Source: Prevotella sp. (lineage in GTDB: Bacteria; Bacteroidota; Bacteroidia; Bacteroidales; Bacteroidaceae). Taken from it: a DNA stretch of 41,331 nucleotides. Both the position numbers and the translations under genes were made by a program. The stretch is taken from contig JAFVGS010000090.1 of NCBI GenBank assembly GCA_017474845.1, forward strand, positions 1-41,331. The letters run 5' to 3'. Shown here piece by piece: positions 1-41,331 of the stretch. Each line of letters starts with the position of its first letter. Position 1 is the first letter of the stretch. Under the pieces are notes generated by a model. It ran no database searches. It worked only from the letters and a program-made list of their open reading frames with translations, and was not told where the DNA came from.

Positions 1-127
1 AACCGACGTTCAGCAGGATGCGGGTGCACGCCCGTCCGCTGGCATTGCGGTAGGACTCCTTCAGCCGGTAGTACTTCTCGTACTCACCACTCTCAGGGTT
101 GTATCTCATCTGCGACGTGAAATACAT
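1..127 (-). CDS. IS1634-like transposase, N-terminal fragment cut by window edge
   Basis: The reverse strand from ATG at 127 reads MYFTSQMRYNPESGEYEKYY and on to LLNVG without a stop until the window edge, 42 residues. The motif order (short basic N-terminus, YYRLKESYRN, then a TRILLNVG segment) is that of the start of IS1634/IS4-group DDE transposases, where a 'xYxxLVESYR...RxRILxNLG' segment precedes the DNA-binding part. The catalytic domain lies outside the window, so intactness cannot be judged. It transposes its own element. A TACCTTTG -7 box lies only a few bases upstream of the start, so any transcript from it would be nearly leaderless. Confidence 0.6.
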   Translation of the reverse strand, partial: MYFTSQMRYNPESGEYEKYYRLKESYRNASGRACTRILLNVG

Positions 128-131
128 GCCG

Positions 132-139
132 CAAAGGTA
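132..139 (-). promoter_or_regulatory. -7 promoter box (TACCTTTG) of the IS transposase
   Basis: Perfect match to the Bacteroidetes sigma-ABfr -7 consensus TAnnTTTG on the minus strand, five bases upstream of the transposase ATG. The very short predicted leader would keep the transposase weakly translated, a common feature of IS elements. Confidence 0.4.
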
Positions 140-218
140 AGAATAATATTTTTAACCGCTGTGTTCTACAATGGGGTTTTGGACTATTTCCGTTGCTAAC
201 TGACTGAAAATCAATCGC

Positions 219-237
219 AACTTTTTTGAAAAAAGTT
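219..237. repeat. Perfect 9+1+9 palindrome AACTTTTTTgAAAAAAGTT
   Basis: AACTTTTTT, one base, then AAAAAAGTT. It sits between the truncated end of the BspA-like gene (stop at 245) and the IS transposase. It could be a weak bidirectional terminator or part of the IS end. The lack of a G/C stem argues against an efficient terminator. Confidence 0.5.
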
Positions 238-244
238 CAAAGCG

Positions 245-940
245 TCAAAGTTGGGTTATGTGGCTCTCGTCGTAAGTGGTTCCCATGCCGCCGACAAGGT
301 TGGTACATCCTGAAAACATAGATACCGGGGGCCAAAAGTAACATCCAAACCAACGTCCACAATAAATAGTTGTCAGATTACTGCAATCTTTAAACATGTC
401 TGTGAACCCATCTATAGAAATATCTCCTTTGCTCCAACAAGTCAAATCTAAGATTGTCAGGCTACTGCAACCCTTGAACATGTAGCTCATGCTTGTCACG
501 TTCCGAATGTCAAATCTGCTTACATCAAGGTTTTCCAGGCTACTGCAACTATGGAACATACCGTCCATTTTTTTTACATTTCGTGTGTCAAGTCCGCTGA
601 TGTCAAGGCTTTCCAGACCGCTGCAACCACTGAACATCCATCTCATGTCGGTTACATTCCGTGTGTCAAATCCGCTGATGTCAAGGCTTTCCAGACCGCT
701 GCAACCAGAGAACATCTCACTCATGTTTTTCACATTCTGTGTGTCAAATCCGCTGATGTCAAGGCTTTCCAGACCGCTGCAACCACGGAACATTGAATAC
801 ATGTCGGTCACACTCCGTGTGTCAAATCCGCTGAGGTCAAGGCTTCCCAGACCGCTGCAACCCCAGAACATATCACTCATGTTTTTCACTTCGGATGTGT
901 TTAAATAAGCAAGGCCTTCTATTGTTTTTAAAAACCTCAT
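245..940 (-). CDS. BspA-like/DUF285 leucine-rich repeat protein, C-terminal frame of a split gene
   Basis: 231 residues built of about six repeats of roughly 23 residues, each with the DUF285 (BspA-type) signature 'LDxSGFDTxNVxxMSxMFxGCSxLExL'. Such repeats are surface-exposed in Bacteroidetes and are linked to adhesion. The first residues MRFLKTIEGLAYLNTSEV continue the signal-peptide-bearing upstream frame, so this is the repeat half of one ancestral protein separated by a one-base frameshift at about 939. The C-terminus stops after TTYDESHITQL. Relatives usually continue after the 'GTTYDExH' motif, so the 3' end also looks truncated, perhaps by the neighbouring IS. The ATGA overlap could allow reinitiation, but a fragment made that way would lack a signal peptide. 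Confidence 0.75.
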   Translation of the reverse strand: MRFLKTIEGLAYLNTSEVKNMSDMFWGCSGLGSLDLSGFDTRSVTDMYSMFRGCSGLESLDISGFDTQNVKNMSEMFSGCSGLESLDISGFDTRNVTDMRWMFSGCSGLESLDISGLDTRNVKKMDGMFHSCSSLENLDVSRFDIRNVTSMSYMFKGCSSLTILDLTCWSKGDISIDGFTDMFKDCSNLTTIYCGRWFGCYFWPPVSMFSGCTNLVGGMGTTYDESHITQL

Positions 941-1230
941 TCATAAAACCAATATTTAGTGCTTTGTGGCCTTGCGCGTGAGAATGAGGGGTTGAAGACA
1001 ACTTTTTTAATATAATAATGGTTTTCGTGCCATTGTGGCCAACCCCAATCACTGGGGGTAAGGTCATACGCCGTTCCCGGGCGCGTGCTTTTTAGATTAT
1101 CGCTGTAGAAGGTGAGGGTGTAGTCGTTGCTGGTGAATACAGCGTAATCTTCATCGTTGGCCAAGGCGTTGGCGGTGGCCATAAGCATGAACAGCAGGGC
1201 TGCGAACTGTTTAAAGGCTATTGATTTCAT
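937..1230 (-). CDS. BspA-like protein, N-terminal frame with signal peptide (split gene)
   Basis: 97 residues. The N-terminus MKSIAFKQFAALLFMLMATA followed by NALA is a clear Sec signal peptide. After it comes the conserved pre-repeat segment of BspA-like proteins: YAVFTSNDYTLTFYSDN, then a VVFNPSFSRARPQSTKYWFY motif that normally runs straight into the first leucine-rich repeat. The frame ends in TGA right after KYWFYE, and the repeat half resumes in another frame at 940. Adding one base would restore a continuous protein. The intact ancestor would have been an exported adhesin-type protein. Promoter box TAACTTTG at 1365 with a folded leader. Confidence 0.75.
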   Translation of the reverse strand: MKSIAFKQFAALLFMLMATANALANDEDYAVFTSNDYTLTFYSDNLKSTRPGTAYDLTPSDWGWPQWHENHYYIKKVVFNPSFSRARPQSTKYWFYE

Positions 1231-1293
1231 CTTGGTCGGGGTTTTTATTGGTTGTTTTATTTATATAAAATAGGTTCTCGTTTGAAGGGATGG

Positions 1294-1358
1294 TATGACA
1301 GGGAGCCGGCGGCGAAAAGGCATGCCTTTGTGCGGTTATGGCATATCAACCTGTCATA
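1294..1358 (-). promoter_or_regulatory. Candidate folded 5' leader of the BspA-like gene
   Basis: On the transcribed minus strand a TATGACAGG arm (1350-1358) pairs over 9 bp with CCTGTCATA (1294-1302). The region between holds the perfect palindrome AAAGGCATGCCTTT (about 1316-1329). The pair closes just downstream of the predicted transcription start. Could be a regulatory or stabilising leader; function unknown. Confidence 0.4.
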
Positions 1359-1364
1359 ATGATG

Positions 1365-1372
1365 CAAAGTTA
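1365..1372 (-). promoter_or_regulatory. -7 promoter box (TAACTTTG) of BspA-like gene
   Basis: Minus-strand TAACTTTG fits TAnnTTTG. It lies about 135 bases upstream of the start at 1230, leaving room for the folded leader. Confidence 0.5.
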
Positions 1373-1857
1373 CGAAAAAAGTATATAACGAAAGACGAAT
1401 TTTCGAAGATTAACGCAGAATGACCGTAAATAAAAGGCAAGACGGGGAAAATCGAGGAAGTTCAGTTTTAGGCTGAATGCAAATTTGGGAGGAGTAAAGA
1501 AGTAGTTAGGTTTCTTATCCGTAACCCAACTGTTATCAAAATTGTATGGGGCGTAAAACGAAGTGGTAGAATGAGGGAGAGCCACCAATGAGCCGAAAGC
1601 CGTTTGTTTACAACGAGTTAGAGAGAATGAGGGAAACCGAGCCAGAAAAACGAAACGGTTTACATCGCTTTACATTTGGCTTACGTCGGGGAGCATGAAA
1701 GAGGCTGTTTTGAGGGTTTTTCTTTACATCAGGCTTTGCGGATCGTGCGAAATGGCATAGTGGGGAGGTAGATTGTGATGGAGCGGCGTAGGTTGCTTTT
1801 TTTATGTCGTTTTGAAAAATACTATTAGCAAAATTCTTCCATATAATTATTATTTGG

Positions 1858-1865
1858 TATATTTG
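1858..1865 (+). promoter_or_regulatory. -7 promoter box (TATATTTG)
   Basis: TATATTTG fits TAnnTTTG and lies 19 bases upstream of the ATG at 1885, a normal short Bacteroidetes leader. Confidence 0.55.
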
Positions 1866-1884
1866 CACCAAAATTGAGATTGAT

Positions 1885-2121
1885 ATGGCAAAGGTGATAC
1901 ACGTACATTTACTATGCAGAAGCCGATATGAGCGCAAAGACTACTATTTTGCGAGCATATCAGCTATTTATACCGTTCTGAAGCCCGAAGAAGTCGGTGC
2001 GACAAAGAACTATCTATTACATGCCGGACTGTCAGGAAACGGCACAGTATGCACGAAAAAGGCCATTATAAAGCAATCTACGCTTATCCGTTGCTCAAGG
2101 CGCCAGGACGGCGCAGATTGA
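1885..2121 (+). CDS. Small conserved Bacteroidetes protein of unknown function
   Basis: 78 residues beginning MAKVIHVHLLCRSRYERKDYYF, with ISAIYTVLKPEEVG, YLLHAGLSG and a basic end IIKQSTLIRCSRRQ. I recognise this as a recurrent short Bacteroidetes hypothetical of the 'xKVIHxxL...FGSISAIYxxL...ATKRAxIKQSxLIR' type, with no known role. It has its own -7 box 19 bases upstream and a strong intrinsic terminator downstream, so it is monocistronic. The basic C-terminus suggests nucleic acid binding, but that is a guess. It is the last host gene before the prophage. Confidence 0.65.
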   Translation: MAKVIHVHLLCRSRYERKDYYFASISAIYTVLKPEEVGATKNYLLHAGLSGNGTVCTKKAIIKQSTLIRCSRRQDGAD

Positions 2122-2175
2122 CGTAAAAACGCCGTTAGAACGGCTTTCTGACGGTGTTGTATTTGAATGCTGTTC

Positions 2176-2204
2176 GGGGGAGTTGAATGCTCCCCCTTTT
2201 TTTT
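2176..2204 (+). terminator. Intrinsic terminator of the small host gene
   Basis: GGGGGAG (2176-2182), a 7-base loop, CTCCCCC (2190-2196), then eight T residues. Strong terminator for gene 1885-2121, and the last clearly host feature on the left. Confidence 0.8.
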
Positions 2205-2229
2205 GTGCCCAAAAAGGTCTTTTGGGTGG

Positions 2230-2336
2230 TTAGGGTGTCAGTTAGGGTGTCAGTTTAGGGTGTCATTTACTCTTCTTTGTATTTATGTTTTTAGGGTGTC
2301 AAAAATACTATTGTTAGGGTGTCATTTAGGGTGTCA
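2230..2336 (+). repeat. Six copies of TTAGGGTGTCA, candidate left-end binding sites
   Basis: Exact 11-base copies start at 2230, 2242, 2255, 2291, 2314 and 2326, all in one orientation, with steps of 12, 13, 36, 23 and 12 bases, mostly near whole helical turns. They lie between the last host terminator and the repressor gene, where Mu has its left-end transposase sites. No copy, direct or inverted, was found at the right end, so a repressor- or host-protein-binding role is also possible. Confidence 0.75.
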
Positions 2337-2539
2337 TTTTCCGTTTTTTTTTTTTGCTACGAGCGAGGGAAATGGACTATTTCAGTAAATTAAAGTCGAT
2401 TTTCCGTGTTTTAGTGTGGGGAAACTGCCACCATTTTGCGCCCTCACACATTATTATATATAGCGCATAAATCCCCTATTTATAAGGGTTTTGCCGTGTT
2501 TTACCTCCGTTTTTCCCCTTTGAATTGTGCGTGTGTGGC
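2337..2539. other. Non-coding left-end segment with two TAAAACACGGnAAAA repeats
   Basis: A T-rich stretch, then two minus-strand copies of TAAAACACGG(A/C)AAAA (about 2403-2416 and 2490-2503), possibly further protein-binding sites or part of the repressor 3' region. No gene seen. Confidence 0.35.
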
Positions 2540-3184
2540 TTATTCGAGACGTATGAGACCGATGACGAGTGCGACCGCGTGGATGTCTTCGTATGGCAGT
2601 TCAAAGGGGTCATAGTCGGTGTTGTCAGAGACAATGAGGACGTGCTGCTTGTCAGATCCAGGTTTTATTCGTTTGATGAGCGGTCCTTGCGTAGTGTCGA
2701 GGACGTAGGGCTTATTCCATTGGAAGAATAAGCCAGACATAGGGACACGTTGGCAAGCCACGATGTCGCCAGAGATATATGTCGGCATCATGCTATTGCC
2801 TTTTACCGGCATCAGGAAGTCGGCACCATTGAAGGCCGGTACCACATAACGCTCACACTCATACTCCAGAACAGACTGCTCTCCAGTCAGGGCACCAGCC
2901 ATAGCACTAAATGGTATGAGTGGAATACCCTCTTTGGGGTCGTCTGTGAATTTTGCTTTTTGTGGTATGCTCTCACGAAGCATATTTCCTTCCCCTGTTA
3001 CCAGCCATATAGGCGAAAGTTCTGGATATACACTTAGGATATTTTCTAATTTATCCGTGCCGATGGCTCCACCACTCCTTAAGGACTTTCCAAATGAGGC
3101 ATTGGACATTCCTATGCTCTTTTCGAAGGCACTGACTGCAATGCCTTTCGAGTCGATAAATTGCTTTATTCTGTCTAAAATCAT
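2540..3184 (-). CDS. Phage repressor: HTH plus S24/LexA-like peptidase domain
   Basis: 214 residues from ATG at 3184. An upstream in-frame ATG at 3346 would run through the promoter/operator region, so it is rejected. Residues 1-60 are an XRE-like HTH (RIKQFIDSKGIAVSAFEKSI), and 85-214 match the S24 fold of CI/LexA repressors. Ser131 lies in VKGNSMMPTYISGD and Lys171 in GPLIKRIK, the expected Ser-Lys dyad, with an Ala96-Gly97 pair as a possible cleavage site. It should bind operators and keep the lytic operon silent, and DNA damage could trigger self-cleavage. Its own promoter (TACCTTTG, 3295-3302) faces the early promoter across a shared palindrome, so autoregulation is likely. It plays the role of Mu c but is not sequence-related to it. 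Confidence 0.88.
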   Translation of the reverse strand: MILDRIKQFIDSKGIAVSAFEKSIGMSNASFGKSLRSGGAIGTDKLENILSVYPELSPIWLVTGEGNMLRESIPQKAKFTDDPKEGIPLIPFSAMAGALTGEQSVLEYECERYVVPAFNGADFLMPVKGNSMMPTYISGDIVACQRVPMSGLFFQWNKPYVLDTTQGPLIKRIKPGSDKQHVLIVSDNTDYDPFELPYEDIHAVALVIGLIRLE

Positions 3185-3243
3185 AGTCAAAAACCAAAAA
3201 AATCGCCCTAATTGAGAAAAAATCCTCAAAAAGTTTTTGAATT

Positions 3244-3302
3244 TAGGAAATTTCCTATTATCTTTGCAGCGTGTTAATGATATTAACTCCGCGCCAAAGG
3301 TA
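3244..3302. promoter_or_regulatory. Lysogeny switch: facing promoters with two palindromic operators
   Basis: Rightward -7 box TATCTTTG (3259-3266), with a TTG element about 20 bases upstream, drives the early operon. Leftward -7 box TACCTTTG (3295-3302) drives the repressor. The perfect palindrome TAGGAAATTTCCTA (3244-3257) abuts the rightward box, and GTTAATgatATTAAC (3273-3287) lies between the two boxes where both transcripts start. A repressor bound at these sites could block either promoter. Confidence 0.7.
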
Positions 3303-3374
3303 CGAAAATTTGGCGAGACTAACGATAAATAACAGTTAAAAGTCAAGAAACGCTAATAAATAAACATCGAGACT

Positions 3375-3788
3375 ATGTTACAGAAAGTATTTGAAGACCG
3401 TATCGGTCGCAAGGTTACGACCGAGGAGTATGTAGAAGCCAACGCCGTGTATATGATGGCCGGAGAGTTGGACAAAGACGAGTTCTGCCGTGAGTGGCTG
3501 AAGATTGGCTCGTCGAAGTTGGTGCAGTGCCTGTTTGAGAAGGCGCACAGTCTTGACCAGGATCTGCAGGAGCAGAAACTGATGGTTAACGAATGCCAGG
3601 AGATGATCAGCGATGCCGCTGACGCCATGCTGGAGATAGGCGACACTATCAGCCCGACTAAAGTACGCGAGGAACTGGAGAAGAAAGCCGTGTGGCTTGT
3701 TGGCCACAAGGAGGTGGTGAAGCGCAAGGCTGCCCATGAGTACGTCTTTTCGAGGAAAGACTTGGAATATATCACTAACAACCTATAA
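3375..3788 (+). CDS. First early phage protein, function unknown
   Basis: 137 residues, mostly helical and acidic (YVEANAVYMMAGELDKDEFC, LEKAHSLDQDLQEQKLMVNE), ending VFSRKDLEYITNNL. It is the first gene behind the rightward early promoter, in the position Mu gives to ner. I see no HTH signature and do not recognise the family. The leader from the -7 box to the start is about 108 bases and carries the operator. Stop is 9 bases before the next start, so it is probably co-transcribed with the whole early operon. Confidence 0.7.
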   Translation: MLQKVFEDRIGRKVTTEEYVEANAVYMMAGELDKDEFCREWLKIGSSKLVQCLFEKAHSLDQDLQEQKLMVNECQEMISDAADAMLEIGDTISPTKVREELEKKAVWLVGHKEVVKRKAAHEYVFSRKDLEYITNNL

Positions 3789-3797
3789 TAAACGATT

Positions 3798-3995
3798 ATG
3801 AACGAGACAATTCAAGCAAAAGTGCTTGTCGGCATCATTGGTGCCGACAAGTACAGAAAGTTAAAGGCGCGTGGCAAACTTGCAGTGGCCAGATGCGCAG
3901 GTCGTGGATTTTCAGAAGAAGTGGAGGTTGCGAGTATTCCTACTTGCTATCGCCATCTATTGGCTTCCGTTCCTCAACGGATTTACAATAACTAA
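3798..3995 (+). CDS. Small basic early protein
   Basis: 65 residues (MNETIQAKVLVGIIGADKYR, then a lysine/arginine-rich KLKARGKLAVARCAGRG). It starts 9 bases after the previous stop in the same direction, and its 3' end overlaps the leftward gene 3940-4251 by 56 bases. Composition and spacing favour a real gene, but I do not recognise it. A role in DNA binding is only a guess from charge. Confidence 0.5.
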   Translation: MNETIQAKVLVGIIGADKYRKLKARGKLAVARCAGRGFSEEVEVASIPTCYRHLLASVPQRIYNN

Positions 3996-4251
3996 AATCG
4001 TACATCTGCATGAAGAACTTGATTGTGGCCAGGCTTTCCTCTTTGAAGAAGTTGTCGTTGACGTATGAGATCTTTAGGATAAGATACCCATTCTTCTCGT
4101 CAAAGAATTCGACCTCGCTCCATAATGCGAAAGCTTCTGCCAGATGTTTGGCAAGAGCCACTTCATACTGGCAGTCAAATCCCTTATTTGAGCCTTCTAC
4201 ATACTTACCCATGTAGATGGTCGTACAGTTGTAAAAATCACGCTTATTCAT
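3940..4251 (-). CDS. Leftward gene under a repressor-type operator, function unknown
   Basis: 103 residues (MNKRDFYNCTTIYMGKYVEG ... QYEVALAKHLAEAFALWSEV ... EESLATIKFFMQMYDF). Unknown family; cytosolic, mixed alpha/beta by eye. It is the only early-region gene besides the repressor on the minus strand. Its upstream region aligns with that of the repressor: TAATGATATTAAC, about 10 bases, then AAGGTACG. This points to expression in the lysogen and control by the same repressor, so immunity, superinfection exclusion or another lysogeny function is plausible. It overlaps convergently with 3798-3995. Confidence 0.65.
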   Translation of the reverse strand: MNKRDFYNCTTIYMGKYVEGSNKGFDCQYEVALAKHLAEAFALWSEVEFFDEKNGYLILKISYVNDNFFKEESLATIKFFMQMYDFSYCKSVEERKPIDGDSK

Positions 4252-4253
4252 GT

Positions 4254-4282
4254 GGTAATGATATTAACAGGCTTCTAAGGTA
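4254..4282 (-). promoter_or_regulatory. Second operator (GGTAATGATATTAAC) and promoter of gene 3940-4251
   Basis: 4254-4268 differs from the operator at 3273-3287 by one base. A TACCTTAG box on the minus strand (4275-4282) is one base off TAnnTTTG and stands in the same relation to the operator as the repressor promoter does. This looks like a duplicated regulatory unit. Confidence 0.65.
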
Positions 4283-4328
4283 CGCATTTTTGCGTGAAGT
4301 AACGAACAATTAACAAATTATAATAGCA

Positions 4329-4706
4329 ATGGCAAAGAAAATTTATTTGGAGGATAAGGCCAAGGCCTACCTCCGTCGAGTGTTCAAGTGTTCAAACGTG
4401 ATGGTGTGGAAAGCCCTGACGTTTGAGAGTGACAGCAAGTTGGCCCGGAAGATCCGCTTCGTGGCGTTGAAAGAATTGGGCGGTGTGCCCAACTGGAAGC
4501 CTGAGGACATAGAGACCACCCATGAGGAGGCAGAAAAGACTATGACTCAGACCTTCGGCGACCGCGTGAAGCTGGTGGCCAGCAAGCGCGACACAAGTGT
4601 CCTGGTGTATGTTGACGGTAAGATCAAGCGCCGTGAGAACTGTGAGAGCATCCCAGAGTTTATCGCCCTGCAGAATGAAGTTCAATGTATGGCCATGAGC
4701 CTGTAA
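4329..4706 (+). CDS. Early protein with HTH-like N-terminus
   Basis: 125 residues. Residues 8-45 (KAKAYLRRVFKCSNVMVWKA, then ESDSKLARKIRFVALKELGG) look like a helix-turn-helix, with CSNVMVWKAL as recognition helix. The C-terminal half is less conserved. It lies immediately before the transposase gene (11-base gap) and may be a ner-like regulator or an accessory protein of transposition. It follows the repressor-controlled leftward gene and restarts the rightward operon. Family not named with confidence. Confidence 0.65.
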   Translation: MAKKIYLEDKAKAYLRRVFKCSNVMVWKALTFESDSKLARKIRFVALKELGGVPNWKPEDIETTHEEAEKTMTQTFGDRVKLVASKRDTSVLVYVDGKIKRRENCESIPEFIALQNEVQCMAMSL

Positions 4707-4716
4707 GGAGTAAGTT

Positions 4717-6828
4717 ATGGAGTATTACGGCAAGATATTGTGTATCTCGTACAACGACCTGACCTACGATGACCGTCCTGTTATCGTCAATGGTAAGGCG
4801 GACTACAGCCACAGTCGATGTCTGAACGGTGTCGCCCCGTCGATGCTGCCAGCCGAGACGCTTGCCCCCATCATGACAGCCGCCAACTATAAGAATTTGT
4901 TACGGCGAGTCCAAATAAATGTAGTGAGAGCAGGCAAAGGTCTGGGCAATTATGCCCTGATTGAGATTGCCACGCTTCCGCAACGTTTCAAGGACCGCAT
5001 CAAGGCTAAGTACGGAGAAATGGAGCAGAACATTCTGAAGGACTGGTTCGGCCAACATTACCGCATCGACGCAGAAGCCCGGTCGTTTTATACCCGTTTC
5101 CGTTTTGAGGACGGCAGTGTCCTGCCACCTGACAAGATAAACGAGTACACGGTGAACGCCTCGGTGCTGAAGGCCGTTGTGAGTGTGATGGCAGACACGA
5201 ACATCATGCGCAAGGCCATGAACGGCCAGACTATCAACTGGGGCGAGATGGCTGGAGCCATCAGCTACTACCAGGCCGAGTTCGGCCACACTCTGCCACT
5301 GAGTCCTCACCGCTTCCGTGAGCGTGTGAATGCTTACCAGAGGGAGGGCTATGAGTCGCTTATCAGCAAGAAGTTCAAGAACCAGAACTCTTTGAAGAAG
5401 ACCATAGAGGTTGTGCGTCTCGTGTTGAGCCTCGACTGTCAACCTGACGGCACCCGTCCGTTCAATACCGTGGTTGGCGAAGCGTACAACCAGTTTGTGA
5501 CTGGAGAGGTGGAGGTGGTGGATCCTGTGACTGGAGAAATGTATGACCCCAAGAACTTCGTGGACAGGAAAGGCAACCCCTTGGTGCTTAGTCCTGCCAC
5601 CATCTCGAACATACTGAATTCGCCGGAGCACAAGGCTCTTCGCGCAAAGTATCATGACACGCAGTGGACTTTCAGCCAGACATACCGTCCTCACCATCTG
5701 CGCCATGCGCCTTTCTTCGCGCTGAGCAAGATTTCGGCGGACGACCGTGACCTGCCATTCCTGATGAAGGGTAGTCAGCGTGTGCATGGCTACTTCATCT
5801 GTGACGTGCTGAGTGGGTGCATCATCGGTCATGCATACGCTCGCAAGAAGGAACCAAGCCTATATGTGGATTGCGTGCGCAATATGTTCCAGTTGCTTAT
5901 TCGTGAAGGTTGGAACATGCCTGGCGAGATTGAGGTCGAGCATCATTTGGTGAACCGCTTCAAGGAAAGCTGGATGAAGGCCCAAGTGTTGTTCCCGATG
6001 GTTCGCTGGTGCAACCCCGGCAACAGCCAGGAGAAGCACATGGAGCACAACAACCGCCAGTTTAGGTATGGCGTGGAAAAGCGCAACCACCCCAACATCG
6101 GGCGTTTCTATGCGAGGCTGGAGACCAACCGCCCGAAGGAGGAGAAGGTGTATGATGAGACAAACAACAAGTGGAAGCACAGGGAGTACACGTGGGACGA
6201 GATTGTAGCAGGCAATATGCGCGACATTGATGAATTCAACCATGAGTTGCACCCTGACCAGAAGCGTTTCAAAGGCATGACACGCTGGGATGTGCTCAGC
6301 ATGATGCAGAACCCCGACCTGAAACCTTTTGAGAAGTGGTATCTGTACCGCTATATAGGGGAGAAGACCACGACAACCCTCCGTCGCAATATGTACTGCA
6401 CGGTGATGTACAACCAGTATGTGCTGCCCGAGCCTCAGGTGATACGTAGGCTGAAGCCCGGCAACACGCAGGTAGATGCCTATTGGCTTCCCGAACCAGA
6501 CGGCACTATTAAGGAGGTGTATATCTGGCAAGGTGACGAATACATCTGCACCTGTCAGCAAGCGGAACGCTACAATACTTCGACCATGGAGCAGACCGAC
6601 GCCGACCGCGCCGCATACACAGAGCAGGCCAAGTATGTGAGCCAGTTCGACAAGATGATGAAGGACGGAAAGATTTCCCCAGTGGTAGTCATGAAGAAAG
6701 AAGATGCCAGGGAGATTGAGCAAGTGGAAGCCCGTGCGGTATCGCAGCCTGTGGAGCAGCCGGACGAGGACTATTCAGACTATATGGACACGGCGCGTTA
6801 CAAGCGCGAAGCCGTGGGCAGTTTATAA
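4717..6828 (+). CDS. MuA-type DDE transposase
   Basis: 703 residues, close to Mu MuA (663). Residues 1-250 carry DNA-binding domains, about 335-500 the RNase H-like catalytic core, and the rest the MuA C-terminal beta-barrel and a tail for the MuB partner. Candidate catalytic residues are Asp343 (SADDRDLPF), Glu408 (IEVEHHL, where MuA has Asp336 in TIDN) and Glu443 (HMEHNNRQF, matching MuA Glu392). E408-E443 spacing is 35. It should cut both phage ends and join them to target DNA in integration and replication. The order transposase then ATPase is that of Mu A-B. The apparent Asp-to-Glu change at the second position needs an alignment to confirm. Confidence 0.92.
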   Translation: MEYYGKILCISYNDLTYDDRPVIVNGKADYSHSRCLNGVAPSMLPAETLAPIMTAANYKNLLRRVQINVVRAGKGLGNYALIEIATLPQRFKDRIKAKYGEMEQNILKDWFGQHYRIDAEARSFYTRFRFEDGSVLPPDKINEYTVNASVLKAVVSVMADTNIMRKAMNGQTINWGEMAGAISYYQAEFGHTLPLSPHRFRERVNAYQREGYESLISKKFKNQNSLKKTIEVVRLVLSLDCQPDGTRPFNTVVGEAYNQFVTGEVEVVDPVTGEMYDPKNFVDRKGNPLVLSPATISNILNSPEHKALRAKYHDTQWTFSQTYRPHHLRHAPFFALSKISADDRDLPFLMKGSQRVHGYFICDVLSGCIIGHAYARKKEPSLYVDCVRNMFQLLIREGWNMPGEIEVEHHLVNRFKESWMKAQVLFPMVRWCNPGNSQEKHMEHNNRQFRYGVEKRNHPNIGRFYARLETNRPKEEKVYDETNNKWKHREYTWDEIVAGNMRDIDEFNHELHPDQKRFKGMTRWDVLSMMQNPDLKPFEKWYLYRYIGEKTTTTLRRNMYCTVMYNQYVLPEPQVIRRLKPGNTQVDAYWLPEPDGTIKEVYIWQGDEYICTCQQAERYNTSTMEQTDADRAAYTEQAKYVSQFDKMMKDGKISPVVVMKKEDAREIEQVEARAVSQPVEQPDEDYSDYMDTARYKREAVGSL

Positions 6829-6844
6829 CAACATTAGCGAGCTG

Positions 6845-6902
6845 ATTATCGGCTGCACTCGGTCAAGCGAGCAAGCTCGATGACGCTCATTTGCACGATA
6901 AT
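6845..6902 (+). repeat. Structured element, copy 1, between transposase and MuB genes
   Basis: Outer stem ATTATCG (6845-6851) pairs with CGATAAT (6896-6902). Conserved core halves GCTGCACTCG (6852-6861) and GCTCATTTGCA (6885-6895) flank an inner hairpin GTCA-ag-CGAGC-AA-GCTCG-a-TGAC (6862-6884). The same core with unrelated but still complementary stems occurs at 12050-12108. Could act as an RNA element or as a dispersed REP-like palindrome. Confidence 0.7.
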
Positions 6903-6917
6903 TAAAACAGCATTCAA

Positions 6918-7796
6918 ATGAAGATAACAGACGAGATTAAAAGCCGGATAGCGGCAGCCATTGTGGCCGACCGTGAGAACTATCCAAGTGACAACAAACA
7001 CGCCGTGAGCCTTGGCATATCGGCGTCAGTATATAACAGCATCAAAAAAGGCACCTGGGAGCGTCAGGTGAGCGATGCCAACTGGGTGGGCATGGCACGT
7101 CGGCTGGGCGTGACCCTGCGCCAGGAACAAGCCTGGAATGCCGCAGAAACGCCGACGTGGGTGTTTATTACCCAGCAGTTGACCGTATGTCAGGAAAGCG
7201 GTCTGAGCGCGATACTGTGCGACATTCCGAACATCGGCAAGAGTTTCACCGCACGGGCCTATGCCAAAAGCCACAAGAACGCCGTATATATCGACTGCTC
7301 GCAGGTGAAGACCAAACTGAAACTGGTCCGTAAGATAGCCAAGGAGTTTGGCGTGGGCAGTTACGGTCGTTACAGCGACATCTATGAAGACCTTGTGGAG
7401 TATCTGCGCACCATCGACACTCCCCTTGTCATACTTGACGAGGCAGGCGACCTGCAGTACGAGGCATTCTTGGAACTGAAGGCCTTGTGGAATGCCACGG
7501 AGCGCTGCTGTGGCTGGTATATGATGGGTGCCGACGGCTTACGGGCCAAGATAGACCGCAATGTGGAGTGTCTGAAGGTGGGCTATGCTGAAATGCTCAG
7601 CCGCTTCGGTGACACGTTCAGCCGTGTGACCCCCGAAGACGAGAAAGAGCGCCAGAAGTTCCTGAAGGCTCAGGCTGCCATCGTAGCGAAGGTGAACGCT
7701 CCGGAAGGAACCAACATCATGCAGATTGTGAACGCCAGCGACGGCGGTCTGCGCAGAGTATATACGGAAATCGAAAAAATCAAGAAAATGCAATGA
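6918..7796 (+). CDS. MuB-type AAA+ transposition target protein
   Basis: 292 residues (Mu B is 312). Residues 15-70 form an HTH-like N-terminal domain (NKHAVSLGISASVYNSIKKG). The ATPase core has an unusual P-loop CDIPNIGKS (101-109), with Asp102 where the first Gly of GxxxxGKS is expected, and a clear Walker B VILDEAGD (171-178). MuB homologues bind DNA with ATP, choose the target, confer target immunity and stimulate MuA. It starts 90 bases after the transposase gene, with the structured element between. Its last four bases (ATGA) overlap the next ATPase gene, so translation is coupled. Confidence 0.88.
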   Translation: MKITDEIKSRIAAAIVADRENYPSDNKHAVSLGISASVYNSIKKGTWERQVSDANWVGMARRLGVTLRQEQAWNAAETPTWVFITQQLTVCQESGLSAILCDIPNIGKSFTARAYAKSHKNAVYIDCSQVKTKLKLVRKIAKEFGVGSYGRYSDIYEDLVEYLRTIDTPLVILDEAGDLQYEAFLELKALWNATERCCGWYMMGADGLRAKIDRNVECLKVGYAEMLSRFGDTFSRVTPEDEKERQKFLKAQAAIVAKVNAPEGTNIMQIVNASDGGLRRVYTEIEKIKKMQ

Positions 7797-8434
7797 AGTT
7801 AAAACGTGCCTACAGTCCAACGGACATCCTGAACATGAACATCCCGTCGCTCGACTTTACGGGCGACTGGGAGGCTTCATTGGGCAAACCGGCTAAGACT
7901 GGCACATGGATCATCTGGGGAAGCCCCGGCAACGGCAAGACGAGTTTTGTGATGCAACTGGCAAAGTATCTGTGCCGGTTTGACAAGGTGATTTATGACA
8001 GTCTGGAGGAAGGCACCGGTCTGAGCGTCCAGAAGTCAATGCTGCGTCATGGAATGCGTGAGGTAAGCCGTCGTTTTCTTGTGCTGGACCGCGAGCGAAT
8101 TGAGCAACTGACAGAGCGTCTGAGCAAACGTAAAAGTCCGGGCATCGTCATTATTGACAGTCTGCAGTATAGCGGTCTGACCTACAGAGGGTATCAGCAA
8201 CTGAAGGAACGCTTCTGCAATAAGCTGCTCATTTTCGTGAGCCATGCCGAAGGACAGCATCCAGGAGGGCGCGTGGCCCGTGCTGTTGAGTATGACGCCG
8301 ACGTGAAAATCATGGTTGAGGGTTTCCGTGCCAGTTGCAAGAGTCGGTTCATGGATAAGCCAGGTGTGCCTTTTACCATTTGGGAAGAGGGTGCAGCCAA
8401 GTACACATTAGGAAACGAAGCAAAACAGAAATGA
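7793..8434 (+). CDS. RecA/DnaB-fold P-loop ATPase, early
   Basis: 213 residues with textbook Walker A GSPGNGKTS (43-51), Walker B GIVIIDS (117-123) and a later sensor-like LLIFVSHAEG segment. This combination is typical of RecA/RadA/DnaB-type ATPases in phage early operons. Likely role: a DNA recombination or replication helper working with MuA/MuB. The substrate cannot be told from sequence. ATGA overlap with the MuB gene upstream and with the next small gene downstream. Confidence 0.8.
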   Translation: MKLKRAYSPTDILNMNIPSLDFTGDWEASLGKPAKTGTWIIWGSPGNGKTSFVMQLAKYLCRFDKVIYDSLEEGTGLSVQKSMLRHGMREVSRRFLVLDRERIEQLTERLSKRKSPGIVIIDSLQYSGLTYRGYQQLKERFCNKLLIFVSHAEGQHPGGRVARAVEYDADVKIMVEGFRASCKSRFMDKPGVPFTIWEEGAAKYTLGNEAKQK

Positions 8435-8631
8435 CTATGGCCAGGAACTGGAAGAAGGGTGTGTGGAAACGCCGTTCCAACATACTCTACAGACTGCGGA
8501 AGAAGGGTGTGAGGGTGAACACCAAGGAGCGCACCATCTTCATTCCTTACGGCGAAGATCCAAACAAGGAGGTTCAAGTTGGCCGCCTACGGAAAGAATA
8601 TCATTTTAATGTTCAATTTGAGATAATATGA
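8431..8631 (+). CDS. Small basic early protein
   Basis: 66 residues, very basic (ARNWKKGVWKRRSNILYRLR, RKKGVRVNTKERTIFIP). I chose ATG 8431 because it makes an ATGA overlap with the upstream ATPase gene, as at most junctions here; ATG 8437 is an alternative. Charge suggests nucleic acid binding. Family not recognised. It ends in an ATGA overlap with the next gene. Confidence 0.65.
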   Translation: MTMARNWKKGVWKRRSNILYRLRKKGVRVNTKERTIFIPYGEDPNKEVQVGRLRKEYHFNVQFEII

Positions 8632-9005
8632 AAGAAATTAGTTTGACACATGGTGGTCACCGATGGGATAAGAAAAACCTTGTGACCCAGGAAGACCGAA
8701 AAGGGCAGTACGACCTTTTGAGGTGTAAGTTTTGTGGTATAGAAGGCAAGCGCTATTCGCTTGACACTATACAAGTCTATGACAGGTACGTGAAAAAGAT
8801 TGATTGCTGTCCGAAAGCCCCACGGGGAAAACAAATCAAGGTTGTCAGAATGACTGCATTCGGCCCTGCATTTGCCAATCTTGTTCCCGGTTCTGTTCAT
8901 GATGTTGTGGAAGCTCCAGCTGGTCAAGATTCGGAAAGAGGAGTCTGGGTCATGGGCTGTGGCGAACCTGTGCTACTCCTTTTTGGTGAATTTGTCTATT
9001 TGTAA
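8628..9005 (+). CDS. Early protein with zinc-binding-like Cys pair
   Basis: 125 residues. YDLLRCKFCGIEGKRYSL (about 28-45) contains a CxxC knuckle, and DCCPKAP (about 58-64) could complete a metal site. The C-terminal half (VRMTAFGPAFANLVPGSVHD, then EPVLLLFGEFVYL) is beta-rich. Unknown function. Translationally coupled to the gene before it. Confidence 0.65.
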   Translation: MKEISLTHGGHRWDKKNLVTQEDRKGQYDLLRCKFCGIEGKRYSLDTIQVYDRYVKKIDCCPKAPRGKQIKVVRMTAFGPAFANLVPGSVHDVVEAPAGQDSERGVWVMGCGEPVLLLFGEFVYL

Positions 9006-9016
9006 AATATGAGACT

Positions 9017-9340
9017 ATGAACAAGAAACAGAAAATCTACATCAGCGGTGCGATAGCGCACCATGACCTGGAGGAGCGCAAGGCTTCCTTTGAGGTTGCC
9101 GCCGCCTTTTGTGAGGCATGCGGCTTTGAGAGCGTGAACCCGTTTAACAACGGACTGCCACAGCCAGGCGACTGGCGTGAACACATGAAAGCCGACCTGA
9201 AGATGCTACTGGATTGTGACGCCATCTGCATGATGGACGGCTGGGAGGAGTCGAAAGGCTGCAAACTGGAGCACGATGTGGCCAGCACCTGCGGCCTGAC
9301 GGTGTACTATGAGAGTGACATCAGAACCATGCGCGTATGA
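9017..9340 (+). CDS. DUF4406 protein (nucleoside 2-deoxyribosyltransferase-like fold)
   Basis: 107 residues. The pattern KIYISGAI (5-12), ESVNPFNNGLP, then LLDCDAICMMDGWEESKGCKLEHDVA is the DUF4406 signature, a small Rossmann-like family related to nucleoside 2-deoxyribosyltransferases and common in phages. The conserved Asp/Glu cluster in the last segment is where those enzymes act. Actual substrate unknown; nucleotide metabolism is an inference. ATGA overlap with the next reading frame. Confidence 0.82.
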   Translation: MNKKQKIYISGAIAHHDLEERKASFEVAAAFCEACGFESVNPFNNGLPQPGDWREHMKADLKMLLDCDAICMMDGWEESKGCKLEHDVASTCGLTVYYESDIRTMRV

Positions 9341-9432
9341 AAGAACTTTGTTGTATTTGTGGCAAACCCATCGTTGGTTGGGGCAACAATCCCCGGCCTG
9401 TTAAGGAAAAGGGGCGGTGCTGCAGCGACTGA
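9337..9432 (+). CDS. Tiny CxxC zinc-ribbon-like protein, apparently stopped at a Cys codon
   Basis: 31 residues: MKELCCICGKPIVGWGNNPR then PVKEKGRCCSD and TGA at 9430. Reading on in frame gives NMDVVLPARFKMIKEQYDSK and a stop at 9507. Related small proteins that I recall have a second CCxxC knuckle followed by an 'N..VxPAR' segment, so the TGA sits exactly where the last zinc Cys (TGC/TGT) is expected. Either a nonsense mutation removed the second half or the stop is read through; the first is simpler. Start overlaps the DUF4406 stop as ATGA. Confidence 0.6.
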   Translation: MKELCCICGKPIVGWGNNPRPVKEKGRCCSD

Positions 9433-9481
9433 AATATGGATGTCGTTTTACCTGCACGTTTCAAAATGATTAAAGAACAAT

Positions 9482-10066
9482 ATGACAGCAAAAGACCTAA
9501 CCCCTGAACAACTGGTGTGGTTCCGTGAGAACTTCGACCACACAAAGAACCAGGAACTCGCTGATGCGCTTGGCACCTCATTGCGGTGTATAACGCGGAT
9601 GGCACGGGAACTGGGCTTGTGGAAAACCAAAGAGTTTGTGACTGCCATGCAGCGCAACGCCAGCGAACATGGTGCACGTGCCACCCGTCTGATGGGTGGC
9701 AATAGTGGAGCCGCGAACCTGCAGAAGTATGGCAAGGCAACCCGTTTCAAGCCTGGCACCAGCCAAAAGGACCGCATGAGTGCCGAAGCCTTTGCCGAAA
9801 TGCGCCGCCGCATCGGTGAGAGCCGGAAAGAAACATTCAGGAAAGAGCGTGTCCGCGTCAACTGGGGCTTTGAGCAACGGACAAAACTTCGTGTAGTGAA
9901 ATGCCCGAAGGAAAAAGTCAGCCTCCGCAGCAGCCTCCGTAAGCGCGGCTACGAGATTGCAAGGGCTTCAAACGAGGCCGTCATAACAGAAACGACCCGT
10001 CGCTGCCGACAAATGGAAGCCCGTGCTGAGAGAATTGGAATACAATTTACCAACTTAAATTTTTGA
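9482..10066 (+). CDS. Early HTH protein of unknown function
   Basis: 194 residues. The N-terminus (LTPEQLVWFRENFDHTKNQE, then LADALGTSLRCITRMARELG) is a HTH of the kind that begins many Bacteroidetes phage endonuclease-like and regulatory proteins. The rest is Lys/Arg-rich with no HNH motif visible. It probably binds DNA, as a regulator of early or middle genes or an accessory of transposition. Start follows a 50-base region that encodes the remnant second half of the preceding CxxC gene. Confidence 0.65.
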   Translation: MTAKDLTPEQLVWFRENFDHTKNQELADALGTSLRCITRMARELGLWKTKEFVTAMQRNASEHGARATRLMGGNSGAANLQKYGKATRFKPGTSQKDRMSAEAFAEMRRRIGESRKETFRKERVRVNWGFEQRTKLRVVKCPKEKVSLRSSLRKRGYEIARASNEAVITETTRRCRQMEARAERIGIQFTNLNF

Positions 10067-10073
10067 TAACATC

Positions 10074-10253
10074 ATGAAGATTAACGTAGAAAAAGCCATT
10101 CAACCGAAATGGTGGAACCCGGTTTACTGGGTGTTGGGTCTGCTGACCCTTTGTGTGAGTGTAACGCTCGGTTTATGCTGGGCAGGTGTTGCATTTGTTT
10201 CCGGTTGCATTCAGGGCTGGAACGACTTTCGCTCAGTGGTATGGGGTCAATGA
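10074..10253 (+). CDS. Small single-span membrane protein
   Basis: 59 residues from ATG 10074. After PKWWNPVYW comes a hydrophobic stretch of about 26 residues (VLGLLTLCVSVTLGLCWAGV and onward), then a short polar tail. One transmembrane helix, N-terminus probably cytoplasmic. Ends in an ATGA overlap with the next gene. Sited in the early operon, so a role in host take-over or exclusion is more likely than lysis. Family unknown. Confidence 0.6.
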   Translation: MKINVEKAIQPKWWNPVYWVLGLLTLCVSVTLGLCWAGVAFVSGCIQGWNDFRSVVWGQ

Positions 10254-10552
10254 AGAAAAAGCCGAAGACCATCCCCTGTTGCGTGGGAGTTGTGACTGTG
10301 ACCACGGTGGTGCAGTCCAGCCCAAGCGTCAAGACCTTCTATAAAGGAAGTTACGGCTTTGCCAGTGCCGACATGACCCCACAGCGTCGTAAGAGCATCG
10401 CGGAAAATACAAAGGCTTCGGTTAAGGAGTATGTCCTGAAGAACCGCGATGCCTATGGCATAAAGAGCCTGGCTGACGTGAAGTTCTATGCCGGTGTGAA
10501 GATACTGGAGTGTGATGGACTAACAGGTTTCAGAAATGGGACAGATAAGTAA
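10250..10552 (+). CDS. Small early protein, function unknown
   Basis: 100 residues from ATG 10250 (MKKKPKTIPCCVGVVTVTTV ...). A longer frame opening at 10109 runs through the preceding membrane-protein gene and is not credible. The middle part (FASADMTPQRRKSIAENTKA) and the C-terminus (GIKSLADVKFYAGVKIL) are soluble and mixed alpha/beta. Unrecognised. Start overlaps the previous stop (ATGA) and the 3' end overlaps the next gene by 17 bases, fitting the tightly packed operon. Confidence 0.6.
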   Translation: MKKKPKTIPCCVGVVTVTTVVQSSPSVKTFYKGSYGFASADMTPQRRKSIAENTKASVKEYVLKNRDAYGIKSLADVKFYAGVKILECDGLTGFRNGTDK

Positions 10553-10949
10553 CTACCACCGCTTCTACGCCTCGTTCAACCGTCTGCCCTGTGGCGGTGA
10601 CCGTGAGGACATGAAGGAGAGCCTCGTGTCAAGTTATACCAACGGTCGCACCACAAGCCTCCGAGAAATGAGCGAGGCAGAGTACAATGCAATGTGCGCC
10701 GCCCTGGAGCATAAAGTGACCCCCAATGCGAGGGCTGTGTATATCCAGGAGCGCAAGAGACGCCGGTCGTCAGCCCTGCACCAGTTGCAACTATATGGGG
10801 TTGACACCACCGACTGGAACAAGGTCAACGCTTTCTGTGAGCAGCCGAGAATAGCCGGTAAGCCATTCCGCGACCTCGACTGTGAGGAACTGGAGGCACT
10901 GACCCGAAAGATGCGCGCGATCATCCGCAAGCGAGATAACCAACAATAA
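10536..10949 (+). CDS. GemA/Mu gp16-like regulatory protein
   Basis: 137 residues: an N-terminal HRFYASFNRLPCGGDREDMK helix, then RKRRRSSALHQLQLYGVDTT, NKVNAFCEQPRIAGKPFRDL and a final helix. The 'L..GxDTTDWxxVNxFC.xPRIAGKxF..L' segment is what I know from the GemA/gp16-type proteins of Bacteroidetes Mu-like phages. Mu GemA modulates host gene expression and DNA supercoiling; the same role here is by analogy. Located late in the early operon, as in Mu. Confidence 0.65.
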   Translation: MGQISNYHRFYASFNRLPCGGDREDMKESLVSSYTNGRTTSLREMSEAEYNAMCAALEHKVTPNARAVYIQERKRRRSSALHQLQLYGVDTTDWNKVNAFCEQPRIAGKPFRDLDCEELEALTRKMRAIIRKRDNQQ

Positions 10950-10973
10950 GTTTAACATTAAATTTCAAAAGAA

Positions 10974-11621
10974 ATGGCAAAGATTGATTTGCAGGGGCTG
11001 AGCCCCGAAGAGAGAAAGCAGCTGCTGGCACAGTTGCAGGACGAAGAGAAGCAGAACCGTCAAGACCGTCGTGAGGCATACGAGGCCTTGCGTGCCGAGT
11101 TCATGCACGACGTGTTCCAGAAGGTAGAGGCCATCGTTAACGAAGTGTCCGGCTTCAAGAGTTGGATCGACAGCGAGAGCGAGGGCTTCAAGAAGGTGAT
11201 GGCAGAGTACGGCCAGACCCGTTACGACGAGCAGAACAGTTACACCATCGTTGACGGTGACCTGAAATTGGAGATTCGCTCAAACAAGGTGAAGACGTTT
11301 GACGAGCGAGCCGACATGGCCGCCGAGCGTCTGATTGACTACCTGCGTGGCTATGCCCTGAACAGCGACAAGGGCAGCGAGGACCCGATGTACCAGTTGG
11401 CCATGACCCTGCTGGAACGCAACAAGCAGGGCAACCTGGACTACAAGAGCATCAGCAAGCTCTACGAGATGGAGGGCAAGTTTGACGAGGAGTACACCGA
11501 GATCATGAACCTGTTCCGTGAGTCGAACGTGGTGCAGCGCACGGCATTGAACTACTACTTCTCGAAACGCGACAAGGATGGCGTTTGGCGCAGGTTGGAG
11601 CCGAGTTTCTGCCGTCTGTAG
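10974..11621 (+). CDS. DUF3164 family phage protein
   Basis: 215 residues. Long N-terminal helix (LSPEERKQLLAQLQDEEKQN), then a beta core (YDEQNSYTIVDGDLKLEIRS) and VKTFDERADMAAERLIDYLR, the DUF3164 pattern. This family is typical of transposable phages (B3, D3112 and Mu relatives). Its biochemical role is not established. It is the last gene of the early operon, and an intrinsic terminator follows 40 bases later. Confidence 0.8.
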   Translation: MAKIDLQGLSPEERKQLLAQLQDEEKQNRQDRREAYEALRAEFMHDVFQKVEAIVNEVSGFKSWIDSESEGFKKVMAEYGQTRYDEQNSYTIVDGDLKLEIRSNKVKTFDERADMAAERLIDYLRGYALNSDKGSEDPMYQLAMTLLERNKQGNLDYKSISKLYEMEGKFDEEYTEIMNLFRESNVVQRTALNYYFSKRDKDGVWRRLEPSFCRL

Positions 11622-11661
11622 TACAAAACGGGCATAAATCCGTTAATACCATTTCCAAAAG

Positions 11662-11694
11662 GTGCGATAAACAAAAGGTTTACCGCACTTTTTT
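11662..11694 (+). terminator. Terminator of the early operon
   Basis: GTGCGaTAAAC, an AAAAG loop, GTTTAcCGCAC, then six T. Stem of about ten pairs with one mismatch. It separates early genes from the next promoter at 11717. Confidence 0.75.
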
Positions 11695-11716
11695 CGTTAT
11701 TATGGCCTTAATTTTG

Positions 11717-11724
11717 TACCTTTG
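11717..11724 (+). promoter_or_regulatory. -7 promoter box (TACCTTTG), middle gene
   Basis: TACCTTTG, 17 bases before the ATG at 11742. It makes gene 11742-12026 independent of the early operon, as expected for a middle regulator. Confidence 0.6.
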
Positions 11725-11741
11725 TGGGTTAAAAAGAGGAT

Positions 11742-12026
11742 ATGTCGAAACGTGGCAGAAATAAGGAACTCATCAGGAAGCGTGACGAGCAACTTTGCCG
11801 CCGCTACTATTATTGGACGGAGAAACAGCGTCTTCGTTTCGATGATGCCTTGCGCATACTCTCCGAGCATGAGTTCTTTATCAGCGAGGAGCGCATCATG
11901 GCCATTATCCGCCGTCACTGCCATGAGCTGAAGGACATCGACGTGAAGCCTGTCCCGAAGGTAAAGAAGCCCCGACTCACCCCTCAACAGTTGGAGTTGT
12001 TTGAAGTGCAGGATGCTAACAGTTGA
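11742..12026 (+). CDS. Small basic protein, candidate middle/late regulator
   Basis: 94 residues: MSKRGRNKELIRKRDEQLCR, RYYYWTEKQRLRFDDALRIL, then HEFFISEERIMAIIRRHCHE and a Lys/Pro tail. I have seen this short protein repeatedly in Bacteroidetes Mu-like prophages. The helix pattern SEERIMAIIRRHCHEL resembles a recognition helix. It has its own promoter, sits between early and late blocks like Mu mor and C, and is followed by the structured element and convergent late genes. A late-gene activator role is inferred from position only. Confidence 0.65.
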   Translation: MSKRGRNKELIRKRDEQLCRRYYYWTEKQRLRFDDALRILSEHEFFISEERIMAIIRRHCHELKDIDVKPVPKVKKPRLTPQQLELFEVQDANS

Positions 12027-12049
12027 CGTTATCCGATTAACTTCGTTGA

Positions 12050-12108
12050 ACTGCGGCTGCACTCGGCAAAGCCAAACAAGTTTGCCTTTGCGCTCATTTG
12101 CACGCAGT
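12050..12108. repeat. Structured element, copy 2, between convergent operons
   Basis: Outer stem ACTGCG (12050-12055) pairs with CGCAGT (12103-12108). Core halves GCTGCACTCG (12056-12065) and GCTCATTTGCA (12092-12102) are identical to copy 1. The inner hairpin is GCAAAG-cc-AAAC-AA-GTTT-gc-CTTTGC (12066-12091). The stop codon of the leftward gene 12094-12534 lies inside the conserved 3' core. May serve as a bidirectional terminator here. Confidence 0.7.
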
Positions 12109-12534
12109 GTCGTCGTTCACCTCAAACTCAAAGATATATTCATACACCTTAATCCCCCCTGGCATAGCATAGAACCTCGTCTTGGTTCTGTACATCGGCC
12201 CCATGTCGCTGAGAGGTCTGAAGCACTGGAGTGAGGTGTATAGTTTGTTTGCCATTTGCAGACGCTCCGCCACCTTGTCCTCAGTTCCTGAACCGTAGTG
12301 CGTGTCATCGTAGCAGTCGATGGCCAGCCTTGCCGACATCTTCACCACTCCCTTTTGTGTACCCATGCCGATGTCGTTCCAGTCGGCCTCGACGTTTCCG
12401 ATCAGCACACAAGGGAAAGTGACGGGATAGGTGTCTTCCTCCGTTTCCAGTTGTCCGTAGTCCTCATCGACGAGCGAGAGTTCCGGCATTTCCTCCGTAA
12501 TGAGTTGGAGGATCTTGATAAATAGTTCTTCCAT
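12094..12534 (-). CDS. Mu gp37-like (DUF1834-type) tail/head completion protein
   Basis: 146 residues, starting MEELFIKILQLITEEMPELS. It ends the leftward head operon, right after the gpG-like gene with 4 bases between. The middle FPCVLIGNVEADWNDIGMGT and the C-terminal strand YIFEFEVNDD are typical of small neck/tail-completion proteins such as gp37 of Mu (DUF1834). Assignment rests on order and fold-like pattern and is moderate. The last codons overlap the structured element. Confidence 0.55.
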   Translation of the reverse strand: MEELFIKILQLITEEMPELSLVDEDYGQLETEEDTYPVTFPCVLIGNVEADWNDIGMGTQKGVVKMSARLAIDCYDDTHYGSGTEDKVAERLQMANKLYTSLQCFRPLSDMGPMYRTKTRFYAMPGGIKVYEYIFEFEVNDDTACK

Positions 12535-12538
12535 ATAT

Positions 12539-13162
12539 CTACAAGTTTAATGTTTGACTTAGTTCTTTTTCGATGCGTTCCCTGATGCGCTGGTTCAGTT
12601 CCTCGCTCTCTCCGATGAACTGTCGCTGTGGAATGCGGACACGGAGTCTTTTCTTTTTAGTCAGAGCCAGTCCTTTCCAGAATTGTGCAGACGGGGTTTC
12701 CACCTTTGGGGCAGACTTCGTGTTTTTGGGCTTTCTTTTGCCCCCTGTCGGCTTTTTGCTTGTTCCTTGGGCATGGTAATACATGGCCCACGCAAAACGT
12801 CTCATACGCGCCGTAACGGTCGGGTTTGTCTCTCCTCCCCAGTTGTGTATGGGAGCGTATGGCAGGTCGTTGGAGACCAGTACCCTGAAATCAGATGGAA
12901 CGTATTTGATGGATCCGAAGAGGTGGTTGCGCCGTGAGAGCAGAGGTCCGTACTGTCCGTCCGCCCCTGCGATGCCCGAAGTCTGGCGACGTGTGACCGG
13001 CCACTTGCGCAGTCCCCTGTTCTGGAACCCACCCTTGCGGAAGTTCTCCTGGTAGTGGTCTTTTGCCATGCGCCCGACGATAACCGGAAGTTTGCGTCGC
13101 ATGAGGTTTTCGACCTCTCCAGCCTTGTTTTTCAGTTCGTCAGCTAAATTTTTTACGTCCAT
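12539..13162 (-). CDS. Phage virion morphogenesis protein (Mu gpG-like)
   Basis: 207 residues from ATG 13162; an upstream ATG at 13198 lies inside the opposing promoter box and is unlikely. Features of PF05069: a helical N-terminus, KDHYQENFRKGGFQNRGLRK, a GPLLSRRNHLFGSIKYV segment, LPYAPIHNWGG, and C-terminal RVRIPQRQFIGESEEL. gpG of Mu takes part in tail/head joining. Follows the gpF-like gene with a 122-base gap that holds a candidate rightward small RNA. Confidence 0.85.
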   Translation of the reverse strand: MDVKNLADELKNKAGEVENLMRRKLPVIVGRMAKDHYQENFRKGGFQNRGLRKWPVTRRQTSGIAGADGQYGPLLSRRNHLFGSIKYVPSDFRVLVSNDLPYAPIHNWGGETNPTVTARMRRFAWAMYYHAQGTSKKPTGGKRKPKNTKSAPKVETPSAQFWKGLALTKKKRLRVRIPQRQFIGESEELNQRIRERIEKELSQTLNL

Positions 13163-13187
13163 TTGCTTGTAATTAAAAATAAAGTTG

Positions 13188-13286
13188 TATCTTTGCAACG
13201 TCCTTAGTGACTACCCGCTGAGTATGCGTGGGGGTTGGAACTTTATCGGGCCGCCCCATTAAGCTGTCTTTTGGGCAGCTTTTTTT
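13188..13286 (+). ncRNA. Candidate rightward small RNA inside the leftward head operon
   Basis: A full rightward transcription unit lies in a gap between leftward genes: -7 box TATCTTTG (13188-13195) with a TTG about 18 bases before it, about 65 bases with a possible ACCCGC...GCGTGGGGGT hairpin, then an intrinsic terminator AGCTGTC-TTTTG-GGCAGCT plus seven T (13262-13286). No rightward frame is present. Predicted RNA about 85 nt. Unknown function; it would be antisense to the leftward late mRNA. Confidence 0.55.
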
Positions 13287-14733
13287 ATTGCTCTACCATC
13301 TTTCTGAATAGTTTGAAGTAATTACGGCTTGCAATAAAATCTCTATCCACTGACACCATCTTCTTTCCAACTGCCACAAGCACTTCCAATGCCTCGTTGT
13401 TAGTCTCGAAGTATTGCTTGATTTCGGTGGCCATCCTGTTGGTTGGATATGTCGTGGCCAGATTGAGGAACACCCTGTTCGTCTGACCGATTGACTCCTC
13501 CAGGCGAGTGCCGATAGAGCCAGTTCCTGTAATGGTCTTTAAGTCAAACATCTTGTAAACGCCTTTTCGCTCGAAGATATAGTCTGCACTTCTGACTCCC
13601 TTGGGATTTGGTAGGATATAGACTTTATATCCGTGTCTTACTGCTTTTTTCGCCCCGGCAAGGAGGTTCTCATAGTCAGCACTATCCTCACCGATTGCAG
13701 ACAAGATGCCCTTTTTAACTTTCTTGTATATTTTGAGTTCCGTGAGTTTGCGAAGCTGTGCGATGTAGTCGGCACCCGATAGTTCTGGAAGTTTGGCGAA
13801 CAGTTCCTTCACGTCAATGCTTTCATTAGCCTTGCCTATCGCCCTGTCAATCCTGGTACAGTGATAGCAGTCTTTCTTGGCATTGGTGAAAAGTACAGAC
13901 ATGGTACCTTTTAATCCGGAATTGAAAGGACAATGGCTGCAGTTACTTGGGAAATACGGATGGTCGTCGCTGAAGACGGCGGCATCCTGTCCCGGATTGC
14001 CAGACAGTCCCGGTTGTGGCTGTGATGAAGTCGGAATATCCTCTGGCAGCGGTGTCGCCGGCTCGTCGGTACTGGAGAGGCTACACTTGCAGTTCCATCG
14101 GTCTCCCGGTCGGTGTTCCTTCCAGAACTTGTCGTCGATGGGGCGTATGGTTCCCCAGAACGGACGGTGGTCCGCTCCCGGATTGGCTGACGTTGACGGC
14201 ATCCATTTTAGGTTAGGCAGCACGTCACGCTCCCGCTCGAACTGCTTCCAGTCGGCAGCCTGATGCGCCCTGATGACCGCCGTGGAGTATTCCGTCTGTA
14301 ACCATGAGCGGCACTGGTGGCTGGCGATTGGCTGCACGTCTTTCAACCACTGTTCGAAAGGCTTTAGATTGCCGTTAGAATCCACGAGCCTTGCCGTCAT
14401 GTCGCGCTGCGCACGGTGCACCTTGAACGCCGAGAACACCTCGTTGGAGTGTCGCAGAGCACTGATGAAGTCATCGTCAGGATTGACACCCTCAAACCCA
14501 TCTGCCACGGCACGGTCAAATCCCCTGTAGAACTCACGGAAAAGATGCTCCTCGATATAGGTGGGCTCTTTTCCTTTCTTGGCGTAGATGTTGCGCAGAG
14601 CCTGGAGCAGTATTTCCTCGTCGAAGGCGAAGCCCGACGATGCAGGTTCGGCAGCGTCGTAGTAGAGACGGTTGACTACCAGTCTAAATCCGCCCCGTGC
14701 CTCGACGGGGCCCATGCGAAAAAACGCCGCCAC
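13285..14733 (-). CDS. gpF-like minor head protein with C-terminal toxin-like nuclease domain
   Basis: 482 residues; an alternative start is ATG 14715. Residues 30-225 are the phage head morphogenesis (Mu gpF, PF04233) domain, with HRAQRDMTARLVDSNGNLKP, CRSWLQTEYSTAVIRAHQAA and the terminal RPGDRWNCKCSL motif. A linker with CPFN/CYHC Cys pairs (265-292) follows. Residues 340-482 resemble CdiA-CT/polymorphic-toxin nucleases: SADYIF (Asp384), then MFDLKT (Asp397, Lys399), a PD-(D/E)xK-like set, and SIGQTNRVFLNL. The tail half is visibly more AT-rich than the head half, which suggests a swapped cassette. It may be injected with DNA or act in exclusion. The 5' end overlaps the portal gene by 58 bases (40 if the 14715 start is used). 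Confidence 0.85.
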   Translation of the reverse strand: MAAFFRMGPVEARGGFRLVVNRLYYDAAEPASSGFAFDEEILLQALRNIYAKKGKEPTYIEEHLFREFYRGFDRAVADGFEGVNPDDDFISALRHSNEVFSAFKVHRAQRDMTARLVDSNGNLKPFEQWLKDVQPIASHQCRSWLQTEYSTAVIRAHQAADWKQFERERDVLPNLKWMPSTSANPGADHRPFWGTIRPIDDKFWKEHRPGDRWNCKCSLSSTDEPATPLPEDIPTSSQPQPGLSGNPGQDAAVFSDDHPYFPSNCSHCPFNSGLKGTMSVLFTNAKKDCYHCTRIDRAIGKANESIDVKELFAKLPELSGADYIAQLRKLTELKIYKKVKKGILSAIGEDSADYENLLAGAKKAVRHGYKVYILPNPKGVRSADYIFERKGVYKMFDLKTITGTGSIGTRLEESIGQTNRVFLNLATTYPTNRMATEIKQYFETNNEALEVLVAVGKKMVSVDRDFIASRNYFKLFRKMVEQ

Positions 14734-16061
14734 CAGTTTTTGAAGCCCTTTTTAGTGGGAGGCTCGTTCAACTTCTTTTTGTCGTCGTCCTCATCATCGT
14801 CTTCGTCATGGTGTGGCTGCTGTGCCGCCTGGAGTGCCGCCTGAGCCTGTTGCTCACGGTCGATGCGCTGCTGCTCCTGGGCTGTCTTCTGTGCCTCGTA
14901 GTCCTTGGGCTTCTCGATGCCGAACTCCTCATAGAGCCAGTCGTCATCGACGGGCAAGTGGAAGTTGGTGCGTAGTTGTGTTAGGATGCTGACCTTCGTG
15001 TTCATATCGACATCCTTCTTCTCAGGGAAGCAGAACTCACCTCCCTTCGTGTCAATTCCCATGGACGTGAAAATGTCCGCCATGTCATAGTTGAGGATGT
15101 CGAGAATGTAGAGCCGGTCAGCCTGTGCCACCTTATCCTCCACCTTCTTGTGTACTGTACCGAGTGCCTGTGTGCCGTTCTTGGAAGACTCGGTGGTCAG
15201 GGTGTTGCCGAGGATGAGTTTTGAGATCTCGTTGTTGCAGCGCTCGCACAACCTCTCATAGACCTCCGCGCTGCCTGTCTTGTTCCCAGCCTCCACCAGT
15301 TTCAGTTCCGTGTCCTTGCCGTGGATGAATGTGGCCAGGGCACCGAGCGAGTTGGCGTCTTCGAGGGCCCGTTTTCGGCTGTCCTCGTCGTCAGTCTCAT
15401 AGGTGTATTCCTGAATAGGCATGCCGAACACCTCGGAGAACTGCGCCCAGTCCGCCGTCGTGTTACGCTTGTATATGACCCAGGGTGCAGCCTTGGCCAG
15501 CAGTCCCAGGTCTTTCTCGTCTCCGGCAAAGAGCAGGTCGGGGTATGTTTCCCAGGGCGTGCCGATGATGTCCGTCTGCTGTCGGAGTATCTGTCGTCGC
15601 ACCGGATCTACATGCTTGCGTGGTATGAGGTCGTAGTCCACCCATCCGTCCTTCCTGTAGAACTGGAGCAGCGAGAATCCCCAGAAGCGCGCGTCGAGCA
15701 GGTCGGCGATGCAGCGGTTGAACCATGGCGAGTGTATCTGCTCGTTCACCCTATCGTCCGGCTTGCCGTTGCGTCGGAACTCGATGTCCGAGCAGAGCAC
15801 GGCGTTCTTCCGTTTGTCGATGACGCATGAGAGGTGCGTGTCGAGCATGATGTCGCTGTAGAGGTCATAGAGTTTCGACCGCTGGGAGTAGTCCACGTTT
15901 TCGGCGGCACGAATGGCAGCCATGAAGTCTGCGGTGTCGATGCCGAACCGCTTAGGCTGGGTGAGCAGGATGACCGCCGGCTGCTTCTGTCCCGGACGGG
16001 GCACGTTTCCGCTGACGGTGATGCGTCCCCTGCCTTCTTTATTCTTTCGTTTGTTGCTCAT
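14676..16061 (-). CDS. Portal protein, DUF935 (Mu gp29-like)
   Basis: 461 residues. Matches DUF935: RSKLYDLYSDIMLDTHLSCV near residue 62, DLLDARFWGFSLLQFYRKDG, PRKHVDPVRRQIL, then GLLAKAAPWVIYKRNTTADW and FGMPIQEYTYE. The C-terminal tail is rich in Gln/Ala and acidic repeats (DEDDDEDDDKKK). Forms the dodecameric DNA entry ring of the head and docks the terminase. Followed by gpF-like, as in Mu; 3 bases from the upstream gp36-like gene. Confidence 0.9.
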   Translation of the reverse strand: MSNKRKNKEGRGRITVSGNVPRPGQKQPAVILLTQPKRFGIDTADFMAAIRAAENVDYSQRSKLYDLYSDIMLDTHLSCVIDKRKNAVLCSDIEFRRNGKPDDRVNEQIHSPWFNRCIADLLDARFWGFSLLQFYRKDGWVDYDLIPRKHVDPVRRQILRQQTDIIGTPWETYPDLLFAGDEKDLGLLAKAAPWVIYKRNTTADWAQFSEVFGMPIQEYTYETDDEDSRKRALEDANSLGALATFIHGKDTELKLVEAGNKTGSAEVYERLCERCNNEISKLILGNTLTTESSKNGTQALGTVHKKVEDKVAQADRLYILDILNYDMADIFTSMGIDTKGGEFCFPEKKDVDMNTKVSILTQLRTNFHLPVDDDWLYEEFGIEKPKDYEAQKTAQEQQRIDREQQAQAALQAAQQPHHDEDDDEDDDKKKLNEPPTKKGFKNWWRRFFAWAPSRHGADLDW

Positions 16062-16064
16062 AGC

Positions 16065-16490
16065 TTATAGTCTGTTTACACGTTTACGGTTACTCTTGAA
16101 CATGAGCGAAGCCTTGCTTGCCCTCTCGTCCTCCGGCAGCATCGGCACTCCCTCGATGGATATTTCCTCGTCTGCGACGGCCCTCATCCACTCCACGGCG
16201 CGCTCGTAGCGGTCTTTCCGTATTTGTGAGAGCTTCTGCGGATTGTGGATGCAGAAGATATGATATACGGCGATGTCGATGACCATCATGAGTATGAGCT
16301 GGTTCCTGTCTTCCCCTGATGCAGAGAAAATGGCGTCGCAGTCATACCGTTTTGACAGGTAGCAACGCATTTCGGCGATGGCCCTGTCCTCACATATCTC
16401 GACCAGCGACTGGTCGTCACGGACGAGCGCGTCCAGTATTTCGCGGTGGACGCTTGCGTCGTAGTCTTCAATGTTTACAAATTGGCTCAT
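16065..16490 (-). CDS. gp36-like protein, DUF1320
   Basis: 141 residues: VNIEDYDASVHREILDALVR, EDRAIAEMRCYLSKRYDCDA and LILMMVIDIAVYHIFCIHNP with LSQIRKDRYERAVEWM. This is the DUF1320/Mu gp36 pattern, a head-completion (head-tail connector) protein. In Mu it follows the major capsid gene, but here it sits between large terminase and portal. ATGA-type 4-base overlap with the terminase stop. Confidence 0.8.
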   Translation of the reverse strand: MSQFVNIEDYDASVHREILDALVRDDQSLVEICEDRAIAEMRCYLSKRYDCDAIFSASGEDRNQLILMMVIDIAVYHIFCIHNPQKLSQIRKDRYERAVEWMRAVADEEISIEGVPMLPEDERASKASLMFKSNRKRVNRL

Positions 16491-18019
16491 AGTCTATGCT
16501 TGTTTTTCTTACTGATTGAACGTCTGCTTTGTGTAATCGGCCTGTCGGCTTTCTGTGCCGTCTGGTCGATTTTCCTATTACCCCCCTCGACGGCATCGGG
16601 ACCGTCGGCAGGGTATTTGAGCGAGAGTGTGAAGAGTTTGAACTGCTCCTCGAGCTCGCGCATGTGAGGGTTGTCGCGCTCCGCCTCGTTGAGGATCAGG
16701 TTGCCCTCGCGGTTCATCGGTTCCAGGTTCGCCTCGATACGGGTTGCCTTATCCGTTTTCTTCTCCTCGTCGCCCTGGATGTAGAGCGTGATGTTCTTCT
16801 CTTTGCGTACTTTGCGCACGAGCGGCTTGAATACCTGCTGGAAGAACGGGTCCTGGAGTTTGTTGTTCTCCATCCAGCAATAGACGGTGGAGCGTCCGCC
16901 GACATATTCAAGCAACTGGACATACCAGTCGATGAACTCAGCGTTGAGTGCCTGTGCGAGCCTTGCCTTGATGACATAGAGTTTGCCGTCGCGCTTTCCA
17001 AGGAGCATGACCGCCTTGAACGACTTGCCCTTCTTTCCCTTGCTTTCGCCAGGCGCGGGGTCGCCGTATATGACCAGGAACTTGAACTTCGAGAGCGGCG
17101 GCACCTTGCCATAGACAACCTCCTTGAAAATCTCCCCCTCTGAAATCGGGTTGTTGAAATACTCGTGCTGCTGACTGAGTGTCGATATTTTCGACAGGGT
17201 GCGGTCGATGTCCTCCTCGGTGTTCTTCTCCGGCCATGTGCTCTTTCCGTTCTTGTCGCGTATGTTCACGATGTCCCAATGGTCGGCCATCTCGCCGGCA
17301 CGGGTGATGCAGCAGTCCTTGGCAATGATGTTCCCGCAAAAAATGACCAGTGTCGGCTCAGAAGTAGAGCGTGTCGGGTAAAGAGCCCGTTCCCACCATT
17401 CCCACCGCTTCTGTATGATGTCGGGGTTCTTGGTGTCCTCGTCCGTGTCGAAGTCGTCGATGAGCAGCACGTCGGGACGTATGGCCTCGTTGCGCGAGCC
17501 ACGCGGTGACTGTCCTGCGCCGATGGCACGGAATGCCACCCCGGCCTTTGTGATGAACTCATCCTCGGTCCAAGCCCCCAGCGTCTGCTGCTTGCCGTAG
17601 TAAGCCTCGATGCGTCCGTTAGCCTCCAGGTTTGCCCTGTATGGCGCGAGCAGCCGGACAGCGTTGTCATTGCTGTTGGAGGTGAGCAGCACATTCCGTT
17701 TCTTCCCTGTGAGAACCAGGAAAGAGACGATGAACATCGTGATGGTAGATTTCGCCAGCTCACGACTCCATGAGAGCACCTCGTACCACTCGTCGTGTGC
17801 GATGATGCGCCGTATGGCCTTTTTCTGGAAGTCGGCGAACTCATACCTGGCATACCCTGGGAAGAAGAACTTGATCCACTCGATGGGGTGTGCCTCGAGG
17901 TAGATGCGGTGCCTCTCCCTGTCGCCGTGGCTCATGTTCTGGTCCACTGGTGTAGAGCGGTATATGTCCTGTTTGTACTGCTCCCAATCGAGGAGCGCGT
18001 TTTTGTCGATCTGCTTCAT
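16487..18019 (-). CDS. Terminase large subunit
   Basis: 510 residues. The ATPase half has a Walker A-like loop SWSRELAKST (about 83-92) and Walker B VLLIDDFD (184-191). The nuclease half begins with FLVIYGDPAPGESKGKKGKS (about 312-331), whose Asp fits the RNase H-type metal site, and includes WMENNKLQDPFFQQVFKP. It packages DNA into the head and cuts it, in transposable phages by a headful mechanism that also takes host DNA. Second gene of the leftward late operon, 2 bases after the small subunit. Confidence 0.9.
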   Translation of the reverse strand: MKQIDKNALLDWEQYKQDIYRSTPVDQNMSHGDRERHRIYLEAHPIEWIKFFFPGYARYEFADFQKKAIRRIIAHDEWYEVLSWSRELAKSTITMFIVSFLVLTGKKRNVLLTSNSNDNAVRLLAPYRANLEANGRIEAYYGKQQTLGAWTEDEFITKAGVAFRAIGAGQSPRGSRNEAIRPDVLLIDDFDTDEDTKNPDIIQKRWEWWERALYPTRSTSEPTLVIFCGNIIAKDCCITRAGEMADHWDIVNIRDKNGKSTWPEKNTEEDIDRTLSKISTLSQQHEYFNNPISEGEIFKEVVYGKVPPLSKFKFLVIYGDPAPGESKGKKGKSFKAVMLLGKRDGKLYVIKARLAQALNAEFIDWYVQLLEYVGGRSTVYCWMENNKLQDPFFQQVFKPLVRKVRKEKNITLYIQGDEEKKTDKATRIEANLEPMNREGNLILNEAERDNPHMRELEEQFKLFTLSLKYPADGPDAVEGGNRKIDQTAQKADRPITQSRRSISKKNKHRL

Positions 18020-18020
18020 G

Positions 18021-18467
18021 CTACAAGATAGATTTAATGAATGCGTCAGCGAGCCTTGTCACGTCCTTTGCCTTTTCGAGGTCAACGGGACGCAGGAACT
18101 CGATAAATCGCGTCATGACACTGATGACGTCCGCGATGCCCACCTCCGTTTCCATCTGCTTGATGGACTTGGAGAGTTTTCCGATGACATCCGCCTCGGC
18201 TGAGGTGGCGAAACGCTCCCCTTCGGGGCGTCCCTCGATGGCCTTATTCATTTCCGCCACCTGCCTGTAGAGGCTGCGTATCTGTTCCTCCCTTGTGAGC
18301 GTGATGCCCACTCGCTGTTCCTCCCACTTGCCGGCACGCACCCAGTTGGAGACCGAGACACGTGACACCCCCACGCGGTCGGCTATCTCCTGCTGCGTGA
18401 GGTTCTCTTTGAGGTAGAGCGTCTTCGCCCATTCCTTCTTCTGTGTATTTGTCAGTTCCTTAGCCAT
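18021..18467 (-). CDS. Terminase small subunit-like HTH protein (DUF1804-like)
   Basis: 148 residues. N-terminal HTH: KTLYLKENLTQQEIADRVGV, SRVSVSNWVRAGKWEEQRVG. The helical C-terminal half (LYRQVAEMNKAIEG, LSKSIKQMETEVGIADVISV) is suited to oligomerisation. This is the usual arrangement of small terminase subunits of Mu-like phages (DUF1804). It should recognise packaging DNA and recruit the large subunit. First gene of the leftward late operon. Confidence 0.82.
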   Translation of the reverse strand: MAKELTNTQKKEWAKTLYLKENLTQQEIADRVGVSRVSVSNWVRAGKWEEQRVGITLTREEQIRSLYRQVAEMNKAIEGRPEGERFATSAEADVIGKLSKSIKQMETEVGIADVISVMTRFIEFLRPVDLEKAKDVTRLADAFIKSIL

Positions 18468-18547
18468 AAAACTCTTGATTTACTACTGTTTTAACGATGT
18501 TGAAAGTAGGCTGCGTCATGGCATAAAACGAGTTTTCTGCTCATGGC

Positions 18548-18574
18548 TTGCACTACTTTTGCAGTGCAAAGTTG
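18548..18574. promoter_or_regulatory. Divergent late promoter with inverted repeat TTGCACT...AGTGCAA
   Basis: Rightward -7 box TACTTTTG (18554-18561). A leftward near-consensus box CAACTTTG is the complement of 18567-18574. The 7-bp inverted repeat TTGCACT (18548-18554) / AGTGCAA (18563-18569) overlaps both. A late activator or repressor binding here could switch both late operons together. Confidence 0.5.
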
Positions 18575-18610
18575 GCCATAATTTTTCGGTTTTGAAAAAC
18601 GTGTCCGCAT

Positions 18611-18658
18611 GATGACGTTTTATGACGTTATCATTTCATTATAAAGTTGTTATGATAA
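18611..18658. repeat. ATGACGTT direct repeat and TTATCAT...ATGATAA inverted repeat
   Basis: ATGACGTT occurs twice 10 bases apart (18612-18629). It is followed by TTATCAT (18628-18634) and ATGATAA (18652-18658), a 7-bp inverted repeat. Lies in the leader of the rightward late operon. Possible regulator sites. Confidence 0.4.
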
Positions 18659-18746
18659 AATCCCGATTTGCGAGGGTGGAAAAATAACCGCAATTTTGCA
18701 CCGTAAATCGGGTGCCATTACCCACAAACGAGCGACAGAAACAGAT

Positions 18747-19787
18747 ATGAGGCAATTTTTCAACATCATCCCCGGCGACGACACCTGCTGCATCCTGCTG
18801 TACGGTGACATCGGCGACAGCTACGGCACCGTGAGCAGCGGTCAGATAGCGCGAGAACTACTGGCTGCTGAAGCAGCCTATAAGAGCATCGACGTTCGCA
18901 TCAACAGCAACGGCGGTGAGGTATATACCGGCATAGCCATCTTCAACGCCCTGCGCAACAGCAAGGCGGACATCCGCATATACATTGATGGTATCGCCGC
19001 GAGCATGGCGAGCGTGATAGCCCTGTGCGGCAAGCCCGTACAGATGAGCAAATATGCCCGCCTGATGCTCCACAGCGTGAGCGGTGGCTGCTATGGCAAC
19101 AAGAACGAGTTGAAGAGCGTGCTTGCCGAGATAGAGAGTCTGGAGGACACCCTTTGCCAGATGTATGCCGCCAAGCTGGGGCAGAGTGCTGAGACCATCA
19201 AGAGCGCGTATTTCGACGGCGAGGACCACTGGCTGACCGCTGATGAAGCGCTGCGCCTCGGTCTTATCGACGGCATCTACGACGCCGACCCCGTTCCTGA
19301 AGATGCGACGGCAGAGCAGATATACACTATTTTCAATAACCGGCTCGCTGAGCCACAAAATGAGTTAAACATGAACATTGAAGATTTGAAGAAGCGCCCG
19401 CAGTTCAAGAACTGTGTGACCGAGGCCGACGTGCTTGCACGCATCGACCAGCTGGAGGCCAGGGCTGCCAAAGCCGATGGTCTGGAAACCGAGAACACCT
19501 CGCTGAAGGCGACGGTGAAGAAGCACGAGGACGCAGCCGAGGCTGTTGCCGCCGCAGAGCGCAAGACGCTGCTTGACGCAGCCGAAGGCGACGGTCGCAT
19601 CAACGCCGAGACCCGTCCGGTCTATGAGAATTTGCTGAAGGAGCATCCCGAGGACGGCAAGAAAGCCCTTGCAGCCCTGGCTCCGAAGAAGCGTGTGGTG
19701 GATGACCTTGGCGGCGGCGACCCCGGCAAGGAGAGTCCCTGGGAGAAGCGCCAGCGCGAGATCCGCGACAAGTATAACCATAAATAA
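18747..19787 (+). CDS. ClpP-type prohead protease with scaffold C-terminus
   Basis: 346 residues from ATG 18747. An upstream ATG at 18696 adds 17 residues with poor context. Residues 1-200 are the ClpP/S14 phage head maturation protease: DVRINSNGGEVYTGIAIFNA, IDGIAASMASV with Ser86, and LMLHSVSG with His109. After about residue 205 the sequence turns into a charged coiled-coil scaffold (IDQLEARAAKADGLETENTS) with a flexible, Gly-rich end. In Mu this is gpI with nested gpZ. First gene of the rightward late operon, about 190 bases behind the promoter. Confidence 0.9.
   Translation: MRQFFNIIPGDDTCCILLYGDIGDSYGTVSSGQIARELLAAEAAYKSIDVRINSNGGEVYTGIAIFNALRNSKADIRIYIDGIAASMASVIALCGKPVQMSKYARLMLHSVSGGCYGNKNELKSVLAEIESLEDTLCQMYAAKLGQSAETIKSAYFDGEDHWLTADEALRLGLIDGIYDADPVPEDATAEQIYTIFNNRLAEPQNELNMNIEDLKKRPQFKNCVTEADVLARIDQLEARAAKADGLETENTSLKATVKKHEDAAEAVAAAERKTLLDAAEGDGRINAETRPVYENLLKEHPEDGKKALAALAPKKRVVDDLGGGDPGKESPWEKRQREIRDKYNHK
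19371..19787 (+). CDS. Nested capsid scaffold protein from internal start
   Basis: 138 residues from the in-frame ATG 19371 (MNIEDLKKRPQFKNCVTEAD ...). The start falls exactly at the junction of protease and scaffold domains, as in Mu I/Z and lambda C/Nu3. The product is a coiled-coil scaffold without protease. Internal initiation is inferred, not visible as a strong ribosome site. Confidence 0.55.
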   Translation: MNIEDLKKRPQFKNCVTEADVLARIDQLEARAAKADGLETENTSLKATVKKHEDAAEAVAAAERKTLLDAAEGDGRINAETRPVYENLLKEHPEDGKKALAALAPKKRVVDDLGGGDPGKESPWEKRQREIRDKYNHK

Positions 19788-19798
19788 CAAGAAGAACT

Positions 19799-20776
19799 AT
19801 GGCGATTAACATTAAAAACACCAACTACAACGGCGAGGTGCTGGAGCGGCTCCTTACCGTGGCGACGACCAGCAACGAGATTGTGGAGAAGGGATTGATC
19901 CACGTGATTCCCGGTGTGTCGAAGAAAATCTCAATCCCCCGCCTGCACACGGGCAAGATGCTCCGCAAGCATAAGGAAGACCCGAAGGTGGAAGACTCTA
20001 AGGGCAACTTCACCTATTCGGAGCAGGAACTGAACCCCGTGGACTTCATGGCGTTCACAGTATTCAACCCCCGTGTGTTCGAGAACATCTGGCGTCCGTT
20101 CCAGCCGAAGGGCGACCTCGTGTTTGCCGAGTTGCCCCCAAACGCCCAGAACGCTCTGCTTGACGCCCTGTCGAAGCAGGTGCAGTTCGAGCTCGGCGGC
20201 CACTACATCAACGGCGAGTACGGCAACGACGACGACCACCTGTTCAACGGCATCCTAACCCAGGCTGCCAAGGACAGCGACATCGTAATCGTGTCGAGCG
20301 AGGCCACGAAGATGGTTGACCGTCTGAAGGCCGTCCGTGCGCAGATTCCGGTGGCGATGCTCGAGAACCCGAACCTCCGCTTCCTGATGAGCCCGTCGGA
20401 CTTCAACAAGTACGATGACGAGCTGACCGCCCGTGAGTACAAGAACCGTGACGAGACTACCCGCAACATCAAGATGTACAAGGACATCAAGATCGAGACG
20501 CTGGCTGCCTGGCCCGACGATCTGATTGTGGCCACGCTGTGCAGTCCGGACGCGATGACGACCAACCTTTTCGCCGCTGTGAACCTCCAGGACGACGAGC
20601 ATGTCATCAAGATCGGCCCCGTGAGCAACATGAGCGAGCTCTACTTCTTCAAGATGCTCATGAAGGCTGACACCAACATCGCCTTCGGTGAGGAGTTCAT
20701 CGTGCTTGACAGCCGTGAGGAACCCGTCTTCGTCCAGCCCGAGGAGGAAGAAGAACAGCAAGGAGGAGGTGAGTAA
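19799..20776 (+). CDS. Major capsid protein
   Basis: 325 residues, right after protease/scaffold with 11 bases between. The N-terminal VLERLLTVATTSNEIVEKGL, KKISIPRLHTGKMLR, then VDFMAFTVFNPRVFENIWRP and NLRFLMSPSDFNKYDDELTA are HK97-like major capsid features of Bacteroidetes phages. Acidic Glu-rich tail (QPEEEEEQQ). A strong AGGAGG stretch at its end serves the next gene, whose ATG overlaps the stop codon (TAATG). Confidence 0.85.
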   Translation: MAINIKNTNYNGEVLERLLTVATTSNEIVEKGLIHVIPGVSKKISIPRLHTGKMLRKHKEDPKVEDSKGNFTYSEQELNPVDFMAFTVFNPRVFENIWRPFQPKGDLVFAELPPNAQNALLDALSKQVQFELGGHYINGEYGNDDDHLFNGILTQAAKDSDIVIVSSEATKMVDRLKAVRAQIPVAMLENPNLRFLMSPSDFNKYDDELTAREYKNRDETTRNIKMYKDIKIETLAAWPDDLIVATLCSPDAMTTNLFAAVNLQDDEHVIKIGPVSNMSELYFFKMLMKADTNIAFGEEFIVLDSREEPVFVQPEEEEEQQGGGE

Positions 20777-21396
20777 TGGCAAAGCAGCAATATATAGTAA
20801 TTCTTGGCACGGCTCACGGTTCTAACGTCGCAGGAAAACATTCTCCAGACGGTAAATTTCGTGAATACAAATTCAGCCGTGATGTCATTTCGATGCTTAA
20901 ACCACGTCTTGAAGGTCAAGGATTCACCGTGTATGTTGATATGCCTCAGGATGAAGTGCCTCGACCAGGCAACGCTGAGCTTTCGGCACGCTGCAAGATA
21001 GTGAACAACCTCTGCTCCAAATATGGTAAGGAAAACTGCATCTACGTGAGCATCCATGTCAACGCAGCCGGCAGTGATGGCAAATGGCACGATGCACGAG
21101 GCTTTGCGGTCTATGTGGCCAACTCCTGCTCAGCGGATAGCAAGCGACTTGCTAAGACGTTTTGCGATCTCGCAATCAGTCGTGGCTTGCGTGGTAATCG
21201 TTCCGTCCCATCGGCTCACTTCTGGCAGGCTAATTACTATGTGCTACGCAATACGGCTTGTCCTGCCATATTAACAGAGAATTTGTTCCAGGACAATCGA
21301 TCCGATGTGGAGTTTCTTTCCTCGCAAGCGGGGAAAGAAACTATCGCCACTCTTCATTGTGACGCTATTAAACAATTTTTTAGAACCAATCGATAG
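20776..21396 (+). CDS. N-acetylmuramoyl-L-alanine amidase (endolysin, Amidase_3)
   Basis: 206 residues. Amidase_3 zinc-site residues are visible: His14 (GTAHG), Glu30 (FREYKFSRD), His94 (VSIHVNA) and catalytic Glu168 (ILTENLF). Cuts the amide bond between MurNAc and L-Ala in peptidoglycan to release virions. No signal peptide, so a holin or pinholin must let it reach the wall. Strong Shine-Dalgarno-like AGGAGG upstream, rare in Bacteroidetes. Base composition is more AT-rich than the capsid gene, hinting at separate origin. Followed by the spanin-like pair. Confidence 0.9.
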   Translation: MAKQQYIVILGTAHGSNVAGKHSPDGKFREYKFSRDVISMLKPRLEGQGFTVYVDMPQDEVPRPGNAELSARCKIVNNLCSKYGKENCIYVSIHVNAAGSDGKWHDARGFAVYVANSCSADSKRLAKTFCDLAISRGLRGNRSVPSAHFWQANYYVLRNTACPAILTENLFQDNRSDVEFLSSQAGKETIATLHCDAIKQFFRTNR

Positions 21397-21405
21397 AATA
21401 TACAA

Positions 21406-21999
21406 ATGGAACTCAGTGAAATCCTCAACGTGGTTCTCGGTGGCAGTCTTGTAGGTGCCATTATTTCCATCGTGACCATCCGCAGTGCATTGAAGAAGGC
21501 GCGTGCGGAGGCCGAGAAGGCTCTTGCCGAAGCCGACACGGTGAAGATAACGAACACTGAGCAGGCCACCCGGATATTGATACAGAACATTGTAGAACCC
21601 CTAAAATTAGAACTGAATGAGACAAGGAAAGACCTCAACGCGACCAAACGCGAGATGGCCAGGCTTCGCAAGGCTATCGATGATGCTAACAGTTGCAAGT
21701 ATAGTGCTGACTGCCCTGTGCTTAGGCGGATGCGCTTCTCACCGAAAGAGCGTGACGGCAAGCCAGGAGCAGGTAGCCGAGACCGTCAGGACGGACAGCG
21801 CAGTGCGCCTCGCCCTGGACAGCGTAAGCGAGGTGGTGGAGATAAGGACGGAGCCGGTGACGGTACCGATGTCGGCGGTGACACTGACGATCCCGACCGA
21901 CAGCCTCCGCCTCCTGCCTGTAGGCGCGAGCTATACAGACAGAAGCGGCCAGGCGAGCGTGAAGGTGGGCCGTCGTGCCGCCACCGCCACAGAACCTGA
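21406..21999 (+). CDS. Inner-membrane lysis protein (holin or i-spanin-like)
   Basis: 197 residues. One transmembrane helix (about 8-25, NVVLGGSLVGAIISIVTI), then a long coiled coil (KKARAEAEKALAEADTVKIT, LELNETRKDLNATKREMARL). The functional protein probably ends near CKYSADCPVLRRMR. The following Arg/Gly/Pro-rich 90 residues look like the shadow of the overlapping lipoprotein frame, yet no stop intervenes. Topology fits an Rz-like spanin or a holin. Starts 10 bases after the amidase. Confidence 0.7.
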   Translation: MELSEILNVVLGGSLVGAIISIVTIRSALKKARAEAEKALAEADTVKITNTEQATRILIQNIVEPLKLELNETRKDLNATKREMARLRKAIDDANSCKYSADCPVLRRMRFSPKERDGKPGAGSRDRQDGQRSAPRPGQRKRGGGDKDGAGDGTDVGGDTDDPDRQPPPPACRRELYRQKRPGEREGGPSCRHRHRT

Positions 22000-22276
22000 A
22001 TACATCTACGTGTACGCTACCTGTGACAGTCTACAGCTCCAGTGTGAGCGGTATGAGCGTACTATTCGCAACTTGCACAAGGATTACGGCGAACAGTTGA
22101 ACGGACTCAAAATCCGCCTGGCTGAGAGCAGACAGGAATTGCGGGAACTGGAGGAGAAGCCTCCTAATCCAGTTGGAATGTCATTCAAATGGTTTGTATA
22201 TGGTCTGTTGGGTGGCTTCCTTATCGCGAGAATAAAGAACATTATTTCAATCATTAAAAAAGTAACGAGACAATGA
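21680..22276 (+). CDS. Lipoprotein nested in the preceding frame (o-spanin-like)
   Basis: 198 residues from ATG 21680. Signal MMLTVASIVLTALCLGGC gives a lipobox LGGC with Cys18. The middle is Val/Thr-rich (VTVPMSAVTLTIPTDSLRLL), then VGRRAATATEPEYIYVYATC, a coiled coil, and a hydrophobic C-terminal helix WFVYGLLGGFLIARI. It overlaps the upstream membrane-protein frame by 320 bases in another register, the Rz/Rz1 type of arrangement. The C-terminal membrane span is unusual for an Rz1 and might let one protein bridge both membranes. Ends in an ATGA overlap with the tail tube gene. Confidence 0.7.
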   Translation: MMLTVASIVLTALCLGGCASHRKSVTASQEQVAETVRTDSAVRLALDSVSEVVEIRTEPVTVPMSAVTLTIPTDSLRLLPVGASYTDRSGQASVKVGRRAATATEPEYIYVYATCDSLQLQCERYERTIRNLHKDYGEQLNGLKIRLAESRQELRELEEKPPNPVGMSFKWFVYGLLGGFLIARIKNIISIIKKVTRQ

Positions 22277-22785
22277 ACAAGAAAGATTTTTTGTACGGCC
22301 TTAATAAGATGTCCTTCAACAACAAGGAAGTGGGCTACATCGAGAAGGACAGCTTCGAGTGGGGCGGCACTGCTCCTGAGAGCGTAGATGTGGAGGCCGA
22401 GCAGGTGCCCGACGCGCCTGTGCTGGTGCTGGCCCAGAAGAACGGCACCATCGCCCCGAAGTTCAACATGATTCAGCTGAACTATGACAACCTCGCCGAC
22501 ATGCTTGGCGGTGAAGTCACTGCGACCGGAGAGGGTCAGAACCGTGTTGCGACCGGCTGGAAGGCTCCTACCGAGCTTGTGCAGTTGAGCGGTCCCTGCA
22601 CCATCGACACGCCGAGCGGCAAGCGCATCAGCATTCCGAACGCCATGCTGCTTTCCAACCTTGACGGCAAGCTGACCTTGACCGAGGTGTCGAAGGTTGC
22701 CTGTACGCTTAAGGTGATGAAGCCGGCAGACGGCAGCGCACCATACGAGATTCTCGACATTCCGCAGGAGAACAATGGTAACTGA
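22273..22785 (+). CDS. Major tail (tube) protein, predicted
   Basis: 170 residues: YIEKDSFEWGGTAPESVDVE, VLAQKNGTIAPKFNMIQLNY and KLTLTEVSKVACTLKVMKPA. Small, beta-rich, lying directly before the tail chaperone and tape measure, where siphophages keep their tube protein. No sheath gene is next to it, so the tail is non-contractile. Assignment by order and composition. Confidence 0.7.
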   Translation: MNKKDFLYGLNKMSFNNKEVGYIEKDSFEWGGTAPESVDVEAEQVPDAPVLVLAQKNGTIAPKFNMIQLNYDNLADMLGGEVTATGEGQNRVATGWKAPTELVQLSGPCTIDTPSGKRISIPNAMLLSNLDGKLTLTEVSKVACTLKVMKPADGSAPYEILDIPQENNGN

Positions 22786-22796
22786 TTCAGTGAGCC

Positions 22797-23270
22797 ATGG
22801 ACGAGAAGAAGATTCAGTTAGAGGCATCGGAGGCGCTGCTTGACATCGGCGTTTCCGTGCCTTTTAAGCCCCTGCGCGTGCCATTCAGGAAGAAGCCGGT
22901 GTATCTGCGCATGACGATGCAGCGTCCCCGTCTGAGCGTCCAGATCAAGATTGCGCGTCTGTACCTGAGCATGGGCGTTACGTATGCCGAGATGGAGGCG
23001 ATGGACAAGGACGCTCAGATGAGGTTCGTGGCCGAGCACGGCAAGACCATCTCCAAGATGGTTGCCTTGACGATGTGCGGTGCATGGTGGAAGCCAGTGT
23101 GGCTTGTGGCATGGGTGCTCCGCCACTGGGTGGACAATCTGTATCTGCAGGTGGCCATGATGAAGTTTGTGCTGTTGCTCGGCACGGAAAATTTTATGCC
23201 TATTATCAGATCAGCGGAGACGACGAATCCGATGAAGCTGAGACTGAGCCAAAAAAGGAAGGGGAGTTAA
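22797..23270 (+). CDS. Tail assembly chaperone, zero-frame product
   Basis: 157 residues: FKPLRVPFRKKPVYLRMTMQ, LYLSMGVTYAEMEAMDKDAQ, then a hydrophobic WWKPVWLVAWVLRHWVDN. After LLLGTENF the frame has only 24 more codons of different, Lys-rich composition. It is the short form of the chaperone pair (like lambda gpG) that keeps the tape measure soluble and loads tube subunits. Confidence 0.75.
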   Translation: MDEKKIQLEASEALLDIGVSVPFKPLRVPFRKKPVYLRMTMQRPRLSVQIKIARLYLSMGVTYAEMEAMDKDAQMRFVAEHGKTISKMVALTMCGAWWKPVWLVAWVLRHWVDNLYLQVAMMKFVLLLGTENFMPIIRSAETTNPMKLRLSQKRKGS

Positions 23271-23491
23271 CGACCGAGTATGAAGGAAGCCATAGCCCCT
23301 TCGGTCTGGTCTGGCAGATTGCGAATGCCACCGGCTGGAGCCGTGAATATATTCTGGACGGCGTGAATTACCAGACACTTATCATGATGCTTGCGGATGC
23401 TCCCCGCTACGTCAGGAAGAGAAAAGAGAGCGAGCGGGAAGAAGGCGGTGACGATGTGCTGGGCTTCTTCCAGAGTAACTTACAAGTATAA
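22797..23491 (+). CDS. Tail assembly chaperone, -1 frameshift long product
   Basis: Ribosomes reading A AAT TTT (23189-23195) can slip back one base and continue with TAT GCC, giving a 231-residue protein: 133 residues of the zero frame, then YAYYQISGDDESDEAETEPK through HSPFGLVWQIANATGWSREY and a charged tail. The extension is acidic first and then typical of a gpGT C-terminus. The join has exactly the register needed. Placed just before the tape measure gene, as in nearly all long-tailed phages. The 'YAYYQISGDD' frame has no good start codon of its own, which supports frameshifting. Confidence 0.75.
23189..23195 (+). promoter_or_regulatory. Slippery heptamer A AAT TTT for -1 frameshifting
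   Basis: XXXYYYZ form with X=A and Y=Z=T, in the correct zero-frame phase (codons GAA AAT TTT ATG), inside the overlap of the two chaperone frames. No clear downstream pseudoknot is visible by eye. Confidence 0.7.
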
Positions 23492-23505
23492 CAGAAAGAA
23501 ACGTC

Positions 23506-26500
23506 ATGGAACCTGTATCGATAGAGTTTTTGATGAAGGGCAACCTGAAAGAGGGCATGCTTGACGTCCAGGCGACAGCGAGAGGCCTTGACGGCACCCT
23601 GAAGGGCTTGCAGAACACCGTGGTGGGGCTGTTTGCCGCCGACAAGGTGACAGACTTCGTGCGTAAAATCATGGATGTCCGCGGCGAGGTTGAAGCCTTG
23701 CAGATCTCGTTTGAGACCCTTGCCGGCACGACCAAGGGTCGCGAGCTTTTCGGCGACATCAGGAGTTTTGCCGTGAACACTCCGATGATGATGCAGGACT
23801 TGGCGAAAGGAGCCCAGACACTGCTCGGTTTCAACATCGAGGCCGAGAAGGTAATGCCCATATTGCGCCAGATAGGTGACATCTCGATGGGTGATGCGCA
23901 GAAGTTCAACTCGCTGACGCTTGCCTTTGCGCAGATGAGCAGCACGGGCAAGCTGACGGGTCAGGACTTGCTGCAGATGATTAATGCCGGCTTCAACCCA
24001 CTGACCGTGATTGCGCAGAAAACAGGCAAGAGCATCGGTCAGTTGAAGGACGAGATGAGTGCCGGCAAGATTACCGTCGAGATGGTTGCCGATGCCTTCG
24101 AGACTGCGACCGCCGAGGGTGGCAAGTTCCACGGAATGCTGGAGAAGCAGAGCAAGGGCTTGAAGGGAGCGATGAGCAACCTGGAAGGTGCCTGGGAAGA
24201 TGCCCTGAACGAGATGGGCGAAAAGGGCGAGGGCGTGATGGTCGATGTGATAGACCTGACCGCCGGAGCCATCAAGAACTACGACAAGCTGGGCACTGCC
24301 ATCCTGACCGTGGTGGCTGCATACGGAGAATACAAGGGCTCGCTGATGGCTGTTGAAGCCTGGCAGAATGTGATAGCCAAGCAGAAAGAGACCATCGAGG
24401 CCAGTCGCGTGAGTGAGTTGCAGAACCTCATTGATGAGTACAAGGCCTCGCTTGATACTGGAGCCATTGATGCCGAGACAGCAGCGACCCAGGCGAACAC
24501 TTTAGCGAAGGAAGGAAACACGGCAGCCATCGATGCCGAAGTCATGGCGATGGAAAATGAGTTGCGCGCCAAGTTGGCGGCAGCCGAAGCAAATTATAAC
24601 GAGGCCACCAGCCAGGCTGCTGCTGCGTCGCTTCGTGTCGATGCCGCAAACGATGCGGTGAAAGCAGCCGAAGAGCAATATGAGGCGGTGCTTCGCGTCG
24701 GTGACGGGGAAGCGATAGAACGTGCGGAAATAGAACTTGCAACAGCGGCAAGTGATGCCAATGCTGCTGCGACCGAACTGCAGACCGCACGTAAGAATGC
24801 CTCAGCCGCCGCAAGCCAGAAAGAAGCGGCTGCAACCAGGCTGTCCACATTCCAGACTCAGGTTGACACTATCCAGAAGAATGCCAACACCAAGGCTACC
24901 GGCTTGTGGGCGGCAGCCACGAATTTATGCACCAAGGCGATGCACGGTCTGAAGGCAGCCTTCATGTCTAACCCGTTCGGCATTGCACTGGTGGCTATCA
25001 CTTCCATCATTGGTTTGCTCTCGATGTTCTCCTCTGAGACAGACGAGGCGGCAGATTCCGTTGACCGTTTCCGGAAGAAGGTCATGGAGGAACAGTCGCA
25101 ACTTGACTCTTACTATGCCGTATTGACACATGTGGAAAAAGGAACTAAGAGCTACAAGACCGCACTTGAGGGTATCAATGCCTTGGCACGTGAGTACAAC
25201 GTGGAGCAGATTGGTGTCAATGACACGTTAGAGGAGCAGAAGGAAAAGTACAAGGCACTGACAGCGGCCATCAGGCAACAGGCAGCCGAAAAGACCCTTG
25301 CAGAGGCAGCGGCCAAAGCCAATGAGGATGCGATGAACGCAGAGAAGGAGGCGATGGATGATTTGATTGATGCTGCAGAGGATGCGTCGCACAAGGTCAT
25401 CAAGCAAGTTCCGGAAACGACTCCAGAAGGTGTCACGGTATTGATGTATAAAGCCGTTGACGAAGCCAGTACACATATCCAGCAGGTGACCACCGCCACT
25501 TGGAATATGATTTCTTCGGATGTGATGGCACATGCCCAGCAAATATCTGAAGCATTTGCCAAGTCAAGTGAGGACGGAAAGAAGGCGGTACTGGATGAGG
25601 TGACTGCCATAGAAGGCATTCTCCGGCAATTAGGTGCGACGGACGAAGAAATCGAGGCGTTTCACGATGACCTCTATGACTATGTGGAAACTTCTGCAAA
25701 AGGCTTTACAGAAGCCTATTCGGAATTAGATCGTACACAGGCACAGTTGCAGGGTATCGCCAATCAGGTGGTGCAGACCAAGGACACCACCAATGATGCC
25801 ATTGACAATATGAACTACGAGCAGCTGGTGCAGAAGGTACAGCAGGTGGAGAATGAGATAGAGACCACCAAGGCAAAAATCGATGAAGCCAACGCCAAGA
25901 AGGTTGACATTCAGACCGACACAAAGAGACTGGAAGACCTGAAACAACTGCTGATAGAAATAAACGCCCTGATACCCGACAAGTTGACCGAAGGGTCTGA
26001 GGCCGATTTGCAGAAACGTCTGAAAGACGCGCAGGACAGGCGCACCAATGCCATCCCCGGATCAGAGGAATGGAACGCTGCCAACAAGGAGGTGGGTCAA
26101 TTAAATGGACAGCTTACGAAGTTGCGCGGACTTCACGCTGAGACCGTCAGCAGAAATTCACGCCGTACAGGCGGCGGACATTCGGGTGGTGGGCGCTCAG
26201 GTGGCGGGCGCAGTGGCGGAGGCTCCGGTACTAACTCTATCGTCAACCAGAAACGCGAGCAGCAACGTTATCTGGAGTTGCAACGAGAGCAAGAACTGGA
26301 ACGTCAGCGTCAGACAGAAGACCTGACATTCGAAACAGAGCAGCATGAGATTGACATCATGGAGGAGGGCACGGCGAAAGTCCTCAGGCAGATAAAACTT
26401 GACTACGAAAAAAGGAAAGCGGAGATTAGACGAGCCTATGAAGACCTGAAGCAGGATAAGATAGAGGCTGCGCGTAAGGCTTTCGAGGCCAATCCTGCCA

Positions 26501-28866
26501 ACAAGGAGAAGGTCTTCGACCCGTCAACCGTTGACACATCATATACAGAGGAGGAAATCAAAGAACGGCAGAAAGCCGATGAAGCCAACGAGAAACAGCG
26601 CATACGCGCTACTGAGGCTGTCTATGAGGCGGAGCGCCAGTCGATGCGTGATTTCCTGAAGGAGTACGGCAACTATCAGCAGCGCAAGCAGGCCATTGCC
26701 GAGGACTATGTCGAGCGCATCAAGAAAGCGCAGAACGAGGGTGAGCGCCTCCGCCTCCAGAAGGAACTGGAGGAGCAGCAACGCGCAGAGCAGACCGCCA
26801 TCAACGAATATCTGCTGCTGTATGGCGACTACCAGCAGAAGAAACTGGCGTTGCAGGAGGAATATGCCCTGAAGATCAGCAAGTCGAAGAATGCCGGCGA
26901 GCGTCTGACTCTGGAGCGCGAACTGGAGGAGAAACTGTCGGAACTCGACATGAGCGAACTGGAGAAATCCATCAACTGGGAGGCTGTCTTCAACGGCCTT
27001 GACAAAATGTCGATAGAGCACCTGAAGAAGTTGAAGAAGCAGTTGAAAGAAGCCCTCAACGCAAAAGACATCACGGCAGAGAATGCCGCCATCATATCGG
27101 AGCGCATCAGCACCATCAACGGCCAGATCCAGAAGAAATCGAAGGAATGGCAGAGTGCCTTCGGGCTCGTCATTCCTGAACTGGAGGAGATGCGGCGTCT
27201 GGAGCGTGAGAGCGAAGAAGCCCAGGAACGTCTGGACCAGGCTGAAAACCGCCAGGCCGAAGCCCTCAAAGATGTGGCCAAGACACGTAAGGAGATCCTG
27301 GAACTGCTGAAGCAGGAGGGCATAGAGGCCAACGAGAACCAGATCACCGCCACGGGTCAGGATGCTTTCATCGGGCAGTTGCAAGGACAGGGCAAGGATG
27401 TGACGAAACTGACGAACCTGTTTTCCAAGTTAGGCAAGCAGGAGCGTAACGTGACCCAGAGTACCGAGGTCCTGTCGCAGGCTCAGGGAGAGGCTGGCAT
27501 GGCCGCAGAAGCCGCCGGAGGCAGTTTTGCCAGTACGGTAGCCATCATTGACGCGATAGTTCACGGCATCAATGACAACGTGCAGTCGGCCAAGGAGCTG
27601 TTTGAGCAGATGGACTTGGCAGACACCAAGTTTGGCAAGGGCTGGAGCGCATTTGCCGAGAGCAGCCAGTATGCCACGGACGCATGGGAAAGTCTGAAAA
27701 GCGGTAACATCATGGGTGTGGCAAATGGCGTGTATGGCTCGCTGCGTACCCTCGGCACCGCCTTGGGCGAATGGGGCATAGGCGGTTTCGGTGACAGCGA
27801 CACCAATCTGGTTGAAGATATTGAGCGTCTGACACAGAGCAACAAGGATCTGGAGCAAGCCATTGATAACCTCGCCGATGAGCTTGGTGATGCCAAGATG
27901 AGCGATGTGGCCGCCCTCTACGCCCAGCAGAAAGAGAACATCAGGAAGGTGGAGGCCCAGACCCAGGAGATGATGAGCCGTTCGGGTGCCGCCTACAGCA
28001 ACGGTTTTCTGGGCATCGGCGGTCACCACTCGTCGAATCACAAAATCAATGAGGGCATGAGTGGTGCAGAATGGGACGCCATCAGCAATCTGCTTGGCAA
28101 GAGCGTGCGGAGCGCCGGTGACTTCTGGGCATTGTCGAGCAAGGAGATGTACGATGTTGCCACGAAGCTGTCCAGCGAGTACAGCCACCTGAAGGATCTG
28201 GCAGATGACGGTCATGAGAACGCCGCCCAGTTCATGGACGACTATATCACCTACTGGAAGGAACTGGAGGAGATAGAGAACGCCTACCGCGAGAAGATGA
28301 CCGGCCTGTCGTTTGACAGTGCGCGTAGTTCGTTCAACAGTCTGGTGAAAGATGTGAAGAACGGCACCAAGGAGATGCTGGCGAGTGTTGACGACATGTT
28401 TGAGGACGCGATCCTGAACTGGCTGATGTCGGAGAGTTACAGCGACCGTCTGCAGTCCTGGTATGAGAAGTTTGCCGAGTACATGAAGGACGGTCTGGAG
28501 AAATGGGAGGCCGACGAACTGCGGACATGGTACGGCAGTATTTTCGACGACATGAACAGGGAACGTGACGCTGCATACGACGCTGCAGGCATCGATCCTG
28601 ACGCAGACGGCACAACGCAGAGCGGCAAGGCCGGCGCCTTCGAGACGATGACCCAGGACCAAGGCACGAAATTGGAGGGCCTGTTCACCAGCGGTCAGCG
28701 CCACTGGGCAAGCATGGATGAGCTGCTGGGCAAGATTGCCGACCGCTGGGGCGGGTTGATGGACCGCCTGGGTGAACTGGTAGAGAACACAAGTTACTGC
28801 CGTAAACTGGACGGCATCGCCGATGACATCAAGACGATGCGCAGGGACGGCATCAAAATGAGATAA
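23506..28866 (+). CDS. Tail tape measure protein
   Basis: 1786 residues, the longest gene. N-terminal tape-measure domain (KVTDFVRKIMDVRGEVEALQ, TPMMMQDLAKGAQTLLGF, GQDLLQMINAGFNPLTVI, about 45-180). Then long Ala/Glu coiled coil (250-460), a hydrophobic segment NPFGIALVAITSIIGLLSMF (about 488-507), more coiled coil, a Gly/Arg/Ser hinge (GGGRSGGGRSGGGSG, about 892-906) and a further charged coiled coil. At roughly 0.15 nm per residue the tail could reach about 270 nm if no part is processed. Follows the chaperones by 14 bases. Confidence 0.92.
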   Translation: MEPVSIEFLMKGNLKEGMLDVQATARGLDGTLKGLQNTVVGLFAADKVTDFVRKIMDVRGEVEALQISFETLAGTTKGRELFGDIRSFAVNTPMMMQDLAKGAQTLLGFNIEAEKVMPILRQIGDISMGDAQKFNSLTLAFAQMSSTGKLTGQDLLQMINAGFNPLTVIAQKTGKSIGQLKDEMSAGKITVEMVADAFETATAEGGKFHGMLEKQSKGLKGAMSNLEGAWEDALNEMGEKGEGVMVDVIDLTAGAIKNYDKLGTAILTVVAAYGEYKGSLMAVEAWQNVIAKQKETIEASRVSELQNLIDEYKASLDTGAIDAETAATQANTLAKEGNTAAIDAEVMAMENELRAKLAAAEANYNEATSQAAAASLRVDAANDAVKAAEEQYEAVLRVGDGEAIERAEIELATAASDANAAATELQTARKNASAAASQKEAAATRLSTFQTQVDTIQKNANTKATGLWAAATNLCTKAMHGLKAAFMSNPFGIALVAITSIIGLLSMFSSETDEAADSVDRFRKKVMEEQSQLDSYYAVLTHVEKGTKSYKTALEGINALAREYNVEQIGVNDTLEEQKEKYKALTAAIRQQAAEKTLAEAAAKANEDAMNAEKEAMDDLIDAAEDASHKVIKQVPETTPEGVTVLMYKAVDEASTHIQQVTTATWNMISSDVMAHAQQISEAFAKSSEDGKKAVLDEVTAIEGILRQLGATDEEIEAFHDDLYDYVETSAKGFTEAYSELDRTQAQLQGIANQVVQTKDTTNDAIDNMNYEQLVQKVQQVENEIETTKAKIDEANAKKVDIQTDTKRLEDLKQLLIEINALIPDKLTEGSEADLQKRLKDAQDRRTNAIPGSEEWNAANKEVGQLNGQLTKLRGLHAETVSRNSRRTGGGHSGGGRSGGGRSGGGSGTNSIVNQKREQQRYLELQREQELERQRQTEDLTFETEQHEIDIMEEGTAKVLRQIKLDYEKRKAEIRRAYEDLKQDKIEAARKAFEANPANKEKVFDPSTVDTSYTEEEIKERQKADEANEKQRIRATEAVYEAERQSMRDFLKEYGNYQQRKQAIAEDYVERIKKAQNEGERLRLQKELEEQQRAEQTAINEYLLLYGDYQQKKLALQEEYALKISKSKNAGERLTLERELEEKLSELDMSELEKSINWEAVFNGLDKMSIEHLKKLKKQLKEALNAKDITAENAAIISERISTINGQIQKKSKEWQSAFGLVIPELEEMRRLERESEEAQERLDQAENRQAEALKDVAKTRKEILELLKQEGIEANENQITATGQDAFIGQLQGQGKDVTKLTNLFSKLGKQERNVTQSTEVLSQAQGEAGMAAEAAGGSFASTVAIIDAIVHGINDNVQSAKELFEQMDLADTKFGKGWSAFAESSQYATDAWESLKSGNIMGVANGVYGSLRTLGTALGEWGIGGFGDSDTNLVEDIERLTQSNKDLEQAIDNLADELGDAKMSDVAALYAQQKENIRKVEAQTQEMMSRSGAAYSNGFLGIGGHHSSNHKINEGMSGAEWDAISNLLGKSVRSAGDFWALSSKEMYDVATKLSSEYSHLKDLADDGHENAAQFMDDYITYWKELEEIENAYREKMTGLSFDSARSSFNSLVKDVKNGTKEMLASVDDMFEDAILNWLMSESYSDRLQSWYEKFAEYMKDGLEKWEADELRTWYGSIFDDMNRERDAAYDAAGIDPDADGTTQSGKAGAFETMTQDQGTKLEGLFTSGQRHWASMDELLGKIADRWGGLMDRLGELVENTSYCRKLDGIADDIKTMRRDGIKMR

Positions 28867-28871
28867 AGACT

Positions 28872-29351
28872 ATGGCAAAGACAGAACAACATATACTGAG
28901 CGGTCAGGTGCTGGTGAACAACACCGACCTGTGGGACATCTACGGCGTGTTCCTTCGTGAGGAACGCAAGGGCGGTCACGAGAACCTGAACGCACTTTTT
29001 GCCCCAGCGAAGACCAAGAGTCATGTTGCCGTGAACATCAGGGAGCAGGACGGTGAGGATATGGGTGATACGCTGGACGTGAAGAGTGAGGGTCGGGACG
29101 TTACCCTTCATTTTGCACTGCAGGCTTCCAGCCCGTCAGAGTTTGTGAGCAGATACACAGACTTCATCGAATTTCTGAAAACCGGCATCGGCGGCTGGCT
29201 GACATTCAGTTTCCCTACACTGGGTCTGACCATGAGGATGTATGCCGTGGAATGGCCTAACGGCTTCACCGCTATATCCAACGTGTGGGTTGACGGCGAG
29301 CAGTGCGGCGCATTCAAAGTAAAATTCAGGGAACCAGTATCTTCATTTTAA
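28872..29351 (+). CDS. Distal-tail-like protein
   Basis: 159 residues (VLVNNTDLWDIYGVFLREER, NIREQDGEDMGDTLDVKSEG, VTLHFALQASSPSEFVSRYT, then WLTFSFPTLGLTMRMYAVEW). Located between tape measure and the large tail-tip protein, where siphophages keep the Dit/hub protein. Beta-rich, in keeping with that. Not recognised at family level. Six bases after the tape measure stop. Confidence 0.65.
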   Translation: MAKTEQHILSGQVLVNNTDLWDIYGVFLREERKGGHENLNALFAPAKTKSHVAVNIREQDGEDMGDTLDVKSEGRDVTLHFALQASSPSEFVSRYTDFIEFLKTGIGGWLTFSFPTLGLTMRMYAVEWPNGFTAISNVWVDGEQCGAFKVKFREPVSSF

Positions 29352-29374
29352 CGACATTGAAACGCCATTAGGAC

Positions 29375-32300
29375 ATGATAGAGATATACGGAAGCAATGA
29401 CAGGATTAAATGCCAGGTGGAGGCAGGCAGCAGCAGCCAGCAGGACAAAGCCCTGCAGAGTGACAACGTGCTGAGCCTGTCGTTCACCCATTACGCATTC
29501 CTGGAACTGGACGTGAACGACTGGTGCGAGTTTGCCGGTGAGCGTTACTGGCTCCAGGAGAAATACCTGCCCAAGCAGAAGAATGAGCACGAATGGGAAT
29601 ACGACGTAAAGCTATACGGCATCGAGAGCCTTACCAAGCGTCTGCTGGTGCTTCAGAACAGCGACGTCGAGAACGAGGCCGTGTTCACGCTGACCGCTCC
29701 TGCGAGCGAGCATGTGCGTCTGATAGTGCAGAGCATGAACGACGGTATGGACCACACGACGAACTGGAAAGTGGGCGATGTGGTGCAGACGGAGAACCTG
29801 ACCATCGACTATGACGGCACCTACTGCGATGAAGGTTTGCGTCTGGTTGCGGAAGCAGCCGGCACGGAATGGTGGATAGAGGGCGAGACCGTGAACCTGT
29901 GCCGGTGCGAGCAGGGATCAGAACTACTGCTGCGATATGGCGAAAGCCTGTTGTCGCTTGACAGGGATGAGGCGGACGGTGTGAAGTTCTACACTCGCCT
30001 GTTCCCTATAGGCAGCAGTCGGAACATAGACAGGAGCAAGTATGGCTCGACGCGTCTGCAGTTGCCCGGCGGTGCAAAGTATGTGGACATCCCCGACCTG
30101 GTGGAGAGATACGGTGTGTTTCACCACTATGAGCAGGAAGCCTTCAGCGGCATCTACCCGAGAAGGGTGGGCGTAATCAGCAGTGTGCGCTGGGAAGAGG
30201 TAAAAGACACAGACGGCACCCCCTTCACAATATGGCATTTCAAGGACAACGGCCTGCCCTTTGATCCCAACGACTATGAGATAGCCGGACTGGTGAAGCA
30301 TGTGTCGTTCCAGAGCGGCGAGTTGGAAGGCAGGGACTTTGAGGTGAACTACAACAGCAGTACCGGGGAGTTTGAGATTATCACGACATGGCCATACGAT
30401 GACGACATGCAGCTGCCCGACGTACACGGCGGTCAGTTGGTGCCGGAACCAGGCAACACCTACATCTTGTGGAACATCAGGATGCCGGACGAATATTACG
30501 CCCTGGCAGAAAAGGAATACCAGTCTGCTGTGGATGTCTTCAACCGTGAGCACTTGCTGGACAAAAGTGTGTATAAGGCCCCTATCAATCCGAAATGGGC
30601 AGAGCGTAGCGGCGCGCAGTTGTATGTGGGTCGCCGTGTGCGTCTGGAGAGCCAGAAGTATTTTCCGAAACTCGGCTACAGGAGCAGCCGCATCACCCGT
30701 TTGACCCGCAAGGTGAGCGCCCCATACCAAATAGACCTGGAAATCAGCGATGCCGTCTCGACAGGCACAATGGCCAAAATAGAGGACAGCATCCATGACG
30801 TGAAGATGTATGTCCGCGAGTCGAGCAGTGTGCTCCCTGACATCATACGCAGCTGGGACGAGACAAAGCCGACGGACAACAATATCTACAGCGCACGGCG
30901 GACGCACAAGGAGTTCCTGAGCAAGAACAGTGCGGACAGGGCGAAGAAGAAGATCATCTTCGACGAGGGCATTGGTTTTGGCTCCTCCGGCCACGCTATA
31001 GACGGCGACGGTGTTGGTAAGTTTGCCGGCATCACATCAAAGAATTTCGAGAGCGGTGAATTGGGCGGTGCGGGTTTTGGCATGTACCTTGACGCGTATG
31101 GAGTGAGCACTGCCGAGTTTGACAACCTGATTGTTCGGATGAAGTCAGTCTTTGCGGAGCTGGAGATAAAGAAGAAGTCGTTTTCCGCCGGTGACCTTGG
31201 TTTCTCGGATGCCGCCAATAAATTATTGCTTGTGTTGCCGTTGGACGTGAACGGCATTGTCTTAGAAAGCAACGAAGGTGCTGTTGCCTACCGTTGTTGC
31301 TGGCTGATGAAAGACGGTGATGATGCCGTGAGTAACAACTGGCATGTTGATGACCAGGCCCGTTGTCAGACGTTTAATATCAAGCCAGGAGTATATTCCA
31401 ATGTCAGCAACCGATACTATTGGCGCAAGGTGTTGGAGGCTGGAGAGAGTTTTGAGTATGAAGGAAACGAATATAATTATATTGACCTCGCAGCCTCCGC
31501 TACAGGAACATACAAGGGTGTTGACTTCACAAAAGGCTGTCAGACTGGTGTAAATAATGACATTCCCAAGGCTCACGACCAGGTTATCCAGCTTGGTAAC
31601 CAGTCGGACATTTCCCGTCAGAACTATACTGAAATCATCGTGAACGGCAGTGATGCCCCTGCCATCAAGCAGTACCAAGGCATCAACGACTACACGCTGT
31701 CGGGCAAGTTGGTTCGCGGTGACTTTTACGACCCCGTGAAGAATACCTACCGCTCTGTGGTATATGGTGATTTCTATGCAGGAGATAAGGAAGGTGGCGG
31801 GTATGCAAAGTATGACAAATCTACCAATAAGTTTGTCGTTAAGGGGAAACTGGAGGTCGGTTCGACGCTGGAGGATGGCCGCGAGGTGAACGACCTCGGT
31901 GTGAGGAAGGGAAACCTTCTTCGTAACAGCGGATTTACAGGCGACTATGAGTCAGAGGCTGTCACATCATCAACTCCCGTATCTGAAGATACCGTTATCT
32001 ATTCCGACCCATTTGACTGCTGGGAACAATATGGTTGCAGTGCCGTGGAAGATGCGTCCTCCGCAAGTGGCATGGCTGCTGTCATCGGAACGCTTACCCA
32101 AACTATCGACGGTGGCATGACGGTTGGCGAGTGGTACATCTTTTCCTTCCGTGGCCAAAGCGGAAGTGTGACAATGAATGTCGGTGGCGTGAGCCATGTC
32201 TTTGAGTTGTCGAGTGATTTGGAACGCTACGATTACCCGTTTGTCTGCCAGTCTAACGAGCCGTTCTCGCTTGTTGGCAATGGAGCGAAAGTGATGGAGT

Positions 32301-33214
32301 TGCAGCTTATGGCAGGCAATATGCCTTCCGAGTGGCATTCCGCTCACAAGGACAACGACAGGGCATTGGCCAGCTACTATGCTAATGAGTACCTTCGCAA
32401 TGCCATTTTGGAGGCATCTACGACTATCAACGGCGGACTTATCCTCTCTCAGATTATCAAGGTTGGCAATTACCGCAACAAGGTGATGACGGAGGAAACG
32501 GGTGGCATGAGCGGTGCGTACAATGATGAACGTTCTCCCTTCCTGTGGGGCGGTGGCACTATGGAGCAGGCTATCTATACCATTATGCGCTATGCCAACA
32601 ACCCGACTTATCAGGCTACGGATGCCGAGGTGCTGAACAACATGGCGAAGTTCGTTGTCACGCACGGAGGGCGTGCCATCTTGAATGACATCATTCTTCG
32701 TGGGTATATATACGCTCTTGGCGGTGTGTTTAACGGAACGATATACGCAAGTGAAGGGATTTTCAGTGGTTTTGCAGGAAAGAAGAAAACAATCATCACA
32801 GAGCAGAACGCCTCGGGGTATATCGGTTCTTTAGGGTATTTCGGCGACCGTGTGTTAGATTTTAAAAAGGCAGGGACATGGGTTGAGTTCCGTAGTTTGG
32901 AAAATGGTTTTACAGTCGATGTCCCTTCTTTGTTTGGGAGCGTGAATACTTATAGTCAACAAGTGATAGAAGAAGTGCGCAGCCTTGTCGGAAACACGGT
33001 ATTATTACACAATATGTCAAACGTGGATGTTGTTGTTACGGGCAACTGCAAAATGAGCGTTGGAGGCTCATCGAATTCGTTTGTATTGGAACCTGGAGAT
33101 ATTGTCTCCATGACATGCACGTTCGGGAGTTTTGGTGATGGCTTTGAAGAAATTTTTTGGCAATATACGCGAGCTACAAGTCACGAGGCTATGAATAGCA
33201 ACAGTTTAGAATAA
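29375..33214 (+). CDS. Large tail-tip (Tal-like) protein
   Basis: 1279 residues. The N-terminal 480 residues (EIYGSNDRIKCQVEAGSSSQ, CEFAGERYWLQEKYLPKQKN, YDVKLYGIESLTKRLLVLQN) match the tail-hub proteins of Bacteroides phages. The middle, from about 530, is a baseplate-like section with repeated GIGFGSSGHAIDGDGVGKFA-type loops. After 830 come sandwich-like and adhesin-like stretches (ESFEYEGNEYNYIDLAAS is one earlier example). Forms the tip that carries the fibre and probably opens the path for DNA. 16 bases before the fibre gene. No peptidase motif seen. Confidence 0.75.
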   Translation: MIEIYGSNDRIKCQVEAGSSSQQDKALQSDNVLSLSFTHYAFLELDVNDWCEFAGERYWLQEKYLPKQKNEHEWEYDVKLYGIESLTKRLLVLQNSDVENEAVFTLTAPASEHVRLIVQSMNDGMDHTTNWKVGDVVQTENLTIDYDGTYCDEGLRLVAEAAGTEWWIEGETVNLCRCEQGSELLLRYGESLLSLDRDEADGVKFYTRLFPIGSSRNIDRSKYGSTRLQLPGGAKYVDIPDLVERYGVFHHYEQEAFSGIYPRRVGVISSVRWEEVKDTDGTPFTIWHFKDNGLPFDPNDYEIAGLVKHVSFQSGELEGRDFEVNYNSSTGEFEIITTWPYDDDMQLPDVHGGQLVPEPGNTYILWNIRMPDEYYALAEKEYQSAVDVFNREHLLDKSVYKAPINPKWAERSGAQLYVGRRVRLESQKYFPKLGYRSSRITRLTRKVSAPYQIDLEISDAVSTGTMAKIEDSIHDVKMYVRESSSVLPDIIRSWDETKPTDNNIYSARRTHKEFLSKNSADRAKKKIIFDEGIGFGSSGHAIDGDGVGKFAGITSKNFESGELGGAGFGMYLDAYGVSTAEFDNLIVRMKSVFAELEIKKKSFSAGDLGFSDAANKLLLVLPLDVNGIVLESNEGAVAYRCCWLMKDGDDAVSNNWHVDDQARCQTFNIKPGVYSNVSNRYYWRKVLEAGESFEYEGNEYNYIDLAASATGTYKGVDFTKGCQTGVNNDIPKAHDQVIQLGNQSDISRQNYTEIIVNGSDAPAIKQYQGINDYTLSGKLVRGDFYDPVKNTYRSVVYGDFYAGDKEGGGYAKYDKSTNKFVVKGKLEVGSTLEDGREVNDLGVRKGNLLRNSGFTGDYESEAVTSSTPVSEDTVIYSDPFDCWEQYGCSAVEDASSASGMAAVIGTLTQTIDGGMTVGEWYIFSFRGQSGSVTMNVGGVSHVFELSSDLERYDYPFVCQSNEPFSLVGNGAKVMELQLMAGNMPSEWHSAHKDNDRALASYYANEYLRNAILEASTTINGGLILSQIIKVGNYRNKVMTEETGGMSGAYNDERSPFLWGGGTMEQAIYTIMRYANNPTYQATDAEVLNNMAKFVVTHGGRAILNDIILRGYIYALGGVFNGTIYASEGIFSGFAGKKKTIITEQNASGYIGSLGYFGDRVLDFKKAGTWVEFRSLENGFTVDVPSLFGSVNTYSQQVIEEVRSLVGNTVLLHNMSNVDVVVTGNCKMSVGGSSNSFVLEPGDIVSMTCTFGSFGDGFEEIFWQYTRATSHEAMNSNSLE

Positions 33215-33230
33215 TCAGGAGAAGAAGTTT

Positions 33231-36200
33231 ATGAAAGATTTAAACACAGTACCGAGCAACGGGACCTACGGCGCGGCGATTGCTTTGGTTAACCAGAATT
33301 TCACGCTGGTGAAAGAGCAGTTGGAGCACCTTTTGTACATGCGTGAGGGTTTTTGCGGGATGTACGAAACATCGGCTGCCCTTTTGTCTGCCCACCCGAA
33401 CCCTGTGGCGGGTTCTTTCGCCTACGTTGGCCGTGCGTTCCCTATGGCCGTCTATATGGTGAGCAACGGCTCGTGGTATGCCACGCAGGAAACATACGAT
33501 GGCGGCGACATCGACCTTACGCAGTACGCCACCAGCACTGCCTTGACTGCGTTGGCAGGAAGGGTGACGGCCTTGGAAGGTGCGGGCTATCTGTTTGCAG
33601 GAGTAGCAAGCCCTGCTGCGAGTATCAACCTTAACGGCAATACAAGCAAGATATTCCTTCTTGCCTTTGCTCCAGGTACTTACACAAACTATGGAGGACT
33701 GACGCTTTCCGACGGAGAAATCGGCGTGTTGTATTTCAATGGCTCGACATGGCGTGGCAACAAGGCCACCGACATCATGGCGAAGGGTATTGTAGGAGGA
33801 TATGACGAAACACCTACTGAGGACAGCGAGAAACCTATCACAAGTGGAGGTGTTTTTGATGCACTTAACGGACTACGGCAAGAATTTAATGAGGGATTGT
33901 CGGAAGTCAACCCTCAGTTTGCCACTGGCGAGAAAGTCGGTGCAGTAAGCATCGTCTCACGACCCGGCTCTGGAACGGATGCCGTTATGACACAGGCGGC
34001 GGTGTCGGGAACTGTTTTTAACGAGATAGCCATCGACGACATCGACGACATCATTTTTAATGGTGGCCAGTTGACACCAAATCCTGCTTTCGCAGGGTCG
34101 GAGTCTGGTGTGCCTGCATACTATACCGTGTATGATGGAACATCGCACAAACTGAAGGTCGGCGTGATGTCTGTCATATCAGACAATATGGGGCATGTGG
34201 TGACGCAGGTAATGGCCACGCACTATGTTTTAGATGATAGCGGTCAAATTACTGGTGCTCATTCGGACAGCGACCTTTTCCTTATCTACCGAAGTGCGAA
34301 ACTGTCAGGTGGAACGCTGCCGACAGAAGTTGGCGATTGGACTCCTTGGAACTACGTCAACAACAGCCTTCTTACAAATGCCATTGCCAGCATCCGCACC
34401 GATCTTCTTGGTTATTACCTAAAGACGGAGACCTACTCAAAGGAGCAGGTCAATGCCCTTATTGATGCCATCAACCAGTTTGAATATGCTGTTGTAGCAC
34501 AGCTTCCCACGGCATCTTCCTCTACAAGGCACAAGATATATCTTGTGCCCTCCACCAATCCCGACACGTCGAATGTCAAGGATGAGTTCATCACCATAAC
34601 GACCACGCAGAACGGCGTTATCCGTTATTCATGGGAGCAGATAGGTTCCACCACTGTTGACCTTGGCGGATATTCGACTACTGCCCAGATGAACTCTGCC
34701 ATATCGAGTGCCGTTGCCGCAGAAACCGCCCTTCGTGTTGCCGCAGACAATTTGTTGGATGGAAGGGTTACGGCTTTGGAAAAGGCCAGTGCGTCGTTAC
34801 AGGAGAGCATAGATGGCGAGGCCATAGCCCGTGAGAACGCCGTTTCTGATGAGGCCTCTTTGCGTGAGGAAGCTGATACTTTGTTGGATGGGCGGGTTGG
34901 CACGCTGGAGAGTACCATTGCTGCTGCCGATGATGTGCCGACTGCTGGGAGTGATAACCTTGTCAAGAGCGGCGGGGTGGCTGATAAGACTAACAAGGTA
35001 TATTACAGAAGCATTTTTCAACCATCGGCTACTGGTTCCTTGATTGGAGATATTGACAGAATTATCAAAGAGTTATATATCAGTCCTGCTGACCTTGGTG
35101 AGGATGATGCCTCTAAATTCTGTATTCAGAATATCAGGAGAAATGTCAATGGCACATGGTATGTTAACTTGTATTTTTTCAATGAAGGTGAGGGAACACA
35201 ACGTCTTCGTTTTAACAGTCAGAAACAGAAAGGTGAGGTGGAAGTTATCAGGACATCGAATGAAAGTTACTGTGTTGTTGATTGGTCACAATTAGAAGAT
35301 GGTGGTTCTGTATACATTGCACCATCAAAGGTCAGTGACTATCTGTTAAATGGCGACTATGTGACTGATATTGACAATTTCCCAATTTCCAAAGATGCAA
35401 CTCGTTTGCGGTCTGCTGAAGGCAACATAGGACGACTTAATACATCAGTGAATAACTTGACATCTAAAATGTCTTCCCTTGAGAGGAACACTTTCCCATT
35501 TGCGACTGCTGTTGGAAAATTCATAAGAACTAATGGTTCTGTAGGCACTGCGGGTGCTGCTCAAATAATGCACTGGTGCATGACAGACCTTATACCGTTG
35601 GATTATTTTGTATCAGCCAACAGCGTCTTTTTTGGCACCACAGAAGATATTGTGCTCAAAAATTGCTATTGCCGACCTGGTTCTGATGCTCCGTATTGCC
35701 TTTTCTTTGATGAAGAAAAGAACGTCATTACTGCCCCAGGCGGCTATATTATGGGAGAGAGTGAATCGAAAGCGGATGTGACATTGAGTTGGGGTGATAA
35801 TATTCCTGAAAATGCAAAATATGTTCGCATAAACTTCCACTCCGATGGATATATTGAGAATCTAAATCCTTCAAGTGGTGGTGGCACATCGTCTTCTGTT
35901 GACGAAGAGTTTGTTGAGAAGTTTAATAAATACGCTGTTTCATGGGTTGATGATGATTTCAAGATTACCGAGGAAAGCGGCGAGATTACCGAAAACTATC
36001 CTGCCAAAATCAAGATTATTTGTGATGAACTTTCAGGAAAGTGTGACTTTGCCGTCATCCCGACAAGTGATGGAAACTGGAGTGGCAGCAACTATCCGAC
36101 TAATGACACACAAGTAATTCCACAATACAAGGCTGACATCATAAAAGCATGGCAACGTGAGGGATTTCATTTTCAGTTACATCCTATTCACAAGGGTTGG

Positions 36201-36740
36201 TACACTGGTGGTTCTCAGGGCTATACCTATCAGGGGGCTGCGTTTTGCGAGCAGAGCCTTGTGAAATGTATAGAGGCATTCCGTGATGCTGGTATCTTCA
36301 ATGATTCCTGCGTAGTATATCCCGGCAGCAGCGGCACCAACTCAGATGTTGTTGGCGTGATAAAAAATTGGGTAGAGTTCGCACTGACAGCCACGACAGA
36401 CAATGACCCTTACAACGCCGAAATAAAAAACCCGTTCAATATTCGCCGTATGTTCCTGAACTTCGGCAGCAGCACCCGAACCGTTGACTACTACAAGGCA
36501 CAGGTTGATGCAGCTTTCGCGGCTGGGGCATGGATTATCTTCGGCACCCATTCAGCTCAGGCTGTTGATGACTTAGACAATCCGACCTCTGACACTTCTG
36601 CGTTGACTCTCAGCAATATCAAGAAGGTTGTTCAGTATGCACTTTCAAAGAGCCAAGGAATTACCATTCAACCCTTGCGCAAGGTGTGGAATGGGCGGAA
36701 GCTGATGCTGGGACTCTGGACGGGGAACCCCAGCCTGTGA
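33231..36740 (+). CDS. Tail fibre with C-terminal polysaccharide-deacetylase-like domain
   Basis: 1169 residues. N-terminal attachment part, then triple coiled-coil repeats (TALTALAGRVTALEGAGY, RVAADNLLDGRVTALEKA, EADTLLDGRVGTLESTIAA). From about residue 895 a NodB/CE4-like domain: Asp907-909 (SWVDDDF), His980 and His984 (HFQLHP, the HxxxHP metal motif), Pro1031 in VVYPGSSGTNS and His1107 (IFGTHSA). Such enzymes remove acetyl groups from surface polysaccharide, so the fibre probably recognises and deacetylates host capsule. DNA from about 34950 on is clearly more AT-rich than upstream, the mark of an exchanged host-range module. Confidence 0.82.
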   Translation: MKDLNTVPSNGTYGAAIALVNQNFTLVKEQLEHLLYMREGFCGMYETSAALLSAHPNPVAGSFAYVGRAFPMAVYMVSNGSWYATQETYDGGDIDLTQYATSTALTALAGRVTALEGAGYLFAGVASPAASINLNGNTSKIFLLAFAPGTYTNYGGLTLSDGEIGVLYFNGSTWRGNKATDIMAKGIVGGYDETPTEDSEKPITSGGVFDALNGLRQEFNEGLSEVNPQFATGEKVGAVSIVSRPGSGTDAVMTQAAVSGTVFNEIAIDDIDDIIFNGGQLTPNPAFAGSESGVPAYYTVYDGTSHKLKVGVMSVISDNMGHVVTQVMATHYVLDDSGQITGAHSDSDLFLIYRSAKLSGGTLPTEVGDWTPWNYVNNSLLTNAIASIRTDLLGYYLKTETYSKEQVNALIDAINQFEYAVVAQLPTASSSTRHKIYLVPSTNPDTSNVKDEFITITTTQNGVIRYSWEQIGSTTVDLGGYSTTAQMNSAISSAVAAETALRVAADNLLDGRVTALEKASASLQESIDGEAIARENAVSDEASLREEADTLLDGRVGTLESTIAAADDVPTAGSDNLVKSGGVADKTNKVYYRSIFQPSATGSLIGDIDRIIKELYISPADLGEDDASKFCIQNIRRNVNGTWYVNLYFFNEGEGTQRLRFNSQKQKGEVEVIRTSNESYCVVDWSQLEDGGSVYIAPSKVSDYLLNGDYVTDIDNFPISKDATRLRSAEGNIGRLNTSVNNLTSKMSSLERNTFPFATAVGKFIRTNGSVGTAGAAQIMHWCMTDLIPLDYFVSANSVFFGTTEDIVLKNCYCRPGSDAPYCLFFDEEKNVITAPGGYIMGESESKADVTLSWGDNIPENAKYVRINFHSDGYIENLNPSSGGGTSSSVDEEFVEKFNKYAVSWVDDDFKITEESGEITENYPAKIKIICDELSGKCDFAVIPTSDGNWSGSNYPTNDTQVIPQYKADIIKAWQREGFHFQLHPIHKGWYTGGSQGYTYQGAAFCEQSLVKCIEAFRDAGIFNDSCVVYPGSSGTNSDVVGVIKNWVEFALTATTDNDPYNAEIKNPFNIRRMFLNFGSSTRTVDYYKAQVDAAFAAGAWIIFGTHSAQAVDDLDNPTSDTSALTLSNIKKVVQYALSKSQGITIQPLRKVWNGRKLMLGLWTGNPSL

Positions 36741-36904
36741 AGTTCAAGTTCGGTACTGACTAGCAGCCGAAGTATCGGGTGTTTGAAAGACTGGAGGAAC
36801 TGGCGGACTTCTACACGAAGGCCATGCGCTTTATCCAAGAAACGCTGGATGCGGGATGGCGGAAGAAAGACGCATTCAATCCGGATGACTATCGGGATGA
36901 ATAA
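36686..36904 (+). pseudogene. Small tail-end protein interrupted by an amber codon
   Basis: A frame beginning GTG 36686 overlaps the fibre 3' end: VEWAEADAGTLDGEPQPVKF, KFGTD, TAG (36761), then QPKYRVFERLEELADFYTKA and MRFIQETLDAGWRKKDAFNP to TAA at 36904. Protein-like composition continues smoothly across the TAG, so I read it as one small gene with a nonsense mutation or readthrough. Similar short proteins follow fibre genes in Bacteroidetes phages as I recall. Without readthrough only a 26-residue piece from ATG 36824 could be made. Confidence 0.55.
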
Positions 36905-36937
36905 ACTCTGACGGAAAGCCCTTGGGGGTGGGCATAG

Positions 36938-37067
36938 AAAAAGCCCCCAGCCTGTTAATATAGACGCCAATCATTTATTAACGACGTACCCTTACGGAAC
37001 GCAGCTGGGGGCTGTATGCCCTTCGCCGTTCCATAAGGGTATTTTTTTGTCGAATAAATGATTGGCG
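36938..37067 (-). ncRNA. Candidate structured phage RNA with pseudoknot-like fold
   Basis: Leftward unit of about 130 nt. -7 box TACCTTTG (complement of 37071-37078) places the start at the outer stem. Stem 1 is CGCCAATCATTTATT, 15 bp perfect, with 36965-36979 pairing to 37053-37067. Then CGAC/GTCG (36982-36985 with 37049-37052), TACCCTTA/TAAGGGTA (36987-36994 with 37034-37041) and GGAACG/CGTTCC (36996-37001 with 37027-37032). The 25-base apical loop carries GCTGGGGGCT (37004-37013), which pairs perfectly with 36942-36951 outside the hairpin; five T follow on the minus strand (36938-36942). No reading frame. Function unknown. Confidence 0.65.
36987..37048 (+). terminator. Rightward terminator of the tail operon
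   Basis: TACCCTTAcGGAACG pairs with CGTTCCaTAAGGGTA and is followed by seven T (37042-37048). It would stop rightward transcripts of the tail genes, using the same DNA that encodes the leftward RNA candidate. Confidence 0.65.
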
Positions 37068-37070
37068 GTA

Positions 37071-37078
37071 CAAAGGTA
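37071..37078 (-). promoter_or_regulatory. -7 promoter box (TACCTTTG) for the leftward RNA
   Basis: Perfect TAnnTTTG match on the minus strand, about seven bases before the outer hairpin arm. There is no leftward gene downstream for it to serve other than the RNA candidate. Confidence 0.6.
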
Positions 37079-37094
37079 CAAAAAAATCTTGAAA

Positions 37095-37337
37095 ATGACT
37101 TACTACGAGATAATAAAATTGAGTAAGGAGCCTATTGACAGGCTAAATTCGGCTGGTTTCAGGCTTGAAGACTGCCAGTATCTGGCACTTTATGAGGACT
37201 ACAGGCGCATGCATGAGGCTGGGGACAAGATGACTTACATCGTGTCGGTGCTCCACGACCGTTACCATGTGTGCGAGCGCAAGGTATATGACCTGATCAA
37301 GCGGTTTGGAAGGCACTGCACGATTGGTGCAGTGTGA
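37095..37337 (+). CDS. Small Mor-like HTH protein, unknown role
   Basis: 80 residues from ATG 37095 (MTYYEIIKLSKEPIDRLNSA). GFRLEDCQYLALYEDYRRMH is followed by MTYIVSVLHDRYHVCERKVY and DLIKRFGR, a HTH of the shape found at the C-terminus of Mor/C-type activators. It lies between tail genes and the methylase, as in other Bacteroidetes Mu-like phages I recall. No rightward promoter box is seen directly upstream, and the tail operon terminator lies before it. DNA-binding is likely, target unknown. Confidence 0.65.
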   Translation: MTYYEIIKLSKEPIDRLNSAGFRLEDCQYLALYEDYRRMHEAGDKMTYIVSVLHDRYHVCERKVYDLIKRFGRHCTIGAV

Positions 37338-37357
37338 TTCTGTGTGAATCCTCTTTC

Positions 37358-37403
37358 GTCTCGCTGAATGACCATAACTTTGCGGTGACAAAATTAGCGA
37401 GAC
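37358..37403 (+). promoter_or_regulatory. Methylase promoter flanked by GTCTCGCT/AGCGAGAC
   Basis: -7 box TAACTTTG (37375-37382) lies between GTCTCGCT (37358-37365) and AGCGAGAC (37396-37403), an 8-bp perfect inverted repeat that would place a regulator astride the promoter. The second arm ends one base before the methylase ATG, so it could also fold in the mRNA and hide the start. Confidence 0.55.
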
Positions 37404-37404
37404 A

Positions 37405-38235
37405 ATGAGAAAGCAATATCTATCAGCACCGCTTCCTTTCCAGGGACAGAAGCGGATGTTTGCCAAGGAGTACATCAAGGTGCTCCAGCAGTTCCCTGAC
37501 GGCACGACCTTCGTGGACCTATTTGGCGGCTCCGGCTTATTATCACACATAGCCAAGTGCCAGAAACCGCATTCCACTGTGGTATATAATGACTTTGACG
37601 GCTATTGCCAGCGGTTGGAGGCATTGCCGGTTACTAATGCGCTGCTGGCAGAACTGAGGGAGATAGTGGATGTTCCACGCCACAAGCCTATATTGGGAGA
37701 AGCAAAGGAACGCGTGCTGTCCTGTGTCCGCAAATACCTCCACGACTACGGCTACATCGACTATATCACGCTGTCCTCTTCGATCATGTTCTCTATGAAG
37801 TACGCTACCGAGTTCGAGGATCTGGAGAAAGAGACACTATATAATAATATAAGGACGACCGACTATGAACCGTGCCTGGACTACCTCGACGGGCTGACCA
37901 TTACCTCCTGCGACTACAGGGAGGTGTTTGAGCAGTACAAGGACGTGCCAGGCGTGGTGTTCCTGGTTGACCCTCCCTATCTGAGCACGGACAGCAAGAC
38001 CTACAAGATGTACTGGAAGCTGTCTGACTACCTTGATGTGCTGACGGTTCTTGCTGGACATCGCTTCATCTATTTTACCTCGAACAAATCCTCTATCGTT
38101 GAACTGTGCGACTGGATGGGTAAGCACCCGGACCTTGGCAACCCGTTCAAGGACTGCCAGCGTCGTGAGTTCAACGCCCACATGAACTATAGCGCCTCCT
38201 ACACGGACATCATGCTATATACGAAAGCCGCTTGA
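37405..38235 (+). CDS. DNA adenine methyltransferase (Dam/D12 class)
   Basis: 276 residues. Motif order of D12-class N6-adenine methylases: SAPLPFQGQKRMFAKEYIKV (FxGxK, about 7-26), TFVDLFGGSGLL (SAM-binding, about 35-46), catalytic VFLVDPPYLS with DPPY at 189-192, and FIYFTSNKSSIVELCDW later. It methylates adenine in phage and host DNA. By analogy with the Mu mom region at the right end it may protect phage DNA from restriction. Target sequence not predictable. Own promoter with an inverted repeat; followed 26 bases later by the thymidylate-synthase-like gene. Confidence 0.9.
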   Translation: MRKQYLSAPLPFQGQKRMFAKEYIKVLQQFPDGTTFVDLFGGSGLLSHIAKCQKPHSTVVYNDFDGYCQRLEALPVTNALLAELREIVDVPRHKPILGEAKERVLSCVRKYLHDYGYIDYITLSSSIMFSMKYATEFEDLEKETLYNNIRTTDYEPCLDYLDGLTITSCDYREVFEQYKDVPGVVFLVDPPYLSTDSKTYKMYWKLSDYLDVLTVLAGHRFIYFTSNKSSIVELCDWMGKHPDLGNPFKDCQRREFNAHMNYSASYTDIMLYTKAA

Positions 38236-38260
38236 ATGACATTCTAAAACCGTTTGAACG

Positions 38261-38899
38261 ATGAACAAATACTATCAGATACTGGGCAAGGTTCTGGAGA
38301 AAGGAAAGACCCAGACGAACAAGAAAGGAAACATACGCTACCTGCTCAATGAGCAGTTGTCACTGGCCCCTGCCGACCTGCTCGACATATTCGAGAGCCA
38401 CGGCATAGCGAGAAAGAAGCTGAAGAATGAGCTGCAGTTGTTTATGCAGGGTGAGCGGAACGTGGAACGATACCGTGACGTTGGCATCAACTGGTGGGAC
38501 TATTGCGGCTCTGTTCTGGTGAACAGCTACCCGACCTACTTCGAGAAGCTGCCACCGCTCATTGCGAAGATAAACCGCGAGAAGCGCAACAGCAAGAACT
38601 ATGTGCTGTTCCTGGGTGAGACCAATGCGGAAAGTAACCAGGCTCCTTGTTTGAGTTTGGTTCAGTTCCAGATTGATGAAGGTGAACTTGTCGTGTCCGC
38701 TTACCAAAGAAGCAGCGACGCTAATTTGGGTTTGCCTTCTGATATTTACCATCTCTATTTGATGGCTCGACAGATTGATTTGCCTCTCAAATCTATCACG
38801 CTGAATCTCGGAAACGTTCATATCTACGAGAACAATATCGAGCGGACAAAGGATTTACTCAATGGAGATGAGAACGTAAAGTTTGACCTCAATGTCTGA
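38261..38899 (+). CDS. Thymidylate synthase family enzyme, dCMP-type (predicted dCMP hydroxymethylase-like)
   Basis: 212 residues. Aligned by eye to E. coli ThyA: Glu57 in NELQLFMQGERN (E58), NWWDYCG (W80 region), Cys130 in APCLSL (C146), Arg150-Asp153 in QRSSDANLGLP (R166), Asp161 in LPSDIY (N177), and His187/Tyr189 in GNVHIYENN (H207/Y209). Asn177 selects dUMP in thymidylate synthases; Asp there marks dCMP hydroxymethylase of T4. It thus probably acts on dCMP to make hydroxymethyl-dCMP. It is shorter than ThyA (264), lacks the last C-terminal segment, and has Leu instead of His after the catalytic Cys, so activity may differ. Terminator 20 bases on. Confidence 0.78.
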   Translation: MNKYYQILGKVLEKGKTQTNKKGNIRYLLNEQLSLAPADLLDIFESHGIARKKLKNELQLFMQGERNVERYRDVGINWWDYCGSVLVNSYPTYFEKLPPLIAKINREKRNSKNYVLFLGETNAESNQAPCLSLVQFQIDEGELVVSAYQRSSDANLGLPSDIYHLYLMARQIDLPLKSITLNLGNVHIYENNIERTKDLLNGDENVKFDLNV

Positions 38900-38918
38900 C
38901 CTGAATTTATAAACAACA

Positions 38919-38957
38919 GAAAGAGCCTCGAAGTCGCTTGATTTTCGAGGCTCTTTC
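38919..38957 (+). terminator. Strong terminator of the modification genes
   Basis: GAAAGAGCCTCGAA (38919-38932), an 11-base loop, TTCGAGGCTCTTTC (38944-38957): 14 perfect pairs with A tract before and T tract within. Probably works in both directions. Confidence 0.8.
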
Positions 38958-38995
38958 ATGTGTTATTCTGAATTGTGTGTTTGCCAAAGTGAAGT

Positions 38996-39076
38996 CCGTT
39001 TCGTTTTATTTTTTGAGGCTGATTTTGCTCGTTTCGTTTTACCTTTTGAGGTGCAAATATCAACCGTTTCGTTTTA
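38996..39076 (+). repeat. Three CGTTTCGTTTTA repeats, candidate right-end transposase sites
   Basis: (C/T)CGTTTCGTTTTA starts at 38996, 39029 and 39064, i.e. 33 and 35 bases apart, about three helical turns, all in one orientation. The first two also share TTTTGAGG downstream. A partial fourth, TCGTTTTGCGG, is at about 39092. Position and regular phasing fit MuA-type binding sites at a Mu right end. Confidence 0.65.
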
Positions 39077-39232
39077 GGCTCGGCGAAAAAATCGTTTTGC
39101 GGATTATAATTGACGGGTTAAACTTCGTTAATCGGATAGGCAATATAGGGCATAATAGCGCACCTCTCACCACCCGTTTCTGATTCCGCGAACTGCTATA
39201 TTTTGCATAGCAATAGAACCAGGAAAAGATAG

Positions 39233-39240
39233 TAGTTTTG
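39233..39240 (+). promoter_or_regulatory. -7 promoter box (TAGTTTTG) of integrase remnant
   Basis: TAnnTTTG match 29 bases before the ATG at 39270, evidence that this gene was once functional host DNA. Confidence 0.45.
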
Positions 39241-39269
39241 CAGCTGGAATTTAAAAACGAGTAGGAAAC

Positions 39270-39528
39270 ATGAGTAGAAGCACATTTTCAGTATTGTTCT
39301 ACGTGAACAGAGGTAAGGAGAAGGGAGGGACCACGAGACTGAGTGTCACGGGGAGGGTACCACGGCATCGTGCCAGTGATGGGCAGGGTTACAATCAATT
39401 GTAGCCAAAGCCAGTTCAGTTGTAAGATTATCTCTGACCGCCAGAAGAAGTACACGGAGGATTTTTTGACAACAGTCAAGCAGGAAATTCAGTCATCAGC
39501 TAATAAGGGAGATAATGGAATAGTCTAA
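39270..39528 (+). pseudogene. Remnant of a Bacteroidetes tyrosine recombinase
   Basis: ATG 39270 opens MSRSTFSVLFYVNRGKEKGG, the N-terminus of Bacteroidetes conjugative-transposon-type integrases ('xRSTFxVLFYxxRxKxKxNG'). The frame shifts near 39345 to GIVPVMGRVTINCSQSQFSC, the next stretch of the same domain. After a deletion only KKYTEDFLTTVKQEIQSSAN remains before stops. The catalytic domain is missing. An old integrase gene, decayed by frameshift and internal deletion, next to the prophage right end but not part of it. Confidence 0.65.
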
Positions 39529-39537
39529 AGAGCAACA

Positions 39538-39570
39538 CTGTCCGAATGCTGATAGACAGCATTCGGACAG
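39538..39570. repeat. 14-bp perfect hairpin CTGTCCGAATGCTG / CAGCATTCGGACAG
   Basis: Arms 39538-39551 and 39557-39570 with a 5-base loop. No T tract on the right side (CGCCTTAAAA follows), so it is not a classical rightward terminator. May be a remnant of the integrase-bearing element or a recombination/attenuation site. Confidence 0.6.
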
Positions 39571-39647
39571 CGCCTTAAAAACAACCCAGGTAATTTGAAA
39601 TCTAAAGGCTGTCAGGAATCAATGTGTTAATTTTATATTTTTCTTCG

Positions 39648-39705
39648 TACTTGCAAACTTTTCATGCGAAATGTTTGCAAGTATCGAAAAAAAAGACTAC
39701 CTTTG
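39648..39705 (+). promoter_or_regulatory. NYN gene promoter with upstream inverted repeat TACTTGCAAAC
   Basis: TACTTGCAAAC (39648-39658) and GTTTGCAAGTA (39673-39683) are an 11-bp perfect inverted repeat just upstream of -7 box TACCTTTG (39698-39705). The arms extend by TTCG/CGAA with a one-base bulge. Likely operator for the downstream gene. Confidence 0.6.
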
Positions 39706-39750
39706 CAACAAAATTTATTAAGCTCCGCCATTCTTTCTTGAATGGACATG

Positions 39751-39773
39751 GCCGTCCGAGGACGGCTTTTTTT
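39751..39773 (+). terminator. Leader terminator before the NYN gene
   Basis: GCCGTCC-ga-GGACGGC and seven T, only 21 bases before the gene start and about 60 bases after the predicted transcription start. A hairpin CCATTC-tttctt-GAATGG (39728-39745) precedes it. Suggests attenuation of the gene or a separate short RNA. Confidence 0.65.
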
Positions 39774-39793
39774 ATTATACAGACATAAGCAAT

Positions 39794-40462
39794 ATGGCAC
39801 AACGCGTAACATTCTACATTGACGGATGATTCAACTTCTACTATGGTCTTCGTCGCACAAAGCGCAACGAACCGCAGTGGGGTGACTATTACTGGATTAA
39901 CATGGTGAAACTTTGCCAAGGTTTTCTTGGTGAAGGACAGGAAGTGGAGAAAGTTATCTATTTTACTGCCTCACCGCTTAACCCTGAAAAGAGCAGTCGC
40001 CAGAGTGCTTTTCTCAATGCAAACAAGCTTATCAATGGCAACCGTTTCGAGGTCGTGCGTGGCAAGTATCTTGACAAGCAAATCCAATGCCCCAATTGTC
40101 ATTATGCTATTTCGCGTCCTGAAGAAAAGAAAACCGACGTGAATATTTCCGTGAGGATGATTGCCTACTGTGTGCTTGATGCAACTGATACCATTGTGCT
40201 CGTCAGTGCCGACAGCGATCTTGTTCCACCCTTAGAGTTCATTCAAAAGCAATATCCAGAGAAGCGAATTAAGGTCTATTTCCCGCCATCAAACTTTAGC
40301 TGTGACCTGAAAGATAACCTTACGCATCATAGCAGTAAACCTGTTCTTATGTATAAGAATGAACGCCGTTTCCGCGATGCCATTATGCCAGATGTGGTGA
40401 CGGATGACACCAAGCGTTACGAAGTGCCAGAGAAATGGCGACCTGCAAATATCGTGAGGTAA
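39794..40462 (+). pseudogene. NYN-domain (PIN-like) RNase gene with in-frame TGA
   Basis: From ATG 39794: MAQRVTFYIDG, TGA (39827), FNFYYGLRRTKRNEPQWGDY and on to 222 codons in all. NYN proteins of this type read 'FYIDGFNFYYGLR', so the TGA is an extra codon: GGATTC became GGATGATTC by duplication of GAT. Downstream DVNISVRMIAYCVLDATDTI and VLVSADSDLVPPLEFIQKQY carry the conserved acidic residues of the NYN RNase site, and a CPNCHYAISRPEEK knuckle is present. Restart at ATG 39902 would give 186 residues without the first catalytic Asp. Leader carries operator and attenuator. Confidence 0.75.
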
Positions 40463-40745
40463 TTTCTTCAATCACTTCCCTCTCTACTGAAAATTCTTAT
40501 TCAGCATTTGTATCTACTCATCTATTGATGTCTTTGCTGTTTCCAGTTCTTCCAACTTCTGCTGTGCCAGCGTCATTGCTTGTTTGGTATATCTCATATC
40601 TATATACAAAAAATGTCCCGCTGGGTACGCTGTTCTTATGGGAAGCGGGCGGGATTTGTCGGTCCAAAGATAGTGCTTTTTACTGAAATAACAAATTCTT
40701 AGTGAAGAAAAAAAACTTTTGAAGCTAACATCTTTGATTATCTTA
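40463..40745. other. Intergenic region with a leftward promoter and a 27-residue frame
   Basis: A minus-strand -7 box TATCTTTG (40665-40672) precedes a leader and a short frame from ATG 40597 to stop 40514 (MRYTKQAMTLAQQKLEELET ...). The frame is too short to identify; it may be the decayed start of a larger host gene. Confidence 0.4.
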
Positions 40746-41087
40746 TTATTCATCGCCATAGATGGCTTTTATTAGTCGTAACGCCTCTTGCACCTCAGCA
40801 TCACCTTCGTCCAGCCACTGCCTTACCATTTTCAAAGCATGTTGGCGCACAGTATCATGAATGTCACCTTTGAACATTTGCACCGTAATGTTCTTTCGAT
40901 ACTTCTTGCATCCCAGTTCCTCTGCACGCATCCACGCCAGGAGCGAGATGTTATAGTTACCACCTCTTGCATATCGCCGACCAATCTTGTCCAACTCTTC
41001 TAAGGCAGTCGTCTTAACTATCATTCGTTCTAATGTTGACTGGCGCATATTTTCGTTAATCTTATCTTTAGAAATTAGGGCTTCCAT
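40746..41087 (-). CDS. Small helical host protein, function unknown
   Basis: 113 residues from ATG 41087; a start at 41096 adds three residues. Almost all helical: MEALISKDKINENMRQSTLE, EELDKIGRRYARGGNYNISL, KMVRQWLDEGDAEVQEALRL. I do not recognise the family. The regular amphipathic helices recall HEAT-type or four-helix regulators. Two copies of TCGGCCAAAG (41181-41190, 41199-41208) lie upstream. Outside the prophage. Confidence 0.6.
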   Translation of the reverse strand: MEALISKDKINENMRQSTLERMIVKTTALEELDKIGRRYARGGNYNISLLAWMRAEELGCKKYRKNITVQMFKGDIHDTVRQHALKMVRQWLDEGDAEVQEALRLIKAIYGDE

Positions 41088-41259
41088 CCTATGCAAGTAT
41101 AATAAAATGGCAGCCCTAAGATTTGCGATTTTAATTCAGCATCTAATTTTACGACGACTCCTCTTTGCCTTTCTTTTTGCTCGGCCAAAGTAGTATTGTC
41201 GGCCAAAGAATATACTTTCAAGATAGAAGTGCAATCCTATAGGGGTAATTTCTCTCCCT

Positions 41260-41331
41260 AAAATGGAAGGGAGGAGGAGTCCCCGCAGGGGGTGGAGGAT
41301 GTCCCCGGAGCGTAGCGGAGGGACATCCTCC
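41260..41331. repeat. Intergenic palindromic repeat, cut by window edge
   Basis: GGAGGATGTCCC (41294-41305) pairs with GGGACATCCTCC (41320-41331), 12 bp perfect, around CGGAGCGTAGCGGA. CTCCCT...AGGGAG (41255-41273 region) lies just before. GC-rich, non-coding, like the dispersed repeats common between Prevotella genes. Confidence 0.6.

Follow-up and report, generated by a model that had tools for sequence, protein, structure and literature searches.

Mu-like phages of gut Bacteroides and Prevotella appear to have a small RNA gene that has retained its knotted shape through changes of its letters. In the window (the whole stretch of Prevotella sp. DNA analysed, 41331 bases) we predict such a gene at 36938-37067 on the minus strand; it lies in a hankyphage-like prophage and would yield a leftward RNA of about 130 nt. 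Comparison with homologs establishes the strand, the helices, the promoter box and the T run, and from these we infer transcription itself. The window RNA scores 129.3 bits against our covariance model R1, with the window sequence itself among the 45 of that model. The features of the locus are as follows.

36938-37067, minus strand: predicted RNA, outer stem through T run (based on the promoter spacing and the T run of homologs)
37071-37078, minus strand: -7 promoter box TACCTTTG of the TAnnTTTG type, read from the sequence
37053-37067, minus strand: 5' arm of outer stem P1, CGCCAATCATTTATT, pairing with 36965-36979 over 15 bp
36965-36979, minus strand: 3' arm of P1, partner 37053-37067 (sequence and covariation)
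37049-37052, minus strand: 5' arm of short stem P2, 4 bp with 36982-36985 (sequence and minimum-energy fold)
36982-36985, minus strand: 3' arm of P2, partner 37049-37052 (sequence and minimum-energy fold)
37042-37048, minus strand: A7 bulge, corresponding to T7 behind the inner stem on the plus strand; possible rightward terminator
37027-37041, minus strand: 5' arm of inner stem P3, 15 positions with 36987-37001; the sequence differs between phages, the pairing stays
36987-37001, minus strand: 3' arm of P3, partner 37027-37041, with one U-G pair in the leftward reading
37018-37021, minus strand: candidate loop helix P4, GGGC, partner GCCC at 37009-37012 (minimum-energy fold only)
37004-37013, minus strand: loop strand of the pseudoknot PK, AGCCCCCAGC (plus-strand letters GCTGGGGGCT), partner 36942-36951
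36942-36951, minus strand: tail strand of PK, GCTGGGGGCT, 10 bases complementary to the apical loop at 37004-37013
36976-36982, minus strand: 5' strand of helix P6, GTTAATA, partner 36954-36960, overlapping the top of the P1 3' arm
36954-36960, minus strand: 3' strand of P6, TATTAAC, immediately ahead of the pseudoknot tail
36938-36942, minus strand: T run, predicted 3' end (sequence and homologs)
36924-36928, minus strand: downstream C run (GGGGG on the plus strand), possible competitor for the G run of the tail
36722-36901, plus strand: avd remnant, last 60 codons (tblastn 65% over 60 aa to hankyphage avd)
37095-37337, plus strand: divergent small gene of 80 aa, "Mor-like" after the annotation of a relative in PQ571268

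A preliminary description made from the sequence had listed the -7 box, the outer stem, the match between loop and tail, the T run and a second GGGGG, and all of these are in place. Its stems of 4, 8 and 6 bp are likewise present, the latter two being the halves of one inner stem, P3. Two features had not been described before, the T7 on the plus strand after the inner stem and helix P6 (36976-36982 with 36954-36960).

Homologs and compensating changes

Homologs were collected by BLAST of phage records, with a gapped DNA pattern run on viral contigs (50 stretches), through protein relatives of the adjacent gene and with two covariance models, R1 built from 45 sequences and R2 from 73. The first homologs came from a DNA pattern that fixed parts of P1 and of the tail, and both models derive from them. 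A 14-base scan gave at least 120 stretches, from which the loci L023, L031, L043, L065, L077 and L106 were taken. Opposite-strand echoes of the palindrome in the covariance searches were excluded as homologs, and L193, L195, L236 and L259 were discarded as false matches on inspection of their sequences. Model R1 matched in 9 of 393 Bacteroidales genomes (own genome included, and one of them, G205, false on inspection), in 33 of 301 genomes of the window's family, a set that overlaps the former and whose matches were inspected in part (G423 and G496, at 48-49 bits, standing as model matches), and in 9 of 40 genomes of genus g2, G688 among them being false. Model R2 matched in 5 genomes of a set of 40 relatives, the own genome counted among them; across the phylum, under strict filters that lose weak matches, it matched in 2 of 395 genomes, the own genome and G059, a member of the same family. 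By BLAST, 23 phage records match some part of a 701-base stretch centred on the locus, none over 80% of it.

The right end of the window matches Bacteroides hankyphages (phage p00 and relatives), and PHROG matches among the genes of the window include transposase, DNA transposition protein, terminase, portal and head protease. Judged by the adjacent protein, the nearest genome records are MAGs under the names Prevotellaceae, Prevotella and Bacteroidaceae. In the own genome the RNA is present on contigs C74 (the window, 41331 bases) and C14 (41369 bases), with an identical copy of 186 bases, and three copies with equal scores were found in G1125; both the duplicate locus and the triple one are as expected of a transposable phage.

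The structure made up of P1, P3, P6 and the pseudoknot counts 39 pairs and was scored in 73 aligned homologs (70 distinct), in an alignment fitted to P1 and P3 with P6 and the pseudoknot outside the fit. Standard pairs fill 96.1% of the cells, compared with 78.1% in shuffles and 34-44% when the partners are slid; changes on both sides were seen in 35 of the 39 pairs, and none of 500 shuffles reached any of these measures. All 12 modelled pairs of P1 (98.4% paired) and all 12 of P3 (96.5% paired) show both-side changes. In the pseudoknot, 98.9% paired, this holds for 5 of 9 pairs, and its types include CCCCCAGC/GCTGGGGG, CCCTCGGC/GCCGGGGG and CCTCCAG/CTGGAGG. Helix P6 is less well kept (82.6 and 87.4% paired), with both-side changes in 6 of 6 modelled pairs; its mean score over 58 distinct pairs is 6.69, compared with 5.78 ± 0.13 (maximum 6.12 in 300 trials) when partners are swapped between homologs and 4.12 with shuffled linkers. 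Outer stems that are wholly unlike in sequence and yet paired occur in L187-L192, L215-L217 and L219-L222. The leftward RNA of the preliminary description, which has a promoter box of its own, nested stems and a pseudoknot between loop and tail, is supported by the compensating changes; that description would have counted homologous stems lacking such changes against the RNA, and what we found is that stems and pseudoknot covary. At the level of sequence comparison, the set defined by R1 and R2 qualifies as an RNA family in which P1, P3, the pseudoknot and P6 are kept through compensating changes.

The exchange of letters can also be followed between close relatives. We compared 35 locus pairs with at least 93% gene-side identity, and the RNA was identical in 16 of them, some of which represent the same phage twice. 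Loci L172 and L149 agree to 100% over 200 bp on one side and to 95.8% over 240 bp on the other, while their RNAs share 74.8% and the inner stem differs in both arms. For L043 and L130 the flanks are 93.0% and 99.2% identical and the RNA 88.1%. In L127 (3225-3329, phage jmh47, a record marked UNVERIFIED) changes in the 5' arm of the inner stem, absent in jmh72, weaken the pairing; they could be either sequencing errors or marks of a decaying copy.

Reading direction, predicted transcript ends and competing helices

The coding strand was judged from G-U against A-C pairs in the leftward reading, counted by distinct allele, where an A-C pair corresponds to G-U on the other strand. The ratio is 22:0 over 48 alleles for P1, 33:3 over 42 for the pseudoknot and 35:17 over 67 for P3. 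Loci found outside the fixed DNA patterns, which are not wholly independent because they come mostly from model R1, gave 13:0 for P1 (27 alleles), 18:11 for P3 (35) and 15:2 for the pseudoknot (26). An earlier count with wider limits over 77 sequences, without allele reduction and with some outer stems misplaced, had yielded 40:10, 43:27 and 49:3 for P1, P3 and the pseudoknot, respectively. The G-U excess argues that the outer stem and the pseudoknot belong to a leftward RNA. The weaker bias of P3 (2:1) is in line with a second job, the stopping of rightward transcripts, and part of its conservation may serve the plus strand. An A4 run (a T run on the plus strand) was scored before the inner stem in 59 of 77 distinct homologs; in five of the other 18 it lies slightly further in, and 13 have none.

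Ahead of the outer stem the TAnnTTTG box is present in 75 of 77 distinct homologs, in 61 of those 75 at 11-12 nt, where mononucleotide shuffles lead one to expect about 2.2 of 77. Behind the G run of the tail, 73 of 77 have a T4 run; the script favoured G runs followed by Ts, which biases this count upward. Given the promoter box and the T run, the transcript should begin at the outer stem and end behind the pseudoknot. The locus does not fit the definition of a mere terminator (a hairpin and a T run, nothing else being conserved); its promoter box, its outer stem and P6 show conservation as well, which bears out the earlier view of an RNA that is not only a terminator.

The nested fold of 36900-37090 has an energy of -72.1 kcal/mol (z -5.6), with none of 200 shuffles as good, and the opposite strand folds equally (z -6.9). 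A good fold on both strands follows from the palindrome, and since both beat all 200 shuffles folding energy cannot name the strand. The pairing of loop and tail amounts to -24.4 kcal/mol, equalled by 2 of 1000 shuffled tails. No match came from a simple terminator scan, which was limited to loops of ≤8 bases and for this reason was blind to either hairpin here.

Several helices compete for the same bases; the preliminary description took the RNA for a switchable one, which it may be. P6 competes with the top of P1, which it overlaps there, and in the minimum-energy fold the C-rich loop strand has a local partner in P4, so that P4 would compete with the pseudoknot; the pattern GG..GCC recurs in 68 of 77 distinct homologs, a count that says nothing on P4 pairing. 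For the second GGGGG the preliminary description had proposed competition for the same C-rich strand. Most homologs have such a site, in the form of a downstream C run that follows the T run: it matches the G run of the tail over five bases in 52 and over four in 14 of 74 distinct homologs, 66 in all (counted without a chance control). In L128 and L131 it reads CCTCC, tracking a GGAGG tail; in L191, where the tail is also GGAGG, no matching downstream C run was found. A hairpin behind the T run (51 of 74) was set aside, as the scoring had let T-G pairs use the T run itself. In L219, L221, L186 and L157 the A-rich bulge that separates the outer from the inner stem seems, by eye, to carry an extra small hairpin.

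Copies in phages and in host chromosomes

Hankyphages show the order fibre, template repeat, reverse transcriptase, avd, RNA, Mor-like gene, thymidylate synthase and DNA methyltransferase, the last two being swapped in the window and in some relatives. The position between fibre and modification genes, as first described for the window, is accordingly incomplete: the hankyphage RNA follows avd, of which the window has a remnant. No reverse transcriptase match was found in the window by tblastn, and only the 3' end of avd is left of the retroelement behind the fibre gene. Near relatives L043 and L130 retain reverse transcriptase and avd. With hankyphage queries, tblastn found neither of the two in stretches such as L077, L133, L146-L148 and L150, which have kept the RNA, and a tie to the diversity-generating retroelement was rejected on this ground. 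Nor does the RNA answer to the definition of a retroelement RNA, namely a template-repeat RNA adjoining the reverse transcriptase.

The divergent gene is mostly Mor-like and starts 20-25 nt from the 5' end of the model; elsewhere it is a DNA methyltransferase or a thymidylate synthase. The Mor-like protein of the window has no Pfam match, and its PHROG, phrog_17790, is of unknown function. A fixed tie to the Mor-like gene was rejected because another gene takes this place in L145, L152, L157, L159, L175, L186, L188-L190, L192, L218 and L222. Further copies of the stems or the loop in the window were rejected as well, their match counts being at chance level: with the RNA itself set aside, the inner stem gave one site with 3 mismatches (0.67 expected for that pattern), and the outer stem, with five matches in all, gave three sites with 2-3 mismatches (3.65 expected).

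The RNA stands in a gene-leader position in 5 of 5 genomes of the Bacteroidales family f60 and at none of the phage loci looked at. The preliminary description had seen no leftward gene to serve, which is right for these phage loci and wrong for the f60 relative, which directly precedes an ECF sigma gene. Model R2 finds this distant form of the RNA in 5 of 5 f60 genomes at 32-55 bits and R1 in 3 of 5. Each genome has one sigma-leader copy (L191, L248, L249, L250 and L251), the sigma start lies 20-41 nt behind the RNA, and all five downstream products score above the cut-off of the ECF model. The loop strand GCCTCCGCTG is identical in all five, and the tail is CAGCGGAGGC or 1-2 bases off. Within 100 nt before the sigma start no further TAnnTTTG was found at any of the five loci; in L191, TATAATTTG, one base off the box, precedes the sigma start. 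As no other TAnnTTTG box lies between, the sigma gene is probably read through the RNA, and the order of box, RNA and gene suggests a conditional terminator. In G259 the sigma leader, L251, is the weakest (32.4 bits), and the higher-scoring copy of the same genome, L247, is not a sigma leader.

All five f60 genomes have a rubrerythrin gene inside the same 3 kb; in L191, L248 and L250 it is found on the sigma side, in L249 and L251 on the opposite one (identified by Pfam in G060, by NCBIfam below cut-off in L249 and by eye in the others). PerR-type neighbours were noted in L249 (below cut-off) and L251 (by eye). In 36 further genomes around f60, searched with strict filters, we found no copy and no sigma leader.

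Solo chromosomal copies of the RNA exist as well. L215 has a pyridoxamine phosphate oxidase gene on one side and a LytTR regulator gene on the other, ABC transporter genes adjoin both L216 and its ortholog L237 (87% over 1858 bp), and L238 adjoins a gene that is chromosomal by eye. L216 stands 287 nt ahead of an ABC transporter gene in the same direction (in L228); directly behind L215 and L238 no gene in the same direction was found. L215, L216 and L238 share 267-281 bp, consisting of the RNA and some 115-120 bp behind it. This unit of 267-281 bp (L227 3982-4252; L228 11767-12032) occupies differing chromosomal sites in genus g2, its segment of 115-120 bp carries a CCCGTCC...GGACGGG hairpin (by eye), and the unit in L228 lies near an apparent serine tRNA gene (by eye). 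More distant copies with the loop CCTCCAACG and the tail CGTTGGGGG were observed in L235 and L243, where the translations, read by eye, suggest an integrase gene and a phage gene as neighbours.

Proposed mechanism, alternatives and related RNAs

We think it rather probable that the element is a stand-alone leftward RNA gene of hankyphage-like transposable prophages, with the pseudoknot as its terminator, conditional in f60. The host polymerase would start the RNA at the outer stem, and the hairpin would fold with the C-rich strand held in the apical loop. Once transcribed, the G-rich tail would capture this strand; the resulting pseudoknot would act as the terminator hairpin, the RNA would end at the T run, and the product would be a compact, 3'-knotted RNA of about 130 nt. 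In the phages the RNA itself is presumably the product, because no gene follows, and as most conserved positions are paired, binding of a protein or small molecule is likelier than pairing of an exposed seed with a target. In f60 a related RNA lies between promoter box and ECF sigma gene, and pseudoknot formation there would set whether the polymerase stops or reads on. We are doubtful about a wider reading, offered here as speculation: a class of gated pseudoknot terminators might have served as sensor RNAs, with control in cis of an ECF sigma gene near rubrerythrin and PerR-like genes in some Bacteroidales, and might have been taken by transposable phages as a stand-alone RNA that binds and titrates the same signal or protein in the lysogen, its stems exchanging fast.

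The locus separates two gene blocks of varying content, and its role might be confined to terminating in both directions, or insulating, where the late genes meet the right-end block, the inner stem stopping rightward transcripts, the pseudoknot stopping stray leftward ones and the RNA having no job of its own. The A run that makes a plus-strand T tract behind the inner stem in 59 of 77 distinct homologs agrees with this, and the 35:17 ratio of P3 suggests a constraint on both strands. Such an insulator, however, needs no promoter box at a fixed distance (75 of 77), no covarying outer stem (22:0) and no P6; the A4 run is absent in 13 of 77, including L188, L189, L191, L215 and L216, which keep the leftward box and the pseudoknot, and solo and sigma-leader copies exist. 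We consider this explanation unlikely. It is less probable still that the RNA is a cis antisense RNA that blocks rightward transcripts into the Mor-like gene, including those from a phage of the same stem type, such that an exchange of stems changes the immunity type. The -7 box of the window lies 16 nt before the divergent ATG, so that the RNA covers the leader of that gene, and stems are indeed replaceable between close phages. Antisense RNAs of this kind usually vary in their recognition loops, whereas here the loop is conserved and the stems vary. Moreover, the divergent gene is inconstant (Mor-like, DNA methyltransferase or thymidylate synthase), and the solo copies and f60 leaders have no such partner gene.

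A palindrome that acts as DNA, be it an operator, a replication or transposition site or a small inverted-repeat element, could account for the long perfect inverted repeat, for the good folding of both strands and for the palindromic P6, but it gives no reason for G-U over A-C (22:0, 33:3). The own genome carries the element only in the window and the duplicate contig, where a MITE would be present in many copies, and further matches to either arm in the window are at chance level; we regard a DNA element as very improbable. Least credible of all is a role as the RNA part of the diversity-generating retroelement, for which the hankyphage order of fibre, template repeat, reverse transcriptase, avd and RNA speaks, but the RNA occurs in stretches such as L077, L133, L146-L148 and L150, where tblastn finds neither reverse transcriptase nor avd, the window has kept it without reverse transcriptase, solo chromosomal and sigma-leader copies exist, and the retroelement's own RNA is another family that lies before the reverse transcriptase (RT-3, RF03068).

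The preQ1 and fluoride classes are pseudoknot riboswitches or attenuators with a built-in terminator. Like these, the RNA studied here combines a compact pseudoknot with a terminator, and its f60 copy is placed between a promoter box and a gene. In contrast to them, the 5' arm of the terminator sits in the apical loop of a long hairpin at the predicted start, the phage copies have no following gene, and there is no Rfam match. If true, ending or gating an RNA through a terminator arm placed in the loop of its own first hairpin would be unusual, and in the sigma-leader copies there is a host gene for which a signal can be sought. The P4 CI RNA and the P1 c4 RNA are phage immunity RNAs that act through exposed complementary segments. 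If expressed in lysogens, our RNA would resemble them as a small phage-encoded regulatory RNA; unlike for them, a search of the window with its stem and loop sequences gave no second site beyond chance.

Small RNAs of the Bacteroidaceae include FopS and GibS, described for Bacteroides with sigma-ABfr promoters in PMC11697453, where the FopS sequence is reported in one Caudovirales phage and a family of six small RNAs beside transposases or invertases is mentioned. In this sense FopS and GibS are comparable to the RNA studied here. By that description FopS consists of a single-stranded 5' stretch and a terminator hairpin; membership was rejected, the 5' end of the present RNA being paired in P1. 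The main texts of two hankyphage papers (PMC6199706, PMC12135933), searched by term, contain no mention of the RNA, and the sole 'non-coding' passage found in the latter concerns the template repeat. Among the papers retrieved on hankyphages, Bacteroides phage RNAs, small RNA atlases, FopS and ECF leaders, a set in which subscription journals are thinly covered, none is on this RNA as judged by title and start of the abstract. A structured RNA with a terminator pseudoknot, as predicted here, belongs to a known kind; this one has no match in Rfam and is built unlike FopS. According to PMC12135933, hankyphages occur widely as prophages in gut Bacteroides, and in the laboratory they do not complete their lytic cycle, for causes yet to be identified; a conserved RNA gene that the searched hankyphage texts do not mention is a new part of these phages to examine.

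In Rfam 15 there are no matches above the gathering thresholds in the window; sub-threshold scores at the locus were 20 bits where 59 are needed and 18.6 where 70 are needed. Ten relatives were also scanned and gave no match at the RNA. The studied RNA matches neither RT-3 (RF03068) nor RT-17 (RF03020), which were present in 4 of the 10 scanned relatives of the locus and lie before the reverse transcriptase on the other strand.
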